Below, in pieces: positions 1 to 64,000 of a stretch of 64,000 nucleotides of DNA (within the stretch, counting starts at the first letter, position 1; the number at the start of each line of letters is the position of its first letter). The DNA is taken from positions 1 to 64,000 of the forward strand of contig PXRT01000013.1 in NCBI GenBank assembly GCA_003020925.1, in the 5' to 3' direction. The notes beneath the pieces were generated by a model that saw nothing but the letters and a program-made list of their open reading frames with translations, was not told the DNA's origin and made no database searches. The position numbers and the translations under genes are program-made. Source of the stretch: Halobacteriales archaeon QS_6_64_34 (GTDB lineage: Archaea; Halobacteriota; Halobacteria; Halobacteriales; Haloarculaceae).

Positions 1-320
1 GCTCGACTACTGCGACTCGCTGCGCGCTTCACTCACTCCGTTCGTTGCAGTGCTTGCTTCGCCTCGTACGTCGAGCGGTCGGCCCCTTTCAGTCCCGCCC
101 ATACCGGTCGGGTAATCAGTACGGGTGGGACTGAAAGGGGCGTTGTCAGCGCTGTGCGCCGACTGCTCGGGAAAGCTCGCTCTCCCGGTGGCTGGCTTCG
201 GGAAGGCGGGCGACGTAAGCACCGCAGGCCGAAGGCCGAGGAGCGCAGCGAGCCCCCCGACCGAAGCCAGCCGGAGCTTTCTGGCTCTCTTCCGCGTTTT
301 CTACTAAACTAAACACTACT
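1..320. repeat. Composite inverted-repeat element, copy 1 (left arm cut by window edge)
   Basis: Two arms face each other around a short spacer (101-122). The left arm ends in GCCCCTTTCAGTCCCGCCC (82-100) and the right arm begins with GGGTGGGACTGAAAGGGG (123-140). The right arm holds a 12-bp stem, GGCTGGCTTCGG (190-201) with CCGAAGCCAGCC (261-272), then CTTTCTGGC and an A/T-rich end (297-320) that matches the inverted terminal repeat of the copies at 21458 and 59284. The left arm has a different stem: GTCGAGCGGTC at 70-80 pairs with GCTCGAC at position 1, and its continuation lies outside the window. Short overlapping open frames here (for example 125-307) have no protein-like features and are probably spurious. 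Confidence 0.8.
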
Positions 321-467
321 GTCTCGTTCGCTCCCGTCGCTTCAGCGTCCGCATCGTCCCACTGTCGCCGGCGAACTGTTCGAACTGCTCACAGCCCGCG
401 AGACTCCCAAGAACGACGGCGCCGGTCCCGGCTCGGAGCACCGTCCGTCGGGAAAATTCTGATTCAT
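321..467 (-). pseudogene. N-terminal fragment of a Tat-exported lipoprotein, truncated by the repeat
   Basis: Read leftward, one frame gives a twin-arginine signal peptide with lipobox: SRRTVLRAGTGAVVLGSLAG followed by Cys, then EQFEQFAGDSG. The likely start ATG (465-467) is one frame off, because the T-run just before the RR motif appears one base short. Restoring one T gives MNQNF joined to SRRTVLRAG. The frame ends in a TAG created by the terminal repeat of the adjacent element. So this is a doubly damaged gene start: a frameshift plus loss of the mature domain to the insertion. The rest would lie left of the window. The function of the mature protein is unknown. Confidence 0.6.
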
Positions 468-496
468 AAGGGCATGAACTGCCATGTGTGTAAACT

Positions 497-1855
497 ACCC
501 TACCCTACTTCGCTCGGGGGCAATGGCCCCGCTCGCTCGTTGAGGGGCGGGCTTTCGCGTGGACTCCCGTTCTACGCCTCAGATGAGGCGGGAAGGTCGT
601 ACTCTCCACTCACGTTCAGCGTCCCGCGATTCAAGCGCACGTCTACGGGTGCGCCTCCGTCGTCTGCGTTTTGCCGACGCCGGAGATACTGCAGTCCTCG
701 CCGTGGCGGTTGTCGTCGTGGGTAAACCCACAGGTCGAACACCGCTTCGAGGTGTTGCGTGGGTCCACTTGCACGGCCTCGACGCCCTGCTCTTTTGCTT
801 TGTAGGCGACGTACTCGTAGAGGCGACGGAACGCCCAGAGATGGTGCCACGACGCTTCTGGCACGTTCTCACGAATGTCGGTCAGGTCCTCGAACACGAT
901 ATGCGAACAGTCGTGAGTGAGGGCTTCGGCTACAATCTCGTTGGCGACACGATGCAGGAATATCTCGAAGCGTCCGTCCTCTTTACGCTCGACACCTGCT
1001 GTCGCGTCGTGGGCGGCCCGGGTTCCACACTGCTGAAGGTCGCCACGCCGTTGTTCGTACTCTCGCTTCCAATGATTGAACTCGTCTGCCGACCAGAACC
1101 GTCCGGTCGAAGCGACCGCGAGTTGGTTCACACCGAGGTCCACACCGAGGACTGTCCTGTGCCCGGTCGTGGTGTCGGTATCGTCGTCCTCTTTGAGCAT
1201 CGACGCATGGAGATACCAGTCACCGTCGCGTCGATGTAGAGTCGCCCGCCGAAACTCGTAGTCCTCGTTGGCGACGTACTTCGTCGGCGGTGTCTCGGGA
1301 TTCTCAGGGAGAATATAACCGCACTCGATTCGTCCGTCCGGTGTTGACAGCGAAACGTGGTCACGGTGGAACGTGGCGCTTCGCTTGTCGTAGACAGCGG
1401 TATCTGCCGTGAATTTCGGACGGGACGTATCTTGGCCGTTCTTGAGGCGTTCGACACCGCTTTTGATGGATTCGACGGCTTGGCGAATCCCTTTCTGGAC
1501 GAGGTTTGCGGTCAACTCCGTGTCCTCGCGTAGCTGGTCGTACAGCGCATTTTCGGCCTTAGCTTTCGATGTGACGTGGTAGCCGTCGTCACCGTGCCAG
1601 CACCACTCGCTCGCGGTGTTGGAACAGTATTTGAATTGCTCGATAGTCTCCCGAAGGTGTGCATCCGCTCCTTCGGGCGTGTCGAGCTTGATAACGGCGG
1701 TACGACGGTACCCCACGACATTTCACATGTCTTGGTGTAGCTACTTAATAGTTGGGAGTTAGCAGGCAACAGTCTGGCGGCTGGTTGATACCGGGTCGGC
1801 TTCCTCCCCACCCTACTTGCTCACCGCTGACGCGGTTCGCTCCTTGAGGGTGGGG
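497..1855 (-). mobile_element. IS200/IS605-group (IS1341-like) element, decayed
   Basis: A TnpB reading frame lies between two imperfect long hairpins of related sequence. The upstream end (1806-1855) folds as CCCCACCCT pairing with AGGGTGGGG, with an inner GCGG/CCGC stem. The downstream end (497-552) has an ACCCTACCCTACTTCGCTC arm pairing with a GAGGGGCGGGCT-type arm. Subterminal hairpins rather than terminal inverted repeats are the hallmark of this group. No TnpA (Y1 transposase) is present, so the element could move only in trans. Exact ends cannot be fixed without an empty-site comparison. Confidence 0.7.
572..1716 (-). pseudogene. tnpB: TnpB (OrfB) with out-of-frame deletion of the RuvC-III/zinc-finger region
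   Basis: TnpB is an RNA-guided nuclease with three RuvC motifs. Here the first 341 residues are intact: RuvC-I Asp in GVDLGVN (about D193), RuvC-II Glu in [10 protein letters not shown] (about E276) and the first zinc Cys pair CSTC (326-329). Compared with the complete paralogue at 12711-13955, about 22 codons following NRHGED are missing. The lost segment is the one holding the second CxxC and the DYNAAKN motif with the RuvC-III Asp. The frame then shifts and stops at 643. The original C-terminus (LQYLRRRQ onward, with [10 protein letters not shown]) can still be read in another frame down to 572. Cleavage activity should be lost. Guide-RNA-dependent binding cannot be excluded. Confidence 0.85.
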
Positions 1856-1971
1856 CCTCCGCCTCGAATTAGGTGAATAAAACTGACGGCAGACGCGACG
1901 CTCCGGCCAGCCCCATATGTCGGCCAGTTGTGCGGTCCCTCATTCCGACACAGCCCAGCACGGACCGGTGG

Positions 1972-1979
1972 CTTTTACG
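1972..1979 (+). promoter_or_regulatory. TATA box for fumC
   Basis: CTTTTACG lies 24-31 nt before the ATG at 2003, the spacing expected for a leaderless haloarchaeal transcript. This favours 2003 over the in-frame upstream start at 1928. Confidence 0.55.
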
Positions 1980-2002
1980 AGCGGGCGGCCGACCCCGAAC
2001 GT

Positions 2003-3409
2003 ATGAGCGACGAGTTCAGAACCGAACGCGATAGTCTCGGAGAGATGCAGGTGCCGGCCGACGCTTACTGGGGGGCCCAGACACAGCGGGCCATCGAGAA
2101 CTTCCCCATCAGCGACGTGACCTTCGGGCGCCGGTTCGTCCGCGCGCTCGGTATCGTCAAAAAGGCCGCCGCACAGGCAAATCAGGACCTCGGGCTCGTC
2201 GAGGCGGAAAAAGTCGACTGCATCGTCGAGGCCGCCGCCGAGGTCATCGCTGGCGACCACGACGACCAGTTCCCGGTCGACGTCTTCCAGACCGGATCGG
2301 GAACCTCGTCGAACATGAACGCAAACGAGGTCATCTCGAACCGGGCCACCGAGATGTACGGCGGCGATATCGGGTCTCGTGAGATTCACCCCAACGACCA
2401 CGTCAACTTCGGCCAGTCCTCCAACGACGTCATCCCGACAGCGATGCACGTCGCATCACTGGAGGCCGTCAACAAGGACGTCCTCCCGGCGCTGAAGACA
2501 CTGCGTGACGCGCTGGCCGAGAAGGAAGACGAGTTCGACACCGTCGTCAAGACCGGTCGGACCCACCTCCAGGACGCCACGCCTATCACACTGGGCCAGG
2601 AGTTCTCGGGCTACCGCACGCAGGTCGAGAAAGGCATCTCGCGGGTCCAGGACACGCAGGGCCGCCTCGCCGAACTGGCCCTCGGGGGGACTGCCGTCGG
2701 GACGGGACTGAACACCCATCCCGACTTCCCCGCGAAAGCAGCCGCGTACATCAGCGAGGAGACGGGTATCGGCTTCCGCGAGGCCGACAACCACTTCGAG
2801 GCCCAGGCGGCCCACGACGCGATGAGCGAGGCCCACGGCGCGCTGCGAACGGTGGCGGGGTCGCTGAACAAGATTGCAAACGACCTCCGGCTACTCGCGT
2901 CGGGCCCGCGCAACGGCCTCGGCGAAATCGACCAGCCCGAAAACCAGCCCGGCTCCTCCATCATGCCAGGGAAAATCAACCCCGTTGTCGCCGAGTCGGT
3001 GAATCAGCTGCACAAGCAGGTCGTCGGCAACGACGCCGCCGTCGCCGCCGGGGCGAGCGAGGGGCAAATCGACCTGAACCTCTACAAGCCCGTCCTGGCC
3101 TCGAACTTCCTGCAGTCCGCCCGCCTCATCGCCAACGGCAGCGAGGTCTTCGCCGAGAAGTTCGTCGCCAAACTCGAGGCCGACGCCGAGCACTGCGCCG
3201 AGCGCGTCGAGCAGTCGATGGCGCTGGCGACGGCGCTCAACCCCGCCATCGGCTACGACAAGGCCAGTAAGGTCGCAAAGAAAGCACTGGCGGAGGACGA
3301 GACTATTCGGGAGGTGGTGCTCGAAGAGGGGTACCTCGACGAGGACGAAGTCGACGCGGTGTTGGACCCCGAGAAGATGACCCATCGGGGGATTCTGGGC
3401 GATGAGTAG
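2003..3409 (+). CDS. fumC: Fumarate hydratase, class II
   Basis: The enzyme interconverts fumarate and malate in the TCA cycle. The 468-residue protein has the class II (aspartase/fumarase superfamily) layout. The TGSGTSSNMNANEV substrate-binding motif is near residue 97, the HPNDHVNFGQSSND block near 130, and the superfamily signature GSSIMPGKINPV near 317. Length is normal for the family. The ATG at 2003 (MSDEFRTERD) is chosen because a TATA-like element sits 24-31 nt upstream and the extension from 1928 has no conserved character. It is separated from the next gene by about 140 bp and appears monocistronic. Aspartase is the main alternative within the superfamily, but the sequence reads as a standard haloarchaeal FumC. 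Confidence 0.95.
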   Translation: MSDEFRTERDSLGEMQVPADAYWGAQTQRAIENFPISDVTFGRRFVRALGIVKKAAAQANQDLGLVEAEKVDCIVEAAAEVIAGDHDDQFPVDVFQTGSGTSSNMNANEVISNRATEMYGGDIGSREIHPNDHVNFGQSSNDVIPTAMHVASLEAVNKDVLPALKTLRDALAEKEDEFDTVVKTGRTHLQDATPITLGQEFSGYRTQVEKGISRVQDTQGRLAELALGGTAVGTGLNTHPDFPAKAAAYISEETGIGFREADNHFEAQAAHDAMSEAHGALRTVAGSLNKIANDLRLLASGPRNGLGEIDQPENQPGSSIMPGKINPVVAESVNQLHKQVVGNDAAVAAGASEGQIDLNLYKPVLASNFLQSARLIANGSEVFAEKFVAKLEADAEHCAERVEQSMALATALNPAIGYDKASKVAKKALAEDETIREVVLEEGYLDEDEVDAVLDPEKMTHRGILGDE

Positions 3410-3520
3410 CGAGACATCGCCCAGTGGGCGAAGACTGAACTCTAATCGCCGACTCACACGCAGTGGCTGCTGACTGGTAACGAACCGGCGAGGAGGCAGC
3501 TAGTGATAAATAACAGGCAC

Positions 3521-3527
3521 TTTTTAT
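3521..3527 (+). promoter_or_regulatory. TATA box for the HalOD1 gene
   Basis: TTTTTAT is centred about 26 nt before the ATG at 3550, consistent with leaderless transcription. Confidence 0.55.
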
Positions 3528-3549
3528 CGGGGCGCCGTCGGGCACTTAC

Positions 3550-3852
3550 ATGTCCCACAGTGACGGCGATGTCAGCGAATCCGAGTCGGACGTACACCAC
3601 CGGGATATATTTCAGGACGAGACTGCAGAGCCGACGACGGAACTGGTGACCATCGTCGCCGAGCTCAAAGGCGTCGAACAGACCGACCTCAAACCGCTGC
3701 ACAACTGGGCAGACCACCTCACCGAACACCTCTACTCGTCGCCGCCACCAGCCGAATCACAGGCGGTCGTCGAGTTCAGCTACGAGGGGTATCGCATCAC
3801 GCTGTATCAGGACGGCCAGGCCGTCCTCATGGGTCGCTCCACGTCGGAGTAA
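3550..3852 (+). CDS. HalOD1-type output-domain protein
   Basis: A 100-residue acidic protein. After a 30-residue polar leader, residues about 30-98 read as a HalOD1 domain: TELVTIVAELKGVEQTDLKP, then a PLHNWADHLTEHL helix and the paired strands VEFSYEGYRITLY and GQAVLMG. HalOD1 is a Halobacteria-specific domain often found alone or as the output module of two-component proteins. Its biochemical role is not established. The gene has its own TATA box and stands alone between fumC and gatE, about 70 bp ahead of the latter. Confidence 0.8.
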   Translation: MSHSDGDVSESESDVHHRDIFQDETAEPTTELVTIVAELKGVEQTDLKPLHNWADHLTEHLYSSPPPAESQAVVEFSYEGYRITLYQDGQAVLMGRSTSE

Positions 3853-3924
3853 GAACGCGACGGGCAGCGGGCGTGCCGGGCCGAAGGGTGCGTTTTTTGG
3901 CCCCCGGTCCCGCAGTCGTCGGTA

Positions 3925-5853
3925 ATGACCGACGCCGACTTCGACTACGAGGCGCTGGGACTCGTAGCCGGCCTGGAGATTCACCAGCAGCTCGATACGG
4001 CCACGAAGCTGTTCTGTGCGTGTCCGACCGAGCTGCGCGAGCCCGAGGCCGCCGACCACAACTTCACGCGCTATCTCCACCCGACGAAAAGCGAGCTGGG
4101 CGAGATAGACGACGCCGCCTTAGAAGAGAGCATGGTCGACCGGGAGTTCGAGTATCTCGCCTACGACACCACCTGTCTGGTCGAGGAGGACGACGAACCG
4201 CCGGGCCGGGTCGACCGGGAGGCCATGGAGACGGCCATGGAAATCGGCCAGCTGATGGATATGAACGTCGTCGACCGGGTCAACGTGATGCGGAAAATCG
4301 TCGTTGATGGCTCCAACACCACGGGCTTTCAGCGCTCGATGCTGGTCGCCAACGACGGCGAGATAGCGACGAGTGAGGGGTCGGTCGGCATCGAGGATAT
4401 GCTGCTGGAAGAGGAGTCCTGCCAGCGTATCGAGGAGACCGATTCGGGTGTCCGCTTCTCGCTCGACAGACTCGGGATTCCGCTGGTCGAAATCGGGACC
4501 AAACCCGACATCAGTTCGCCCGAGCAGGCCCGCGAAGCCGCCGAGCGCATCGGGATGTTGTTGCGTTCGACGGGCAAGGTCAAGCGCGGCCTCGGGACGA
4601 TTCGCCAGGACGTCAACGTCTCCATCGCCGAGGGCGCCCGCATCGAGCTGAAAGGCGTCCAGAGCCTCGACGACATCGACGACCTGGTTCACAACGAGGT
4701 CCGCCGGCAGGTCGAACTCGTCGACATCGCCGGAAAACTGAGCGAACGCGACGCTGCGGTCGGGGAGCCACAGGACGTGACCGAGGTGTTCGAGGATAGC
4801 GAGGCACAGAGCGCCTCGGACGCTGCGAGCGGGCAGGGCCCGCGAGCAGACACCGACTCGGGCGTCATCGGCAACGCCCTGTCCGACGGCGGCGAGGTCC
4901 ACGCCGTTCGGCTGGACGGGTTCGACGGCCTCGTCGGCCGGGAGATACAGCCCGACCGCAGGCTGGGGACGGAGTTTTCCGACCACGCCAAGCGCCACGG
5001 CGCCGGCGGCATCTTCCATACGGACGAACTGCCGGCCTACGGCGTCACCCAGGACGAGGTCGAAGCGCTTCGCGAGGCCGTCGACGCCGGCCCCGAGGAC
5101 GCCGTAGCCCTCGTGGCGGACGACCCACAGACCGCCGAGCTGGCAATCGAGGCCGTCGTCGAGCGGGCCCACACGGCGATGGACGGCGTGCCCGAGGAGA
5201 CTCGCGACGCCTTGCAGGACGGCACGTCCCGCTATCTCAGGCCGCTGCCCGGCGCGGCGCGGATGTACCCCGAGACAGACGTTCCACCCGTCGAACCGGA
5301 CCCGAGCGAGGTGGAGACGCCCGAGCTGCTGACCGAGAAGGTCGCCCGGTACGAGTCCGACTACGGCCTCGATTCGGGGTTGGCCAAACAGGTGGCCTAC
5401 GGCCAGCGGTGGCCGCTGTTCGAGGCGGTCGTCGCCGAAGGCGTCGACGCGACGCTGGCTGCGGGGGTCCTCGAATCGACGCTGACCGAACTCCGTCGGG
5501 ACGACGTGGCCGTCGAGCACCTCACCGACGCCCACCTTCGGGAGACGCTCGAACTCGTCGACGGCGGCGACGTCCCCCGTGAGGGCCTCGAGGACCTCCT
5601 CGCGGCGCTGGCCGAGAACCCCGACCTCACCGCCGAGGAGGCCGTCGAGCAAGAGGGGCTCGGCGGCGTCAGCAACGACGAGGTGCGCGAAGCCGTCGTC
5701 GAGGTCGTCGAGCGCAACGCCGACCAGGTCGAGAGCGAGGGGATGGGCGCATTCTCGGGCCTGATGGGTGAGTGTATGGGTGCCCTGCGCGGGAAAGCCG
5801 ACGGGGACACCGTCAGTAGCGTGTTGCGAGAGGAGATTCAAAAGCGGGTCTGA
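3925..5853 (+). CDS. gatE: Glu-tRNA(Gln) amidotransferase subunit E
   Basis: GatE is the tRNA-recognition and kinase subunit of the archaea-specific GatDE amidotransferase, which converts Glu-tRNA(Gln) to Gln-tRNA(Gln). The 642-residue protein starts with the GatB/GatE cradle (GLVAGLEIHQQLDT near residue 15, LFCACPTELR) and continues with RIELKGVQSLDDID. The middle region corresponds to the AspRS-like insertion that separates GatE from GatB. A C-terminal YqeY-like helical tail begins near residue 490 and ends at GECMGALRGKADG. Length is normal. The partner gatD is not in the window. A T-rich element (GCGTTTTTTGGC, about 3891-3902) lies 23-34 nt upstream of the ATG. Confidence 0.95.
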   Translation: MTDADFDYEALGLVAGLEIHQQLDTATKLFCACPTELREPEAADHNFTRYLHPTKSELGEIDDAALEESMVDREFEYLAYDTTCLVEEDDEPPGRVDREAMETAMEIGQLMDMNVVDRVNVMRKIVVDGSNTTGFQRSMLVANDGEIATSEGSVGIEDMLLEEESCQRIEETDSGVRFSLDRLGIPLVEIGTKPDISSPEQAREAAERIGMLLRSTGKVKRGLGTIRQDVNVSIAEGARIELKGVQSLDDIDDLVHNEVRRQVELVDIAGKLSERDAAVGEPQDVTEVFEDSEAQSASDAASGQGPRADTDSGVIGNALSDGGEVHAVRLDGFDGLVGREIQPDRRLGTEFSDHAKRHGAGGIFHTDELPAYGVTQDEVEALREAVDAGPEDAVALVADDPQTAELAIEAVVERAHTAMDGVPEETRDALQDGTSRYLRPLPGAARMYPETDVPPVEPDPSEVETPELLTEKVARYESDYGLDSGLAKQVAYGQRWPLFEAVVAEGVDATLAAGVLESTLTELRRDDVAVEHLTDAHLRETLELVDGGDVPREGLEDLLAALAENPDLTAEEAVEQEGLGGVSNDEVREAVVEVVERNADQVESEGMGAFSGLMGECMGALRGKADGDTVSSVLREEIQKRV

Positions 5854-5906
5854 ACTGACTCCCGACAGCCGATAGCTTTTCTATCCCACGCCCTGGTAGT
5901 AACCTC

Positions 5907-7382
5907 ATGTTCAACGTCGGGTCGCTGCCGTCGGTAGACGGTGTCGACCCAGGGTCGACGCTGCTCGTCGTCGGTCCGCCAATGACCGGTAAGCGATCAC
6001 TTACGATGGCGCTACTCGCGGACGGCGACGACTACGAGGGAATGGCGGTGGTCTCAACCGACGAGAGCGCCGCCGACATCCGCACGTCGCTGGCCGGCTA
6101 CGCCGAACAGCCAGCCGGTGACCTCCCGCTCGGTGTCATCGACTGTGTTGGAGACTCCCACGGCACCGGCGGTCTCGGTCCGCTCGATAGCCGCGTGAAC
6201 TCACCGGCTGACCTCACCGGTATCGGCATGCAGCTGACGACGCTCATGGAGCGGCTGTACAGCGAGGGCAGACCGCGAATTCGGGTCGGACTGCTCTCGC
6301 TGACGACGATGTCGATGTACGCCGAGCCGGAGCAGGTCGTACGGTTCCTCAACGTCATCACCGGCCGTATCAGCGAAGCGGACGGCCTTGGAATCATAGT
6401 GGCCCACTCAGATACGACAAACCGGGAACATCTCCAGCAGCTCCGCTCGTTCGTGGACGGCGTCGTCGAAGTCCGAGAAGGGAACGAGGGCACCGAACTG
6501 CGTGTCATCGGGCTCGGCGGAGAGAGTACTGAGTGGACGCCGTCCACCGTGGAGCCACGGACGACTCGCCAGACGGAGTCCGAGACGACAGCGGCGGCCA
6601 CCGAGGTGCCGGTTCCGGACTCGCTCCGGTCCATATTCGACAGCGTCCGGTCGGGTGCACCGACGCTGACTGTCTGTAACTACGACGGCCCCGAAGAGGC
6701 GATGGCTATTGTCGAACGGTACTTCGACCGGCACGGCGTCGAGGTTCGTGAGGCCACGATGGATGTCTCGGAGCCACGCTCCGTTGCACTCTTACACCAC
6801 GGCGACGACCTGCTCGCCAGCGAGACGGTGACCGCGCTGCTCGGGGCTATCGATATCAGGTCGTCGAAAAACGGGGAGTTCGCCGACAGGGAGACCAGCG
6901 ACCTCCTGACGAAACTGGACCGGTCGGTGTTCGGGGCCGCGGCGGCCGACCGGTCGCTCCTCGTCGACGTGAGTCACAGCATCGAACTGCTCGCCAACCG
7001 GAACGGGAGCGGGCGGCTCCACGCCGGCTTCCAGTCCCTCTCGAATCTGGTCGAGGACGAACAGGCGGCGCGGATTTACGAGCGCCTCGCTGGAAGCGGC
7101 GTCGATGTCCACGTCTACGGCGCGCCGGACACCGAGACCGCGATTCCGGGCGTAACAGTCCACGAGGAGGACAACGACGAGATGGCCAAGTCCTGGTTCG
7201 TCGTCTACGATGGCGGCGGTGACCCGGACCAGCGAGCCGCGTTGCTCGCGCTCGAACGCGGCTCCAGCGGCGAGTTCGAGGGGTTCTGGACCTACGACAG
7301 CGACATCGGCGGCCGACTCGACGCCTATCTCACCGAGACCTACACCGGCGCGTCGGTAGCGGACGGGCAGAGCGCGGACTGA
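5907..7382 (+). CDS. RecA/KaiC-like ATPase fused to a DICT sensory domain
   Basis: The 491-residue protein has two parts. Residues about 10-205 form a RecA-fold module of the haloarchaeal KaiC-like type. It has a degenerate P-loop, GPPMTGKRS (Arg where Ser/Thr is usual, residues about 23-31), a DESAADIR helix and an IIVAHSD strand. A proline/threonine-rich linker follows. From about 236 comes SLRSIFDSVRSGAPTLTVCN and LLHHGDDLLASETVTALLGA, which resembles the DICT domain described in diguanylate cyclases and two-component proteins. The C-terminal 120 residues are unassigned. A TATA-like GCTTTTCTAT lies 25-35 nt upstream of the ATG. It is probably a signalling or regulatory ATPase; no pathway can be named from the context. 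Confidence 0.7.
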   Translation: MFNVGSLPSVDGVDPGSTLLVVGPPMTGKRSLTMALLADGDDYEGMAVVSTDESAADIRTSLAGYAEQPAGDLPLGVIDCVGDSHGTGGLGPLDSRVNSPADLTGIGMQLTTLMERLYSEGRPRIRVGLLSLTTMSMYAEPEQVVRFLNVITGRISEADGLGIIVAHSDTTNREHLQQLRSFVDGVVEVREGNEGTELRVIGLGGESTEWTPSTVEPRTTRQTESETTAAATEVPVPDSLRSIFDSVRSGAPTLTVCNYDGPEEAMAIVERYFDRHGVEVREATMDVSEPRSVALLHHGDDLLASETVTALLGAIDIRSSKNGEFADRETSDLLTKLDRSVFGAAAADRSLLVDVSHSIELLANRNGSGRLHAGFQSLSNLVEDEQAARIYERLAGSGVDVHVYGAPDTETAIPGVTVHEEDNDEMAKSWFVVYDGGGDPDQRAALLALERGSSGEFEGFWTYDSDIGGRLDAYLTETYTGASVADGQSAD

Positions 7383-7468
7383 TACTGCCGGCTGTAACAG
7401 ACTGAAGGAATTTGCCACCCCGGGGTGACAAATATCTTTACGAACTTACAGCCGGCAGTATGAGCCGG

Positions 7469-8209
7469 TCAGTCGTCCGTCTCGTCAGTGCGACCGGCCC
7501 GCTCGATTCGCCCACGAGCGCGCCGGAACACGCCTCGCAGCGTCTTGGCCTCCCGGCCCGTGGGGTGGGCGCGGCCGACCAGTCGCCGGAAGAGGCGCTT
7601 GACCCGGTGGCGTTTCTCCTCGGGATGGTCGATGCTGTCGAGGAAAGTCGCGAACTCCTCGTGGAGCCCCTCGACGGCCCGCTCGTCGGCTCTGGCATGG
7701 AGGTCCTCGGGGTGCTGGTCGCGGTCGAGGGTCAGGTCCCGCAGTTCATAGAGGACGATTGTCGCGGCCTGGCCCAGATTCAGGACGGGATAGTCGGCGC
7801 TGGCCGGAATCGAGCAGATTTCGTCCAGCCGTTCGAGTTCGTCGTTGGTCAGGCCGACCCGCTCGCGGCCGAAGACGACGCAGGTGTCGGCCTCGACGCC
7901 GGATAAGGAGTCGGCCAGTTCGGCCGGCGTCTTCGCGGGGTAGCGGACGTGGCTGGCGTCGTTCTCGTTCGTCGTCGCGGTGCAGGCGACCGTGTGGTAG
8001 CTCTCGACGAGATAGTCGAAGCTCACCTCGCGGGCCTGGGGCAGGATGTCCTCGCGGGCCTGGCCGGCGAAGCCGTAGGCCTCGCCGTCGGGGTCGAGTT
8101 CCGGCGGGTCCACGAGCAGCAGTTCCGACAGGCCGAAGTTCTTCATCGACCGGGCAATGGTCCCGACGTTGCCGGGGGTCTCGGCGTCGACGATTGCGAC
8201 CGAAATCAT
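7469..8209 (-). CDS. TrmJ-like SPOUT RNA 2'-O-methyltransferase
   Basis: A 246-residue TrmH/SpoU-class methyltransferase. It starts with [20 protein letters not shown] (motif 1) and contains [15 protein letters not shown] (motif 2, near residue 112) and [17 protein letters not shown] (motif 3, near 130), which together form the SAM-binding trefoil knot. The C-terminal 80 residues are charged and helical, as in TrmJ proteins that modify position 32 of tRNA. The start codon overlaps the stop of the upstream gene (8206-8730) by 4 nt, indicating translational coupling. The exact RNA target is inferred from family resemblance. Confidence 0.8.
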
Positions 8210-8730
8210 ATGTCCAGGTCGTCGAGGTTGACGTCCATCGCGTCGAGGGCCTCCTCTTCGAGCCCCTCGATTTCCGCCTCGAAGCCGGGGATGGCCTCGT
8301 TGCGGTCGGGGGCGTCCGGCAGCGAGGTCGGCTCCTCGTCGACGTGTTCGAGGCCTTCGTACCCTTCAGGTGCCCGGTTGCCGTCGAGGAACCATTGATG
8401 GAAGGCATCCCGGAGTTCGAGGTCACCGGCCAAATCAGCCCCGCCCTCCTCGCGGAACCAGTAGAGGAAGTCCGGCTCGTGGGCCGAACACAGTATCACC
8501 TCGCCGCGTGGCTCCCCGTAGATTACCTCGGCGACGTTGCACTCCTCGATTCGGTCCTCGCCGTAGGCCAGCCAGCAGGCGTCACAGGGGTCGACGACGC
8601 GGTCGGCGAGCACGAGGATGCGCCGGCGGTCCTCCGGTTCCAGCGTCGCCAGCGGGCGCACCCGCCCGTCCTCGCCGAGTACGTCCTCGTCGAACCGCCA
8701 GCCGCGCAACCCGATGTTGACCTTGCCCAT
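8206..8730 (-). CDS. Conserved haloarchaeal protein with Cys/His pairs, coupled to the RNA methyltransferase
   Basis: A 174-residue acidic protein that I do not recognise. It carries DPCDACW near residue 48, NVAEVIYGE, and [13 protein letters not shown] near 80, so a Cys2-Cys/His metal site is possible. The C-terminus is a run of acidic residues ending in VNLDDLDI. It is the first gene of a two-gene operon with the TrmJ-like enzyme (4-nt overlap). A TATA-like CTTTTAATC (8752-8763 on the opposite strand) lies about 27 nt before the ATG and supports this start. A role in RNA modification is suggested only by the coupling. Confidence 0.75.
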
Positions 8731-8829
8731 ACGCTACGGTTGGGCGACTGCGAGATTAAAAGGGCGCGATGTCCGGACTCCCCCGGACGACCCCCATTCG
8801 TCAGATGGCGGCAGTATGTTATCCAGGTA

Positions 8830-8842
8830 CACACCAGGTGTG
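8830..8842. promoter_or_regulatory. Perfect palindrome between divergent genes, operator candidate
   Basis: CACACCAGGTGTG is a perfect 6-bp inverted repeat around one base. A further half-site, GGTGTGA, follows about 40 bp later (8879-8885). Between them lies a TATA-like GCTTATACC (8854-8862). The stretch 8764-8940 has no credible open frame. Downstream of the TATA-like element a GGCAC/GTGCC pair could form a hairpin. These features suggest a regulated promoter or a small RNA, but this is inference. Confidence 0.35.
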
Positions 8843-8941
8843 AGTAAGAGAAAGCTTATACCGGAGGCGTCAATAGCTTGGTGTGAAAGCCGGAAGGGCA
8901 CCCGGGTAGGGGTACACGGACGTGCCATTTCGGCTCAATCC

Positions 8942-8949
8942 GCTTTATC
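8942..8949 (+). promoter_or_regulatory. TATA box for mptE
   Basis: GCTTTATC lies 26-33 nt upstream of the ATG at 8975, which supports that start rather than any of the longer in-frame extensions. Confidence 0.55.
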
Positions 8950-8974
8950 CGGAACCGACACGACAGCGACAGCT

Positions 8975-9670
8975 ATGGAGTTTCAGACCTGGGAACCCGT
9001 CTACGAGGCGCTGCTCGCGGCGTTTGGCTACCCGCGTGCGGGTGACGAACGGGCACGGGACCGACTCGGGGAACTGGTGACCGACACGGCGACATATGAC
9101 CCCGCCGACCTGGCACTCGACGGGCAGATAGTCGCCATCGCCGGCGCCGGCCCGTCATTGGAGCGCGAGGCCGACCGGGCGGCCGGTGCCGACGCGGTAC
9201 TGGCAGCCTCGACCGCCGTCGACCGCCTCCACGACGAGGGCGTCACCGTCGATGCGATGGTCACCGACCTCGATAAGAACCCCGAGACGGGCCGGGAGCT
9301 GACCGAGTCCGGCACGCCGGTGGCCGTCCACGCCCACGGCGACAACGTCCCCGCCGTCGAGGCACAGCTCCCGGCGTACGACCTCGCCTTCGTGGTGCCG
9401 ACGACACAGGCCGCGCCGACAGCGCGAGTCCACAACTTCGGCGGGTTCACCGACGGCGACCGGGCGGCCTTTCTCGCCGACCACTTCGGCGCCGCCGAGT
9501 TGCGGTTCATCGGCTGGGACTTCGACGACCCGGCAGTGGCCCCCGAGAAGCGGGAGAAGCTCCGCTGGGCCGAGCGGCTGCTGTACTGGCTGGAACGCCG
9601 GCGCGGCGAGCGGTTCGACGTTCTGGACGGCCGGCGCGAGGCGATTCGCCCGGTCCCCGGAACGGAGTAG
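8975..9670 (+). CDS. mptE: 6-hydroxymethyl-7,8-dihydropterin pyrophosphokinase
   Basis: The archaeal (DUF115-family) enzyme that activates 6-hydroxymethyldihydropterin with ATP for pterin coenzyme synthesis; it is unrelated to bacterial FolK. The 231-residue protein shows the family landmarks: VAIAGAGPSLERE near residue 50, the acidic AMVTDLDKNPET near 87, VPVAVHAHGDN-type spacing (AVHAHGDN near 112), FGGFTDGDRAAFLADHFGA and IGWDFDD. The start at 8975 follows a TATA box. The next genes, on the opposite strand, are dihydropteroate synthase and DHFR, so the window holds consecutive steps of reduced-folate synthesis. Confidence 0.88.
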   Translation: MEFQTWEPVYEALLAAFGYPRAGDERARDRLGELVTDTATYDPADLALDGQIVAIAGAGPSLEREADRAAGADAVLAASTAVDRLHDEGVTVDAMVTDLDKNPETGRELTESGTPVAVHAHGDNVPAVEAQLPAYDLAFVVPTTQAAPTARVHNFGGFTDGDRAAFLADHFGAAELRFIGWDFDDPAVAPEKREKLRWAERLLYWLERRRGERFDVLDGRREAIRPVPGTE

Positions 9671-9777
9671 CGGTCGGTCAGGTCGGCTCCACAGTCGAAG
9701 TCCCCCAGGCGACTTTTCATACCTTCGTAGGTGAGTAAAGCCGTTACAACGGGTTCCAACCGAAGCGCCGTTGTCGA

Positions 9778-10887
9778 CTACTCCAGTCCCGACCCGTCGG
9801 CCCGGGCGAGTGCGTCCTGTGAGACCTCCAGCACGCTCGTCGGTGACAGCGTCGTCTCGGTCCAGGCGGGGAGCCGGTCGTCCGGGCCCGGCGGTCGGAG
9901 GCTCTCGGCGTAGGAGTCCACCTGTGCGCGCTCGGCCTCGGCGTCGTAGGTGAGCGCGTTGACGGCGGCGTCGGCGCCGTACTGACGGACGAGCGTGTCG
10001 GCCGCGTCCCGGTAGGCGTCGGACAAGCGCTCGTAGTCGGGCGCCACCCCGTGGTCTTCCAGCACGCGAAAGAGCGCCTCGCCGACCTCCCCCGCCATCG
10101 CCGAGAGCCCGCCGTGGCCGCCGACGGGGCGGTGGTCGTGGCGATGTACCCCGAGGTCGACCTGTGCGGTCGCGGTCTCGCCGACCACGTCGTAGGCCTC
10201 CCCGAGCATCCCGATTTCCAGCCCCCAGGCCCGCTGAGCCCGAATCGAGCGGGCCGCCTCGGCGGTGACGGCGAACTCGCCGGCCAGCGGGTAGCGAAAC
10301 GCCGAGAGATACGCCAACAGCGGGTGGTCGTGAGCACGCGACAGGGCCCACAGGAGCGGCGCGACGAACAGGCGGGCGAGCCGACCGTAGAGCTGGCCGT
10401 CCTCGACGCGGGCGTAGTAGCCCTTGACGAACTCGTACTCCATCTCCAGCCCCGCGAGCAGGCGCGGGACGTGCTTCGGTGAATACGTCGAAGCGTCGGC
10501 GTCGTGGACGGCGACGTAGTCGGCCCGGCTCGCGGCCAGTCCGAGCCCGAGCCAGACATCCCGGCCTTTCCCCATCGCACCGTCGAGTCCGTTGTCGGCA
10601 AGCAGCGCCGGGACGGTCGGCGCGTTACACCACAGCGTCGTCACGTCGAGGTCGAAATCGGCCGCCCAGCGGTCGAAGGCGGCGGCGATGTCGGGCTCGC
10701 ATCGCAGCGACACGACCACCTCGCCCGGACCGACGGTCTCGAGGGCCTCGAAGACGTGTGTCGGTGTCACCGCCGCCTCGCTCTCGCCGGCGATTGGGAC
10801 GACGACCGAACTCTCGCCCTCGGGCAACGCCGGCACCGCGTCGGTCAAGTCGTGCAGCGTCGTGATGCGGTCCTGTAGGTAGTCCAT
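9778..10887 (-). CDS. GT-A family glycosyltransferase (glucosyl-3-phosphoglycerate synthase-like)
   Basis: A 369-residue family-2/81-type glycosyltransferase. The nucleotide-sugar fold begins at SSVVVPIAGE (about residue 26). The metal-binding DxD is HDADAS (D129/D131), and the acceptor-side segment reads EFVKGYYARVEDGQLYGRL and ends in ARLFVAPLL, as in GpgS-like enzymes. EIGMLGEAYDV follows. It starts 3 nt after the stop of the dihydropteroate synthase gene, so the two are probably co-transcribed and coupled. Substrate is uncertain: phosphoglycerate in compatible-solute synthesis is the family precedent, but a pterin-linked acceptor would fit the operon. Confidence 0.75.
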   Translation of the reverse strand: MDYLQDRITTLHDLTDAVPALPEGESSVVVPIAGESEAAVTPTHVFEALETVGPGEVVVSLRCEPDIAAAFDRWAADFDLDVTTLWCNAPTVPALLADNGLDGAMGKGRDVWLGLGLAASRADYVAVHDADASTYSPKHVPRLLAGLEMEYEFVKGYYARVEDGQLYGRLARLFVAPLLWALSRAHDHPLLAYLSAFRYPLAGEFAVTAEAARSIRAQRAWGLEIGMLGEAYDVVGETATAQVDLGVHRHDHRPVGGHGGLSAMAGEVGEALFRVLEDHGVAPDYERLSDAYRDAADTLVRQYGADAAVNALTYDAEAERAQVDSYAESLRPPGPDDRLPAWTETTLSPTSVLEVSQDALARADGSGLE

Positions 10888-10890
10888 GCG

Positions 10891-12072
10891 TTAGCTCGTG
10901 TGGATGGCCTCGACGAGTGGTGTGAAGGCGGGTTTGCCGGCGAGTTGCCCGGCCAGGTTTCGGAGCGCGTCCGGGCGGCCGCCGACGAGGACGCCACTCT
11001 CGCCCGCCGAGACGGCCAGCCCGCTCGACTCGGCGACCTCGGCCAGTTCCGAGACGGTCTCGGGAGCCAGCCCCGACACCTCGAAGACGCGGCTGACGTA
11101 GCCCTCGCTGCCGTCAGTCGGCGCCCCGAGCGTCTCGAGGTGGCGCGCGACCTCGGTGGCCCGCCGGGCGTCGAGTTCGGTCACCGAGACATCGTCGGCG
11201 GCGACGAACGCTCGCTCGGTGAACGCCGCTCCGATTTTGGCGGCGTCGACGGTCTCTTCGACGTCGTGGGTACGGACGACATGCGCGCCTCGTTCGACGG
11301 CCATCGCCGTCGCCGCGAGGCTCACCGGGAGGGCGTCCTCGGTCGGGCGGTCGGCGATTGTTCGCAGGAAGTTCTTCCGGTTGATGGAGACGAGGATGGG
11401 TCGCCCGAAGCCACGGAACTCGCGCAGTCGCTCGAAGGTGGCGTGGTCGTCGGCGATGGTCTTGGCCTCGCTCCAGCCGCCAAAGGCCGGGTCGACGATT
11501 GTCTTCTCGGTGAGCCCGTTCTGTTCGAGCGCCTCGTAGACCTGGTCGACGTAGTCGGCCGAGTCGGCCCACTCCGGCGACCGGCGGGCGGCCCAGTCTG
11601 TCTCCTCGACGGCGCCGGGCCGTTCGAGGTCCGGCGGGCTCGCCATCTTGGCGACGGCCATGTCGTACTCACGGCAGACCTCTGGCATCGCGGGGTCGGC
11701 AAAGCCACAGATGTCGTTGACCATGTCGAACCCGCCCTCGATGGCCGCCTCGGCCACCTCGGCGTAGCGCGTCTCGATGGAGAAGACGGCGTCCCCGCCG
11801 ACCGACTCGACAGTCTCGATGGCGGTGTCGAGTCGGTCCAGTTCCGCCTCGGCCGAGAGCACGTCCAGGCGCTTGTTGGCCGACTCCAGGCCCACGTCGA
11901 CGATGTCGGCCCCCTCGCCGATGAGTTCCTCGTCGACGTACTCGGCGGCTTCGGCCGGGTCATCGTACACCGAGGGCGAGTACGGCGACTCCTTGCTGAC
12001 GTTCAGGACCCCCATGATTCGTGGCGGGTGGTCGTCACCAATCGACAGCCCTGCCGCGTCGACCGTTTGCAT
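10891..12072 (-). CDS. folP: Dihydropteroate synthase
   Basis: This enzyme joins the activated pterin made by MptE to a p-aminobenzoate-type acceptor. The 393-residue protein has a TIM-barrel DHPS core: PRIMGVLNVSKESPYSPSVY near residue 18, ADIVDVGLESANKR near 55, MVNDICGFAD, VDPAFGGWSEAK, PILVSINRKNF and GAHVVRTHDVEETVDA. About 110 extra C-terminal residues follow, ending in AIHTS, a feature I associate with haloarchaeal DHPS. The ATG at 12070-12072 (MQTVDAAG) is chosen because the longer frame upstream antisenses folA. It is 3 nt ahead of the glycosyltransferase and downstream of folA in the same direction. Confidence 0.88.
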   Translation of the reverse strand: MQTVDAAGLSIGDDHPPRIMGVLNVSKESPYSPSVYDDPAEAAEYVDEELIGEGADIVDVGLESANKRLDVLSAEAELDRLDTAIETVESVGGDAVFSIETRYAEVAEAAIEGGFDMVNDICGFADPAMPEVCREYDMAVAKMASPPDLERPGAVEETDWAARRSPEWADSADYVDQVYEALEQNGLTEKTIVDPAFGGWSEAKTIADDHATFERLREFRGFGRPILVSINRKNFLRTIADRPTEDALPVSLAATAMAVERGAHVVRTHDVEETVDAAKIGAAFTERAFVAADDVSVTELDARRATEVARHLETLGAPTDGSEGYVSRVFEVSGLAPETVSELAEVAESSGLAVSAGESGVLVGGRPDALRNLAGQLAGKPAFTPLVEAIHTS

Positions 12073-12158
12073 GGCCGGGACCAAGGACTGGGGACGGTAA
12101 GCGTTGGCGTTTCCGGCACTGCCGGCAGCTGTGCCCCTAGGGCCGGGCGTCCGGCAGG

Positions 12159-12656
12159 TCAAGCCGGCGCTTTGGCCGGGTCGAGCGGGTCGTCGTTTTC
12201 GTACTCGATGACGTCGAACTCGTCGTACTCGTGGCGGTCGGCCACCGACCAGTTCGTCCCGAGATAGGGGAAGACTCTGCTCGCGACCTGCCGCTCTGGC
12301 AGTTCGGAGACGTACGCACGGTCGGCGTAGGGGAGAAACATCGCGTAGATTGACTGGCCGCCGATAACGTAGCCCACCTCCCCCTCGGCCGCGACGGCGT
12401 CGACCGCCGCCGGCACGGTGGAGACGAAGGTGGCGCCGTCCTCGTCGTACTCTCCGGGACTGCCCGTGACGACGACCGGATGGGTCCCTCGAATCCGGCT
12501 CATCCCCTCGTGGGTCTTGCGGCCGACGACGACGGGGTTGTCCGCCACCCGGTCCTTGTACTGGCGTTCGTCCGCGTCGTAGTGCCACGGGATGGTCTCG
12601 CCGTCACCGATAGCGCCCGTTCGGGCCACGCCCGCGATGAGTCTGAGTTCGACCAT
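12159..12656 (-). CDS. folA: Dihydrofolate reductase
   Basis: It reduces dihydrofolate with NADPH. At 165 residues it has normal DHFR length and motifs: LIAGVARTGAIGDGETIPWH at the start (catalytic acidic residue region in PWHYDADERQYKD), VVVGRKTHEGM near residue 42, HPVVVTGS near 60, and VGYVIGGQSIYAMFL near 95 for the cofactor-binding glycine loop. It precedes folP in the same orientation with an 86-bp gap. An intact TnpB element lies immediately upstream (12700-14070), so the native promoter may have been displaced. Confidence 0.9.
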   Translation of the reverse strand: MVELRLIAGVARTGAIGDGETIPWHYDADERQYKDRVADNPVVVGRKTHEGMSRIRGTHPVVVTGSPGEYDEDGATFVSTVPAAVDAVAAEGEVGYVIGGQSIYAMFLPYADRAYVSELPERQVASRVFPYLGTNWSVADRHEYDEFDVIEYENDDPLDPAKAPA

Positions 12657-12689
12657 GGCAGGTGTTGGGGACCGGTCCGTAAGCGAGTG

Positions 12690-14070
<1,381 letters not shown>

Positions 14071-14220
14071 GCGCTGTTACCGCTATGACAGACGCCGACG
14101 GGGCGGTGCGCGAACGAGACCACAGGACAGCTGTGTAGTCGGGAGAATCGCTGTAGATGTTATCAGCGATGATTTTCGGTCCCGGTCCTTTTACTCACCC
14201 GTTGTTCTATTAGAGATGTC

Positions 14221-15852
14221 TTGTTTATTACGAACCTGTATCTTCTGGGGTACCTCCTCGTCTTCGGCACCGCGGCGGCCGCCTGTTTCGGGAGCCTTCC
14301 CCGCGCTCGGGCCATCGACCACGAGGGGACCCGACAGGGGCTCATCGGCCTCTTGCTGACGAGTGGCTGTTGGTCACTCGCCCATCTGGGATTTCTCCTC
14401 GCACCGACAGTGGAGCTCAAACTCGTGTTCTACCACGTCGGACTGTTCGTCGGACTCAGCACCGTGGGGCCGTGGCTGTACTTCTGTTCGGCCTACACCG
14501 GCCGCAACCTCCACAAATCCGCCCCGATTCGCCGGGCCGCAATCGGTGTGTTCGTCGTCATCTCGCTCGTGAAGCTCACGAACCCGCTCCACCACCGGTA
14601 CTTCAGTTCGGAGGTGTTGTTTACCCCGTTTCCCCACCTCTCTATCGTCTCACAGGAGCTACACTGGCTCGCCATGGGGTTTGCCTACGCGCTCTCTATC
14701 GTCGGCTATTTCATGCTGTTCGAGCTGTTCCGTCAGGTGGGCCACGACACCACGCCGCTGCTGGGGCTGGTCGGTCTCACCGGGCTGCCAATCGTCCTCG
14801 ACGGGCTCGCGTTCGTGAGTCCGGCGGTGCTCAACATCACGTACGAACCCCTCGGCGTGGCCGCCTTCGCCGTCGGCGTGTTGTTCGTCTTCGTCGACAA
14901 CTTCCAGACCGTCCAGTTGACCGGCGAGGAGGACGACCCGGTCATCGTGCTCGACGAAGGCGGACTGATTCGAGAGTTCAATGTACAGGCCACGGAGCTG
15001 TTTCCGGAACTGGAGGCGGGCGAGACAATCGAATCGACGGTGCCCGGACTCGGCGAGTCCCTCGACGACCCCGAGAACGACGCCGTCTTCGAGTTCGAGA
15101 GCGCAGGTGGGTTCCGATACTACCGGCTCAGCATCAGGCCACTCACGACCGACCGGAGCCGTCGCAAACGCTCGATTACGCTCACCGACGTGACCGAGCG
15201 CGAGGAGCACCGCCGGGAGCTAAAGCGACAGAACGACACGCTGGAGCAGTTCGCGAGCATGGTCTCACACGACCTTCGGAACCCGCTGAACGTCGCACAG
15301 GGACGCGTCGCCTTCCTCCGTGAGGCCGAGGACGACGAGCACCTCACTGCGACGGCCCGCGCCCTCGACCGGATGCAGGTACTCATCGAGGACGTGCTCG
15401 CGCTGGCCCGGCAGGGCCAACCGATAGCCGAACGCGAGGACGTCAGGCTCTCCGTCGTCGCACGGGACGCCTGGGACGTAATCGAGGCCGACGGGTCGAC
15501 ACTCACCGTCGAGCGCGACGGGACCTTCCTGGCCGACGTCACGCGGCTCCAGCAGCTGTTCGAGAATCTCTTCCGGAACGCCAACGAACACGGCGGCGAC
15601 GACGTCGAAATCCGTGTCGGCGTTCTGGACGGCGGCGACGGGTTCTTCGTCGCCGACAACGGGGTCGGTATCCCGGTCGAAGACCGCGAGGCCGTCCTCG
15701 AATCGGGCTTTTCGACGTTGAGCGACGGGACTGGGCTGGGGCTGGCAATCGTGACCGAAATCGTCGCGGCACACGACTGGGGCATCCGTGTGACCAGCAG
15801 CGACTCGGGCGGCGCGCGCTTCGAAATCGTCGATATCGACGTTACGGAGTGA
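14221..15852 (+). CDS. Membrane sensor histidine kinase (7TM N-terminus, PAS-like, HisKA, HATPase)
   Basis: The 543-residue protein begins with about seven hydrophobic segments (residues 1-225), matching the 7TM sensor unit common on haloarchaeal kinases. A PAS-like stretch follows (PVIVLDEGGLIREFN near 240). HisKA has the phosphoacceptor H350 in SMVSHDLRNPL, and the HATPase domain has FENLFRNANEHGG, VADNGVGIP and GTGLGLAIV. The start is awkward: the frame opens with TTG at 14221. The nearest ATG (14216) is in a different frame, and no in-frame ATG or GTG lies between 14200 and 14221. A TATA-like TTTTAC (about 14189) lies 25-30 nt upstream. No response regulator is adjacent. Confidence 0.82.
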   Translation: MFITNLYLLGYLLVFGTAAAACFGSLPRARAIDHEGTRQGLIGLLLTSGCWSLAHLGFLLAPTVELKLVFYHVGLFVGLSTVGPWLYFCSAYTGRNLHKSAPIRRAAIGVFVVISLVKLTNPLHHRYFSSEVLFTPFPHLSIVSQELHWLAMGFAYALSIVGYFMLFELFRQVGHDTTPLLGLVGLTGLPIVLDGLAFVSPAVLNITYEPLGVAAFAVGVLFVFVDNFQTVQLTGEEDDPVIVLDEGGLIREFNVQATELFPELEAGETIESTVPGLGESLDDPENDAVFEFESAGGFRYYRLSIRPLTTDRSRRKRSITLTDVTEREEHRRELKRQNDTLEQFASMVSHDLRNPLNVAQGRVAFLREAEDDEHLTATARALDRMQVLIEDVLALARQGQPIAEREDVRLSVVARDAWDVIEADGSTLTVERDGTFLADVTRLQQLFENLFRNANEHGGDDVEIRVGVLDGGDGFFVADNGVGIPVEDREAVLESGFSTLSDGTGLGLAIVTEIVAAHDWGIRVTSSDSGGARFEIVDIDVTE

Positions 15853-15879
15853 GTTGCAGGGCCACAAACCCCCGCCCCA

Positions 15880-15887
15880 TACTTATG
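15880..15887 (+). promoter_or_regulatory. TATA box for rbcL
   Basis: TACTTATG is 24-31 nt upstream of the ATG at 15911, supporting that start and a leaderless message. Confidence 0.55.
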
Positions 15888-15910
15888 ACGGTAGCGTGCG
15901 TACTGTTACC

Positions 15911-17191
15911 ATGGTAGGGATTACGTACGAGGATTTTCTCGACCTGGACCACGAGCCCGACGAGACCGAACTCGTCTGTGAGTTCTACGTCGAACCGGCC
16001 GCCGACCAGAGCGCCGAATCGGCGGCCAGCCGGGTTGCAAGCGAGTCCTCCAACGGCACGTGGGCCAAACTCCAGGTCGAGGGGTCGGTGACTGACCTCT
16101 CGGCGACGGCTTGCGGTATCGAGGCGACGGCGGTAACTGGCCGAGAGAACCACGAGGGCTACCGCGTCACCGTCGCCTACCCCGATGCCCTCTTCGAGCC
16201 GGGGAGTATGCCCCAGGTGCTGTCCTGTATCGCCGGCAACATCCTCGGGATGAAAGCGGTCGACCGGATTCGCCTGCAGGACTGCGAGTGGCCCGAACCG
16301 CTCGCCACGTCGTTTCCGGGGCCGCAGTTCGGCACGAGCGTCCGAACGGCGATTTTCGACGCCGGCGACCGCCCCATCACGGCGACGGTCCCCAAACCCA
16401 AGGTCGGGCTCTCGACGGCCCAGCACGCCCAAATCGGGTACGAGGCCTGGACCGGCGGGCTCGACCTGCTGAAAGACGACGAGAACCTCACCGACCAGTC
16501 GTTCAACCCCTTCGAGGAGCGCCTGACCGAATCACTGGCGATGCGTGACAAAGCCGAAGACGAGACCGGCGAGACCAAATCGTACCTGCTGAACGTCACC
16601 GGGACCGGCCACGAGATGCTTGAGCGAGTCGATATGGCCGCCGAACACGGCTGTGAGTACGTGATGGTCGACGTGGTGACGACGGGCTGGGCCGCCGTCC
16701 AGCAGGTCCGGGAACGCTGTAAGAGCCACGGGCTGGCCATCCACGCCCACCGCGCGATGCACGCCGCCTTCGACCGCCTGCCAGACCACGGCGTCTCGAT
16801 GCGGGTCATCGCCCAGATAGCCCGGCTCTGTGGCGTCGACCAGATTCATACGGGGACCGCCGACCTGGGGAAACTCGCAAACGAGGACACCGTCGGCATC
16901 AACGAGTGGCTCTACTCGGACCTGTACGGGCGTCGTGACGTCCTGCCGATGGCCTCGGGCGGCCTGCACCCCGGGCTGGTTCCCGAACTCGTCGACCGCT
17001 GTGGGACCACCATCGGCGTCCAGGCCGGCGGCGGCGTCCACGGACACCCCGACGGGACCCATGCCGGCGCGAAGGCGCTGCGGGCGGCCGTCGACGCCGT
17101 GGCCGCCGGTCGCGATATCGAGGACGCAGCCGAGGAGACACCGGCGCTGGCGACGGCACTCGAAAAGTGGGGGACCGAGACGCCGCGATAG
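15911..17191 (+). CDS. rbcL: Ribulose-1,5-bisphosphate carboxylase, archaeal type III
   Basis: It carboxylates ribulose 1,5-bisphosphate to two 3-phosphoglycerates. The 426-residue protein carries the full active site: KPKVGLS (K162/K164, matching the catalytic Lys motif), GGLDLLKDDEN with the carbamylated Lys K188 and metal ligands D190/E191, HAHRAMHAA, and HTGTADLGK with the loop-6 Lys. No small-subunit gene is present, as expected for type III. In archaea this form consumes ribose from nucleotides rather than running a Calvin cycle. Ribose-1,5-bisphosphate isomerase and a PfkB kinase 1-3 kb downstream support that role. The ATG at 15911 (MVGITYEDF) is preferred over an in-frame upstream start. 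Confidence 0.93.
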   Translation: MVGITYEDFLDLDHEPDETELVCEFYVEPAADQSAESAASRVASESSNGTWAKLQVEGSVTDLSATACGIEATAVTGRENHEGYRVTVAYPDALFEPGSMPQVLSCIAGNILGMKAVDRIRLQDCEWPEPLATSFPGPQFGTSVRTAIFDAGDRPITATVPKPKVGLSTAQHAQIGYEAWTGGLDLLKDDENLTDQSFNPFEERLTESLAMRDKAEDETGETKSYLLNVTGTGHEMLERVDMAAEHGCEYVMVDVVTTGWAAVQQVRERCKSHGLAIHAHRAMHAAFDRLPDHGVSMRVIAQIARLCGVDQIHTGTADLGKLANEDTVGINEWLYSDLYGRRDVLPMASGGLHPGLVPELVDRCGTTIGVQAGGGVHGHPDGTHAGAKALRAAVDAVAAGRDIEDAAEETPALATALEKWGTETPR

Positions 17192-17235
17192 GACGCGGCG
17201 GTCGACCGTCGCGACTCGCGGACCGACACTGACAG

Positions 17236-17244
17236 TTTTATTTA
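17236..17244 (+). promoter_or_regulatory. TATA box for the APH-fold kinase gene
   Basis: TTTTATTTA ends 23 nt before the GTG at 17268, indicating an independent promoter downstream of rbcL. Confidence 0.55.
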
Positions 17245-17267
17245 GCCAACCCTCTTAGCGGCTGCCA

Positions 17268-18281
17268 GTGTCGACGCCGGAAGACGATATCCGTGCTGTC
17301 CTCGATGAGTCGGGCCCGGACTACGACGGCTTCGCGTTCGAAACTCCGGGTGGCGGTCACCAGAGCGACGTCTATATGGTGACACTCGACCACGGCGGTG
17401 AGAAGTACGAGGTCGTGGTGAAGTTCAAACCGGGCGGTGACATCCCCTTCGACATCGAGCCAAAGCTCCACGAGTACGTCGCCAACCGGACCGACGTGCC
17501 CGTCCCGCGCATCCTCGTGTTCAAACAGCAGCCGACAGTGGACATCCGGCCCTATTTCGTCACCGAGCGCGTCCACGGCGAGAACCTCTCACAGGAGTTC
17601 GCGACGCTCTCGCCCGAGGACCGTCGCCGGGTGATGCAACAGGCCGGCCACATCCTCGGGGACCTCCACTCCGAAATCGGGTTCGAGGCCTTCGGCCGCC
17701 TGGACCTCCACAACGGCCGGCTCATCGTCCGAGACTGGATGGGCAGCTGGCGGGAGTACTTCGAGCAACTCACCCGGTCGCACCTCTCGCGGCTGGACGA
17801 TACCCCCTTCGCGGACGTAGAGAGCCGCGCCCTGGCGAAGATTGAGCCCGCCCTCGAGTTCGTCCCCGAAGACGGCGTCCCCCGGTTGGTCCACGACGAC
17901 TTCCGACCCGCGAACCTCCTCTTCGAGGCGGGCGCCGAGAAGCCGATTACGGCGGTGCTCGACTGGCAGGACGTACTCGCGGCCCTGCCCGAGTACAACC
18001 TCGCCCAGACGGAGTTCCTCTTCATCGATTCGTCCTTCAGCGACCCCGACGTCCGCGATGAGCTGCGCTCGGAGTTCCACGAGGGGTACACCGAACACCG
18101 GTCGATGGACTTCGAGGACGGTTACGCCGACCGCCGGCCGCTGTATCAGCTCTCGACGCTGCTGTGGCGAATGGCCGGCTTCGAGGCCGTCTTCGCCGAG
18201 GACTCCGGTCTGGTCCAGGCCCGCGCCGAAGCCCAGTACCGCCAGCAGTTCGAACGGCTGCTTGAGGCGGTCCCGGAGTAA
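17268..18281 (+). CDS. Aminoglycoside phosphotransferase/choline-kinase-fold protein
   Basis: The 337-residue protein has the APH fold. It has a GGGHQSDVYMV glycine-rich segment near residue 27 and VVVKFKPGG with the ATP-anchoring Lys. The catalytic loop is LVHDDFRPANLLF (near 207, the HxDxxxxN pattern) and the metal-binding Asp lies in AVLDWQD. The GTG start follows a TATA box. This superfamily phosphorylates small molecules (antibiotics, choline, sugars, nucleosides). Position between RuBisCO and the pentose-bisphosphate genes makes a sugar or nucleoside substrate attractive, but nothing in the sequence proves it. Confidence 0.8.
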   Translation: MSTPEDDIRAVLDESGPDYDGFAFETPGGGHQSDVYMVTLDHGGEKYEVVVKFKPGGDIPFDIEPKLHEYVANRTDVPVPRILVFKQQPTVDIRPYFVTERVHGENLSQEFATLSPEDRRRVMQQAGHILGDLHSEIGFEAFGRLDLHNGRLIVRDWMGSWREYFEQLTRSHLSRLDDTPFADVESRALAKIEPALEFVPEDGVPRLVHDDFRPANLLFEAGAEKPITAVLDWQDVLAALPEYNLAQTEFLFIDSSFSDPDVRDELRSEFHEGYTEHRSMDFEDGYADRRPLYQLSTLLWRMAGFEAVFAEDSGLVQARAEAQYRQQFERLLEAVPE

Positions 18282-18330
18282 CAGCGGCGCGGCGTTCCGG
18301 CCGTCCGAACCCGCTGAATCGCGGTCCTGT

Positions 18331-19215
18331 TCACCCGTTGCTCGGCCCGATATCCAGCAGCGCGTCCACGTCCCGCCACGTCACCTGCATCCGGGCGCCG
18401 GGCGTCCGCGCCGCCAGCGCCCCGCAGGCGTTACCGACCGCGAGCGCCCGCTCCAGGGCCGCGTTCTCGCGTGCGACCAGAAAGCCCGCTGTGAAGGCGT
18501 CGCCCGCACCCGTCGTGTCCACCGGGTCGACGGCGAATCCCGGATGGCTCACCTCGCGGTCGCCGTCGACGGCTGTCGCGCCGCCCGACCCCCGCTTGAC
18601 GACCAGTGTCGACACCGCGTCGGCGAGCCCACTCTCGCGGAGGACGGTGGCCTCCTGCTCGTTGCAAAACAGGAGGTCAGTCCGGCGGATTGTCCCGCTG
18701 TAGTCCCGGTCGGCCAGCCGCCGGCCGGGGTCGAAGCTCACGGACACCCCCTCTTCGGTGGCTGCCCGGGCCAGGTCGGCGGCCGTTGACGGCCGCTGGC
18801 TCGTCAGATGGAGGTGGTCGGCTTGCGCGAGCCGTCTCGCCGGGAGGTCAGACGCCTCGTAGGCCTCGTTCGTGCCCTCGTTGCCAAACACCATGAGTTC
18901 GCCCGACTCGTCGACGATGAGATACTTCACGGCCGTCTCGCCGTCGGTCTCGACCAGCGCCGTCTCGACGCCGGCGTCCTCGAGTTCACGGCGGGCGAGC
19001 CAGCCGTGTTCGTCCCGGCCCACGCTGCCCAGCAGTAGCGGGCTGGCCCCGAGCCCCGCGAGCGCGACCGCGACGTTCGAGGCACTGCCGCCGCCGGACT
19101 GGTACTGTTCGTCGATACAGGCCTCGCCGTCGGGACCGGGCAGCCGGTCGACCCGCAGCGTCACGTCCCAGTTGACGTGACCGGCACAGACGACCCGCAG
19201 TAGCTCGCCGCTCAT
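18331..19215 (-). CDS. PfkB-family sugar kinase, candidate ribose-1-phosphate kinase
   Basis: A 294-residue ribokinase-fold protein. The substrate-side motif is QSGGGSASNVAVALAGLG near residue 40. The C-terminal PfkB signature is DPVDTTGAGDAFTAGF, with the catalytic Asp after TGAG, and AVGNACGALA follows. A PfkB ribose-1-phosphate kinase feeding ribose-1,5-bisphosphate isomerase is known from haloarchaeal nucleoside degradation. This gene's start overlaps or abuts that isomerase: the isomerase stop at 19212 and this ATG at 19215 share 4 nt, so the two are coupled. I therefore infer ribose 1-phosphate as substrate. Other nucleosides or sugars are possible. Confidence 0.78.
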   Translation of the reverse strand: MSGELLRVVCAGHVNWDVTLRVDRLPGPDGEACIDEQYQSGGGSASNVAVALAGLGASPLLLGSVGRDEHGWLARRELEDAGVETALVETDGETAVKYLIVDESGELMVFGNEGTNEAYEASDLPARRLAQADHLHLTSQRPSTAADLARAATEEGVSVSFDPGRRLADRDYSGTIRRTDLLFCNEQEATVLRESGLADAVSTLVVKRGSGGATAVDGDREVSHPGFAVDPVDTTGAGDAFTAGFLVARENAALERALAVGNACGALAARTPGARMQVTWRDVDALLDIGPSNG

Positions 19216-20168
19216 AGCTCCTGCCAGGGCTCGGTCGGCCCCTCGCCGAACAGCTCACGCATCAACGTGGCGATGCTCTCGGGCGGGAACTGGCCGCGCT
19301 CGGTGACGATGGCGTCGAGATATCGGGGTGGCGTCACGTCGAAGGCCGGATTCGCCACCGTGATGTCGCCGATGTCCTCGCGCTGGGCGTCGGTCAGGAC
19401 CTCCGACTCGTCGCGCAGCTCTATCTCGACGGCGTTGCCGGTCATCGTCGCCGGGTCGAGTTTCAACGTCCCGGCGGCGACGACGATGGGCGTCCCGCGT
19501 TCGCGGGCGACGATGGCCAGCCCCGAGGTGCCGATTTTGTTTACGACGCTCCCGTCGGCCGCGATGGCGTCCGCGCCGACGAGGACGTGGTCGACGTCGT
19601 CCAGATACCGGCGAGCGGCGCTGTCGACGACTAGCGTCACGTCAACGCCCAGGTCGCGAAGTTCGCGAGCGGTGATATGACCCTGCTTGCGCGGTCGGGT
19701 CTCCTTGACGATAGCGGCCAGTTCCTTGCCGTCGGCGGCGGCCGCCTCGACGCAGGCCAGCACGTCCGTCGAGTGACAGTGTGTCATGAACGTGTCGCCG
19801 TCGCGGAGTCGGTTGGCGCCGACCTGTCCCAGGTCCGCCTGGGCCGTCTCCAGCCTGGCCCGGAACTCCACAGCGCTCTCGACCGCGCTTGCTCGCACAG
19901 CCTCGACGGAGCCGCCGTCGGCACGGCGAAGGACGTACCGACAGGCGTTCGGGAGGCTGACTGCCGTCGGGCGGGTCGAAAGGAGGAAGCGAGCGGCCGC
20001 CCGAAGCTCAGCCAGCAGGGCCGGCGCCGTCTCCGCGTCGCTCTCGACGGCCTGGGTCCTGAGCGCGTCGGCCGTCGCGGCGGCTATCTTCGCCGCCCCA
20101 CGCGTCTCCATCGTCTCTATATCCCCAGCCACCTCGTGCACCCGTGGCTGGAGCGCGTCCCGGTCCAT
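19212..20168 (-). CDS. Ribose-1,5-bisphosphate isomerase (e2b2-like)
   Basis: It converts ribose 1,5-bisphosphate to ribulose 1,5-bisphosphate, the RuBisCO substrate. The 318-residue protein belongs to the eIF2B-alpha/MtnA superfamily. The two residues known to be catalytic in the Thermococcus enzyme (a Cys and an Asp near 133 and 202) match C131 in THCHSTDVL and D200 in LVGADAIAADGSVVNKIGT. The ATG at 20166-20168 (MDRDALQ) is preferred; an in-frame start lies 15 nt further upstream. It is the first gene of a two-gene operon with the PfkB kinase, facing rbcL. A generic aIF2B-like annotation is the alternative. Confidence 0.85.
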   Translation of the reverse strand: MDRDALQPRVHEVAGDIETMETRGAAKIAAATADALRTQAVESDAETAPALLAELRAAARFLLSTRPTAVSLPNACRYVLRRADGGSVEAVRASAVESAVEFRARLETAQADLGQVGANRLRDGDTFMTHCHSTDVLACVEAAAADGKELAAIVKETRPRKQGHITARELRDLGVDVTLVVDSAARRYLDDVDHVLVGADAIAADGSVVNKIGTSGLAIVARERGTPIVVAAGTLKLDPATMTGNAVEIELRDESEVLTDAQREDIGDITVANPAFDVTPPRYLDAIVTERGQFPPESIATLMRELFGEGPTEPWQEL

Positions 20169-20266
20169 GGCACCAATTACCACGCTAGCTGCCTAAAATA
20201 CAGTGGCCGGTGGCCGACGGCGTCCTGACCCAGTGCTGGCCGGGGCCAGCGTCGGCGTTTCGCTGG

Positions 20267-20779
20267 CTACGGTAGCGCCTCGACACCGGCGTCGAGCCAC
20301 GGCTCGGTCCGGTCGACGGTGACGGTGTCGAACTGTGCCAGCCACGCCTCGTCGCCGCGTTCGAAGGCGTCCAGGGCGTCCCCGACGGTGTAGACGTGTT
20401 CGCCGTCGCTACAGGGGAACACGGCCTGCAGCTGTGTCGCGTCGTAGAGCGCCAGCGAGACGATTGGGAAGACGACGACCTCGTCGACCTGGTCCATCCC
20501 GACGTAGGTGCGGGTGCGGTGTTCGAACGCCGGTTCCAGCGACGAGCCGTTGCGGTCCGCCCAGTCGGTGAACTCCTCGTGGGTCGCGAGCGCTCCCGAC
20601 CGCGTGTCCTCTGCCATCGTCCGGATGCGCTGCCACTCGCCGGCCACCATCGACTCGGTGAAGACCCCGTTCGCTTCAAGCCGGTTGACCCGATTCAGCA
20701 CCTGCTGTTGGGCGTCGAATGTGCCGTACGTATCACCGCGAAGATACAGTTCCGCCCGAAGGTGTGTTTCGTCAGTCAT
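20267..20779 (-). CDS. Conserved haloarchaeal protein with possible N-terminal HTH
   Basis: A 170-residue acidic protein that I cannot name securely. The first 45 residues (LRGDTYGTFDAQQQVLNRVN, then RLEANGVFTESMV) look like a winged or simple helix-turn-helix with a preceding strand. The middle has HRTRTYVGMDQVDEVVVFPI and the end PWLDAGVEALP. Proteins of this size and composition are widespread in Halobacteria. An AT-rich intergenic region lies directly upstream. A DNA-binding role is a guess from the N-terminal pattern. Confidence 0.6.
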   Translation of the reverse strand: MTDETHLRAELYLRGDTYGTFDAQQQVLNRVNRLEANGVFTESMVAGEWQRIRTMAEDTRSGALATHEEFTDWADRNGSSLEPAFEHRTRTYVGMDQVDEVVVFPIVSLALYDATQLQAVFPCSDGEHVYTVGDALDAFERGDEAWLAQFDTVTVDRTEPWLDAGVEALP

Positions 20780-21093
20780 CGGTTATCTCGTTTTGGAATA
20801 TCTACCGAGTACGACTAAACTCTTTCCCAGCGACAATAGTTAACATTCGTATATTTGCTCTCGAAGGCAATTCGATAGAACCCTGGTTAGAGCTTCTCAT
20901 TACCGGCTTCTCTGATTTATATATCATCTATTTTTGATATACAGGTTACATGTTAGTTTTCGCGTTGGTCGATTAAAGATTCGTCTATTGTCGTAATCAC
21001 GCGAGTTTTCTCATCACGCTGATTCGGTTTTCTCCAATGGAAATAGTTTACACGAAGGTAATTATCTCGGGCTATCCACTTGGTCCACAGAAA
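20780..21093. other. AT-rich intergenic island
   Basis: This stretch is clearly richer in A/T than its surroundings (for example TTTATATATCATCTATTTTT near 20917). It holds no intact gene, only a C-terminal-looking fragment on the minus strand, and ends exactly where an IS-end hairpin begins. Foreign origin or decay after insertion is likely. Confidence 0.55.
20953..21093 (-). pseudogene. Possible C-terminal fragment of a lost gene
   Basis: About 46 codons read as a plausible basic protein tail (KWIARDNYLRVNYFHWRKPN, QRDEKTRVITTIDES, then LIDQREN and stop). The frame upstream runs into the IS-end sequence at 21094, so the 5' part has been removed. The composition is unlike neighbouring acidic proteins. 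Family not recognised. It may be chance. Confidence 0.3.
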
Positions 21094-21812
21094 TTGACAT
21101 CCTCCGTGTGAACGCGGAGGAATCCTGAGCGTTGGAGATTTCAGGTTTGCAGTCCCACCGAGCATCCAGACGGTGAGAATCCGTGGGGATGCTCGTGGAC
21201 TGTCGCGGGTGGGACTGCTGGGAGTGCCAAGAGAGTTCAAGCGGACTCGGAGTTACTTTCGTGGTGCTTCCAAGCAGTCAGGCACTGCATCGGTTCATTG
21301 TAGGAACCGACTGTTCATCCGACTGGTTCCGATTACTGTCTCATTGCTTGGGGCGGGCAGGCCGCCATCATAGGACTGGCGGGAATCGCTCTGTTCTAGC
21401 CTGATTCCTGTGTCTGAGTAGGGTTGTCTGGCACTTCAAAACACGGATGAGAAATCTGGTAGTGTTTAGTTTAGTAGAAAACGCGGAAGAGAGCCAGAAA
21501 GCCCCGGCTGGCTTCGGTCGGGGGGCTCGCTGTGCTCCTCACTACATTGCGGTGCTTACGTCGCCCGCCTTCCCGAAGCCAGCCACCGGGAGAGCGAGCT
21601 CTCCCGAGCAGTCGGCGCACAGCGCCGACAACGCCCCTTTCAGTCCCACTCGTTGCAGTGCTTGCTTCGCCTCGTACGTCGAGCGGTCGGGGGCTTTCTG
21701 GCTGGTGACAGTCTGAATCGCCTCACTAAACACCACCAGAAATCTCGGAGTCGCTATCGCAGCGTGATGTGATTCCGTGTTGTCGGATTCATCCTGCGGC
21801 TGAAGCCCCAGG
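21094..21812. mobile_element. Remnant of an IS200/IS605-type element, itself carrying a MITE
   Basis: The left part begins TTGACATCCTCCGTG with the hairpin CCTCCGTGTGAACGCGGAGG (21100-21119), a typical haloarchaeal IS1341-type end. The right part has CCTGCGGCTGAAGCCCCAGG (about 21793-21812), which resembles the 3'-end hairpin of the intact tnpB element at 12704. No transposase frame is left between them. The MITE at 21458-21737 is inserted in the interior. Confidence 0.5.
21450..21745. mobile_element. MITE (repeat family copy 2) with perfect 8-bp target-site duplication
   Basis: The element (21458-21737, 280 bp) starts GGTAGTGTTTAGTTTAG and ends CCTCACTAAACACCACC. Read on opposite strands these agree at 13 of 17 positions. 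It is flanked on both sides by AGAAATCT (21450-21457 and 21738-21745), a perfect 8-bp duplication. The interior has one full structured arm (stem GGCTGGCTTCGG/CCGAAGCCAGCC, motif CCCCTTTCAGTCCCAC) and a truncated second arm ending GGGGGCTTTCTGGC. No protein is encoded, so it depended on a transposase acting in trans. GG-starting ends with 8-bp duplications suit, for example, IS6-like elements; that family assignment is inference. Confidence 0.85.
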
Positions 21813-21979
21813 TATTCTCCTTGTTCTTTATAACCTTCGCTGTCTCGCGAGGTGGGACTGGCCTTCTTTGGCTACCGTTGCCCTTCGAACCTCGGTGCTC
21901 GGGGTCAGGGCCGCTCGGTATCAAGGCGCTTCACGGTTCCTACTCCCCGTTCGACATTCGGGGTCACGTAGCGGCCTTG

Positions 21980-23104
21980 CTAATCGTCTGCACTCGCTTC
22001 CGCACCACTGTCGGCGACGACCTCGATTTCGCCGGCGTCGAGTTCTTCTTCGACCTCGCGGGCGGCCGTGACCATGTTCTCCATCTTGCCACGAGCGATG
22101 TCGCGGGGCAGGAGCTTCACGCCGCAGTCGGGCGAGACGGTCAGGCGCTCGGGCGGGACGACCTCCAGCCCTTTCAAAATGTTCTCCTTGATTTCCTCGA
22201 CGGACTCGACTTCGGCCGTGTGGGCGTCCAGCACGCCCATCGCGAAGTCCTTGGTGAACTCGTGGTCTTTGAACACGTCGAGCTGTTCGTAGTTGCCGTT
22301 GGCGAGTTCCAGGTCGTACTCGTGGACCGGGTAGTCCAGAATTTCGGGGTAGATGCGTGAGTAGTCGCCATAGCAGACGTGCAGGCCGAGTCGCACGTCG
22401 TCGGGAACACCGTCGGACAAGTCCGACGAGCCGCCCCTCGCAGCGCTCGCGGAGACCCCGTCGACGATGCGTTCGAGACACTCGCCGACGATGGCGTGGT
22501 CGTCCGGCGTCGTCGCGAGCGCGGGCTCGTCAATCTGGATGTAGCGGGCGCCAGCATCCACGAGGGCCTCGATTTCCTCGTTGACGAGGTCCGCGAGTTC
22601 GTACGCCAGCTCCTCCTCGCTGTCGTAGACCTCGTTGAACGACCAGTTTGCCAGCGTGTAGGGCCCAGTGATGGGGACCTTGACCGGTCGTTTTGCGACC
22701 TCGTCGGTAAATTCGAACTCCTCGACGAGCCACTGCTTGCCGTACTCGACCTCGTCGGCGACCGACGGCTTGTCGAAGTAGTTGTGGCCCCACACCTTCA
22801 CGCGACCGTTGAACTCGTAGCCGTCGATGCGGTGAGCGAAGTACTCGACCATCTCGTTGCGGCGCATCTCGCCGTCACAGACGACGTCGATGCCACACCG
22901 CTCGTGCTCGTGGGTGATGAGCCGCGAGGCGTCGTCTTTCGATTCTTCCCACTCCGCCTCGCCGAAATCGCTTCCCTCGTCCTCGAACAGCTCGCGGGCG
23001 CGGTCGTGCCACTTGGGCTTGGGGTAGGAGCCGACGACGGTCGTCAGCAGGAAGTGGTCGCTCGGGTGGTCCGCCGGTCGGAACTGCTCTCGTGGTCCTG
23101 TCAT
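21980..23104 (-). CDS. metE: Methionine synthase, MetE C-terminal type
   Basis: A 374-residue cobalamin-independent methionine synthase core, corresponding to the catalytic C-terminal half of bacterial MetE. It starts LLTTVVGSYPKPKWH. The barrel carries the zinc ligands in GLHVCYGDYS (His and Cys) and SPDCGVK (second Cys), and the IDEPALATTPDD segment carries acidic active-site residues. The ATG at 23102-23104 overlaps the stop of the upstream MetE-like gene by 4 nt. Archaeal short MetE probably takes methyl groups from a carrier other than tri-glutamyl-folate. The neighbouring paralogue may complete the enzyme. About 200 bp downstream lies the MITE scar. Confidence 0.9.
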   Translation of the reverse strand: MTGPREQFRPADHPSDHFLLTTVVGSYPKPKWHDRARELFEDEGSDFGEAEWEESKDDASRLITHEHERCGIDVVCDGEMRRNEMVEYFAHRIDGYEFNGRVKVWGHNYFDKPSVADEVEYGKQWLVEEFEFTDEVAKRPVKVPITGPYTLANWSFNEVYDSEEELAYELADLVNEEIEALVDAGARYIQIDEPALATTPDDHAIVGECLERIVDGVSASAARGGSSDLSDGVPDDVRLGLHVCYGDYSRIYPEILDYPVHEYDLELANGNYEQLDVFKDHEFTKDFAMGVLDAHTAEVESVEEIKENILKGLEVVPPERLTVSPDCGVKLLPRDIARGKMENMVTAAREVEEELDAGEIEVVADSGAEASADD

Positions 23105-24102
23105 TGGTCTGTCTCCGGGGTCTCCAGTTTTGCAGCGTTTGCGAGTGACTGAATCTTGTCCTCGAACTTGTTCACCGGGAGATAGAAGGTCTCGGTGTTC
23201 GTGGTCGCGTAGACGGTGTCGTAGACGGTGTTGGTCCGGGTCTCGAACCAGTCGACGCGGTCCCGAATCGTCTCGGGCGACTCGACGCGTGTGTTCTGGC
23301 CGTCGACGACACCCAGCGCGACGCTGTCCTTGGTGCCGTACTCCTGGACGTTGTAGACGTTCTTTTCGTGGTCCGAAACCAGGTCGAAGCCGATGGCGTC
23401 GACGTCTGCGTCCATCAGGTGCGCGTAGGTCTTCTCCGGGATTGGTCCCCAGTACGTGTGAGCCACGACCTCGGCGTCGATAGCCGAAGCGATGGCGTCG
23501 ATACCCTCGCTGGCGCGCTCGTCCTCGCCGTCCTCGGGCGGGTTCTCCGCAAGCGACGGTTCCAGCAGGAACAGCGTCTCGACGTCGGGGAACTGCTCGA
23601 CCTCGCAAACGAGGAAGTCCGTGACGGCGTCGACGAACTCGGCCTCGTCGCCGTAGTGTTCGTCCGTCGCGAGGTCAGCGAGCGAGTACGGACCCGGCAG
23701 GGCAGCCTGCAGGCCCGAATCGACCAGTTCGGCCGCCGCGTCGAGTTCCACAGCCACGTCGCCGCCGGTGGTCAGTTCGTCGGTGACCACTGGCTCCCGA
23801 TAGAAGTTGTTGTTGTCGTAGTAGCGGACGATACCACGCGTCTCCACGTTCTCGTGGACCGCCAGTGGGTGGGCGAGCATGTCGTCCCAGCGTAACTGAC
23901 CCTCGCTGATGCGGTCGAGACCGGTGTCGACCTGTACGTCGACAACCTCCTCGCGGGCGCGCTCGTAGGCCGCCGTAATCTCCCCGCCCTCGTCGCCGCT
24001 GATGAGGTCGGTCTTCTGGTGACCCTTCAGGTCGGACAGCTCGTCTTTGGCCCGGTCCGGTAGGGGGAACAGGCCCGGTGTCGTCGCAACAATCTCTGGC
24101 AT
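23101..24102 (-). CDS. MetE-like protein (N-terminal-half/partner paralogue)
   Basis: A 333-residue barrel protein related to MetE, beginning VATTPGLFPLPDRAKDEL. It has a RISEGQLRWDDMLAHP segment, ALPGPYSLADLA and VVAHTYWGPIPEKTYAHLMD, and ends in LPVNKFEDKIQSLANAAKLE. The H-x-C and DCG zinc motifs of the downstream copy are not evident, so it is probably not catalytic by itself. It is the promoter-proximal gene of a coupled pair (4-nt overlap), with a TATA box just upstream. It is plausibly a structural or methyl-donor-binding partner, functioning like the N-terminal half of bacterial MetE. Confidence 0.82.
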   Translation of the reverse strand: MPEIVATTPGLFPLPDRAKDELSDLKGHQKTDLISGDEGGEITAAYERAREEVVDVQVDTGLDRISEGQLRWDDMLAHPLAVHENVETRGIVRYYDNNNFYREPVVTDELTTGGDVAVELDAAAELVDSGLQAALPGPYSLADLATDEHYGDEAEFVDAVTDFLVCEVEQFPDVETLFLLEPSLAENPPEDGEDERASEGIDAIASAIDAEVVAHTYWGPIPEKTYAHLMDADVDAIGFDLVSDHEKNVYNVQEYGTKDSVALGVVDGQNTRVESPETIRDRVDWFETRTNTVYDTVYATTNTETFYLPVNKFEDKIQSLANAAKLETPETDQ

Positions 24103-24125
24103 TACGCGAGGCTATGAAATGACGA

Positions 24126-24138
24126 GCTTTAATATTTC
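24126..24138 (-). promoter_or_regulatory. TATA box for the metE operon
   Basis: On the minus strand GAAATATTAAAGC is centred about 30 nt before the ATG at 24102, in keeping with leaderless transcription. Conspicuous in a GC-rich context. Confidence 0.6.
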
Positions 24139-24164
24139 CTATTCGGAAAAATGCTCTCCAGTAA

Positions 24165-24764
24165 TTATCCTGTGGCAAACCGCAGAACGACGAGCTTCTC
24201 GTAGGGATGATTCTCGCTAGCAAGCACCTCGCTCTCGAGCCCGCACCCGCGAGCGTACGCACGGACGGCGTCGGGGTCAGTGAGGCTGCTCACCAGCAGG
24301 AGGGACTCGCCACCCGGCGCGAGGACCCGCCCCACGGTGTCCAGAAACGGGTCGACCAGCCGGCGGCCGTCCTCGCCGCCCGAGAGGGCGTGTTCCATCC
24401 AGTCGTCCCACTCGGCCTCGGCCGGCGTCGGCAGATAGGGCGGATTGAACGCCACGAGGTCGAAGCTGGCGTCCCGGAACGGAGCGACCAGGTCGCCCCG
24501 GACGACCGGGACGCCGCTGTCCGTGGCCTCGCGGCAGGCCAGCGGGCTGAGGTCTACGCCGACCGCGTCGGCGCCGGCATCGGCCAGCGTCGCGGCGACG
24601 TACCCCGAGCCGGTCCCCACGTCGAGTACCCGGTCGCCCGCCGAGATGCGTCCGAGGGCCGTACGGGCGAGCAGGGCCGAATCCTCCGCGGGCTGGTACA
24701 CCGTCTCGACGCCGCGCCGGTCGGCCAGAGACGGCCGACCGCTGTCGGCGTCCTCCTCAGTCAT
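24165..24764 (-). CDS. HemK2-like protein/RNA methyltransferase
   Basis: A 199-residue class I SAM methyltransferase. VYQPAEDSALLA is followed by the SAM motif VLDVGTGSGYVAATLAD (near residue 45), VGVDLSP, and the catalytic FNPPYLPT (NPPY) near 109. This short form matches the archaeal/eukaryal HemK2 (N6AMT1/Mtq2) group, which methylates the GGQ glutamine of release factor 1. It overlaps ksgA by 8 nt at the end of a leftward translation-related operon, which supports that role. Confidence 0.82.
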   Translation of the reverse strand: MTEEDADSGRPSLADRRGVETVYQPAEDSALLARTALGRISAGDRVLDVGTGSGYVAATLADAGADAVGVDLSPLACREATDSGVPVVRGDLVAPFRDASFDLVAFNPPYLPTPAEAEWDDWMEHALSGGEDGRRLVDPFLDTVGRVLAPGGESLLLVSSLTDPDAVRAYARGCGLESEVLASENHPYEKLVVLRFATG

Positions 24765-25611
24765 CGCCCCGCTCCGGCTCGCCGACCTCGTAGGCCAGCG
24801 TCGCCAGGTCGGCGAAGTCGGCCGGCGTGAGTTTGCCCGCGCGGGCGCTCATCAGGCCCTCGTCGGCCACGGCGACGACGGCGTCCGGGTCGCCCAGCCC
24901 GGAGATGTGAGCCGTGTTCCGGACGGCGTTGCGCATCGTCTTCCGGCGCTGGGTGAACACCGCTTTCAGGAACTGGAGGAAGAACTCGTCACTGGGAACG
25001 CTGTACTCGGGCTCGCTCGGCGCCGTCCACACCAGTGCGCTCGTCACGCGAGGCTGGGGGTCAAAGGCTTGCTTCGGGACGGTCTCGACGATTTCGGCGT
25101 CGGCGTAGTGACCCGCCGTCACGGAGAGCCGGCCGTAGTCGTCGGTCCCCGGGTCGGCGGCCATCCGCTCGGCGAACTCCTGCTGGAACATCAGGACCAT
25201 GGGTTTGCCCTCGGGGAGCAGTCGGAACGCTATCTCCGAGGACGCGCCGTAGGGCAGATTCGAGATGCTCGCGGTGAAGTCGGGCAGGTCGACCGCCAGC
25301 GCGTCGCCCTCGATAACGGTCAGCCGGTCGGCGGCAATGGCGTCGGCGAACTCCTCGCGCAGATGGGCCGCGAAGTCGGGGTCCCGTTCGACCACGGTCA
25401 CCCGGTCGGCAACGGCGAGCAGTCGGTCCGTCAGCGCGCCCGGCCCGCCGCCGATTTCGAGGACGTGAGACAGGTCCATCCCCTCGGCGTAGGTCGGAAT
25501 CCGGTCCAGCACGCGGTCGTCCACCAGAAAGTGCTGGTCCTTGCGGGTGTCGGCCCGCGTGCCCGCCCGCCGGACCAGCGCGTCGGGGTCGCGGGTCCCG
25601 TACTCGGTCAT
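24757..25611 (-). CDS. ksgA: 16S rRNA adenine dimethyltransferase
   Basis: KsgA/Dim1 dimethylates two adjacent adenines near the 3' end of 16S rRNA during small-subunit maturation. The 284-residue protein shows KDQHFLVDDRVLDRI near residue 20, the SAM motif VLEIGGGPGALTDRL near 50, VIEGDALAVDLP, ISNLPYGASSEIAF (NLPY) and the C-terminal helical domain with FTQRRKTMRNAVRN. Length is normal for archaeal KsgA. It lies between DUF655 and the HemK-like gene, the usual archaeal order. Confidence 0.93.
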   Translation of the reverse strand: MTEYGTRDPDALVRRAGTRADTRKDQHFLVDDRVLDRIPTYAEGMDLSHVLEIGGGPGALTDRLLAVADRVTVVERDPDFAAHLREEFADAIAADRLTVIEGDALAVDLPDFTASISNLPYGASSEIAFRLLPEGKPMVLMFQQEFAERMAADPGTDDYGRLSVTAGHYADAEIVETVPKQAFDPQPRVTSALVWTAPSEPEYSVPSDEFFLQFLKAVFTQRRKTMRNAVRNTAHISGLGDPDAVVAVADEGLMSARAGKLTPADFADLATLAYEVGEPERGDD

Positions 25612-25675
25612 ACCTCTCGTAGACGGTCAGGGGGTGAAAAAGGCCGCTACTCGCCGACACCGCTCACCGCTTCGC

Positions 25676-26251
25676 TCAGGCGTCCTCGCCCTGCTCCGAC
25701 CGCCGCACGAAAATCCGATACTTCAGGTCGTCGTCCCTGAGTTCCTCCTGAATGCGGTCGACGAGCACCTCTTTGGGGCTGTGGAGGCCATTGACCCGCT
25801 CTTCGAGGTCCTCGAAGCTCTCGAAGGGTTTGCGCTTGCGCTCGTCTAAGATGGTGTTTCGCAGTTTCTTCCCGATGCCCGGCAGCAGGTTCAACTGGTG
25901 GAGCCGGAGCGTGATAGGCTGGGCGTCGTTGTAGAAGTCGATGAACCGCCGCTCGTCGGCGTCGACGATGTCCTGGACGGCGTACTCCAGTTCCTGTCTG
26001 GCACCGCTGGGGAGGTTCTCGAAGTCGACCTCAGTCAGCCGACCGAAGGCCGTCAGGTCGATGCGGTCCCCGAAGGCGATGTCGTCGTCATCGTCGAGTG
26101 AGAGTTCGTAGATGTGGAACTCGTCGACCCCAAGGGCGTACGCGAGCGGCTCTTTCTGGTGCTGGGGGCGGTCGTCGTCGCTCCGGCCATGTGGAAGGAC
26201 ATCGAGCACTGCCGCCACCAAATCCTCGCCACCGCTCTCGGTGCTGCTCAT
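25676..26251 (-). CDS. DUF655 family RNA-binding-like protein
   Basis: A 191-residue protein of the archaeal DUF655 family. The N-terminal half is an OB-like region (AYALGVDEFHIYELSL, then IAFGDRIDLT). The C-terminal half has helix-hairpin-helix elements (LNLLPGIGKKLRNTILDERK, then FESFEDLEERV). The ATG at 26249-26251 (MSSTESGG) is preferred over a longer frame whose extra 21 residues are not conserved in character. It sits in the archaeal translation operon between rpo4 and ksgA, so a role in RNA or ribosome metabolism is likely but undemonstrated. Confidence 0.85.
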   Translation of the reverse strand: MSSTESGGEDLVAAVLDVLPHGRSDDDRPQHQKEPLAYALGVDEFHIYELSLDDDDDIAFGDRIDLTAFGRLTEVDFENLPSGARQELEYAVQDIVDADERRFIDFYNDAQPITLRLHQLNLLPGIGKKLRNTILDERKRKPFESFEDLEERVNGLHSPKEVLVDRIQEELRDDDLKYRIFVRRSEQGEDA

Positions 26252-26335
26252 GGGAAACTGTATGACGAGAGTACACTTAATGGATTGGATGACTGCAGGG
26301 GAGAGACGGCCCACCCCGGCGTAGACCGTCGGCCG

Positions 26336-26692
26336 TCAGGCGTACTGTTTGACGACGGCGAGGATGTCGTCGAGTTCCTCGCCCGACAGGGAGTACCGTT
26401 CCTGGGCGTAGATGGCCCGAAGCTCGTCGCGGTCGAGCGGGCGCAGGTTCGCGATTTTGTAGGCGGTCGCCTCGTCGACTTTCGCCAGTTCCCGGAGCTT
26501 CTCGACGAATTCGAGGGACTCCTCGACGTCGAGCAGCGCGAAGTGGTTGACGTGCTCGATGGAGCGTTTGAGTTCGTAGCGCATCTCGCGGTCCTCGTCG
26601 GCCGCTCGCTCCATCTCTAAGTCGGCCAGTATCTCCTTCGTCTCGGCGGTCGTGAGATACGCTTCGGAGACCTTCTCCTTGAATATCGTCAT
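26336..26692 (-). CDS. rpo4: DNA-directed RNA polymerase subunit Rpo4 (F)
   Basis: A 118-residue Rpb4/RpoF-type protein. With Rpo7 it forms the polymerase stalk that binds nascent RNA and aids open-complex formation. The sequence is largely helical and ends in an HRDC-like bundle ([20 protein letters not shown], then [15 protein letters not shown]). Its start codon overlaps the rpl21e stop by 4 nt, the widely conserved archaeal rpl21e-rpoF arrangement. Rpo7 is not in the window. Confidence 0.92.
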
Positions 26693-26979
26693 TCTTGCCG
26701 TCGGAGATGGGCTGGCTTGACGATGATGGTCTTTTCCTTGCCGCCGTCGGTGATTTCGACCTTGTAAGCCGTCCCTTGCTCGCCGACGACAGTGCCGGTC
26801 TGGCCGTCGAAACGCGGGTGGAAGCGACCCTCGGGGACCGAGGGGTCGATTTTCATGTGGACCTTCTCGTCGACCTCGTACTGCTCGACGGCGCGCTGTG
26901 GCGGGGAGGTACCGCGGTCGCGGGGCTTGTTCTTGAGCTTGTTCCGTGTTCCTTCGAGAGGGCCGTTCGAACTAGGCAT
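26689..26979 (-). CDS. rpl21e: 50S ribosomal protein L21e
   Basis: A 96-residue basic protein, unusual among acidic neighbours: [20 protein letters not shown] at the N-terminus, [40 protein letters not shown] and the C-terminal [12 protein letters not shown]. This is the SH3-like L21e fold of the large subunit. The ATG at 26977-26979 is chosen; a longer frame extends into the spacer and lacks conservation. It leads the rpl21e-rpo4-DUF655-ksgA-hemK2 series. Confidence 0.95.
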
Positions 26980-27097
26980 TCTTGCCCATCGCTTGTCTAC
27001 TCGCCCATATAAAACGTGCGTTCCACGGCCGGCATCGAGGGGACGACACCGGCGCTGTCGCTCGTGGCGTGGCGAAACGGGGAGAACGAAAGCCGTG

Positions 27098-27364
27098 TTA
27101 CAGGCGGCCGACGGTGTCGACGTCCACCGACTCGACGCCCTCGACGTCGGCGAAGGCGTCCTCGACGGCGTCCGTGCCGCCGGCTTCGTCGGGGATAATG
27201 ACCGTCGGGAACAGCGCGACCAGGCCAAAGGCCACGTCGTCGCGCTCGAACCCTTTGATTTTCGAGCCTTCCGGCAGTGCCCCTTCGAGGCGCTCCTGGA
27301 GCGCGTCGAGGTCGACGTCCGGGCTCTGGGGCATTATCTTGATTTTGGCAGCTACTTTCCCCAT
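27098..27364 (-). CDS. ef1b: Elongation factor 1-beta (aEF1B)
   Basis: The nucleotide-exchange factor for aEF1A. The 88-residue protein is the short archaeal form: [40 protein letters not shown] and [20 protein letters not shown], ending in the conserved RL. The ATG at 27362-27364 begins 2 nt after the stop of the zinc-finger gene, so the two are tightly coupled. The 118-bp gap to rpl21e suggests a separate transcript. Confidence 0.93.
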
Positions 27365-27366
27365 CG

Positions 27367-27546
27367 TTATGGTCCTGTAAAGCCACAGTCGGGGCACTTA
27401 TACAGGTTGCTCTGCTTTCGGCACTTCGAACAGCGGTAAATCTGCTGTCCGCAGTCCGGGCACTTGAACGCGGCCGCGTTCGTCGTGGCGATGTTGATGC
27501 CACACGAGACGCATTTCTGCGCTCGTTTCTGCTGGCTCTCGCTCAT
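27367..27546 (-). CDS. Zinc-finger microprotein, HVO_2753 type
   Basis: A 59-residue protein with four CxxC pairs: CVSC, CPDC, CSKC and CPDC, starting [12 protein letters not shown]. It corresponds closely, from memory, to Haloferax HVO_2753, a structurally studied zinc-binding microprotein whose loss affects swarming and biofilm. The ATG at 27544-27546 is preferred to an in-frame start 39 nt upstream. Coupling to ef1b (2-nt gap) is a common archaeal arrangement and hints at a translation-linked function. Confidence 0.9.
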
Positions 27547-27771
27547 ACCACCCCGTACCCGACCGCCGCTTTTAACGGTTGTCAAACGCCGGCGCGAGCG
27601 TGTAAAGATGTGTCACGGCCGACGGCGCTCCTCGGCGTCCGTCAGTTCATGGCCCACCGTGCTTGGCTCCCCACTGGTCGTCTTCGCAATCGGGCGGAAG
27701 CCTTTGCTCGCCCCCGTGTGAGCCCGATGTAGGCGGGGCGTACGCTGGGTACGGGCTCATTTCGCCCCGAA
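27547..27771. other. Intergenic region upstream of tfb with a perfect 8-bp-stem hairpin
   Basis: No gene is credible here. TGAGCCCG (27719-27726) pairs with CGGGCTCA (27752-27759) around a loop containing the palindrome GCGTACGC. Another weak GGGCG/CGCCC pairing precedes it. It ends 12 bp before the tfb TATA box, so an operator, an upstream transcript end or a small RNA are all possible. Confidence 0.35.
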
Positions 27772-27780
27772 CATTTATAC
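27772..27780 (+). promoter_or_regulatory. TATA box for tfb
   Basis: CATTTATAC lies 30-38 nt upstream of the tfb ATG (27810). Confidence 0.55.
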
Positions 27781-27809
27781 GTAATTAGCTGTTCTCCGTA
27801 AAAGAACAC

Positions 27810-28769
27810 ATGGAACGGCCGACACGCCAGCGGGACACGGAAGAGGAGGAGGCTGAGCAGTCGTCCGAGAGCACGGGCCAGCAGACCTGCCCCGAGTGTG
27901 AGTCGGAGTCGATTACCAGCGACGGCGGGGGTGAACTCGTCTGTGAGGACTGTGGGCTGGTCATCGAGGACGAGAACATCGACCGAGGCCCGGAGTGGCG
28001 CGCGTTCAACCACTCCGAACGCCAGTCCAAATCCCGTGTCGGAGCCCCCACGACACAGACGATGCACGACAAGGGGCTGACGACACAGATTGACTGGAAG
28101 GACAAGGACGCCTACGGCCGCTCGCTCTCCTCGGAGAAACGCTCACAGATGCACCGACTGCGCAAGTGGCAGGAGCGCATCCGCACGAAGGACGCGGGCG
28201 AGCGCAACCTGCAGTTCGCGCTGTCGGAAATCGACCGCATGGCCTCCGCGCTGGGTGTCCCGCGCTCGGTACGGGAGGTCGCCTCGGTCATCTATCGGCG
28301 CGCCCTCAACGAGGACCTCATCCGCGGACGTTCCATCGAGGGCGTCGCCACCGCCTGCCTGTACGCCGCCTGCAGACAGGAGGGCATCCCCCGCAGCTTA
28401 GAGGAAGTGTCGGACGTCTCTCGCGTCGAACAGAAGGAAATCGGCCGCACCTACCGCTACGTCGCCCAGGAGCTGGAGCTGAAGATGGAGCCGGTCGACC
28501 CCAAGCAGTACGTCCCCCGGTTTGCCTCCGAACTCGACCTCTCCGAGGAGGTCCAGTCGAAGGCCAACGAGATAATCGACACCACCGCCGAGCAGGGGCT
28601 GCTCTCGGGCAAGTCCCCCACCGGCTACGCCGCCGCCGCGATTTATGCCGCCTCGCTGCTGTGTAACGAGAAGAAGACCCAGCGCGAGGTCGCCGACGTG
28701 GCCCAGGTGACCGAGGTCACTATCCGGAACCGCTACCAGGAACAGATAGAAGCGATGGGCATCCACTGA
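27810..28769 (+). CDS. tfb: Transcription initiation factor TFB
   Basis: TFB recruits RNA polymerase to TBP-bound promoters. The 319-residue protein has an N-terminal zinc ribbon ([10 protein letters not shown] and [20 protein letters not shown], residues about 28-60), the B-reader/linker region ([20 protein letters not shown]) and two cyclin-like repeats, each with a basic recognition helix ([20 protein letters not shown]; the second ends [18 protein letters not shown]). Length is normal. Haloarchaea have several TFBs, so which paralogue this is cannot be told from the window. Confidence 0.95.
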
Positions 28770-28775
28770 TACGGA

Positions 28776-29645
28776 TTACTGAGAGCCCGTGTCCGGACCG
28801 CCTGTGAGGCTTCGAAGCACCGACTCGACGTCGGTGAAGTTCGGACCGCGTGCGACGGTCCCCGAGTCGACATCCCACGTAACGTAGCCGTCGTCCGCTA
28901 ATTTCGGGAGCGAAGAGTGATGCAGTAGTTCCCGAGTGGCCTCGCCGTCGATGTCCGATGCGATGGACTCGACACTGGTCGCTCCGGTCTCGAGTAGCGA
29001 CGAGAGAACGGCGCGTTGCTCGGCTGTCCGCAGGGCGTCCATCGTCGAGTCCAGCCGGTCGCTCGGGAGCGCCGACACGTCGTCGGGTGGGCGTGTCCGC
29101 TTGTCCAGGAGCGCTCCCAGCCACTGGCTCTCAATCTCGACGAGAGCCACCTCCTCGTCGGTGATGGCATCGGCGCGTGGCTCCGTGTTGGCATAGCAGA
29201 GTGTCCCGTACAGCTCGTCGTCGACGACGACTGTCGTCCCCAGGTAACTCCCGAGGCCGAACCGTTCGTATGCGGGGTCGTCACTCCACCCTTCGGCCTG
29301 AGCGTCGCTGACAGCGAGCGTGCCGTCTGGCGACTGAATCGTCTTCCGGCAGTACGTCGTCCCGAGTTCGATGGTGTCGTCCGGCGCCAGGTCGCCGCGA
29401 GCCCCGTGGACGACGTCGAATCGCTGTGTTCCGGCGCCGGTGTCGATTCGAGAGAGAAACGCGTGTTCCAGCTCGAACTCGGCCGTCTCCAGCTCGAACA
29501 GACGGTCGAGTCTCTCCGCTAGTGGCACCTCGGGCGCGAACAGCGTCTCGCTCCGTCGGTGGACGTACTCTAGCTGCTCGGCCCCCGTGGCGGAGCTGAC
29601 GTTATGCATGTATATCACGCCCAACTTGGGGGTCGGGAGGGACAT
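28776..29645 (-). CDS. GAF-domain regulator with C-terminal winged helix
   Basis: A 289-residue protein. Residues about 30-185 read as a GAF domain (ETAEFELEHAFLSRID, LGTTYCRKTIQSPDG, YLGTTVVVDDELYGTLCYAN). The C-terminal 85 residues form a haloarchaeal winged-helix (QRAVLSSLLETGATSVESIA, then LHHSSLPKLADDGYVTWDVD). A TATA-like element on the minus strand near 29671-29680 lies about 27-30 nt before the ATG at 29645, so this start is preferred to M13. GAF-plus-HTH proteins include the bacterio-opsin activator group, notable because a rhodopsin relic lies 85 bp upstream. The target genes are unknown. Confidence 0.75.
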   Translation of the reverse strand: MSLPTPKLGVIYMHNVSSATGAEQLEYVHRRSETLFAPEVPLAERLDRLFELETAEFELEHAFLSRIDTGAGTQRFDVVHGARGDLAPDDTIELGTTYCRKTIQSPDGTLAVSDAQAEGWSDDPAYERFGLGSYLGTTVVVDDELYGTLCYANTEPRADAITDEEVALVEIESQWLGALLDKRTRPPDDVSALPSDRLDSTMDALRTAEQRAVLSSLLETGATSVESIASDIDGEATRELLHHSSLPKLADDGYVTWDVDSGTVARGPNFTDVESVLRSLTGGPDTGSQ

Positions 29646-29729
29646 TGTCCATTGGGCACACCAGCCCGTATTAACTACAGAACGTCACCGGAATTAATAG
29701 TTGTTACCAGTTCGTCACGTCGTCCGATA

Positions 29730-29846
29730 GACGATGACGAGCGACGCCGTCTCGACGTCCATCAGGCCGACGCCGGCCGCGCCGAGCAACCAGACGATGG
29801 GATAAACCGACCAGAGGACGACGAAGTTTCTGCGTGTCCGAGAGGG
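29730..29846 (-). pseudogene. Relic of a microbial rhodopsin gene (helix F to start of helix G)
   Basis: Within a short minus-strand frame (29715-29936), codons 31-69 read PSRTRRNFVVLWSVYPIVWL and LGAAGVGLMDVETASLVIV. This matches the helix F signature of haloarchaeal rhodopsins (basic R..RN, then V.LWS.YP.VWL.G.EG.G) and the following IETA segment. The retinal-binding Lys of helix G is absent, because the frame stops eight residues later at YRTT. The 30 residues before it show no helix E similarity. So only one and a half helices survive. Confidence 0.7.
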
Positions 29847-29979
29847 GCTCACCTCCACGTCCGACAGTGCGGCGTCGGTGCGTATCGGTAAATCGCTACA
29901 CGAATCGGTTGATAAGTCGGCGGCGACACCCACCAAAACAGTGATGGGTTCGGGCGGCAGATGGTAGTTCTATCGACCA

Positions 29980-31332
29980 ATGACCTCGGAACAAGACCCG
30001 CGCGCGCTCATCGCCGAGGTCCTCACCGCGACCGACGTAGACCGCGACTACGTCCCGCGACTGCTAGAACTCCTCGACGTCGGTGACCGGCAGGTCCGCC
30101 TGGGTGCGGTCGCGGCGCTGTGTGTCGTCGCCGACGAACACCCCGGGGCGGTGGCCTCGCTGGTCGGGCAGCTCGCGGACCGCGCCGACGAGACGCTGGC
30201 CGCCACGCTCGCGCTCGAATACGTCGCCGACCGGTATCCCACGGTGGTCGAGGACCGCCTGGACCAGTGGGAGACGAGCGTCGAAATCGACCACCAGGTC
30301 GAGCGGTCGACCCCGACGCGTGGCGAGTCCGACGACGACGAGGTCGGCCGGACCAGGGTGGCCGGCGAGGGGGCCGATACCGACGGCCGCCAGGTGTACA
30401 GCGACGAGGCGGACGACGACGACCAGCGCCAGCGCGCCGACGACGAGGACGGCAACACCATCGGCGGGCGGCCACGGGCGGCCGACGCCGAGTGGCGCTC
30501 GCCCGTCGAGTACGAGAGTCGGTTCGACAGCATCTCGATACTGGCCCCGCGCGAGCGCCGGCGCTACGGCGACACCTACCGCACGCGGGGCGTCGTCGAC
30601 GAAACCGAGTACGCCGTCGCCGTGCGCCTGCTCGACGGCGTGGACGGGACGGACGGGTCGTTCGGGACGGCGCTCGCGACCCGGCTGGACGAGTGGCAGG
30701 CCTTCGCCGACGTCGAGAACGTCCTGACGCTGTACGACTGGGGGGTCGACCCCCGGCCGTGGCTGGCGACCGAGTACACGGCCGAGACGCTGGCCGACCG
30801 CGACCGGTTCTCGACCACGGAGGCGGCCTGGCACGCCGAGCGGCTGGCCGGGGCGGTCACGACGCTCCACGAGCGCGGGGTGGTCCACGCCGGCATCGAC
30901 GCCGAATCGGTCGCCTACTACGGCAACGTCATCGAGGAAAGCGACAGACAGCCGCCGCTGCTCGACAACCTCGGGCTGCTGTCGGTGTACCGCCACCGCT
31001 TTGACCCCTCGCAGTTTCTCGACCCCCGGTACGCCGCCCCGGAGTACTACCAGCGTCGCTTTGGCCGTATCGACCACGCAACCGACATCTACGGGCTCGG
31101 TGCGGTCTGTTACCGGCTGTTTACCGGGACGCCACCGTACACCGGCGCGTTCGATGGCGTCCGGGACGGCGTGCTGTCGGCGGACCCGCCCGAGCCGTCG
31201 GCCGTCGCTGACGTGCCCCCTGCTGTCGACGATATCGTCGGCAAGGCGATGGCCCGGCGGAAGCTCGCCCGCTACGAGACGGCCGCCCACCTCCGACAGG
31301 AACTGCGGAGCCTGCGGGGTGACGATGAATAG
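29980..31332 (+). CDS. Protein-kinase-fold pseudokinase with N-terminal HEAT-like repeats
   Basis: The 450-residue protein has helical HEAT-like repeats (residues 1-95, with VGDRQVRLGAVAALCVVADE and a second ADRADETLAATLALEYVADR unit), an acidic linker (105-175) and a kinase-like domain (180-445). Catalytic residues are degenerate: YAVAVRLL has Arg216 for the ATP-binding Lys, HRD is HAG (303-305), and DFG reads as NLG (330-332). APE (353-355) and the DIYGLGAVCYRLFTGTPPY helix are retained. It is probably a scaffold or nucleotide-sensing pseudokinase. It overlaps the next membrane protein gene by 8 nt, suggesting that they work together at the membrane. Confidence 0.78.
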   Translation: MTSEQDPRALIAEVLTATDVDRDYVPRLLELLDVGDRQVRLGAVAALCVVADEHPGAVASLVGQLADRADETLAATLALEYVADRYPTVVEDRLDQWETSVEIDHQVERSTPTRGESDDDEVGRTRVAGEGADTDGRQVYSDEADDDDQRQRADDEDGNTIGGRPRAADAEWRSPVEYESRFDSISILAPRERRRYGDTYRTRGVVDETEYAVAVRLLDGVDGTDGSFGTALATRLDEWQAFADVENVLTLYDWGVDPRPWLATEYTAETLADRDRFSTTEAAWHAERLAGAVTTLHERGVVHAGIDAESVAYYGNVIEESDRQPPLLDNLGLLSVYRHRFDPSQFLDPRYAAPEYYQRRFGRIDHATDIYGLGAVCYRLFTGTPPYTGAFDGVRDGVLSADPPEPSAVADVPPAVDDIVGKAMARRKLARYETAAHLRQELRSLRGDDE

Positions 31333-32050
31333 CATCGCCGTCGGCCTCCCGTATGCGCCGAACAACCCCAATCTAACCTTCATCTTCTTCATCGCGCTGA
31401 CGCTGCTTGCGGTGCTTGGGGTTCGGTTTAGCTACTACGCCTACCGGAACCGCCGGACGAGCGAACTCGGCACGGCTGCCCGGCTCTGGGACGTGCTCGC
31501 GCTTGCCGGACTGCTGGCGGTCGGGTTCGCCCTGCTGGGGCTGGTCGAGTTGCTGACAATCTACGTTCTCCCGTTCAAGACGGCGTTGTTGCTCGCGGCG
31601 GTGTTCGTGCTGGCCGTCGCCCTGCGACTACTGTATCGCAGCGTCGTCCCGGTGACGGCCGGGGGCGAGGCCCAGTCGGAGCGGGGGCTGACCTGGGCTG
31701 CCGTCGTCGGTGTCGTAGTCGTCTTCGCGGGCCTGGCACTGGTCGGGCGCCACCCGCTCTTGCTGGCAGTCGGCGGGCTGAGCGCGCTGGGGTTCACGCT
31801 GGCGGGCGGGCACTACGGCCGGCGTGGGGCGGCCGAGGCACGCGTTCAGGGGACCGTCGTCGATACGCTGTTGCGCCATTTGCTACCGGTGTTGCTCTTT
31901 GCGGCGCTGGTGCCCGCGCTCGACCTGGCCGTGGTCGTCGGTCTCGACCGCATCGTCGTGCTCCACATCCAGGTCGTCTTCGTCATCATGACCGCGACCA
32001 CGCTGATGACGGCGACCATCAAACTCCGGCAGAACCTGGCAAGCCTGTGA
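31325..32050 (+). CDS. Polytopic membrane protein coupled to the pseudokinase
   Basis: A 241-residue protein with roughly seven hydrophobic segments (for example LTFIFFIALTLLAVLGV, LLLAAVFVLAVALRLLY, VVVVFAGLALVGRHPLLLAV, LLPVLLFAALVPALDLAVVV, VVFVIMTATTLMTATI). No signal peptide, catalytic motif or transporter signature is recognised. The ATG at 31325 overlaps the pseudokinase stop by 8 nt, so this start is likely and translation is coupled. Function unknown. Confidence 0.7.
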   Translation: MNSIAVGLPYAPNNPNLTFIFFIALTLLAVLGVRFSYYAYRNRRTSELGTAARLWDVLALAGLLAVGFALLGLVELLTIYVLPFKTALLLAAVFVLAVALRLLYRSVVPVTAGGEAQSERGLTWAAVVGVVVVFAGLALVGRHPLLLAVGGLSALGFTLAGGHYGRRGAAEARVQGTVVDTLLRHLLPVLLFAALVPALDLAVVVGLDRIVVLHIQVVFVIMTATTLMTATIKLRQNLASL

Positions 32051-32153
32051 TTTGCCGGACCCGCCCCGGCAAATTACCGGTAAATCGTTACAACCGACCG
32101 TATGACCAGGACGGATAGAAACCCGGAAACCGCTCCGCGCCAATCACCGGCCA

Positions 32154-33062
32154 ATGGAACGCGGACGCGTCGACATCGAGTCGCTGCCCGGCGCTATCGA
32201 CCTGCAGGCGACCGTCGAGAGCGGCCAGTCGTACCTCTGGGACCGCGAGGACGGGCGGATGTACGAGCGGACGGCCGCAAGCGGCGGCGACGCCTGGTAC
32301 TGGACGACGCCCCGAGTCGCGGGCGACCCGCAAGTCGTCCGCGTCCGCCAGACCGACGGCGCCCTGGAGTGGGAAGCGACCTTCGACGCCGAAGACGCCC
32401 TGTACACGCTGCTTGGCCTCGGCGACGACCTACCGGCAATCCGGGCGACCGCCCCCGCAGACGCCGTCGTCGAGGAGGCCTACGACGCCTACTGGGGGAT
32501 GCGCATCGTCCGTGACCCCCCCTTCCCCACGCTGATTTCCTTTATCTGCTCGGCCCAGATGCGTGTCGGCCGTATCCACGGGATGCAGCAGGCGCTCCGA
32601 CGGGAGTTCGGCGAGCCAGTCGAGTTCGACGGCGGGACCTATCGCGCGTTTCCGACGCCAGCGGCGCTCGCGACCGCCAGCGAGGCCGACCTCCGGGAGC
32701 TGCGCCTGGGCTATCGCGCCCCCTACGTCAAGCGCTCGGCCGAGCTGGTCGCAAGCGGCGACGCCGACCCCGAGAGCGCACGGGGACTGCCCTACGGGGA
32801 CGCCCGCGAGTATCTGACCCAGTTCGTCGGCGTCGGCGACAAGGTGGCCGACTGCATCCTGCTATTCTCGCTTGGCTATCTGGAAGCGGTGCCCCTGGAC
32901 ACGTGGATTCAGACGACCATCGCCGAGTTCTATCCCGATTGTGACCGGGGAAACTACGCCGACACCTCCCGCGCGATTCGCGAGACGCTGGGCGGCGAGT
33001 ACGCCGGCTACACCCAGACCTACCTCTTTCACTATCTCCGGTCGGGCGGGCGGGACCTGTAG
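32154..33062 (+). CDS. ogg: 8-oxoguanine DNA glycosylase (OGG1/AlkA type)
   Basis: It removes oxidised guanine from DNA. The 302-residue protein has an N-terminal beta domain (AIDLQATVESGQSYLWDRED, FRWxx-like position) and the helix-hairpin-helix glycosylase core. The motif FVGVGDKVADCILLFSLGYL includes the catalytic Lys of the HhH (GDKVADC), followed by the essential Asp in AVPLDTWIQ. Length is normal for OGG1-type proteins. A standalone gene; TATA-like bases appear about 30-60 nt upstream but none is decisive. Confidence 0.87.
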   Translation: MERGRVDIESLPGAIDLQATVESGQSYLWDREDGRMYERTAASGGDAWYWTTPRVAGDPQVVRVRQTDGALEWEATFDAEDALYTLLGLGDDLPAIRATAPADAVVEEAYDAYWGMRIVRDPPFPTLISFICSAQMRVGRIHGMQQALRREFGEPVEFDGGTYRAFPTPAALATASEADLRELRLGYRAPYVKRSAELVASGDADPESARGLPYGDAREYLTQFVGVGDKVADCILLFSLGYLEAVPLDTWIQTTIAEFYPDCDRGNYADTSRAIRETLGGEYAGYTQTYLFHYLRSGGRDL

Positions 33063-33144
33063 TGTCCCGACGGCCCGCCCCGAGAATACGACAAACTCTG
33101 TATAGACCCCCGAACATAACTGCCACCCCGTCGAAGGCCAACTC

Positions 33145-33420
33145 ATGTCACGAAAGCGAGTCCGCGTCTACGTCTCGGGGCAGGTACAGGGCGTCTTCTT
33201 CAGGGGGACGACACGGGATAACGCACAGGAGAAAGGCGTCGACGGCTGGGTGAAGAACCTCGACGACGGCCGCGTCGAAGCGGTCTTCGAGGGCGACCCG
33301 GACGCCGTCGACGAGATGGTCGATTTCTGCTACGAGGGCAGCGAGATGGCGAGCGTCAGCACGGTCGAAGTCACCGAGGAGGAGCCCGAGGGCATAGACG
33401 ACTTCCGGATTCGGTACTGA
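33145..33420 (+). CDS. acyP: Acylphosphatase
   Basis: It hydrolyses carboxyl-phosphate bonds such as in acetyl phosphate. The 91-residue protein has the ferredoxin-like AcP pattern: VRVYVSGQVQGVFFRGTTRD, with the catalytic Arg in GVFFRG, and GWVKNLDDGRVEAVFEGDPD with the catalytic Asn in VKNLDDG. It ends in DFRIRY. Normal length. Confidence 0.94.
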   Translation: MSRKRVRVYVSGQVQGVFFRGTTRDNAQEKGVDGWVKNLDDGRVEAVFEGDPDAVDEMVDFCYEGSEMASVSTVEVTEEEPEGIDDFRIRY

Positions 33421-33485
33421 ACGCAGTCGGCGGTGACCAATCGGCGAGCCCCTACCGTTAGGACCGTGGCGGGCCAAGCGCCGGT

Positions 33486-34913
33486 ATGCTCACTGGCTCC
33501 GAGATGGCTGTCGTTGACGCGAACGCCGAGGCGCTTGGCGTCCCGCGCAAGCAGTTGATGGAATCGTCCGGCCACGCCGTCGCGCGGGCGGTCCGGGCAC
33601 ACGCCGACCCCGGCGCGTCGGTCACTGTCGTCGCCGGTCGCGGGAACAACGGCGGCGACGCGCTCGTTGCGGCGCGCTTTCTGGACGAGTACGACCTGCG
33701 GATTCTGCTACTGGGCCGCCCGGAGACCATCACCACCGTGATTTCCCGGGAGAACTGGGACGCGTTGCAGTCGGCCGACTACCCCGCCGAGCAGGTCCGC
33801 GACTCGTCGTCGTTCGACCTCGGCGACCCCGACCTCGTGGTCGACGCGATGCTCGGGACCGGTATCAGCGGCGCGCTGCGGGAGCCGGCCGCTACCGCCG
33901 CCGAGGCGATGAACGAGTCGGCGGCGACGGTCCTCGCGGTGGACGTTCCCTCCGGGCTGGACTGCGAGACCGGCGAACTCGCGGAGAACGCCGTCGATGC
34001 CGACCACGTCGTGACGTTCCACGACACGAAACCGGGCCTTGACGGCCTGTCGGCGTCGGTCACCGTCGCCGACATCGGCATCCCCGATGCCGCCCAGCGG
34101 TTCGTCGAGCGGGGCGACCTCCAGCGGCTCTCGCGGGACCCCGCGAGTCACAAGGGCGACAACGGCGAGGTGCTGGTCGTCGGCGGCGGCCCCTACACCG
34201 GCGCGCCCGCCCTGGCCGCCCGGGCAGCACTGCGAGCGGGCGCCGACCTTGTCCGCGTCGCCGCGCCCGACGCCGTCGCTCGTGAGATTCAGGGGTACAG
34301 CGAGAACCTCATCGTCCGCGAGTACGACGGCGACCGGCTCGCGCCGACCTACGTCGACTGGCTGACCGACTTCGCGGCCGACCACGACACGCTCGTCCTG
34401 GGACCGGGGCTTGGCGGGGCCGAGGAGACGCTGGAGGCGGTCGAGTCGCTGCTCTCGGCGTTCGAGGGGACCGCCGTCGTCGACGCCGACGCCCTGCAGG
34501 TCGTGCCCGATATCCGGACCGACGCCGACCTGGTCTGTACGCCCCATCAGGGCGAACTCGTCGGGATGGGCGGGGAGACCGGCGACGACTGGCGCGAGCG
34601 GGCCGACCTCGTGGCGGACTTCGCCGCCGACATCGGCCACACGCTGCTGGTCAAGGGCGCTTACGACGTCATCTCCGACGGCGAGCGGACCCGGGTCAGC
34701 CGGACCGGCAACGCGGGGATGACCGTCGGCGGGACCGGCGACGTGCTCGCGGGCGTGACGGGGGCGCTTGCCTGCGTGCTCGACCCCCACGACGCCGCCG
34801 CTATCGGCGCGTACGCCAACGGCGCCGCCGGGGACAGGGTCGTCGAAGAATACGGCTCCGGGCTGGTCGCGACGGACCTCGTAGACGCAGTGCCGGCGGT
34901 CCTCCGGGACTGA
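33486..34913 (+). CDS. nnr: Bifunctional NAD(P)H-hydrate repair enzyme
   Basis: It repairs damaged NADH/NADPH hydrates. The 475-residue protein joins an N-terminal epimerase (YjeF-N; VTVVAGRGNNGGDALVAARF near residue 42, DAMLGTGISG, AVDVPSGLDC) to a C-terminal ADP-dependent dehydratase (YjeF-C, ribokinase-like; VLVVGGGPYTGAPALAARAA, VLGPGLGG, PHQGE, NAGMTVGGTGDVLAGVTGAL). This fusion is usual for the family. It is convergent with hflX (13-bp gap). Confidence 0.93.
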   Translation: MLTGSEMAVVDANAEALGVPRKQLMESSGHAVARAVRAHADPGASVTVVAGRGNNGGDALVAARFLDEYDLRILLLGRPETITTVISRENWDALQSADYPAEQVRDSSSFDLGDPDLVVDAMLGTGISGALREPAATAAEAMNESAATVLAVDVPSGLDCETGELAENAVDADHVVTFHDTKPGLDGLSASVTVADIGIPDAAQRFVERGDLQRLSRDPASHKGDNGEVLVVGGGPYTGAPALAARAALRAGADLVRVAAPDAVAREIQGYSENLIVREYDGDRLAPTYVDWLTDFAADHDTLVLGPGLGGAEETLEAVESLLSAFEGTAVVDADALQVVPDIRTDADLVCTPHQGELVGMGGETGDDWRERADLVADFAADIGHTLLVKGAYDVISDGERTRVSRTGNAGMTVGGTGDVLAGVTGALACVLDPHDAAAIGAYANGAAGDRVVEEYGSGLVATDLVDAVPAVLRD

Positions 34914-34925
34914 GCGGGCCGGAGT

Positions 34926-36236
34926 TTAGGCCGACGCACCCACGAGGTCGCCGGCCTTCGAACGGGACTGCTCGACGATAGCGGGGCGGGCCTCGAACTC
35001 GATGACGACCTCGTCGCCGTAGTCGACGGTCTCGACGTGGGCGTGGTCGTGAATCCAGGAGACGACGCTCATCGTCTCGTCGGTCATCGGGAGGACGAGG
35101 CGTTCGCGCTCGTAGTCCAGGAGGTCGGCGTCGATGCGCGCTGCAAGCGTCTCGATATTCAGCCCCTCGGCGGCGCTCACGGCGACGGGGTTGGGCGCCA
35201 GCGCCGACAGCGCCTCGCGCTTGCGCTGTATCTCCGCGTCGTCGACCTTGTCGGTCTTGTTCAGTACCGTCACGATGGGGGCCTCGTTTCGCTCGTAGAG
35301 CGTGTCGTGGCTCGTCACCAGCTTCTCGCGTATCTCCTCGACGGACTCGGAGATGTCGACGACGAGCAAGACGAGGTCGGCCCGGTACACCGAATCGAGC
35401 GTGGACTTGAACGACTCGACGAGCCAGTGGGGGAGGTCGCCGATGAACCCGACCGTATCAGTCACGAGGACCTCGCGTTTGCCGACCGAGGCGCGCCGGG
35501 TTGTCGTGCCGAGCGTCGTAAAGAGGCGGTCCTCGCTCTCGGCCGTGGTGTCGAGGTCCGGGTGGAGGTCCTCGTTCTGGTCCACCTTGAGGTCCTCGGC
35601 GAGCCGTCGCAACAGTGTCGACTTCCCGGCGTTGGTGTAGCCCGCGAGCGCCACGAGGTCGAAGCCGGACTCCCGGCGCTGTTTGCGCCGGTGTTGCTCG
35701 GTCCCCTCGATGGACTCCAGTTCGTCGCGGATGTTGGCAATCTGCTTTTTGATGTCCTCCTCGCGGGACTCGTCGTACTCACCGAGGCCCATGAAGCCGG
35801 GCCGCTCGTCGCGTTTCGCGAGGCTGGCCTTTGCTTCGGCCCGGGGCAGCTCGTAGCGCAGCTGGGCGAGTTCGACCTGCAGCTGGGCCTTCCGTGTCCG
35901 GGCGCGCTGGCCGAAGATTTCGAGGATGAGCCGGAACCGGTCCAGTACGGTCACCCCCTTGGGCAGCTCGTTGCCGATGTTGTAGGTCTGGTAGGGCCCC
36001 AGTTGGTTGTCGAAGATGACCGTCGTCGCCCCTTCGCGGGCGACGGTGTTGGCCAGCCGCGTCACCTTCCCCTCGCCCAGATGGTAGGCGGGGTCCTCGG
36101 TGCGGGTCTGGGTAATCTCGCCGACTACGTCGTAGCCCGCCGCCCGCGCGAGGTCGCGAATCTCCCCCGTGTCGGCCTCGCCGCTGTCGACGCGTTTGGC
36201 CACGACTGCGCTATCTGTGGTGTGTGTCGCCGTCAC
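34926..36236 (-). CDS. hflX: GTPase HflX
   Basis: A ribosome-associated GTPase, with known roles in rescuing or splitting stalled ribosomes. The 436-residue protein has the HflX nucleotide-binding N-domain (TVIFDNQLGPYQTYNIGNEL, VLDRFRLILEIFGQRARTRK), a long coiled-coil linker, and the G domain: GYTNAGKSTLL (G1), VLVTDTVGFIGDLPHWLVES (G3), NKTDKVD (G4) and AVSAAEG (G5). Length and motifs are normal for archaeal HflX. Apparently monocistronic. Confidence 0.94.
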   Translation of the reverse strand: MTATHTTDSAVVAKRVDSGEADTGEIRDLARAAGYDVVGEITQTRTEDPAYHLGEGKVTRLANTVAREGATTVIFDNQLGPYQTYNIGNELPKGVTVLDRFRLILEIFGQRARTRKAQLQVELAQLRYELPRAEAKASLAKRDERPGFMGLGEYDESREEDIKKQIANIRDELESIEGTEQHRRKQRRESGFDLVALAGYTNAGKSTLLRRLAEDLKVDQNEDLHPDLDTTAESEDRLFTTLGTTTRRASVGKREVLVTDTVGFIGDLPHWLVESFKSTLDSVYRADLVLLVVDISESVEEIREKLVTSHDTLYERNEAPIVTVLNKTDKVDDAEIQRKREALSALAPNPVAVSAAEGLNIETLAARIDADLLDYERERLVLPMTDETMSVVSWIHDHAHVETVDYGDEVVIEFEARPAIVEQSRSKAGDLVGASA

Positions 36237-36345
36237 TCACCCGGACGTAGACCGTCCGATTATTTAATCTACGGGGTCGGGTCGAAAATCCCCGGACTGC
36301 GCGAGGCCCACAAAGGATATACACTGTGACGAGTAGGTATCCGGT

Positions 36346-36681
36346 ATGGGCGGACTCACACTCCAACTGGACTTCAGTCTGCAACAAATCGGACTCGAAC
36401 TCGGTACCGGTGCCGTCATCGGCGGTATCATCGGTTTCGCCGCCAAGAAGGTCGCAAAGCTCATTGCCGTCATCGTCGGACTGGAACTCGCCCTGTTCAA
36501 GTTCCTCGAGACGCGGGGCATCCTCGAAGTGAACTGGCAGGCCATCGGCGGCGCGACGAAAGACACGACGGACGCCGCGACCGCCACCCAGCCGCCCGGC
36601 TGGATTATGTCGCTGCTGTCGGCGCTGCCGGTCAGCGCCGGTTTCTCGGGCGGCTTTCTGGTCGGCTTCAAGCAAGGGTAA
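36346..36681 (+). CDS. FUN14 family small membrane protein
   Basis: A 111-residue protein with the FUN14 pattern: GTGAVIGGIIGFAAKKVAKL, IAVIVGLELALFKFLETRGI and the closing PVSAGFSGGFLVGFKQG. There are three hydrophobic segments. In eukaryotes FUN14 proteins act in mitochondria; the archaeal role is unknown. It is convergent with the SBDS gene, 8 bp apart. Confidence 0.85.
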   Translation: MGGLTLQLDFSLQQIGLELGTGAVIGGIIGFAAKKVAKLIAVIVGLELALFKFLETRGILEVNWQAIGGATKDTTDAATATQPPGWIMSLLSALPVSAGFSGGFLVGFKQG

Positions 36682-36689
36682 CGTTTGGC

Positions 36690-37415
36690 CTACCGCATCC
36701 CGATTTCGTCTTCGTCTTTGATGATTCGCGTCTCGGCTTCGCCGCTCGTGTGCTCGTTGACGACGTCGTAGAAGTCGTTTTGCATCCCGGCCGGGAAGGT
36801 GAGTACGCCGACCCAGGAGCCGTCGGCCTGCCACTCCTCGCGTTCGAGTTCGCCGAAGGTCCGAATCTTGGCCTGTGCACTGCCCGCGTAGTCGGCGGGG
36901 ACCTGGACGGCGACGGTAATCTCGTCGAAGCGGATGGGTATCACGGGCCGCAAGGCGTCCAGCGCGTCGTCGACCTGCGTCTCGACGGGCTCCATCGGGT
37001 CGATGCGGAAATCGGTCTCCTCTAAGGCCGACTCGATTCGCTCGGGCGGGTGAGGGGCGTCGTCCATCTGGGGGTTGACGGCGTTGCGCGTGATGCGCTG
37101 GACGAGCTGTCTGTGCTTTTGCTCTTGCATCTCGCGGCGCTGGTCGGCCGTAATCTGTATCTCACCGCGCTTGATGACCGCCGGGATTATCTCCATCGGG
37201 TCGGTCGTCTCGAAGACCTCTTCGAGCATGTTCTCCGGGGGACGGTCGCCCCGGTCGGCGTCCTCGAAGACGTCCTCGGCGGCGATGACGTCCTCCAGTT
37301 CGCCGTCGAACTCCCCGCGTTTTATCTCCAGTGCCGCGTCGGGGTCGACCAGTACCTCGAACCGCTGTCCGTGGGATTCGAGGCGCGCCGTAACCGCCTC
37401 GTCGAGCGATATCAT
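36690..37415 (-). CDS. Ribosome maturation protein SBDS/Sdo1
   Basis: SBDS helps release the anti-association factor aIF6 from large subunits. The 241-residue protein has domain I (MISLDEAVTARLESHGQRFE and VLVDPDAALEIKRGE), helical domain II (QEQKHRQLVQRITRNAVNPQ, then PHPPERIESALEE) and the ferredoxin-like domain III (PIRFDEITVAVQVPADYAGS, then AQAKIRTFGE). The ATG at 37413-37415 gives the usual N-terminus; the longer frame adds 32 non-homologous residues. The last 15 residues are strongly acidic. Confidence 0.93.
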   Translation of the reverse strand: MISLDEAVTARLESHGQRFEVLVDPDAALEIKRGEFDGELEDVIAAEDVFEDADRGDRPPENMLEEVFETTDPMEIIPAVIKRGEIQITADQRREMQEQKHRQLVQRITRNAVNPQMDDAPHPPERIESALEETDFRIDPMEPVETQVDDALDALRPVIPIRFDEITVAVQVPADYAGSAQAKIRTFGELEREEWQADGSWVGVLTFPAGMQNDFYDVVNEHTSGEAETRIIKDEDEIGMR

Positions 37416-37522
37416 ACCAGCCGGTAGCGGTGGGGCAGGTAAAGTCCTTACTGCGACTCGGGAAAGACTGATTACACAGCGTTCGAAAAGGAATCTATCA
37501 ACGGGGTCCATATACGGAAACT

Positions 37523-38431
37523 ATGACAGACGGCACCGATGACGGACGACTCTTCGAGTGGTATCGAGCGTATATTGGCGAGCCGGACCGTGAGGTCGAC
37601 GTCTATCTCGGGTTCGCGCTGTTTTTCGCCGGCATCGGGTTCGGTATCGCCGCGTTCGTCATCGGCGCCATCGGGCAGGTGACCGGGGCCGGCGGCGCGT
37701 CGGCGGACTTCATCTACCGGGAGGCGGCCATCGCGACGGGGATGCTCGCACTGCCGGCGACGCTGTCGAGTGTCGTCGTGCTCCTGCCGGTGAGCAAGCG
37801 CGCGGTGTACGGCGCGGCCGCCGGCTCGGCGGTGTCACTCGTCGGGCTGGGCGGGTTCATCTGGGCTTACCCCTACCAGTGGGCGCGCCCGCCGGGACCG
37901 ACCTACAGCGTCCAGGTCCTGTTCATCTACGGGGTCGGCCTGGCCGCCCTGCTGGCGGCGACCGGCGGCGCGCTCGTGGCCTACCACATCGACCGGGCGA
38001 AACCACGCCCCGGCGACTTCACCGCCGAGGACGAGGAGACCGGCGAGGAGATAACCGACGAACAGATACAGCAGGACATCGAGTCCGCGATGGAAGACGT
38101 CGACCTCACCTGGGGCGGCGTCGAGCGCACGGAGGGCAGCGACCTGAAGATTCGACCGAGCGAGGGCGAGGGCGACATGGACATCCAGGGGATGGACGTC
38201 GAGGCCGAACGCGTCCACCGCAGCAGCGTCGACGAGCAGGTCCAGGGCCTGGCGATGGTCAAGGGCGGCCAGAAGACCACCGACCGTTCCGAGTCGACGG
38301 TTGACGACCAGACGAACAAACTCGCGGAGCTACGCAAACAGAAACGCGAAGAGGCAAAGCAGGAGGACGGAGACGAGACCGTCCTCAGCCGCGTACTCGA
38401 CCGTATTGCGACGGCGTTAGGACGAAACTGA
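37523..38431 (+). CDS. Four-helix membrane protein with long acidic cytoplasmic tail
   Basis: The 302-residue protein has about four transmembrane segments in residues 28-150 (FALFFAGIGFGIAAFVIGAI, GMLALPATLSSVVVLLPVS, AGSAVSLVGLGGFIWAY, IYGVGLAALLAATGGALVAY). A 150-residue charged tail follows, ending in a basic-acidic predicted coiled coil (TNKLAELRKQKREEAKQEDG). No enzyme motif is seen. It lies 155 bp upstream of the salactin gene in the same direction but has a separate spacer with its own TATA-like element. It could anchor cytoskeletal or envelope components; this is conjecture from position. Confidence 0.7.
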   Translation: MTDGTDDGRLFEWYRAYIGEPDREVDVYLGFALFFAGIGFGIAAFVIGAIGQVTGAGGASADFIYREAAIATGMLALPATLSSVVVLLPVSKRAVYGAAAGSAVSLVGLGGFIWAYPYQWARPPGPTYSVQVLFIYGVGLAALLAATGGALVAYHIDRAKPRPGDFTAEDEETGEEITDEQIQQDIESAMEDVDLTWGGVERTEGSDLKIRPSEGEGDMDIQGMDVEAERVHRSSVDEQVQGLAMVKGGQKTTDRSESTVDDQTNKLAELRKQKREEAKQEDGDETVLSRVLDRIATALGRN

Positions 38432-38545
38432 GCGCGCAGTAGCGGGCCGCTTTGCCCGTTTTCTTCGGTTCTGGCCTTACATATAAGGGTTTTCTTCAGC
38501 CACGACAAGTCAGCCAAAAACAATAACGAATCAGGTAGATACGTA

Positions 38546-38555
38546 GATTTATGTA
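38546..38555 (+). promoter_or_regulatory. TATA box for the salactin gene
   Basis: GATTTATGTA lies 31-40 nt before the ATG at 38586. The spacer 38432-38585 is AT-rich compared with its neighbours and has no other feature. Confidence 0.45.
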
Positions 38556-38585
38556 CGGTATAGGACGATTATTAGTGAGCTACTC

Positions 38586-39620
38586 ATGGCAAAAGGACTC
38601 GACGTTGGAACGATGAACCTTATTTCGGCACAGCAGGACGGGAACGACACGGTCTTTGTCCAGCAACGAAACTCGTTCGTGGAGATAGAGTACAGCGACA
38701 TGGCCGAGCGGATGCTCTCCCGTTCGGACGTGCTCCACATCCGGAAAGACGACGACGTGTACGTACTGGGTGATGACGCACTGAACTTCGCGAACATCTT
38801 CAATCAGGAGACTCGGCGGCCGATGTCCCAGGGGATTCTCTCCTCGGACGAGCAGTCGGCCATCCCGATGATGAAACTCATCATCGAGCAGGTCGTCGGC
38901 TCGCCGGACCACCCGAACGAGAAACTGTACTTCTCCTCGCCGGCCGACCCCATCGACTCGGACCTGAGCACGCTGTACCACCAGAAGACCATCCAGTCGT
39001 TCCTCAACGACATGGGCTACGACGCCGAGCCCATCAACGAGGGGATGTCGGTCATCTACTCGGACCTGGCAGACAACAACTTCACCGGCCTGGGTATCAG
39101 CTTCGGTGCCGGGATGACCAACGTCTGTCTGGCCTACTACGCGGTGCCAGTGATGAAGTTCTCGGTCGCCCGCGGTGGCGACTGGATCGACGAGCAGGCC
39201 TCGACGGCGACAGGCAAGCCCGTCGACAAAATCACCTCCATCAAGGAGGGCGACTTCGAACTCGACTTCGAGACCGACGTCGGCGGCGCCGAGGGGGCGC
39301 TCTCGATTTACTACGAGAACCTGCTGGACTACGTCATCGGGAAGATTCAGGAGGAAGTCGACGAGGAAGACATCGAGGAGGGGCTCGACGTGCCCGTCGT
39401 CGTCACCGGCGGGACCTCCTCGCCGAAAGGGTTCAAAAAGCTGTTCGAACAGCACCTCAACGACGCCTCCATCCCGTTCTCCATCAGCGACGTCCGACAC
39501 GCGGACGAGCCGATGTACAGCGTCGCTCGTGGTTCGCTCGTCGCTGCTCGCTCCGAGGAGGAAGAGGAGGGACGTGCGGACGACGCCGAAAAAGAAGAGG
39601 AAGTCGAAGCCGACGACTAG
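38586..39620 (+). CDS. Salactin-like actin homologue
   Basis: The 344-residue protein begins [20 protein letters not shown] and continues with [58 protein letters not shown] and [20 protein letters not shown]. These are the phosphate-1, phosphate-2 (SFGAGMTN) and adenosine (GGTSSPKG) elements of actin-superfamily ATPases. From memory this is the family of Halobacterium salactin, which forms dynamically unstable filaments at cell poles. The last 30 residues are almost wholly acidic. It was formerly annotated as MreB-like or as an Hsp70-like ATPase. No partitioning partner is adjacent apart from the upstream membrane protein. Confidence 0.87.
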
Positions 39621-39765
39621 TCGTCCTGCTTCGGACTCCTAGCGTATCCGACTGCGGACCGCTACCGGTCAAGCATCAAGCAGTATCCGCGTTCGCGTCG
39701 GCCGACGCTCCGGGTCGGTCGTTTCACCGGCCGTAATCCCCGTCAGCGTCTCACTGCCGGCTGTA

Positions 39766-40092
39766 TCAGCTCTCGCCGCCGGCGTCCTCGAAGACGGGCA
39801 AAACCAGGTCACCCTCTTCGATTTCCTCTTCGTCCACGCCGTTGACCAGTTCCTCCTCGTCGGGCAGTTCCGCGACGGGGACCGCTGTGGGAAGGTCGTC
39901 ACGCGTCACGACGGTGACCGTCTGGCCCTGTGCCTGGAAGCGGTCGATAGCGTCGTCCCAGGACTCCGGCGGCCCGTGTTCTGCCGTGTGGTCGACCGAG
40001 ATACCCACGTAAGCACAGTCCTGGCAGCCAAACGCCTCCCGCTCACCAAGCGTGTAGTGCGTCAGTGTTCCCCCACACCGTGGACACTCCAT
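39766..40092 (-). CDS. Small zinc-ribbon protein downstream of psmA remnant
   Basis: A 108-residue protein with an N-terminal zinc ribbon (MECPRCGGTLTHYTLGEREA, then FGCQDCAYVGIS; two CxxC pairs), a central VTVVTRDDLPTAVP and an acidic end. The function is unknown. Its first 18 codons and upstream region are duplicated at 41313-41366. The original order was evidently psmA followed by this gene. Confidence 0.78.
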   Translation of the reverse strand: MECPRCGGTLTHYTLGEREAFGCQDCAYVGISVDHTAEHGPPESWDDAIDRFQAQGQTVTVVTRDDLPTAVPVAELPDEEELVNGVDEEEIEEGDLVLPVFEDAGGES

Positions 40093-40343
40093 GCATCAGG
40101 TTTTGCTACTGTGGGGCTTAATTCTATGGTCGGCCGGAAAACGGAAGCGGTCTACTCCTCGTCGGCGTCTTCGTCCTCGGCCTCGGGGTCTGCCAGCAGG
40201 CCCGCAGCTTCCAGATGCTGTTCTTTCTCGTCGTCGGAGAGCTTGCCGAACGTCTCGGTCTCGACGTCGATAGTCGCGATACCGATTCCCTCCGGGCTGA
40301 GACCGCCCTCGGTGACCGACGCGAGCGCTTCGAGCGCGAGGTC
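40040..40343. repeat. Duplicated block, copy A (zinc-ribbon 5' end plus psmA 3' end)
   Basis: It matches 41314-41530 except for 4 substitutions in 217 aligned bases and an extra 87 bp (40245-40331) in this copy. The duplication flanks the toxin-antitoxin insert. High identity implies a recent event or continuing gene conversion. Confidence 0.88.
40152..40343 (-). pseudogene. psmA: Orphan C-terminal fragment of proteasome alpha subunit
   Basis: The codons read TDLALEALASVTEGGLSPEG, IGIATIDVETETFGKLSDDE, KEQHLEAAGLLADPEAEDED, ADEE and stop: a normal haloarchaeal PsmA C-terminus including the final helix and strand. Nothing upstream resembles PsmA. At 40344 the sequence switches to the inserted segment. 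It therefore preserves the 29 residues that the full-length psmA copy at 41426 has lost. Confidence 0.88.
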
Positions 40344-40463
40344 TGTATAGGCCGCCTCAAGTTCAAGAAAACCAGTTGGGGGCTGTGGGTTCAAACTCTG
40401 TGAGAACCTATGTGGAGAAGTCCATAGGTTTATGGGTATGGAGTTAGTAACATAGGGTGACGG

Positions 40464-40769
40464 ATGGCGTCCTACACCACCATCGAAGACTGGAAGGATG
40501 TCGAAGACGGCTACGTTGTTGACGTCACCATCCGGCAAACGGAGGCTGAGAAGTACCCGAGCGGGTGGGACTACGGCCTACATCTCGGGGAAGTCGGTGG
40601 CGACACCATCCTCCGATACGACAACGCCCACGAGCGGACGAAAGGCCACGAGCGCCACACCCAGGACGGTGTTGAAATCATCGGGTTTCCCGGGATGCTC
40701 ACGCTCTACGACCGTTTCAAACGTGAAGCTGAAGAGATGTCGCCGGTGTCGTGGGACTGGCCGGAGTAG
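40464..40769 (+). CDS. Putative toxin, TumE/DUF6516-like
   Basis: A 101-residue protein with VVDVTIRQTEAEKYPSGWDY, GGDTILRYDNAHERTKGHER, HTQDGVEIIGFPGM and a final LYDRFKREAEEM helix. The RYDNAHE ... H-rich core matches, from memory, the TumE (DUF6516) toxin family. The antitoxin-like gene begins 24 nt downstream. The pair sits between the two copies of the psmA duplication and is surely a later arrival. A TATA-like TAGGTTTATG lies about 35 nt upstream. Toxicity is inferred. Confidence 0.72.
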   Translation: MASYTTIEDWKDVEDGYVVDVTIRQTEAEKYPSGWDYGLHLGEVGGDTILRYDNAHERTKGHERHTQDGVEIIGFPGMLTLYDRFKREAEEMSPVSWDWPE

Positions 40770-40792
40770 GACGCCTCCAGGAGGTACACACT

Positions 40793-41197
40793 ATGCCCAC
40801 GCTCAAAGTCACCGTCGGCGAACGCGACCGCCTCGATCAGCGCACCCGCAGCCGCATCAAGGCGGCCCAGGAGGGCAAGGATCTCGACGATGCCCAGCCG
40901 GTTCTGAACTTCGGGTCGTACGCTGAACTCAGCCGGCTCCTCAGCCCGAAGAATCTGGAGCTGCTGGAGACGATCTCTGAACACGAACCCGAGAGCATCC
41001 GCGAAGCCGCCGAACTGGTGGATCGGGACTACAAGCAGGTTCACCGAAACCTCTCTGAACTCGAAGACATCGGTGTTATCGAGTTCGAAGGTGGTGGATC
41101 GGGCCAGGCGAAACGGCCGAAGCTGGCCTACGACGGTCTCGAAATCGACATTCCGTTTACCGGACCGAACGGGAGTGTCGGCGCAGCAGCACCTTGA
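40793..41197 (+). CDS. HTH antitoxin/regulator, TumA (HVO_A0114-like)
   Basis: A 134-residue protein. After PTLKVTVGERDRLDQRTRSR it has LNFGSYAELSRLLSPKNLEL and a winged helix-turn-helix, SIREAAELVDRDYKQVHRNL with SELEDIGVIEFEG, then KLAYDGLEIDIPF. This is the layout of HVO_A0114-type DNA-binding proteins that accompany TumE toxins. The ATG at 40793 follows a purine-rich AGGAGG (about 40779-40784), a good ribosome-binding site for an internal operon gene. It is expected to neutralise the toxin and autoregulate the pair. Confidence 0.78.
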   Translation: MPTLKVTVGERDRLDQRTRSRIKAAQEGKDLDDAQPVLNFGSYAELSRLLSPKNLELLETISEHEPESIREAAELVDRDYKQVHRNLSELEDIGVIEFEGGGSGQAKRPKLAYDGLEIDIPFTGPNGSVGAAAP

Positions 41198-41313
41198 CAT
41201 CCTCCACCCACACGCCCCAGCCGAACATCGACTGCAGCGGAAGCGGAGAGAGTCCACGCGCAGACGCGTGAGTGGCCGCTGTGGCTCTGAGTCCGTGTGG
41301 CGTCGTCGTCTCA
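41198..41313. mobile_element. IS200/IS605-end-like remnant at the insertion junction
   Basis: TTGACATCCTCCACCC (from about 41198) repeats the opening of the IS remnant at 21094, and the rest (GTGGCTCTGAGTCCGTGTGG) has no coding character. It abuts duplicate copy B at 41314. It probably marks the mobile segment that delivered the toxin-antitoxin pair. Confidence 0.4.
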
Positions 41314-41366
41314 CGCTCACCAAGCGTGTGGTGCGTCAGTGTTCCCCCACACCGTGGACACTCCAT
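41313..41366 (-). pseudogene. Truncated duplicate of the zinc-ribbon gene
   Basis: It reads MECPRCGGTLTHHTLGER, one residue different from the intact gene at 40092, then runs into unrelated sequence. It is the left edge of duplicate copy B. Confidence 0.82.
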
Positions 41367-41530
41367 GCATCGGGTTTTGCCACTGTGGGGCTTAATTCTA
41401 TGGTCGGCCGGAAAACGGGAGCGGTCTACTCCTCGTCGGCGTCTTCGTCCTCGGCCTCGGGGTCTGCCAGCAGGCCCGCAGCTTCCAGATGCTGTTCTTT
41501 CTCGTCGTCGGAGAGCTTGAGCGCGAGGTC
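41314..41530. repeat. Duplicated block, copy B (attached to psmA), 87 bp shorter
   Basis: Counterpart of 40040-40343. The break is between GAGAGCTT and GAGCGCGAGG. In copy A those are separated by 87 bp, with GCGCTTCGAGCGCG on the far side, so a short GCTT-type microhomology may have guided the deletion. Confidence 0.88.
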
Positions 41531-42106
41531 GACGCCGTCATCGAGGGCCATCGTCTCGTCGTAGTGCTCTTCGAGGTACTCCCGGATGTCGCCCCGGTCG
41601 GCGCCGACGGCGAGGGCCTTCCACTCGTAGGGAGTCCCGGAGGGGTCCGTCTCGTAGAGGCGCGGCTCGCCGTTGGCGATGCCGGCGATGATGAGCGCGA
41701 CGCCGAAGGGGCGGGCGCCGCCGACCTGCGTGTACTGCTGGATGTAGTCGGTGATTTCCTTCGTGAGCGTCTCGACGCCGACGGGCTCGCCGTAGCGCAG
41801 GTGGTTGACCTGGGCCTGTCGACGGGCGAAGTCGATGAGCTGGCGGGCGTCGGCGACGTGGCCGGCGCTCGCGATACCGATGTGGTCGTCGGCCTTGTGT
41901 ATCTTCTCGACGGAGGACCGTTCCATCAGCGGCGAGCGGATGCGCTTGTCCACGGCCAGGACGACGCCGTCGCTCGTCCGGATGCCGATACTCGCCGTGC
42001 CGCGCTTGACCGCCTCGCGGGCGTACTCGACCTGGTAGAGCCGGCCGTCCGGAGAGAAGATAGTAATTCCGCGGTCGTACGCCTGCTGTTGGTTTTGTCC
42101 CTGCAT
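41426..42106 (-). CDS. psmA: 20S proteasome alpha subunit with 29-residue in-frame deletion
   Basis: A 226-residue protein, about 25-30 shorter than usual haloarchaeal PsmA. The N-terminus is normal: the gate region MQGQNQQQAYDRGITIFSPD (YDR motif), GRLYQVEYAREAVKRGTASI, KIHKADDHIGIASAGHVADA and QYTQVGGARPFGVALI. After DDGVDLAL the sequence jumps to KLSDDEKEQHLEAAGLLADP, omitting the helix/strand segment EALASVTEGGLSPEGIGIAT plus IDVETETFG that copy A retains. The missing piece belongs to the conserved alpha fold, so ring assembly may be compromised unless another alpha paralogue exists. It follows rnp2 after 4 nt, the usual archaeal order. Confidence 0.88.
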   Translation of the reverse strand: MQGQNQQQAYDRGITIFSPDGRLYQVEYAREAVKRGTASIGIRTSDGVVLAVDKRIRSPLMERSSVEKIHKADDHIGIASAGHVADARQLIDFARRQAQVNHLRYGEPVGVETLTKEITDYIQQYTQVGGARPFGVALIIAGIANGEPRLYETDPSGTPYEWKALAVGADRGDIREYLEEHYDETMALDDGVDLALKLSDDEKEQHLEAAGLLADPEAEDEDADEE

Positions 42107-42110
42107 AGTG

Positions 42111-42587
42111 TTAGATGTCGAGGTCTGTCGCGCCGACGAACCCGTCGTCGGTCCGTACGTCCACCCGCCCGTCGCGAGCGACCGCGTCCCGGTCCCGGTT
42201 CTCGAACACGACCTGTCTCCGTTCCGGGCCTTTTGCCGGGCCGCGTATATATTTTTCCTCACACGCACAAACGGTGCCGCTGGTGCCGATAACGCGAATA
42301 CCGACTGGCGTGTCGTCGACGCTATCGAGGCAGGCGAGAGCCGCTCGCGCGGGGCCAGTGTGGCCCCGGCGAACCCGAACGATAGCGTGGCCGAGGCCGT
42401 CGTCGTGATTAAAACGCAGGACCGTCATATCCGCCGCCGCGCTGTCGGTGTCACCGAGCAGATTCCGGGTAGCGTACCACACCGCACGCTGGAGCCCCCG
42501 CCGGTCGAGGTCGGCGTCGGGCCACGTCTCGATGGCGACGGCCAGATACCGCCAGCGCGGCTGGAGGTGTTTGGGCAGGTGTTTCAC
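42111..42587 (-). CDS. rnp2: RNase P protein component 2 (Pop5)
   Basis: One of the archaeal protein subunits that activate RNase P RNA for tRNA 5' maturation. The 158-residue protein has the Pop5 ferredoxin-like pattern: HLQPRWRYLAVAIETWPDAD, LQRAVWYATRNLLGDTDSAA, DMTVLRFNHDDGLGHAIVRV and VRVIGTSGTVCACEEKYI-like (VIGTSGTVCACEEKYI). The charged C-terminal 30 residues are an extension. It is located between the rnp3 region and psmA, 4 nt ahead of the latter. Confidence 0.9.
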   Translation of the reverse strand: MKHLPKHLQPRWRYLAVAIETWPDADLDRRGLQRAVWYATRNLLGDTDSAAADMTVLRFNHDDGLGHAIVRVRRGHTGPARAALACLDSVDDTPVGIRVIGTSGTVCACEEKYIRGPAKGPERRQVVFENRDRDAVARDGRVDVRTDDGFVGATDLDI

Positions 42588-42664
42588 GGGGACCCACCCC
42601 CAGTGTCAGCGTTCATACGCTCCCGTTAGCAGGCCGGAGTGAAAAATCGGTACAACTGACCGTA

Positions 42665-43084
42665 TCACCGCAGTGTCGAGCCGTGACGGGTCGCGCTGTC
42701 GTTCTCGTCGATGTGGGCCGGTTCGATACGTTCGATGGGGTTTCGGACCAGCAGGTAGAGCATCGACAGCCCCATCCCGATGGTCTCGGCGACGATGACT
42801 GGGTCAGCGTTGCGCACGGCAGGGATACTGAGTCCGGCGGCGCCCAGAAAGACCAGGATGGTCATCGGACGGGCCAGAACGAAGGCACCGGCGAGGGCGG
42901 CAGTGACGATACCCAGCAGTATGCCGACGGTGAAGGTCAGCGCGAGGCTGTCAGTCACCATCACGCTACTAACCATGTTCATGCCGACTGCAGCGAGTGC
43001 GCCCCCAAGGAGGTACTTTGTGCCCACCACGCCCGCGAGCGAGGCGACCACGAGACTGCCGAACTTCGGGCTGGTGTTAGCCAT
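42665..43084 (-). CDS. Small haloarchaeal membrane protein within the RNase P cluster
   Basis: A 139-residue protein with about four hydrophobic segments (GSLVVASLAGVVGTKYLLGG, LALTFTVGILLGIVTAALAG, MTILVFLGAAGLSIPAV, VAETIGMGLSMLYLLV) and a short polar tail. No family recognised. TATATATA directly touches the start codon and is too close to act. CTTTATTTAG on the minus strand about 27 nt upstream is a better promoter. It interrupts the rnp3-rnp2 order, so it may be separately regulated. Confidence 0.7.
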   Translation of the reverse strand: MANTSPKFGSLVVASLAGVVGTKYLLGGALAAVGMNMVSSVMVTDSLALTFTVGILLGIVTAALAGAFVLARPMTILVFLGAAGLSIPAVRNADPVIVAETIGMGLSMLYLLVRNPIERIEPAHIDENDSATRHGSTLR

Positions 43085-43135
43085 ATATATCCTGTGTCTC
43101 TCTTCCTAAATAAAGGTTGAGTTTTCGTGAAACAA

Positions 43136-43831
43136 TTACGATTCGTCCAGTCGAACGCCCGGCTCGACGTAGGAGTCGCCGAGCCGGTCGCGGTTCCGGG
43201 CGGCCAGCCGGCCCCATTCGGCCAGTCCCGTGTGAACGTCTGTGGCGTCGAAGCCGATGGTCTCGCCCAGCGCAGCGAGTTCCCGGGGCGCCCGAAACGC
43301 CAGGTGGCTCTGAGGGTCGGCGCTGACGACGTAGGGGGCGTCGGCGTCGTCGACCAGTTCACGGAGCTTCCGGAGACCACGGAGCCGGCGGACGCGGCTC
43401 CCGCCGCTGTCGTGAACGACCGGGTGGAGGGCGAACTCGACGCGGACGCCGTTGTCGGCGGCCGCGTTCGCCAGCACGTGATTGAAGTCGCCGTCGCCCG
43501 CCATCGGGTGAGCGAGCACGTCGACGGCGGGAGTCTCGACGGCGAAGCGGTTTATCGCCCGGTCACCGCCGTGGACGACGACGACGGTGCGCTTCGAGCG
43601 GTAGTTGCCGACGAGGCCGCTGGCCTGTGAGGGGTCGTCGGCCCGAACTTCGATACCGTCGACCACGTCGACGTCGACCCGTTCCTTGACGGTCTCGATG
43701 TCGTCGGGGCTGCCCTCGTCGCCGTGGTTGCGGACGACGATACCGTCGTAGCCATAGTCGGCCGCCGTACGGGCCTGTCGGGCGAGGGTGCTCGGCCCGT
43801 CGGGCCGGACGTGGACAGCCTCGTACATCAC
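43136..43831 (-). CDS. rnp3: RNase P protein component 3 (Rpp30)
   Basis: A TIM-barrel protein subunit of archaeal RNase P. The 231-residue protein reads MYEAVHVRPDGPSTLARQAR, YDGIVVRNHGDEG, VVDGIEVRADDPSQASGLVG, RTVVVVHGGDRAINRFAVET, VDVLAHPM and VEFALHPVVHDSGGSRVRRL: the barrel strands of Rpp30. Its start overlaps the stop of the upstream RNA-binding gene by 4 nt. Partner Rpp21/Rpp29 genes are not in the window. Confidence 0.9.
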   Translation of the reverse strand: MMYEAVHVRPDGPSTLARQARTAADYGYDGIVVRNHGDEGSPDDIETVKERVDVDVVDGIEVRADDPSQASGLVGNYRSKRTVVVVHGGDRAINRFAVETPAVDVLAHPMAGDGDFNHVLANAAADNGVRVEFALHPVVHDSGGSRVRRLRGLRKLRELVDDADAPYVVSADPQSHLAFRAPRELAALGETIGFDATDVHTGLAEWGRLAARNRDRLGDSYVEPGVRLDES

Positions 43832-44253
43832 AGTTCGGCGAGCAGGTCCCGGGCGTTCTCGATGGCGTTTTCCCGCTTTGCGGGGTAGGCTTCGACCTTC
43901 GCGCGGAGCGTGATACCGTCACCGCGTTCGACGTCGCCACGGAAGGCCGCCTGCTTGTCGAGCGTGAGGAAAAACGAGCAGTTCTCGTCGACGCGGTCGT
44001 CCAGTTCCGCCCGCACGTCGTCGATGTCCGAAAGCGTCGCCACCTGCGAGAGGACGTGTCGAATCCCGTCGGCGTTCTCGACGCGAGCCGAGAGGACGGC
44101 GATGCGGTCGCCGTAGTGGCCCTCGCTCTCGGCGCGCTCGATGGGGTACTCCTCGGGGAGATAGGTTCGGAGCGCCGACTCGACGCGTTTCTCGTCCTCG
44201 GTGGCATAACAGAACACCCGGAGGTCGACGTAGTGGAACGGAACCGACGCCAC
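43828..44253 (-). CDS. RNA-binding domain protein (PF01877-like)
   Basis: A 141-residue protein: HYVDLRVFCYATEDEKRVES, ALRTYLPEE, GHYGDRIAVLSARVENADGI and ENCSFFLTLDKQAAFRGDVE. This matches an archaeal RNA-binding family often encoded near RNase P and exosome genes. It is coupled to rnp3 (4-nt overlap). A role in RNA processing is likely from context; molecular activity unknown. Confidence 0.82.
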   Translation of the reverse strand: MASVPFHYVDLRVFCYATEDEKRVESALRTYLPEEYPIERAESEGHYGDRIAVLSARVENADGIRHVLSQVATLSDIDDVRAELDDRVDENCSFFLTLDKQAAFRGDVERGDGITLRAKVEAYPAKRENAIENARDLLAEL

Positions 44254-44256
44254 GGC

Positions 44257-44436
44257 TTACTCGCTGGCTTCGAGGTTGTCCTCGGGAACGCCCTGCTCCT
44301 GGCCGTCCTCGAAGGAAACCGTGTAGTTGGCGTCACCGAACATCGTGTCGACGACCTGCGTGATGGTCCCTGTCTCGCCGTCGTAATCGCTGTGCTCGTC
44401 GTGGAGAATGACTTCGTCGTCTTCTTCGAATGCCAT
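44257..44436 (-). CDS. Small DUF1918-like protein
   Basis: A 59-residue acidic protein: MAFEEDDEVILHDEHSDYDG, ETGTITQVVDTMFGDANYTV, then SFEDGQEQGVPEDNLEASE. This is an SH3-like barrel pattern seen in DUF1918-type small proteins. The ATG at 44434-44436 is preferred to one 27 nt upstream. It is placed 3 nt upstream of the RNA-binding gene and so probably heads the RNase P operon. Confidence 0.75.
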   Translation of the reverse strand: MAFEEDDEVILHDEHSDYDGETGTITQVVDTMFGDANYTVSFEDGQEQGVPEDNLEASE

Positions 44437-44620
44437 ACGCGCCGATACTCGATGGCTGCTCAAAAAGGGACTGATTCGGCGGTCGTCGCCGCGCTGCTGG
44501 GAGTGTGGGCCACCGTGTCGAAGGGTTATAGTGACTCTCTCGCGTACTCGGTGGCATGATTGGTCCGTCTCACCCGCCGCTGTTTGCGTGCGATAGCTAC
44601 GACTCCGCTCTCGGCGACAG

Positions 44621-45187
44621 ATGACTACCGTCGACGACCTGTGGTATCTCGCCGACGTAGCCAGCCAGCAGGCCGAACAGACCTACCACGACCTCCGTGA
44701 CCAGTACGACGGGTTCGTGGAGTTTACGCGCCATCGGCGGGTCCAGCGGCCCCGATTTCGCACCGTCGCCGAGGACGCCCGCGACCACGGCGCCCCCTTC
44801 GGTGCGCACTCGCTGGCCTACCGGCCGACGGGTGAACTCCTGTTAGTGCGACACGACGGCGTCGGCCGGTGGGTGTTGCCCGGCGGCGAACTCGACGCGG
44901 GCGAGTCGTTTACCGAGACAGCACTGCGGGAACTGCGCGAGGAGAGCGGCATCGAGGCCCGCGTCGAGGGACTCGGGATGCTCGGTCGCGTGGAGTTCTA
45001 CTGCGGGGACAACGACACCTGGGGGGTGCTCCCGGTCTTCGAGGCCCGCGCCGAGACCACGGCCATCAGCGTCGACGACCCCGACGGCGAGATAAGCGAG
45101 GCCCGCTGGTTCGAGGAACTCCCGGCGGATACACGGGACCGCGAGGAGATACTGCGCTGGCGCGAGCGGCGGTTCAGTCGGGACTGA
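44621..45187 (+). CDS. Nudix hydrolase
   Basis: The 188-residue protein has an N-terminal helical extension (DLWYLADVASQQAEQTYHDL) and a Nudix fold. The Nudix box reads GGELDAGESFTETALRELRE followed by ESGI, fully matching the GX5EX7REUXEEXGU pattern. Substrate is unknown (nucleotide sugar or nucleoside diphosphate derivatives are usual). Convergent with the glycine-zipper gene. Confidence 0.87.
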   Translation: MTTVDDLWYLADVASQQAEQTYHDLRDQYDGFVEFTRHRRVQRPRFRTVAEDARDHGAPFGAHSLAYRPTGELLLVRHDGVGRWVLPGGELDAGESFTETALRELREESGIEARVEGLGMLGRVEFYCGDNDTWGVLPVFEARAETTAISVDDPDGEISEARWFEELPADTRDREEILRWRERRFSRD

Positions 45188-45215
45188 CCCCGGGAGGCAA
45201 ACGCCGCCGCGACGA

Positions 45216-45452
45216 TTACTCCGCCGAGCCCAGCCTGTCGCCGGCTTTCGACTTTGCGGTCTCTTTCGCTCGTTCGACCACCGGCTCGGCGTCGGCCCAC
45301 TTCTCGCCGACCATCGCGCCCACCAGCGCCCCGATGCCGGCGCCGGTGCTTGCGGCTTTCGGGCTGATGAGTCCGCCGACGGCCCCGCCGACGGCGCCAC
45401 CGGTCGCTGCGTACTTTGCACGGCTTATTGCACGATTGATTCGCTTTCGCAT
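45216..45452 (-). CDS. Glycine-zipper small membrane-associated protein
   Basis: A 78-residue protein: a basic start (MRKRINRAISRAKYA), then TGGAVGGAVGGLISPKAAST and GAGIGALVGAMVGEKWADAE, and a charged tail. The GxxxG-type repeats resemble glycine-zipper membrane segments. The ATG at 45450-45452 is used. Function unknown. Confidence 0.65.
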   Translation of the reverse strand: MRKRINRAISRAKYAATGGAVGGAVGGLISPKAASTGAGIGALVGAMVGEKWADAEPVVERAKETAKSKAGDRLGSAE

Positions 45453-45498
45453 ACCATGAAATTCACGCACGGACGTAAAAAGCCATGTGGCGGCTTCG

Positions 45499-46323
45499 TC
45501 ACTCGGGCCCGAACGACTGGCCCTCGCGGGCGTCCGCACCCAGCCGTCGAACCGCCGCCCGGGCGTTGCTCGCGTCGTAGCCAAACAGCACCGAGTGACC
45601 GTACTCGGCGGCGACTTCCGTCGCTTTCACGAGGGCGTCGATATCCACGTCGACGGCGTAGAGTTCGATACTGAAACGGGTCGAGAGGGGGTCCTGAAAC
45701 CCCTTTGCGAGTATCTCCAGCCAGTAGGTCGTCGAGTAGGCCATGTCATAAAGGGGGACGACGAACTCGTCGACGTACTCCTCGATATCGTCGACGGCGA
45801 CGCCGGAGCGGGCTTCGAGGTGGCCGGGATAGGGGTCGGGATACAGCGTCAGATAGAGCGCGCCGGGAACCCGCTCGCGGGCGTCGGCGACGAACTCGGT
45901 CATGACGCTGGTGCGCCAGGCCGCCCACTCCTCGAACTCGCTGTCGGCGAACCGACGCTCACACCGGTCGCAGTGGCAGTACTCCTCGCGCGGGAAGCCG
46001 ACATCGTCCAGGCGCACGTCACCGTTCACCTCGGCGGCCTCCTCGATGATGTCGAGCAACCCCTCGCGGTAGCGGTCGTGGGTCGGACAGACGTAGGTCC
46101 AGTCGAAGTAGGGTTCGTTCCGGGTCGCGGCGGTCCCCTCGTCGTCGAAGGCCAGCAGGTCCTCCTCGCCCTCGACGGCGTTGTCCCCGAAACACGACAC
46201 CATGTTCACCGCCCCCTCGATTGGCTCGGTCGCCCGGCCGGTGACGTCTTTGACCTCGTAGAACGCCCGGTCGAACTCCGACCACTCGGTTTCGTCCTCG
46301 TTTCGCGTGACGACGCCGTACAT
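45499..46323 (-). CDS. Uncharacterised haloarchaeal protein, possible TIM-barrel hydrolase
   Basis: A 274-residue protein. It has a WTYVCPTHDRYREGLLDIIE segment, a Cys/His cluster EEYCHCDRCERRFADSEF near residue 115, LYLTLYPDPYPG, and strands such as FSIELYAVDVDI and SVLFGYDASNARAAVRRLGA that suggest a TIM-barrel-like glycoside-hydrolase fold. No catalytic pair can be assigned. The ATG at 46321-46323 (MYGVVTRNED) fits better than the upstream frame. Confidence 0.68.
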   Translation of the reverse strand: MYGVVTRNEDETEWSEFDRAFYEVKDVTGRATEPIEGAVNMVSCFGDNAVEGEEDLLAFDDEGTAATRNEPYFDWTYVCPTHDRYREGLLDIIEEAAEVNGDVRLDDVGFPREEYCHCDRCERRFADSEFEEWAAWRTSVMTEFVADARERVPGALYLTLYPDPYPGHLEARSGVAVDDIEEYVDEFVVPLYDMAYSTTYWLEILAKGFQDPLSTRFSIELYAVDVDIDALVKATEVAAEYGHSVLFGYDASNARAAVRRLGADAREGQSFGPE

Positions 46324-46399
46324 GGCGGTCGCTATGGGGGTAGGTCGGGTAAGCGTTCTGAAAAGGGTGGTCGGATACGGTACGACAGTGGGGACCGCC

Positions 46400-46471
46400 T
46401 CACTTCTTGACCATGTACGCCGCACCGACGGCAGCGACGACCGCAATCAGGAGGAGTATTTTCTTTGACAT
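46400..46471 (-). CDS. Single-helix membrane microprotein
   Basis: A 23-codon frame reading MSKKILLLIAVVAAVGAAYM followed by VKK and stop: basic residues at both ends around one hydrophobic helix. A second ATG directly upstream (46472-46474) could add one Met. Too short for usual gene finders. It lies alone between two larger leftward genes. The pattern of charges is typical of real small membrane proteins, but expression is not shown. Confidence 0.5.
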   Translation of the reverse strand: MSKKILLLIAVVAAVGAAYMVKK

Positions 46472-46566
46472 CATTTCACCGTACGAAACCGGTTCATAAA
46501 GAACTATCGCCGCAGGCGGGTGATTGCTGGCCGGGATTCGTGTGCCGCTTGCACGCTCGGCGGGCC

Positions 46567-47400
46567 CTAGCACTCCCGCTCGTGGGCCCAGAACTCCCCG
46601 TCGACGGTGACCTCCTTCTTGAACAGCGGGACTTCGTCCTTGAGGCGGTTGATGCCGTCCTGGACTGCACTGAAGGCCTCGCCCCGGTGGCCGGCCAGGA
46701 TGACCACGAAGACGATGTCCTCACCGGCCTCGACGACCCCGGTCTTGTGGTGCAGTCGGACCGCATGGACGCCGTCGCGGGCCTCGAGGTCCGCCCGGAG
46801 GTCGGCCATCCGCCCCCGGGCGACGCCGTCGTAGCGCTCGAACTCCAGATGTTTCGTCGGCCGGTCGTCCGGGCTGTCTTTCGCCCGCACGCGACCGGTG
46901 AAGGTGGCGATAGCCCCGGCGCGGTCCTTCGCAGGCGAGCGCTTGACCGACTCGACGAGCGTCTCCAGCGTGACGTAGGGGTCCCGCTCGTCGAGGGCGG
47001 CAAGAATACTGTCCAGGTCGGCGTCCCCGCCACCCTCCGCGCGGTAGATGACCGGGTCGGCGGCCTCGCGGTCGCCCAGGACCACCTTCGGAATCGCCGC
47101 GTCGCTGTACCCCTCGACGAACGCGTAGTCGTAGTCGGGCGCCAGCGCGTCCAGCGTGTCGGTGAGCGTCCGTGACTCGCCGGTGGCGAACCACTCGCCG
47201 TCGTCGGTGAGCGCGACAGTCTCGGCCGCACCGGCCGCCCGGTGGCGAGCGGTGTCTTTCCCCTCGGTGTCGACGTCCGGCGAGTTCGTGCAGTGTTTCA
47301 CGGTGGCGACGTCGGCGTCCGTCGAACACCGCTCGGTCAGGCGCTCGACGAGCGTCGTCTTGCCGGTATCGGAGTGGCCCACGATACCCAGGACATACAT
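46567..47400 (-). CDS. MobB-MoaE fusion (molybdenum cofactor synthesis)
   Basis: The 277-residue protein joins two functions. Residues 1-140 are MobB, a GTP-binding protein of molybdopterin guanine dinucleotide synthesis: MYVLGIVGHSDTGKTTLVER P-loop, VATVKHC and ESRTLTDTLDA. Residues about 145-277 are MoaE, the large molybdopterin-synthase subunit: GAIATFTGRVRAKDSPDDRP, LEFERYDGVARGRM, HHKTGVVEAGEDIVFVVILA and GINRLKDEVPLFKKE with the conserved Lys. It lies with moaC, moaB and mobA within 2 kb. The sulfur carrier MoaD is not in the window. Confidence 0.9.
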   Translation of the reverse strand: MYVLGIVGHSDTGKTTLVERLTERCSTDADVATVKHCTNSPDVDTEGKDTARHRAAGAAETVALTDDGEWFATGESRTLTDTLDALAPDYDYAFVEGYSDAAIPKVVLGDREAADPVIYRAEGGGDADLDSILAALDERDPYVTLETLVESVKRSPAKDRAGAIATFTGRVRAKDSPDDRPTKHLEFERYDGVARGRMADLRADLEARDGVHAVRLHHKTGVVEAGEDIVFVVILAGHRGEAFSAVQDGINRLKDEVPLFKKEVTVDGEFWAHEREC

Positions 47401-47450
47401 GAGCGACCATACTGCCGGCTGATATGTAGATGTTTCCGATACACTGCCGG

Positions 47451-47933
47451 CTACTCCCGCAGCGCGGACTTCGTTTTCTCGACGACGCGGACGCCCTCGA
47501 TGGCCGCCGTCGGATACTGCCCGTCGTCGTCTTTCTCGCTCGATTTTACCATGTCCCAGACGACGTTGAGCCCCGTCGTCACGCCCTCCAGGGCCTCCAT
47601 CTCACAGCCGGTCTTGCCGACCGTCTCGACGGCGACGGTACACTCGACGGCCCCCTCGCCGAGTTCGAAGTCGACCTCGACGTTCGTGATCGGTATCTGG
47701 TGACACATCGGAATCGTCTCCCAGGTGTGCTTGACGGCCTGAACCGCGCCGATACGGGCCGTGGTCAACACGTCGCCCTTGCCGATATCGTCCTCGGCGA
47801 TGGCCTCGAGCGTCGACGCCGAGAGGCGAATCTGGCCGCGAGCGACCGCCCGGCGCTTGCTGTTTCCCTTCTCGCCGACGTCGACCATCTGTGCGTCGCC
47901 GCCCTCGTCGACGTGTGTGAACTCCTCTGTCAT
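47451..47933 (-). CDS. moaC: Cyclic pyranopterin monophosphate synthase
   Basis: The second step of molybdenum cofactor synthesis. The 160-residue protein has HVDEGGDAQMVDVGEKGNSK, GDVLTTARIGAVQAVKHTWE, IPMCHQIPITNVEVDFELGE and KTGCEMEALEGVTTGLNVVW, with the conserved Lys/His/Asp of MoaC. The ATG at 47931-47933 is chosen; an upstream in-frame start would extend into the spacer. Confidence 0.94.
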   Translation of the reverse strand: MTEEFTHVDEGGDAQMVDVGEKGNSKRRAVARGQIRLSASTLEAIAEDDIGKGDVLTTARIGAVQAVKHTWETIPMCHQIPITNVEVDFELGEGAVECTVAVETVGKTGCEMEALEGVTTGLNVVWDMVKSSEKDDDGQYPTAAIEGVRVVEKTKSALRE

Positions 47934-47976
47934 GGGTCGCCCTACCGCGAGCGAACTGAAAACACTGCGGGTTCGC

Positions 47977-48480
47977 TCATCGCCGAACGAGCCCGAGCAG
48001 GTGGCCCACTGCCGGCGCGACCAGTTGCCCGGCACCCGTCCGAGCGGCGTTCTCGCTACCGGGGAGACAGAAGACGAGTCGGTCGGCGACGACGCCGGCA
48101 GTCGCCCGGGAGGCCATCGCCATCGGGCCGACCTCCTCGAATGAGACGTACCGGAACAGCTCGCCGAATCCCGGAATCTCGCGGTCGAACAGTGGGGAAA
48201 CGGCGTCGACGGTTACGTCGTCGGCCGTCAGCCCGGTACCGCCGGTGGTCACCACCACGTCCGCACCTGCTTCCAGTGCGCTCGTCACCGCGTCGGCGAT
48301 AGCGACTCGGTCGTCGGTGACGAGCAGTCTGTCGGTGACCTCGTGGCCTGCGTCGGCGAGCGTCGACTCGATGACGTCGCCACCTGGGTCGTCCTCGGGC
48401 GTGCGCGAGGAGGAGACGGTGACGACGGCGATTGAGACGGCGTCTTCGTCGTGGTCGTGGTGGTCGCCCATATACCCCAT
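47977..48480 (-). CDS. moaB: MoaB/Mog-type molybdopterin adenylyltransferase
   Basis: It activates molybdopterin by adenylation before metal insertion. The 167-residue protein has AVVTVSSSRTPEDDPGGDVI, DVVVTTGGTGLTADDVTVDA (the TTGGTG loop near residue 77), FGELFRYVSFEEVGPMAMAS and VFCLPGSENA. Starts at 48480 or 48471 (MGDHHDH) are both possible. It is divergent from mobA, with 74 bp between. Confidence 0.9.
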   Translation of the reverse strand: MGYMGDHHDHDEDAVSIAVVTVSSSRTPEDDPGGDVIESTLADAGHEVTDRLLVTDDRVAIADAVTSALEAGADVVVTTGGTGLTADDVTVDAVSPLFDREIPGFGELFRYVSFEEVGPMAMASRATAGVVADRLVFCLPGSENAARTGAGQLVAPAVGHLLGLVRR

Positions 48481-48554
48481 AGCGACGTGGCCGTCCTAAA
48501 CTGTGACTGTGATGGAGCGGGGGTTCTATTGCCGAGCGCGCCCCACGCCGACGT

Positions 48555-49181
48555 GTGCCGACCGACGAACGCACCACTGGCATCGTCGTCGCGGGCGGGC
48601 GCTCGACACGGTTCGGGGACCGGGAGAAAGCCCTCGCCGAACTCGACGGGCAGCCGATGCTCTACCACGCCGTCGCGACGCTTGGCGACTTCACCGACTC
48701 CGTCGTCGTGAACTGCCGACCCGACCAGCAAGCGGCCTTTAGCGACGGGTTGGAGCCCCTCGACACCGATATCCGGTGGGCGCTTGACGAGACGCCGGAC
48801 GAGGGACCGCTCGCCGGGCTGGCAACCGCTCTCACCGCCGTCGACACCGAGCGCGCGGTCGCCCTGGGCTGTGATATGCCGTTTGCCGACACCGACGCGG
48901 TGTCGGGGCTGCTGGCACGACTCGGAGATAGCGACGCCGTCGTCCCCCGGACCGACGGCGGCCCAGAACCACTCCATGCGGCCTACTGTGTCGAGCCGAC
49001 GCTCGCGACGGCGCGGGCGGCACTGGCCGACGGGGAGCGGAGCCTCCGGGCGCTGCTCGACCGACTCGCTGTGGACTACGTCGCTGTCGACGCCGACGGG
49101 ACACTACCGGTGCGGTCGCTCACCAGCGTCGATACCGGAGAGCGACTGCAGGAAATCAAGCGGGAACGCGGGCGGGACTAA
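48555..49181 (+). CDS. mobA: Molybdenum cofactor guanylyltransferase
   Basis: It transfers GMP to molybdopterin. The 208-residue protein starts with GTG (48555) and has the nucleotidyltransferase signature GIVVAGGRSTRFGDREKALA, DEGPLAGLATALTAV, ALGCDMPFAD and RTDGGPEPLHAAYC. Normal length. The product matches the MobB half of the nearby fusion. It ends 3 bp from the convergent pyrI. Confidence 0.9.
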   Translation: MPTDERTTGIVVAGGRSTRFGDREKALAELDGQPMLYHAVATLGDFTDSVVVNCRPDQQAAFSDGLEPLDTDIRWALDETPDEGPLAGLATALTAVDTERAVALGCDMPFADTDAVSGLLARLGDSDAVVPRTDGGPEPLHAAYCVEPTLATARAALADGERSLRALLDRLAVDYVAVDADGTLPVRSLTSVDTGERLQEIKRERGRD

Positions 49182-49184
49182 CCC

Positions 49185-49652
49185 TCAGTCCGCGAGGATA
49201 TGGGCCGGCAGGTTGTCCCGGATAATCGTCTCGCAGTACTCACACCGCACCCCGTCGTCGACGACGGCAAAGCGGGACCGGACCGGTTCGTCCTCCGTCG
49301 AGATGCAGTTGTGGTTCGGACACTCCAGGATGCCCTCGACCAGCGAGGGGCGCGAGACGCGGTGTTTCTCGACGACCTCGAACTCCCGGACGATATTGAT
49401 AGAGGCGGCGGGCGCGATGAGCGAGAGGACGTCGACCTCGTTCTGGGAGAGTTCCTTGCCCTCGACTTTGACGATGTCTTTCTTGCCCAGCCGGTCGGAG
49501 GGCATGTTCATCGCGACGGAGACCGATTCGCCGCTGGTGCCGTCGATGTCCAGGATTGCGAGGACGTTCAGCGCCTGGCCGCCGGTGATGTGGTCGATAA
49601 CGGTGCCGTTGCGAATCTTCGAGACGCGGAGTTGCCGGTCGTCGTCCGTCAT
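49185..49652 (-). CDS. pyrI: Aspartate carbamoyltransferase regulatory chain
   Basis: The nucleotide-binding, zinc-containing regulatory subunit of ATCase. The 155-residue protein has the allosteric domain ([40 protein letters not shown]) and the C-terminal zinc domain with four Cys: CPNHNC and CEYC separated by a long loop. Its start overlaps the pyrB stop by 4 nt. Confidence 0.95.
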
Positions 49653-50563
49653 TCGTTGTCCTCCAGGAGCAAGTCGAGCAGCGCCATCCTGACGGGAACC
49701 CCGTTGTATGCCTGTTCGAAGTAGGTCGCGTACTCCGTGTCGTCGACGTCGTGAGCGATTTCGTCGACCCGTGGCAGCGGGTGCATTACGGTCAGGTCGT
49801 CTTTCGCGGCCTTGAGGGTCTCGCTGTCTATCCGGTACTGGCCGGCGACCGCGCGGTACTCGCTCTCATCGGGGAACCGCTCGCGCTGGATGCGGGTGAC
49901 ATACAGCACGTCGAGTTCCGGGAGCACCTCGTCCAGTTCGGTGTGTTCGCGCACTTTGGCCCCCTCCTGGTGGAGGTCGTACCGAACGGAGCGGGGCAAC
50001 TGTAGGGACTCGGGGCTGATGAAGTGCTGGCGGGCGTCGACGTTGGTCAGCGCGTGGGCCAGCGAGTGGACCGTGCGACCGTACTTCAGGTCACCCATGA
50101 TGCCGATGGTGAGGTCGTCGAAGCCGGCGTTCTCCCGTATCGTGTAGAGGTCAAGCAGCGTCTGGGTGGGGTGCTGGCCGGCGCCGTCGCCGGCGTTTAC
50201 GAGCGGTACGTCGACGAACTCGCTGGCCATCTTCGCTGACCCCTCCATCGGATGGCGCAACACGAGCGCGTCGGCGTACCCCTCGACGACGCGGACGGTG
50301 TCAGCAAGGGACTCGCCTTTCTTGACACTCGATGACTCCACCGACCCCATGTCGACGATGTCCCCGCCCAGGCGCTTCATCGCCGTCGTGAAGCTCATCT
50401 TCGTCCGCGTGCTGGGTTCGAAAAAGAGCAGCCCCAGCAGCGTGTCCGCGTGCCGGTCGGCGTAGGCCGACGGGTCCGCCGCGATGTCGGCCGCGTGGTC
50501 GAGCACCGCCTCGATGTCGGCCCGCGACAGCTGTTTGGCGCTGATGATGTGGTCGTGCCGCAT
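49649..50563 (-). CDS. pyrB: Aspartate carbamoyltransferase catalytic chain
   Basis: The committed step of pyrimidine synthesis. The 304-residue protein carries [20 protein letters not shown] (carbamoyl-phosphate loop), [16 protein letters not shown] (80s loop), [30 protein letters not shown] (HPTQ) and [11 protein letters not shown]. The ATG at 50561-50563 (MRHDHIIS) is chosen over an upstream in-frame ATG. It is coupled to pyrI. The composite repeat lies just upstream (50681-50942). Confidence 0.95.
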
Positions 50564-50680
50564 CTTACTCCCACTCCCGCCCCCGACCATCTTGAATCTC
50601 TCGACACGACCTAGCTACGGTTGGTGTACTGTTGGGTGCTAGGTATTCCGGAACAGTTGCCGGATACGACGAGTTCACCG

Positions 50681-50942
50681 ACAGCCAGAAAGCCCCGGCG
50701 AGCTGGACTCGGGGGGCTCGCTGCGCTTCTCGCTCACTGCGTTCGCTGCGGTGCTTACGTCGCCCGCCTTCGTCCAGCTCGCCGCCCCTTTCAATCCCAC
50801 CCAGCATAGACTGACCAACCGGCTACGGGTGGGACTGAAAGGGGCCGCGCTATCGGCGAAGCACGACGAAGTAAGCACGCGAACAGCGTGAGCGCGCGCA
50901 ACGAGTCGCGCGAGCCGATAGCGCGGGGGCTTTCTGGCTGTT
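50681..50942. repeat. Composite inverted-repeat element, copy 3 (two complete arms)
   Basis: Both arms are complete and face each other. The outer ends are ACAGCCAGAAAGCCCC and its mirror (to 50942). The inner motifs are CCCCTTTCAATCCCACCC and GGGTGGGACTGAAAGGGG around a 24-bp spacer. The left arm stem is GGCGAGCTGGAC (50697-50708) with GTCCAGCTCGCC (50772-50783). The right arm stem is GCGCTATCGGC (50847-50857) with GCCGATAGCGC (50914-50924). The stems differ in sequence yet keep complete pairing. This copy lacks the GGTAGTG terminal repeats of copies 2 and 4. The region 50564-51021 contains no convincing gene. Confidence 0.85.
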
Positions 50943-51021
50943 GACCTCTGTCGTCTGAGCGGAAACAACTCTACACTTCGCGAGCCAAGCATTCAAAACA
51001 CATACCGCACACACCCATCCT

Positions 51022-51669
51022 ATGCTCGCAATCGCCGGGGGGAAGGGAGGGTGTGGGAAGACGACGACAGCCGTCGGGCTCGCGCGCGGGCTGGCCGCCC
51101 TGGGCACGCGACCGCTGGTCGTCGACGCGGACCTCGACATGCCGGACCTCCATCACCGGACCGGCGTCGACCGACAGCCGGGTATCGCCGCTGCCGTCGA
51201 GCGCGAGGAGCCGCGTACGGTCGCACAGCCGAGCGGTCGCTTCCCGGAGATAGACGTATTACCGTGTGTGGAGGCCGATACAGCGACCGCTGTGGCGCTG
51301 TTCGAGCGGCTGTCGGTCCAGCCGGACCACGGCAGTGCCGGGGCCCCCATTCTGCTGGACTGCCCGGCCGGGGCGAGCCCGGACGCCGCCGCGCCGCTGC
51401 GGGCGGCCGACCGGACCGTCCTCGTCTCGACGCCCCGGGAGCGCAGTCTGCGGGACACGGCCAAGACGGCGGCGATGGCCCGCGAACTCGACGCCCCGCC
51501 GGCCGGCGTGGTGCTGGTCCGCAGCGACGGCCGGGTCGACCCGAGCGAACTACTCGACTGTAGTTCGGTCGTTCACGTGCCTGAGCTGTCTGAACCTCCA
51601 CTCGAAACGGAGGAATCGGCCGCGAGACACCTAAAATGTGCTAAATCGGTAACCAAGCGGAATATTTAA
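51022..51669 (+). CDS. ParA/MinD-like ATPase
   Basis: A 215-residue SIMIBI-class ATPase with a deviant Walker A, IAGGKGGCGKTTTAVGLARG (residues 4-23), a LVVDADLDMPDLH Walker A' region and ILLDCPAGASPDAAAPLRAA as the B/switch segment. It is shorter than typical MinD/ParA and lacks an obvious amphipathic membrane helix. Located 29 bp upstream of a RecA-fold protein in the same direction, so the two may act together in spatial or transcriptional regulation. No parB-like gene is adjacent. Confidence 0.78.
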   Translation: MLAIAGGKGGCGKTTTAVGLARGLAALGTRPLVVDADLDMPDLHHRTGVDRQPGIAAAVEREEPRTVAQPSGRFPEIDVLPCVEADTATAVALFERLSVQPDHGSAGAPILLDCPAGASPDAAAPLRAADRTVLVSTPRERSLRDTAKTAAMARELDAPPAGVVLVRSDGRVDPSELLDCSSVVHVPELSEPPLETEESAARHLKCAKSVTKRNI

Positions 51670-51670
51670 T
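51660..51670 (+). promoter_or_regulatory. TATA box and ribosome-binding site for the RecA-fold gene
   Basis: GAATATTTAAT overlaps the end of the ParA-like gene. AAAGGAG (51691-51697) sits just before the ATG at 51699. Such a proximal purine run is uncommon for leaderless genes and suggests a short leader or translation from a longer ParA-gene transcript. Confidence 0.5.
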
Positions 51671-51698
51671 CAGGTGGGATGGCTACTCTCAAAGGAGT

Positions 51699-52328
51699 AT
51701 GGTCAACCGGCTCCGCACGGGCATCGACGTCCTCGACCGGAAGCTCGACGGTGGTATCCCAGCGGGGAGCATCGTCGCGCTGACGGCCCAGCCGGCGAGC
51801 CAGGCGGAGCTGTTCCTCTATGAACTGACCGCCACGCGCGGGACGCTGTGGCTCTCGCTGGACCGCACGGCCGAGTCGGTCATCGCCAGCATCGAGCAGA
51901 CGCCGGTCAACACCGGCGACCCGACGGTTCGACACATCTCCGGGGAGGCCCCGCTGGACAACGCGGGCAAACTCGTCTCGGCGCTGCCCGAGACCTCGAA
52001 TCTCATCGTCGACCCACTCGACGTACTGGAGGCCCAGGAACCCCACTCCCGGTTCCGGGCGTTCATGAACGACCTGCAGAACCACATCGTCAACACGGGG
52101 AGTATGGCAATCTTGCACTGTCTCGACGGCCGCGCGGTCCCGCCGCTTCGGGACACCACCGAACACTTCGCCGACGTCGTCTTCGAACTCAAGACCCACA
52201 CACGGGGCGACGAGGTGGAGAACCGGCTGGCCATCCCCAAGTTCCGTGGCGGCCGCGCACCGAACGACATCATCAAGCTCGACCTGGTCGAACAGGTCAG
52301 CATCGACACCAGCCGGGATATCGCTTAA
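51699..52328 (+). CDS. KaiC/RecA-fold protein lacking a Walker A motif
   Basis: A 209-residue protein: NRLRTGIDVLDRKLDGGIPA (KaiC-like start), then GSIVALTAQPASQAELFLYE where a GxxxxGK[ST] P-loop would be expected but is absent. LWLSLDRTAESVIASIE, NLIVDPLDVLE and MAILHCLDGR correspond to the Walker B and later strands. It is therefore probably not an ordinary ATPase; it may bind the ATPase-competent ParA-like protein encoded just upstream. Similar proteins are common in haloarchaea and uncharacterised. Confidence 0.72.
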   Translation: MVNRLRTGIDVLDRKLDGGIPAGSIVALTAQPASQAELFLYELTATRGTLWLSLDRTAESVIASIEQTPVNTGDPTVRHISGEAPLDNAGKLVSALPETSNLIVDPLDVLEAQEPHSRFRAFMNDLQNHIVNTGSMAILHCLDGRAVPPLRDTTEHFADVVFELKTHTRGDEVENRLAIPKFRGGRAPNDIIKLDLVEQVSIDTSRDIA

Positions 52329-52386
52329 CCACTTTTTGCACAGTCACTCACCGAGCAGCGAACAGCACAAAAGCGCGAGTTAGTCG

Positions 52387-53346
52387 TTACTCGCCGGCGT
52401 TTTCGAGTTCTTCGGCGATTTCCTCGGCGTCCACGTCAGCGTCCTCGAGTTGCTCCTCGATGTCTCCCAGCCCGCCGCCCATCATGCCGGGCATACCCAT
52501 TCCGCCACCGCCGATTTCCTCCTGGACGATGATGCGGTCGACGCCGAGCAGCTGGGTCAGCTGCTGGGCGATTTGCTGTTTGCCCATCATCCACTGCTGG
52601 TTCATGCTCAGCTGTGGCGTGGCCTCGATGTAGAGGGTGTCCTGTTCGACCTCGACGGTCTCGTACTCGGGCTCCGCTTCGGCGGATTCGCCGCCTTCGT
52701 TCGAGGCGTCATCCGACGCCTCGCTCTCGACGAGTTGCTCTTCTTCGACGGTCTCCTGTTCGAACCAGACGTCGAGTTCCATATCGAGCATCAGCGAGAG
52801 GATGCCCTGGGCCTTCTCCTCGCGGTCAGTGACCTCGCTGACGATTTCGTACTCGTACTCGACGGCCTCGCCGGCGAGCGGGTGGTTGAAATCGACGCGC
52901 GCGCGGCCGCCGATGATGGTCTCCAGACGGCCCTGCTCGCCGTCAATCTGGACCTGGGCGCCGGGGTACCGGTCGTCCTCCTCGATTTTGTCCTTCGAGA
53001 CGGTGCGAACCTGGCTCTCGTCGTACTCGCCGAAGGCGTCCTCGGCGGAGACGGTGACGCTACCCTCGTCGCCGACTTCCTTGCCGAAGATGTCCTGCTC
53101 GACGTCCGGGAAGATGTGGCCTTCCCCCAGCACGATGGTTCGTGGGCCCCACTCCTGCTGGTCGGTGTCGATACCTTCCTCGTCGGCGACGTCCTCGTCG
53201 GTCGTGTCGACGAGGCTGCCCTCGTCTACGGTGCGTGCGGTGTAGGCGAGTTTGATGACGTCGCCGGACTGGAATCCGCTCTCGGGCTCTTCGTCGGCCG
53301 CGTCGTCCTCAACGTCTTCTACTTCGGCCTCGGAGTCGTTGCTCAT
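52387..53346 (-). CDS. FKBP-type peptidyl-prolyl isomerase (SlyD-like) with Met/Gly-rich tail
   Basis: A 319-residue protein with an acidic N-terminus (residues 1-25), an FKBP domain with a chaperone insert (DVIKLAYTARTVDEGSLVDT, GPRTIVLGEGHIFPDVEQDI, VTVSAEDAFGEYDESQVRTV, RARVDFNHPLAGEAVEYEYE), and a second domain. The C-terminal segment has EIGGGGMGMPGMMGGGLGDI followed by an acidic helix. Archaeal SlyD-like FKBPs are folding catalysts and chaperones. The Met/Gly-rich tail may bind hydrophobic or metal ligands, by analogy only. Confidence 0.87.
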   Translation of the reverse strand: MSNDSEAEVEDVEDDAADEEPESGFQSGDVIKLAYTARTVDEGSLVDTTDEDVADEEGIDTDQQEWGPRTIVLGEGHIFPDVEQDIFGKEVGDEGSVTVSAEDAFGEYDESQVRTVSKDKIEEDDRYPGAQVQIDGEQGRLETIIGGRARVDFNHPLAGEAVEYEYEIVSEVTDREEKAQGILSLMLDMELDVWFEQETVEEEQLVESEASDDASNEGGESAEAEPEYETVEVEQDTLYIEATPQLSMNQQWMMGKQQIAQQLTQLLGVDRIIVQEEIGGGGMGMPGMMGGGLGDIEEQLEDADVDAEEIAEELENAGE

Positions 53347-53414
53347 ACCCCGAAAGACTGCCGTGGCACTCTTAAGAACAACGTTTCGGGCCGACCCCTA
53401 CGACAGCGGCCGGC

Positions 53415-54446
53415 TCACGTCGCGTCGGCGTGTTCGGCGAGGATAGCGTCGAGTTTCGCCCTATCGATATTCCGGCCCGAGACCGGGACGACGACCGTCT
53501 CGCCGGCGATGTCGTCCGCTTCGAGCGCGGCCGCGACCGCGGTCCCGCAGGCCCCCTCCATGACGATGCGTTCCTCGGTGAACAGCCGCGCAACGGCGTC
53601 GCCGATGGCGTCCTCCGAGACCAGTTCGAAGTCACCCAGCCCGTCCCTGAGCAGTTCCATCGTCAGCGCGAAGGGGACCCGCGTGGCGACGCCCTCGGCG
53701 CTCGTTTCCATCCGGTCGTGTGGTGCCAGCGTGTCCTCGTGGTAGGCCCGATGCATCGCCGGCGCGGCGGCCGACTGGACGCCGACGATATCGGCGTCGG
53801 TCAGCGCGCCGACGGTGAGACAGTAGCCGACGGCCGCAGTCCCCCCGCCGACCGGGCAGTAGAGCCGGTCGACCTCGGGCAGTTCCTCGACCACTTCCAG
53901 CCCGGCGGTGCCGACGCCGGCAAGCAGTTTCGGCTCGTTGCCGGAGTGGACATAGCGCTTGCCGCTCTCGACGGCGAGCGATTCGACGCGTTCGCGGGCG
54001 GCGTCGTAGTCCGGGCCGTGTCTGACGACGTCGGCGCCCAGTTGTTCCATAGCCCTGACCTTCCCCGCGTTTGCGTCCTCGGGCACGCCGATGGTGACGG
54101 GCACCCCGAACTCCCGGCCGGCCCACGCGACGGAGAGCCCGTGGTTGCCGGAACTGGCCGCGAGAACGCCCCGGTCGCGGAACTCCGCGTCCAGCGTGGC
54201 GAGCAGATTGACACCGCCCCGGACCTTGAACGCGCCCGTCGGCAGCGTGTCCTCGCGCTTGAGGTAGACGTCGGCTTCGGTGGCCACAGAGAGGTGTTCG
54301 CTTCGGACCAGCGGCGTCTCGGGGAGATACCGCGAGACGACCTTCCGCGCTCGGGCCACGTCGGCCGTCGTCGGGGGCTCCAAGTCGTGATACGGGAAGA
54401 CGGTCGTGTCGTCGGGTGACTCGACCGGCTCGTAGCGACCGTCCAT
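53415..54446 (-). CDS. Threonine dehydratase-like PLP enzyme
   Basis: The 343-residue fold-type II PLP enzyme has LPTGAFKVRGGVNLLATLDA with the Schiff-base Lys (SFKxRG type), VLAASSGNHGLSVAWAGREF (substrate SSGNHG loop), VGGGTAAVGY for phosphate and VPVSGRNID. There is no regulatory ACT domain, so it is the short, catabolic-type form (serine/threonine ammonia-lyase). The ATG at 54444-54446 (MDGRYEP) is chosen. Serine racemase is an alternative. Confidence 0.87.
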   Translation of the reverse strand: MDGRYEPVESPDDTTVFPYHDLEPPTTADVARARKVVSRYLPETPLVRSEHLSVATEADVYLKREDTLPTGAFKVRGGVNLLATLDAEFRDRGVLAASSGNHGLSVAWAGREFGVPVTIGVPEDANAGKVRAMEQLGADVVRHGPDYDAARERVESLAVESGKRYVHSGNEPKLLAGVGTAGLEVVEELPEVDRLYCPVGGGTAAVGYCLTVGALTDADIVGVQSAAAPAMHRAYHEDTLAPHDRMETSAEGVATRVPFALTMELLRDGLGDFELVSEDAIGDAVARLFTEERIVMEGACGTAVAAALEADDIAGETVVVPVSGRNIDRAKLDAILAEHADAT

Positions 54447-54577
54447 ACCCCTACCCCGGGAGCGCACACAGTAAAACTCGCGGTCTCCCTGTGTGTCACT
54501 GTGGCTGCCACGCAGTGGCAGGGACCATCGCGGCCGCTATGACACCGTTTTTCACCGCCGGCACCGACGGGAGCGGT

Positions 54578-55120
54578 ATGTACGAAGTCGAAGTGAAAGT
54601 CGCCGCCGACCTGGCCGCCGTCGCCGAGCGCCTCGACGAACTGGGCGCCACGCAGACGAGCGACGTCGTGCAGGTCGACACGTACTACGACGCGCCACAC
54701 CGGAACTTCGCCGAGACCGACGAGGCGCTGCGGGTCCGCCGCGAGACCCGCGCTGGCGAGACCGAGGCTCGAATCACGTACAAGGGACCGCTGGTCGAGG
54801 CCGAGTCCAAGACCCGCGAGGAGTTCGAGACCGCCGTCGACGACGGCGAGACGGTAGACATCATCTTCGAGAAGCTGGGCTTTGCCCCGGCCGCGACCGT
54901 CGAGAAGGACCGCCGGTGCTACCGGTACGACGGCTATACGGTGACGTTAGACGCCGTCGAGGGCGTGGGCGAGTTCGTCGAAGTGGAGACCGAAACCGAC
55001 GAGGACGGCGTCGAGCGGGCCCGAGAGGGGGCCTACGACGTACTGCGTGAGCTGGGACTCGACCCTGAGTCTCAGATACAGACATCGTATCTCGGCATGC
55101 TGCTCGATGATTCCTCGTAG
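54578..55120 (+). CDS. cyaB: CYTH-domain protein (class IV adenylate cyclase/triphosphatase-like)
   Basis: A 180-residue CYTH protein: MYEVEVKVAADLAAVAERLD (ExExK at the start), VDTYYDAPHRNFAETDEALR, RVRRETRAGETEARITYKGP and FVEVETETDED. These charged residues form the triphosphate tunnel. Archaeal members are called CyaB but are often thiamine- or inorganic-triphosphatases; the substrate is not clear. Start chosen at the first codon giving the ExExK motif. Confidence 0.85.
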   Translation: MYEVEVKVAADLAAVAERLDELGATQTSDVVQVDTYYDAPHRNFAETDEALRVRRETRAGETEARITYKGPLVEAESKTREEFETAVDDGETVDIIFEKLGFAPAATVEKDRRCYRYDGYTVTLDAVEGVGEFVEVETETDEDGVERAREGAYDVLRELGLDPESQIQTSYLGMLLDDSS

Positions 55121-55182
55121 TAATCTTTCCGTGGCGAGCGGTTCCCGTAAGTTATAGAAGCGGTCACAGCAAAGAGCGACCA

Positions 55183-56385
55183 ATGAGCGAGCAGAACATC
55201 CACGTCGCCCCCGAGAGCGGGCTCGCAGTCGAGGAGCAAAACGTCGAAATCGTCGAGCGAAAGGGCATCGGCCACCCCGATTCTATCTGTGACGGGGTCG
55301 CCGAGAGCGTCTCCCGCGCGCTCGCACAGACGTACATCGACCGCTTCGGGAAGGTGCTGCACTACAACACCGACGAGACCCAGCTCGTGGCCGGCACCGC
55401 CGCGCCGGCCTACGGGGGCGGCGAGGTGCTCGAACCCATCTATCTGCTCGTGGTCGGGCGAGCGACGAAGACCTACGACGGCGAGCGCATCCCCGCCGAG
55501 ACCATCGCGCTGCGGGCCGCCCGGGAGTATCTGGGCGAGAACTTCCCGCATCTGGACCTCGGGACCGACATCGTCGTCGACGTGGAGTTCGGCGAGGGTT
55601 CGGGCGACCTCCAGACCGTCTTCGGCGAGGAGGAAGTGGTTCCCAACGCCAACGACACGAGCTACGGGGTCGGCCACGCGCCCTTCTCGGAGGTCGAGCA
55701 AATCGTCGCGGACACGGAGCGCAAGCTCACCGGCGAGTACGCCGCCGAAAACCCCGTCGTCGGCCAGGACGTAAAGGTGATGGGCAAGCGCGAGGGCGAC
55801 CACATCGACGTCACCGTCGCCGTCGCGATGGTCGACGAGTACGTCGCGGACTTGGCGGCGTACAAACAGGCCGTCGAGGACGTCCGCAGCTACGTCGCCG
55901 ACCTGGCGAGGGAGTACACCGACCGCGAGGTGAGCGTCTTCGTCAACACCGCCGACGACTACGACGAGGAGTCCATCTATCTCACCGTCACGGGGACGAG
56001 CGCCGAGCAGGGCGACGACGGCTCCGTCGGTCGGGGCAACCGCGCCAACGGCCTCATCACGCCGAATCGGCCGATGAGCATGGAAGCCACCTCCGGCAAG
56101 AACCCGGTCAACCACATCGGGAAGATATACAACCTCCTCTCGACCCAAATCGCCCAGTCCGTCGCCGACGACGTCGACGGTATCCGCCAGGTGCAGGTCC
56201 GCCTGCTCTCCCAAATCGGCTCGCCCATCGACCAGCCCCACGTCGCCGACGCGATGGTCGTCACCGACGAGGGCGTCGCCGTCGGCGACATCGAGGAGGA
56301 GGTCCGGGCCACAGTCGACGCGGAGCTGGCCGACGTGACCGGGATGACCCGCAAGGTCATCGCCGGCGAACTCTCGACGTTCTGA
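55183..56385 (+). CDS. mat: S-adenosylmethionine synthetase, archaeal type
   Basis: It makes SAM from methionine and ATP. The 400-residue protein is the archaeal MAT, divergent from bacterial Met[61 protein letters not shown] and [20 protein letters not shown]. Normal length. Supplies SAM to the several methyltransferases in this region and complements the MetE pair at 22-24 kb. Confidence 0.95.
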
Positions 56386-56430
56386 GAGAGCGAGCGACAC
56401 CCCTTTATCTCCCGTCAGGTAACTGCCGAT

Positions 56431-57618
56431 ATGCACCCGCCCGAGCCAGACGTCGTGCTCGTCCGCCACGGCGAGCTGGGCGTCAAAAGCGAGCAGGTCC
56501 GCCGGAAGATGGAGGCCCGGCTGGCCGCGAACCTCCGGGCGATGGTCGACGCCCGAGGCCTGGCGGGCGACGTCGAGGTCAGGCGCAACCGCCTGTTCGT
56601 CCACACCGACGAGCCCGACGCGGTCGCGGATGCGGCCGCCGACACCTTCGGTGTCGTCTCGGCCTCGCCAGCACGAACCGTTGAGCCGACCCTCGAGGCC
56701 ATCGAGGCCGCACTCATCGGGGCGACCGACGCGGGCTACGACAGCGGACGTTTCGCCGTCGACGCCACGCGGGCCGGCCCCAGCGACGCGCATCCCTTCG
56801 CCAGCACCGACATCGAATCCGAATGCGGCGCGGCGGTGTGGGACGCTATCGAGTCACTGGGCGGCGAGCCCGAGGTCGACCTGGACGACCCCGATTTCAC
56901 CGTCTACGTCGAGTGCCGGCGCGAGGCGGCCTACGTCTTCCTGGAGAAACGCGCGGGACCGGGCGGGCTCCCGCTTGGCACCCAGCGGCCAGTCGTCGCA
57001 CTCGTCAGCGGCGGCATCGACTCGCCGGTCGCCGCCTGGAAGCTGATGGCCCGTGGCTGTCCCGTGGTCCCGGTGTACGTCGACCTGGGCGACTACGGCG
57101 GCCCGGACCACCGGGCGCGAGCGCGGGCGACCGTCGAGCGGCTGGCCGACTACGCGCCGAGCGAGGAACTGGCCATACACGTCGTCGACGCCGGCGACGT
57201 GGTGGCCGAACTCGAACGCGAGATGAGTGCCCTGCGGATGCTCGCACTGCGACGGTTCATGCTCGCGACGGCCGAGGCCGTCGCAAAATCGGAGAACGCT
57301 GTCGGTATCGTGACCGGCGAGGCCATCGGTCAAAAGTCCAGTCAGACGAGCGCAAACATCGCCGTGACCGACGCCGCGACGGGCCTCCCGGTCCACCGAC
57401 CGCTGGTGGCGACCGACAAATCCGCGATAACGCAGCTCGCTCGCCGTATCGGCACGTTCGAGGACGCCACCGTCGACACCGGCTGCAACCGGGTCGCGCC
57501 GGAACTGCCCGAGACGAACGCCGACCTCGACGCTGTTGTGGCGGCCGAACCGGACGACCTCTTCGAGCGAGCCCGGGCGTGTGCGTCGGCCCGCGAGGTC
57601 GTCCCTATCGAAAGGTAA
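56431..57618 (+). CDS. thiI: ThiI-like tRNA 4-thiouridine synthase
   Basis: The 395-residue protein has an N-terminal ferredoxin-like/THUMP region (VLVRHGELGVKSEQVRRKME; VECRREAAYVFLEKRAGPGG) and a PP-loop ATP pyrophosphatase domain (VALVSGGIDSPVAAWKLM near residue 190, with ITGEAIGQKSSQT-like GEAIGQKSSQTSANIAVTDA). A rhodanese domain is absent, as is common in archaeal ThiI. It probably adenylates U8 of tRNA for thiolation. Confidence 0.9.
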   Translation: MHPPEPDVVLVRHGELGVKSEQVRRKMEARLAANLRAMVDARGLAGDVEVRRNRLFVHTDEPDAVADAAADTFGVVSASPARTVEPTLEAIEAALIGATDAGYDSGRFAVDATRAGPSDAHPFASTDIESECGAAVWDAIESLGGEPEVDLDDPDFTVYVECRREAAYVFLEKRAGPGGLPLGTQRPVVALVSGGIDSPVAAWKLMARGCPVVPVYVDLGDYGGPDHRARARATVERLADYAPSEELAIHVVDAGDVVAELEREMSALRMLALRRFMLATAEAVAKSENAVGIVTGEAIGQKSSQTSANIAVTDAATGLPVHRPLVATDKSAITQLARRIGTFEDATVDTGCNRVAPELPETNADLDAVVAAEPDDLFERARACASAREVVPIER

Positions 57619-57644
57619 ATCTCCGGGGCGCCACAGGTTCGGAT

Positions 57645-58172
57645 ATGTCCCAGGTGTGTCTCGTCGGGAGCGAGGACGTGAACCTCCGGTATGAGTTGCT
57701 CTCCCGCGAGACCGCGCGCGACGCCTTAGTCACCTACGACCTCAGGGAGCCCTTCGAGAACACGCTCCAGCTCGAAACCGTGAGTCTGGGGGCGGCGGTC
57801 GCCCTGCTCAACGACCTGAACTGGTATCTCGTCCGCTTCACTAATGCCGCCTTCGTGAAAGTGCCCTCTATCAGCGAGACGGAGTGGCTCTCGCGGGAGC
57901 TGGCGACCGCAATCAGAGACGACGAGATAGCGCCGGCGGAGACGGAGCGGTTCCTGATGGTGTACGGTATCGTCTCGGCCGACGTGGGAGAGCACAGTGT
58001 GGCAGGTGACAGCGGTGACGGCGGAGCGGAGACCGCGACCCGGGACCACCCGCCGAAACTCGTCGAACCGATGCTGTTGACCCGAACCGGCGAGACGATT
58101 CCGGACTACGACCTGCGCGAGGTCGACGAGACGCTCGTCGTCCGTGTCACCGAGGACGAGTTCGGGGCCTGA
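57645..58172 (+). CDS. Conserved haloarchaeal protein (DUF5804-like)
   Basis: A 175-residue protein starting MSQVCLVGSEDVNLRYELLS and continuing LETVSLGAAVALLNDLNWYL, VRFTNAAFVKVPSISETEWL and ERFLMVYGIVSADV. I associate it, from memory, with a Halobacteria-specific family (DUF5804). A poorly conserved acidic insert lies near residues 120-135. It lies 26 bp after thiI and is probably co-transcribed. Function unknown. Confidence 0.72.
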   Translation: MSQVCLVGSEDVNLRYELLSRETARDALVTYDLREPFENTLQLETVSLGAAVALLNDLNWYLVRFTNAAFVKVPSISETEWLSRELATAIRDDEIAPAETERFLMVYGIVSADVGEHSVAGDSGDGGAETATRDHPPKLVEPMLLTRTGETIPDYDLREVDETLVVRVTEDEFGA

Positions 58173-58189
58173 CGGACGGCGATGGGTAG

Positions 58190-59113
58190 CTAGTCGAACA
58201 TGCCGGTCGACATGTACCGCTCGCCGCTGTCCCAGTAGACCGTGACGACGAGGGGGTCGGTGACGCCGTCGGCCAGCAGTTCCTCGGCCACCTCGCGGGC
58301 CGCCAGGTTCGACGCGCCCGAGGACTGGCCGACGAGGATGCCCTCCTCGCGGGCGAGGCGGTGACACTCCGCTTCGGCGTCGTCGAGTTCGACGGTTTTG
58401 ACGTCGTCGAGCAGGTCCACGTCGAGGTTGTCGCTGACGAACCCCGGACCCATCCCCTGGAAGCTGTCCTCGCCGGTGCCGGGCTCCATCCCCGAGAGAA
58501 CGGCGTTGTCGGCGGGTTCGACCGCGACGATGTCCACCGCCGGGAACGCCTCGCGCAGCCGGCGGCCGGTGCCCGTGATGGTGCCGCCGGTGCCGACGCC
58601 GGCGACGAGGGCGTCGACGGTTCGGTCGCCCACCTGCTCGATGACCTCCTCGCCCGTGGTCTCGTAGTGTGCCTGTGGGTTCGCGGGGTTCTCGAACTGC
58701 TTGAGCTGAACGTAGCCGTCGCTGTCGGTCAGCTCGTCGGCCCGGTCCGTGGCGGCCGAGATATCGCCCTCGACCAGCTCGATGTTGGCGCCGTAGGCCT
58801 TCATTATCTCGCGGCGCTCGGGGGACTTCGAGGACGGCATCACCAGTACCACGTCGTACCCCTTCGCCGCGCCGACCATCGCCATCCCGATGCCGGTGTT
58901 GCCACTGGTCGGTTCGACGAGCGTATCGCCCGGGGTGATGACCCCCTCGCGCTCGGCGCGGCCAATCATGAACCGGGCCGGACGGTCCTTCGCGGACCCC
59001 CCTGGATTGAACGATTCGACTTTCGCGGCCACGGTCGCCCCCTCGGGGGCGCGGACCGACACCAGCGGCGAGCCGATTGTCTCGACGATGGACTCGCTGA
59101 GCGTCTCGTGCAT
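58190..59113 (-). CDS. cysK: Cysteine synthase
   Basis: It forms cysteine from O-acetylserine (or O-phosphoserine) and sulfide. The 307-residue fold-type II PLP enzyme has NPGGSAKDRPARFMIGRAER with the PLP Lys near residue 40, EPTSGNTGIGMAMVGAAKGY, GVGTGGTITGTGRRLREAFP (phosphate loop) and GQSSGASNLAA. Normal length. The next 170 bp upstream lead to the MITE at 59284. Confidence 0.93.
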   Translation of the reverse strand: MHETLSESIVETIGSPLVSVRAPEGATVAAKVESFNPGGSAKDRPARFMIGRAEREGVITPGDTLVEPTSGNTGIGMAMVGAAKGYDVVLVMPSSKSPERREIMKAYGANIELVEGDISAATDRADELTDSDGYVQLKQFENPANPQAHYETTGEEVIEQVGDRTVDALVAGVGTGGTITGTGRRLREAFPAVDIVAVEPADNAVLSGMEPGTGEDSFQGMGPGFVSDNLDVDLLDDVKTVELDDAEAECHRLAREEGILVGQSSGASNLAAREVAEELLADGVTDPLVVTVYWDSGERYMSTGMFD

Positions 59114-59222
59114 TGGGCGCGGGTACGCCGTCGCCGGTTAAAACCCCCCGTGGAACCGCCAAGGCCGAGGGGGAGTCCACGGTCCAGGCAGTTCTTTCCG
59201 AAAGCGCGGCCAAGGGACACCA

Positions 59223-59288
59223 ATGAGCGGTGCCGTACAACCTACGTCGCGGCGATACAGCACAACCTGGCCGGTCTCGAAGGGGTAG
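59223..59288 (+). pseudogene. Possible gene start truncated by the MITE
   Basis: ATG at 59223 opens MSGAVQPTSRRYSTTWPVSK G, and the next codon is the TAG in the terminal GGTAGTG of the MITE. The peptide looks like an ordinary N-terminus and is preceded by a T-rich stretch about 27 nt upstream. It may be a gene interrupted by the insertion, but no continuation is visible beyond 59516. Confidence 0.25.
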
Positions 59289-59516
59289 TGTTTAGTTTAG
59301 TAGAAAACACGGAAGAGAGCCAGAAAGCCCCGGCTGGCTTCGGTCGGGGGGCTCGCTGCGCTCCTCGGCCTTTGGCCTGCGGTGCTTACGTCGCCCGCCT
59401 TCCCGAAGCCAGCCACCGGGAGAGCAAGCTCTCCCGAGCAGTCGGCGCACAGCGCCGACAACGCCCCTTTCAGTCCCACCCGCACTGATTACCAAATCGC
59501 CTAACTAAACACCACC
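59284..59516. mobile_element. MITE (repeat family copy 4), single arm
   Basis: The 233-bp element starts GGTAGTGTTTAGTTTAG and ends CCTAACTAAACACCACC (59500-59516); as inverted repeats these agree at 14 of 17 positions. The single arm has the stem GGCTGGCTTCGG (59332-59343) with CCGAAGCCAGCC (59403-59414), the hairpin GGGAGAGCAAGCTCTCCC and GTCGGCGCACAGCGCCGAC. It ends in GCCCCTTTCAGTCCCACCC. The spacer after it (CACTGATTACC) matches the copy 1 spacer, so the second arm was lost. No target duplication is seen. Confidence 0.83.
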
Positions 59517-59564
59517 ACCCTGAGAGCCCCGGGGTTCAAGCCAGTTGCACCGCTACTGGTAGCC

Positions 59565-59957
59565 ATGAGCGAAACCGGACGTCTCGAAACGATGGAGCCG
59601 AACCCGGTCTGGGTCGAGGACGCCTACGCCGACACGGTCGACCTCCTCGCCCATTACCGGACCGAACTGGAGTATCACGTCTGGGGCGGCGACTGGTGCA
59701 AGGACTGTCGGGCACAGCTGCCCGACTTCGGTGCGGCCCTGAAGACGGCGGAGATTCCCGAATCGCGGATTCATCACTACCCGACCGAGAAGGAAGACGA
59801 CGGCTCGAAGACCGGTCCCGGGGTCGAGGAGTACGGCATCGAGTACATCCCGACGGTCGTGGTGGAAAAAGACGGCGAGGAAATCGCCCGCTTCGTCGAG
59901 GAAGAACGGGTGCCCATCGCCGTCTATCTCGCCGACGAAATCCGGGCGGCGCTCTGA
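59565..59957 (+). CDS. Thioredoxin-like protein
   Basis: A 130-residue protein with VWGGDWCKDCRAQLPDFGAA, whose CKDC replaces the CGPC active site near residue 45, and a cis-Pro segment IEYIPTVVVEKDGEEIARFV. The N-terminal 40 residues precede the fold. Probably a cytosolic thiol-disulfide oxidoreductase. The adjacent MITE ends 49 bp upstream, leaving room for only a minimal promoter. Confidence 0.85.
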   Translation: MSETGRLETMEPNPVWVEDAYADTVDLLAHYRTELEYHVWGGDWCKDCRAQLPDFGAALKTAEIPESRIHHYPTEKEDDGSKTGPGVEEYGIEYIPTVVVEKDGEEIARFVEEERVPIAVYLADEIRAAL

Positions 59958-60053
59958 GACAGGGCAGTGTAGCCCCGGACCGATACCGCCACCCGGTACC
60001 CAGCGACCGCGACTGCCGCATACTTTTACCGGCCCCCGGCGAGGAGTTGTCGC

Positions 60054-60178
60054 ATGGATGAAACGTGGCGCGTGCTGGTGCCGACACAGATAGAACCGTC
60101 CGGACCGTCTACGAGGGCGGAGTTCCCCCGTCGACGGTGAACCGCGAGGCTCTCGAGAAACCGGGCGAGACAGCCTAG
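60054..60178 (+). pseudogene. Relic of a D-2-hydroxyacid dehydrogenase gene
   Basis: ATG at 60054 opens MDETWRVLVPTQIEPSGP, which looks like the start of a dehydrogenase of the SerA/GyaR family. In another frame (from 60101) RTVYEGGVPPSTVNREALEK, PGETA and stop resembles the usual C-terminal tail of that family. The roughly 300 residues expected between them are missing. A TATA-like TACTTTTAC (60020-60028) is still present upstream. This is recognised from pattern only. Confidence 0.45.
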
Positions 60179-60219
60179 TCAGTCTGGCGTCGCCTCGTCA
60201 CCGCTCTGGGACGGTAGGA

Positions 60220-60228
60220 ACTATATTA
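60220..60228 (+). promoter_or_regulatory. TATA box for the hybrid kinase gene
   Basis: ACTATATTA lies 27-35 nt upstream of ATG 60255. It overlaps the first possible ATG (60228), so that one cannot be the start of a normal transcript. Confidence 0.6.
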
Positions 60229-60254
60229 TGTCAAGCTACATCTATACGGAAAGT

Positions 60255-62048
60255 ATGGATGGTATTCGCGTTCTTCATGTCGACGACGACCCCGACTTCG
60301 TCGGTCTGACGGCCGAGTTTCTCGAGCGCGATGACGACCGGTTCACCGTCGAGACGGCGTTCAGCGGAGCCGACGGGCTGGACGCGCTCTCGCCGGCGGT
60401 CGACTGCGTTATCTCCGACTACGATATGCCCGGCATGAACGGCATCGAGTTCCTCGAAGCGGTCCGCGAGGAGTACCCCGACCTCCCCTTTATTCTGTTT
60501 ACCGGCAAGGGAAGCGAGGAAGTCGCGAGCGAAGCCCTCACTCTCGGTGCGACGGACTATCTCCAGAAAGCGACCGGCGAGGACCAGTACGAACTGCTCG
60601 CAAACCGGGTCGATAGAGCGGTGGGACAGTTTCGCGCGGAGCAGGAACTGGAGCGCAAGAACGCGTTGCTGGAGAAGACCCAGGACCTCGCCAACGCCGG
60701 CGCCTGGGAGTACGACCCACAAGAGGAGGAGGCATACTTCACGGACCAGATGTGCGAAATATACGGCGTCGACAGCGGCTACGACCCCGAGCCCGAGTCG
60801 GATATCCAGCGGTTCTGTCATCCCGAGGACCGCGACACGGTTCGGGCCGCCGTGGCGGGGGCTCTGGAGGACGGCGAACCGTACGATATTGAGGTCCGCA
60901 TCACCGCTGCGGACGGCACCGACAAGTGGGTGCGGACACGCGCCGACCCGCAGTTCGAGGACGGCACCTGCGTGTGCGTCCGGGGGACGGTTCGGGATAT
61001 CACCGAACGCAAGGAGCGAGAGCAGAACATCGCACAGACAAAGGAGTGGTATCAGACCCTGCTCGACGGGGCCCCGGACGCGGTCTTCGTCGCCGACGCC
61101 GAGACGGGCGAAATCCGCGAGGTAAACCGGGCAGCGACCCGGTTGCTCGACCGACCCCGCGAGGAGATTGTCGGGCTCGACCAGACGGAACTTCATCCGC
61201 CGGAGAAGGTTGCGGAGTACGCCGAGCTGTTCGACCACCACGCCAGCAACGGCGGGGCGCGTACCGAAACGCTCGGGGAACAGATAGAGTTCTGCGTCGT
61301 CGACGCGGCTGGCGAGCGAATCCCCGTGGAAATAAACGCCCAGACCGTCGAGATAGACGGCGAGCACTACAATCAGGGGTACTTCCGCGATATCACGGAC
61401 CGCAAGGAACGCGAACGCGAACTCAAGCGACAGAACGACCGACTCGACGACCTCGTGACGGTTGTCAGCCACGACCTGCGGAACCCGCTGCGGACGCTGT
61501 CGGCATCGCTCGCCCTCATCGAAACTGACGACGGGGAGTCCCTCGAGCGGTGTCACCGGACCATCGAGCGGATGGAGCAGCTGATTGACGACCTGGTGAA
61601 CCTCGCACAGCACGGCGAGACGGAGTCCGAGCCGACGCCGGTCCACCTCGCCACGCTCGCGACGGAGTGTGCCCGGACGACCGGCGTCGCCGACGCGAAC
61701 CTCTCGGTTACGACGGACGCGACCATCATCGCCGACGAGTCGCGGCTCAGACACCTGTTCGAGAACCTCTTCGGCAATGCTGTCATCCACGCCGAGGAGG
61801 CGGTCTCACTCACCGTCGGGCGCCTCGACGACGGCTTCTACGTGGCGGACGACGGGTCGGGAATTCCCGAGACAGAGCGCGAGCGGGTCTTCCGGGTCGG
61901 CTACTCGACGAGCGACGAGGGCACTGGCTTCGGGTTGAACATCGTCAAGCAGGTCGCCGAGGCACACGGCTGGGACATCGGGGTGACCGAAGGCGCCGAG
62001 GGCGGCGCCCGATTCGAACTCACCGGTGTCGAGTTCGCCGACAGCTGA
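60255..62048 (+). CDS. Response regulator-PAS-PAS histidine kinase
   Basis: The 597-residue protein has a REC domain (IRVLHVDDDPDFVGLTAEFL; phospho-acceptor Asp in VISDYDMPGMNGIEFLEAV). Two PAS domains follow, the first with WEYDPQEEEAYFTDQMCEIY and the second beginning WYQTLLDGAPDAVFVADAET, each closed by a DITxRKERE motif. A HisKA domain with H406 in VVSHDLRNPLRTLSASLALI and a HATPase domain (LFENLFGNAVIHAEEA, VADDGSGIPETERERVF, GTGFGLNIV) complete it. No membrane segment, so cytosolic. The start at 60255 (MDGIRVLH) is chosen from the TATA position. Confidence 0.87.
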   Translation: MDGIRVLHVDDDPDFVGLTAEFLERDDDRFTVETAFSGADGLDALSPAVDCVISDYDMPGMNGIEFLEAVREEYPDLPFILFTGKGSEEVASEALTLGATDYLQKATGEDQYELLANRVDRAVGQFRAEQELERKNALLEKTQDLANAGAWEYDPQEEEAYFTDQMCEIYGVDSGYDPEPESDIQRFCHPEDRDTVRAAVAGALEDGEPYDIEVRITAADGTDKWVRTRADPQFEDGTCVCVRGTVRDITERKEREQNIAQTKEWYQTLLDGAPDAVFVADAETGEIREVNRAATRLLDRPREEIVGLDQTELHPPEKVAEYAELFDHHASNGGARTETLGEQIEFCVVDAAGERIPVEINAQTVEIDGEHYNQGYFRDITDRKERERELKRQNDRLDDLVTVVSHDLRNPLRTLSASLALIETDDGESLERCHRTIERMEQLIDDLVNLAQHGETESEPTPVHLATLATECARTTGVADANLSVTTDATIIADESRLRHLFENLFGNAVIHAEEAVSLTVGRLDDGFYVADDGSGIPETERERVFRVGYSTSDEGTGFGLNIVKQVAEAHGWDIGVTEGAEGGARFELTGVEFADS

Positions 62049-62190
62049 TACGGTTTATCGTAGATTATTTCCGGTGTTTGTCGGATGTTCTCCGATAAAG
62101 TGCCGGTGACTCGTCAGGACAGACCGTCCGACGGTGTCCGGAAGTCGGGGGTAAAGTACACCATGCTGGGCAACAGAAATTTGGCTACTA

Positions 62191-62838
62191 ATGCCCGAAA
62201 TCACGGTCACCGAGTCACAGCGTGAGCGCTTAGAGACAATCGAGGGAGAACTCGAATCGGCGTTCATCGACACCTACGGCCATATCCGGACGACAGACGT
62301 CCTCCAGTATCTGCTCGATACGTACACGCCACCCGAGCAGCAGGGTAGTGGCGTGGGCCACGAGCGAATCGCCACGGCCGATTTCGGGGCCCTCCAGACG
62401 GTCGCGAGCGACGTCGATGGCGTGCCCGGCAGCGGCATCGACACTGAGACCATGCGGGGGGAACTGCTCTCGGCGCTGGGGGTCGAGGAGTTCGCGGTGC
62501 GACTCGCCGAACTCGAAAACGGGACAAACGGCGACGTGTCGTCGGCAAGCGGCCCGTCGGCGGCAGACGCGGCCGAGTCGACAGACGGTGACGACGAGCC
62601 GGAGACCGACACCGACGCGGACGACGAGCCGAGGAACGACACGGAGAGCGGGTCTACCCCGAGCACCGACGGGCCGGGCTCGGTGCTCTCGGCGGCCAAC
62701 CAGTTACTCACCGACCACGAGGACAAGTGGCGCGAGGGCGGGGGCGAGGAACCCTACGAGGTCGACCTGCCCGACGGGACGACGGAGACGGTCCGGACCA
62801 AAGACGACGTCAGGGGGTTGCTGTTCAAACATTACTGA
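62191..62838 (+). CDS. Conserved haloarchaeal protein with acidic linker
   Basis: A 215-residue protein. The N-terminal 95 residues look helical (MPEITVTESQRERLETIEGE; HIRTTDVLQYLLDTYTPPEQ, a ribbon-helix-helix-like or coiled segment). A 60-residue Asp/Glu/Ser-rich linker follows, then the compact end KWREGGGEEPYEVDLPDGTT and ETVRTKDDVRGLLFKHY. Not recognised. Possibly a DNA-associated protein judging from the first segment; weak. Confidence 0.65.
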   Translation: MPEITVTESQRERLETIEGELESAFIDTYGHIRTTDVLQYLLDTYTPPEQQGSGVGHERIATADFGALQTVASDVDGVPGSGIDTETMRGELLSALGVEEFAVRLAELENGTNGDVSSASGPSAADAAESTDGDDEPETDTDADDEPRNDTESGSTPSTDGPGSVLSAANQLLTDHEDKWREGGGEEPYEVDLPDGTTETVRTKDDVRGLLFKHY

Positions 62839-62863
62839 TACTGGTGGCCGCACGAACAGCGGG

Positions 62864-64000
62864 CTAGTTCTGGCCCCAGTCCAGCGCCTCGCCGAGGTCG
62901 TGCTGGGGCGGCGAGCAGGCGAAGCTCCGACAGGCGTACACCGTCGGCTCGCCGTCTGCGGCGTCGCGACCGGCCCAGATGGGTGGCGCCTCGGTCAACC
63001 CGAGCGTGTCGAGCCACGAGTCGAGGGTCGCGTCGTCGTCGGGCCGCCAGGCCAGCAGTCGGCGCGGGACGTACCGGTCGGCGAGGGGCTCGGTCCAGTC
63101 GGCGGGTGGCTCCGCCGGGTCACAGACGAGCGTAAGTTCGAGCGACGCCTGCTCGTATGTATCCGTCGCCAGGGTGAGGGAGGCATGTTGCAGCGGGTTC
63201 GAGGAGATGCGGTCGGCGTGGCTCCGGATGACCCGCTCGGCCACGTCGGCAAAGCGGTCGTCGTCACTGAAATGGGAGAGCGCCAGTAGTAGCGACACCG
63301 CGACGCCCGTACTGGAGGGCGTGGACCGGTCGGTCAGCTCCTGTGGTCGAGCGACCAGCGTCTCGCCGCCGGTCGGGGTGAAATACAGCGTCCCGTCCTC
63401 GCTGTCCCAGAACGCCTCGACGACGGCCTCGGCCAGCTCCAGCGCGAAGTCCAGATACTCGACGTCGCCGGTAGCCTGATAGAGGTCGAAGGCCCCCCGA
63501 CCGAGGAAGGCGTAGTCCTCCAGGTAGCCGTCGATAGCCACGTCGCCGTCCTTGAACCGACGGGAGAGGCGCTGCTCGGACGCGTCCCAGAGGTGTTCGC
63601 GGACGAACTCCAGGGCGTCGGCGGCCACGTCGGCGTAGGCGTCGTCGAGGACGAGAGCTCCCTCTGCGAGCGTCGAAATCATCAGCCCGTTCCAGCCGGC
63701 CAGAATCTTCTCGTCGCGGGCCGGTCGGGGGCGGGACTCGCGGGCCTCGAAGGCCTCGTTCAGGGCCCGCTGCAGTTTCTCGGTCAGGTCGGTCTCGCTC
63801 AGTTCGTACTCCTCGGCGAGCACGTCGATTGGCTTGCGGACGCCAAGCACCGTCGCCCCCTCGAAATTGCCCTTTCCGGTGACGCCGAAGTACTCACAGA
63901 AGATGTCCGCCGCCTGCTCGTCGGCCACGGCGTCGTGGACCTGTTCGGGCGTCCAGACGTAGAAGGCGCCCTCCTCGGTTTCGCCCTCGGGGTCGGACGG
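62864..64000 (-). CDS. DUF255/YyaL-type thioredoxin-domain protein (C-terminal part, runs off the window)
   Basis: The frame continues to the window edge (PSDPEGETEEGAFYVWTPEQ at its visible start). Visible are the six-hairpin glycosidase-like repeats: PARDEKILAGWNGLMISTLA, DGYLEDYAFLGRGAFDLYQA, LYFTPTGGETLVARPQELTD and SSTGVAVSLLLALSH, ending in YACRSFACSPPQHDLGEALD. This is the spermatogenesis-associated protein 20/YyaL family, whose N-terminal thioredoxin domain would lie beyond 64000. Cellular role unknown. Confidence 0.88.
   Translation of the reverse strand, partial: PSDPEGETEEGAFYVWTPEQVHDAVADEQAADIFCEYFGVTGKGNFEGATVLGVRKPIDVLAEEYELSETDLTEKLQRALNEAFEARESRPRPARDEKILAGWNGLMISTLAEGALVLDDAYADVAADALEFVREHLWDASEQRLSRRFKDGDVAIDGYLEDYAFLGRGAFDLYQATGDVEYLDFALELAEAVVEAFWDSEDGTLYFTPTGGETLVARPQELTDRSTPSSTGVAVSLLLALSHFSDDDRFADVAERVIRSHADRISSNPLQHASLTLATDTYEQASLELTLVCDPAEPPADWTEPLADRYVPRRLLAWRPDDDATLDSWLDTLGLTEAPPIWAGRDAADGEPTVYACRSFACSPPQHDLGEALDWGQN

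Follow-up and report, generated by a model that had tools for sequence, protein, structure and literature searches.

The window analysed here is the 64,000-nt stretch of contig PXRT01000013.1 from Halobacteriales archaeon QS_6_64_34, whose draft genome, probably of the genus Haloarcula, is 80% complete. Between two divergent genes of this window, which encode an aspartate/ornithine carbamoyltransferase family protein (minus strand) and a MinD/ParA-type P-loop ATPase (plus strand), lies an intergenic element with two large hairpins (Table 1). It should be mentioned that the gene calls come from an in-house codon-usage gene caller and are approximate. The element runs in the order E - stem 1 - loop - stem 1' - M' - centre - M - stem 2 - loop - stem 2' - E'. 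E' and M' repeat E and M in inverted orientation, which makes the element an inverted dimer whose unit, M - stem - loop - stem' - E', occurs once on each strand. The unit is an arm of ~115 nt with the plan GGGACTGAAAGGGGC - 12-bp stem - inner helices - stem' - GGGGCTTTC. Both main stems were located where the initial annotation of this DNA had placed them; its description of the arms needs correction, as they are on opposite strands of one dimer. Spurious ORFs cross the hairpins, in agreement with its remark that such DNA is mis-annotated as small proteins.

Table 1. Coordinates of the paired-hairpin element, its flanking genes and the IS6-type copies in the window
Feature	Position	Strand	Remark
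Aspartate/ornithine carbamoyltransferase family gene, flanking	49649-50563	-	Start from in-house gene caller; upstream ATG would give 50590
Whole paired-hairpin element, inverted dimer of the arm	50681-50942		Class 2 (without IS6 ends)
Left arm, M-stem-loop-stem'-E	50684-50798	-	Covariance model match, E 4.3e-26
E motif GCCAGAAAGCCCC	50684-50696	+	177 genomic sites at ≤1 mismatch
Left stem, outer half GGCGAGCTGGAC	50697-50708	+	
Left stem, inner half GTCCAGCTCGCC	50772-50783	+	
M motif GGGATTGAAAGGGG, minus-strand reading	50785-50798	-	
Centre, flanked by both M motifs	50799-50830		
Right arm	50831-50938	+	
M motif GGGACTGAAAGGGG	50831-50844	+	
Right stem, 5' half GCGCTATCGGC	50847-50857	+	
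Right stem, 3' half GCCGATAGCGC	50914-50924	+	
E motif, inverted copy	50926-50938	-	GGGGCTTTCTGGC on plus strand
MinD/ParA-type P-loop ATPase gene, flanking	51022-51669	+	Divergent from carbamoyltransferase gene
IS6-type MITE copy	1-320		Cut off by contig start
IS6-type MITE copy	21458-21737		Internally rearranged; 8-bp target duplication AGAAATCT on both sides
IS6-type MITE copy	59284-59516		Without matching target duplication

The predicted fold of the 261-nt element is a four-way junction, with z scores against shuffled sequences of -11.2 for RNA and -9.8 for DNA parameters, and none of 200 shuffles equals it. A single arm also folds by itself, the GAAAG of M pairing with the CTTTC of E'. 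In the source genome, the E motif occurs at 177 sites with at most one mismatch, compared to 9 for a reversed control, and the M motif at 61 sites compared to 2. Around 50681-50942, no IS6-type terminal inverted repeat (GG...TGTT) was found and no 8-bp target duplication could be identified. A sigma-70/terminator scan of the window copy returned nothing, including no promoter between the arms, a result to be read with the sigma-70 model being uninformative for archaea.

The initial annotation had taken this element and the copies near 1, 21.5 and 59.3 kb as one set. Those copies were located as claimed, with stems GGCTGGCTTCGG/CCGAAGCCAGCC in all three and the GTCGAGC/GCTCGAC arm at 1-75, but copies in the source genome fall into two classes, with and without IS6-type ends, and these three belong to the first. 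Like dozens more, they have GGTRGTGTTTAGTT ends, and perfect (8/8) 8-bp target duplications surround roughly half of the class 1 copies in which both ends are present, including the one at 21458-21737. GG and TGTT in the ends and 8-bp duplications are the rules of the IS6 family (PMC7986276, PMC6807381). An IS6 element of ~696 bp with the same ends (GGTCGTGTTTAGTT) and 8/8 duplications is present in other Haloarcula genomes; an autonomous element with matching ends was found for the IS6-ended copies only. On account of these ends, the duplications and the matching IS6 element, class 1 is a MITE lineage, in which one arm pair has been captured within IS6-family ends and amplified. Some class 1 copies (L010, L041) fuse half-arms of both arms and still have perfect duplications, indicating that matched arms are unnecessary for IS6 mobility. 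It is noted that N runs lie within the palindromic arms of source-genome copies, so that some half-arm joins and short copies may be assembly artefacts.

The single IS6-type transposase gene found in the source genome (L097:1345-1818) is apparently truncated by a stop, and the MITEs there look recently mobile despite this apparently broken gene. The MITE also breaks the assembly, with several contigs ending within these repeats: the contig ends of C1, C4, C5, C7, C10 and C13, as well as window position 1, fall inside them.

The many IS6-ended copies with perfect duplications, the matching element in the genus and the half-arm fusions would all fit an ordinary IS6-family MITE with palindromic arms, whose fold has no role. 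We consider this unlikely for the family as a whole, and the fusions have to be read with the possible assembly artefacts among short copies. Class 2, including the window element, has no IS6-type ends, and nearly each of its copies has stems of its own. Most copies in other genomes also have no IS6 ends (Haloarcula rara carries 30 arms and no IS6 match), and the family extends through the order. Moreover, neutral decay would not yield the inner-helix covariation and conserved loops described below.

As proof of pairing, the initial annotation had cited three to four stems, which could owe their likeness to shared ancestry, three of them coming from one MITE lineage. The conclusion stands on a set of 154 non-redundant arms (<90% identical) and a tree-aware null. 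Each stem position in this set is 91-99% Watson-Crick, and the 184 distinct stem pairs obtained from 232 arms are 90-99% Watson-Crick at the 12 stem positions. Over 13 tallied positions of these 184 pairs, 90% of the cells are Watson-Crick, compared to 47.5% (maximum 51%) after random reassignment of the 3' halves to other arms. A 33-arm alignment has 96.5% of its cells paired, compared to 73.3 ± 0.9 when shuffled and ≤46% when slid, with both-side changes in 22 of 32 pairs. Covariation was evaluated with a home-made, R-scape-like procedure, a G-test with average-product correction and 25 alignments simulated per column on a FastTree tree. All 12 outer stem pairs (scores 70-350) and eight inner pairs (98-206) exceed the maximum of this null, 63, as expected from the initial claim that the main stem covaries; a tree of recombining arms is a rough null only.

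In the 154-arm alignment, the stems are variable (mean column conservation 0.63) and the loops keep fixed bases, among them conserved GA/AG and AA internal loops. M and E are near-invariant, partly because they served as search patterns, a way of gathering arms that is biased against divergent ones. The M/E helix itself differs between genera, being GAAAG/CTTTC in Haloarcula and CAAAG/CTTTG in the genus g24. That stem sequences change and yet stay matched indicates that the fold itself is being kept.

The pairing is not symmetric between strands. Read in the M→E orientation, parsimony gives 79 events from a Watson-Crick pair to G.T, compared to 20 to A.C (p about 2e-9). The bias persists without the two strongest pairs (44 G.T and 19 A.C), and one inner pair has T.G 40 times and C.A never. 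A symmetric DNA palindrome would give no such bias, and the strand-specific wobble thus argues that a single strand folds. We conclude that in every arm it is the M→E strand that is folded and selected, either as RNA or as single-stranded DNA. The main stem itself is almost purely Watson-Crick, G.T making up only 1.8% of its pairs, which is low for an RNA family.

The arm is widespread. A covariance model, the approach proposed initially, found it in 189 of 243 genomes and 60 of 77 genera of the order Halobacteriales, bearing out the statement that such DNA is common in haloarchaea. The model's E-values are rough because of a short calibration, the best matches lying near 1e-27, and loci of the same genome from two collections were de-duplicated by sequence. 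Most sampled haloarchaea carry arms by the dozen, per-genome counts often being lower bounds. In a phylum-wide sample, the 21 positive genomes were all inside the order and none outside. Arms are also present in intergenic DNA of plasmids of Halobaculum, Natrinema, Haladaptatus, Salinigranum and Halorussus; viral contigs and phages gave no match. No match was obtained in a covariance-model search of Rfam 15 at gathering and permissive thresholds, and a full-text literature search found no earlier description, consistent with the initial view that the family had not been formally described.

Copies are found in all gene contexts. None of 80 class-2 loci lies inside an ORF called by the in-house codon-usage gene caller; 45 have tandem neighbours, 25 divergent ones and 10 convergent ones. 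That copies are always intergenic, and that in g24 convergent genes flank 8 of 18 classifiable copies, might suggest a cis-regulatory hairpin of the adjoining genes, such as a terminator, a leader or a bidirectional terminator. This role is very improbable considering the 25 divergent class-2 loci, an orientation relative to genes that is not fixed (as seen in g24) and the window copy, which has no T-rich tail.

The main rival to a mobile-type DNA element is a structured non-coding RNA, for which the M→E strand would be transcribed and the arm, or a ~290-nt form of it, would act as RNA, dispersed by copying. The ~290-nt form is found in g24 (L376-L395, G088). This element has a single orientation, and besides the arm, which is its 3' domain, it contains two more hairpins and a highly conserved GGCTGGGGAGGNGTGAGGTGCGG stretch; its larger closed fold speaks for RNA with a z of only -3.3. 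The strong covariation, the tolerance of G.T over A.C in one polarity and the conserved internal loops also suit RNA. In the initial annotation, the family was called a probable structured RNA, or else a DNA hairpin family. The structure is upheld by the covariation, whereas the RNA part is weakened by the 25 of 80 loci between divergent genes, the unfixed orientation and the 1.8% wobble. The Haloarcula arms, moreover, form inverted dimers, that is, opposite-strand pairs, and a few arms of the family have flipped loops. Since the copies keep neither a set position nor a set orientation relative to genes and often lie between divergent ones, we retain RNA as a possible, tentative explanation.

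Orthologous loci reveal how the arms turn over. Class-2 copies such as the window element are older than the MITE copies and occupy host sites that sister species share. The site of the window element holds an element with different arms in G007 and G025, only a short E-E scar in G008, and nothing in other sister species. In 22 groups of orthologous loci with flanks ~90% identical, most arms are no more similar to one another than random arms (78 ± 5%), and a minority are 90-99% identical; the centre is often >90% identical although both arms differ. In a few arms, the loop lying between M and E is in inverted orientation. These comparisons indicate that a whole arm is swapped as one cassette between M and E and that the host site is retained, which explains how complementarity survives sequence change at a locus. 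The initial claim that stems stay matched as their sequence changes thus holds above the tree-simulated null, though mostly by whole-arm replacement and not by stepwise compensation. For the replaced arms, no within-genome pair reaches 97% identity; a donor was not found in this way, and recent gene conversion was rejected as their origin.

Flipped loops and whole-arm replacement are rearrangements of the palindrome type, and complementarity could in principle be maintained by mutation alone, through template switching in palindromes and gene conversion between arms, with no selection. Such a process fails to predict the conserved internal-loop bases, the strand-specific wobble or the M/E helix change between genera, and is most unlikely to be the explanation.

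We favour, with a rough probability of 0.45, a mobile-type DNA element that is non-coding and interspersed in genomes of the order Halobacteriales, with the ~115-nt arm as its unit and the single-stranded hairpin as the substrate of a putative trans-acting recombinase or nuclease. The folded strand would be single-stranded DNA, either as an extruded hairpin or as part of the lagging strand, and would be recognised in trans, by analogy with attC sites, REP/BIME repeats and IS200/605 ends. If the putative enzyme reads shape plus loop bases, hairpins would be exchangeable between sites and the stem sequence would be free to vary as long as its halves match. We count for this reading the covariation of outer and inner helices with its conserved internal-loop bases and the M/E helix change, the strand polarity with little stem G.T, and the arm replacement, empty sites, E-E scar and inverted loops. 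The intergenic placement in all gene contexts and the IS6 capture with target duplications and a 696-bp element of the same ends are counted with them. Against it, the presence of a Y1 transposase does not track arm number, and this enzyme was rejected as the partner (G001, G025, G008, G005 and G007, the last incomplete, have arms and no PF01797 match). Also counted against it are the lack of a reverse transcriptase (PF00078) in 32 Haloarcula genomes, the lack of a same-genome donor arm at ≥97% identity, and class-2 precise ends and target duplications that could not be defined. The internal loops, the wobble bias and the ~290-nt form suit RNA as well.

Several known systems resemble the mobile-type element in part. 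Integron attC sites work as a single strand that folds, keep certain unpaired bases conserved and leave the stem sequence free, and the hairpin arms share all three traits. REP/BIME repeats are intergenic, of high copy number and arranged as inverted hairpin pairs with a strand-specific fold. The haloarchaeal arms show the same features, inverted pairs of intergenic hairpins included, but are ~115 nt long with inner loops, and are uncorrelated with the Y1 transposase (RAYT) associated with REP/BIME. Mitochondrial double-hairpin elements are mobile and likewise have paired hairpins; they belong to other genomes and are much smaller. The PATEs of Haloquadratum are non-coding elements with near-terminal palindromes and variable outer ends (PMC3119063). 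Compared by description, they are like the present family in these respects and in being haloarchaeal; PATEs resemble IS605-type ends, and no IS605-type relative was seen here. Named IS6-family MITEs are MITEHarch3 and MITEBth2 (PMC6807381), and two IS6 MITEs of 227 and 336 bp have been described (PMC7986276). The three class 1 copies of the window are like these in having GG...TGTT ends and no gene, and the class in its 8-bp duplications and the autonomous IS6 element of the genus, the likeness to MITEHarch3 being one of description and not of sequence. In contrast, the element at 50681-50942 and most of its relatives have no IS6 ends, and the arms are a separate, order-wide family.

The arm may be among the most abundant structured repeats in Halobacteriales. 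If it acts as single-stranded DNA, an archaeal recombinase would act on folded DNA across the whole order; if as RNA, a common archaeal RNA would have been overlooked so far. The covariance model makes both readings testable and would help to clear spurious ORFs, and the repeat explains some assembly breaks.

A further regularity lies outside the arms. CTAG flanks many class-2 ends, with a density of 11.1 per kb beside them compared to 0.60 per kb further out, and the spacer outward from E to CTAG is a multiple of three nucleotides in 86 of 96 cases. The spacer consists of NNY triplets, with 75% pyrimidine at one phase compared to 37 and 38% at the others; the phase is common to 175 of 197 ends and the pattern is lost beyond CTAG. 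Arms of other genera show the same phase bias more weakly (24 of 35). At orthologous CTAG sites, spacers differ in sequence, and in length only by multiples of three, a tally that also takes in tandem end-repeats, which are not orthologues. Translation of the spacer was rejected, there being no conserved in-frame upstream ATG/GTG (126 of 216 with none) and the CTG in E not being conserved in other genera. A reverse transcriptase or diversity-generating retroelement was likewise rejected (PF00078 in 0 of 32 Haloarcula genomes), as was the Y1 transposase, which does not explain the pattern. Many orthologous sites agree with CTAG being a plain boundary of insertion, but neither terminal repeats nor duplications were definable, and this reading was rejected as well. 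We can also imagine, more doubtfully, a new haloarchaeal class of element, a single-strand-folded hairpin cassette present across the order in many copies per genome, with arms exchanged between fixed host sites and an (NNY)n spacer to CTAG. Its triplet phasing would point to a putative enzyme that copies or joins folded strands in three-nucleotide steps, or else to a link with translation.

At L143, L174, L168 and other loci, tandem end-repeats of about 45-48 bp lie outside E, with the form [GGGGCTTTCTGGC - locus-specific spacer - TTGCTAGC]n; the repeats of one locus are identical, those of separate loci differ. The window holds other repeats as well: another palindrome, unconnected with the element, at 7379-7464, whose two adjacent arms of 43 nt are 77% complementary; 213-nt direct repeats at 40033-40245 and 41307-41519, 97% identical and 1274 nt apart; and about 72% identical stretches at 695-993 and 12931-13226, possibly paralogous genes.
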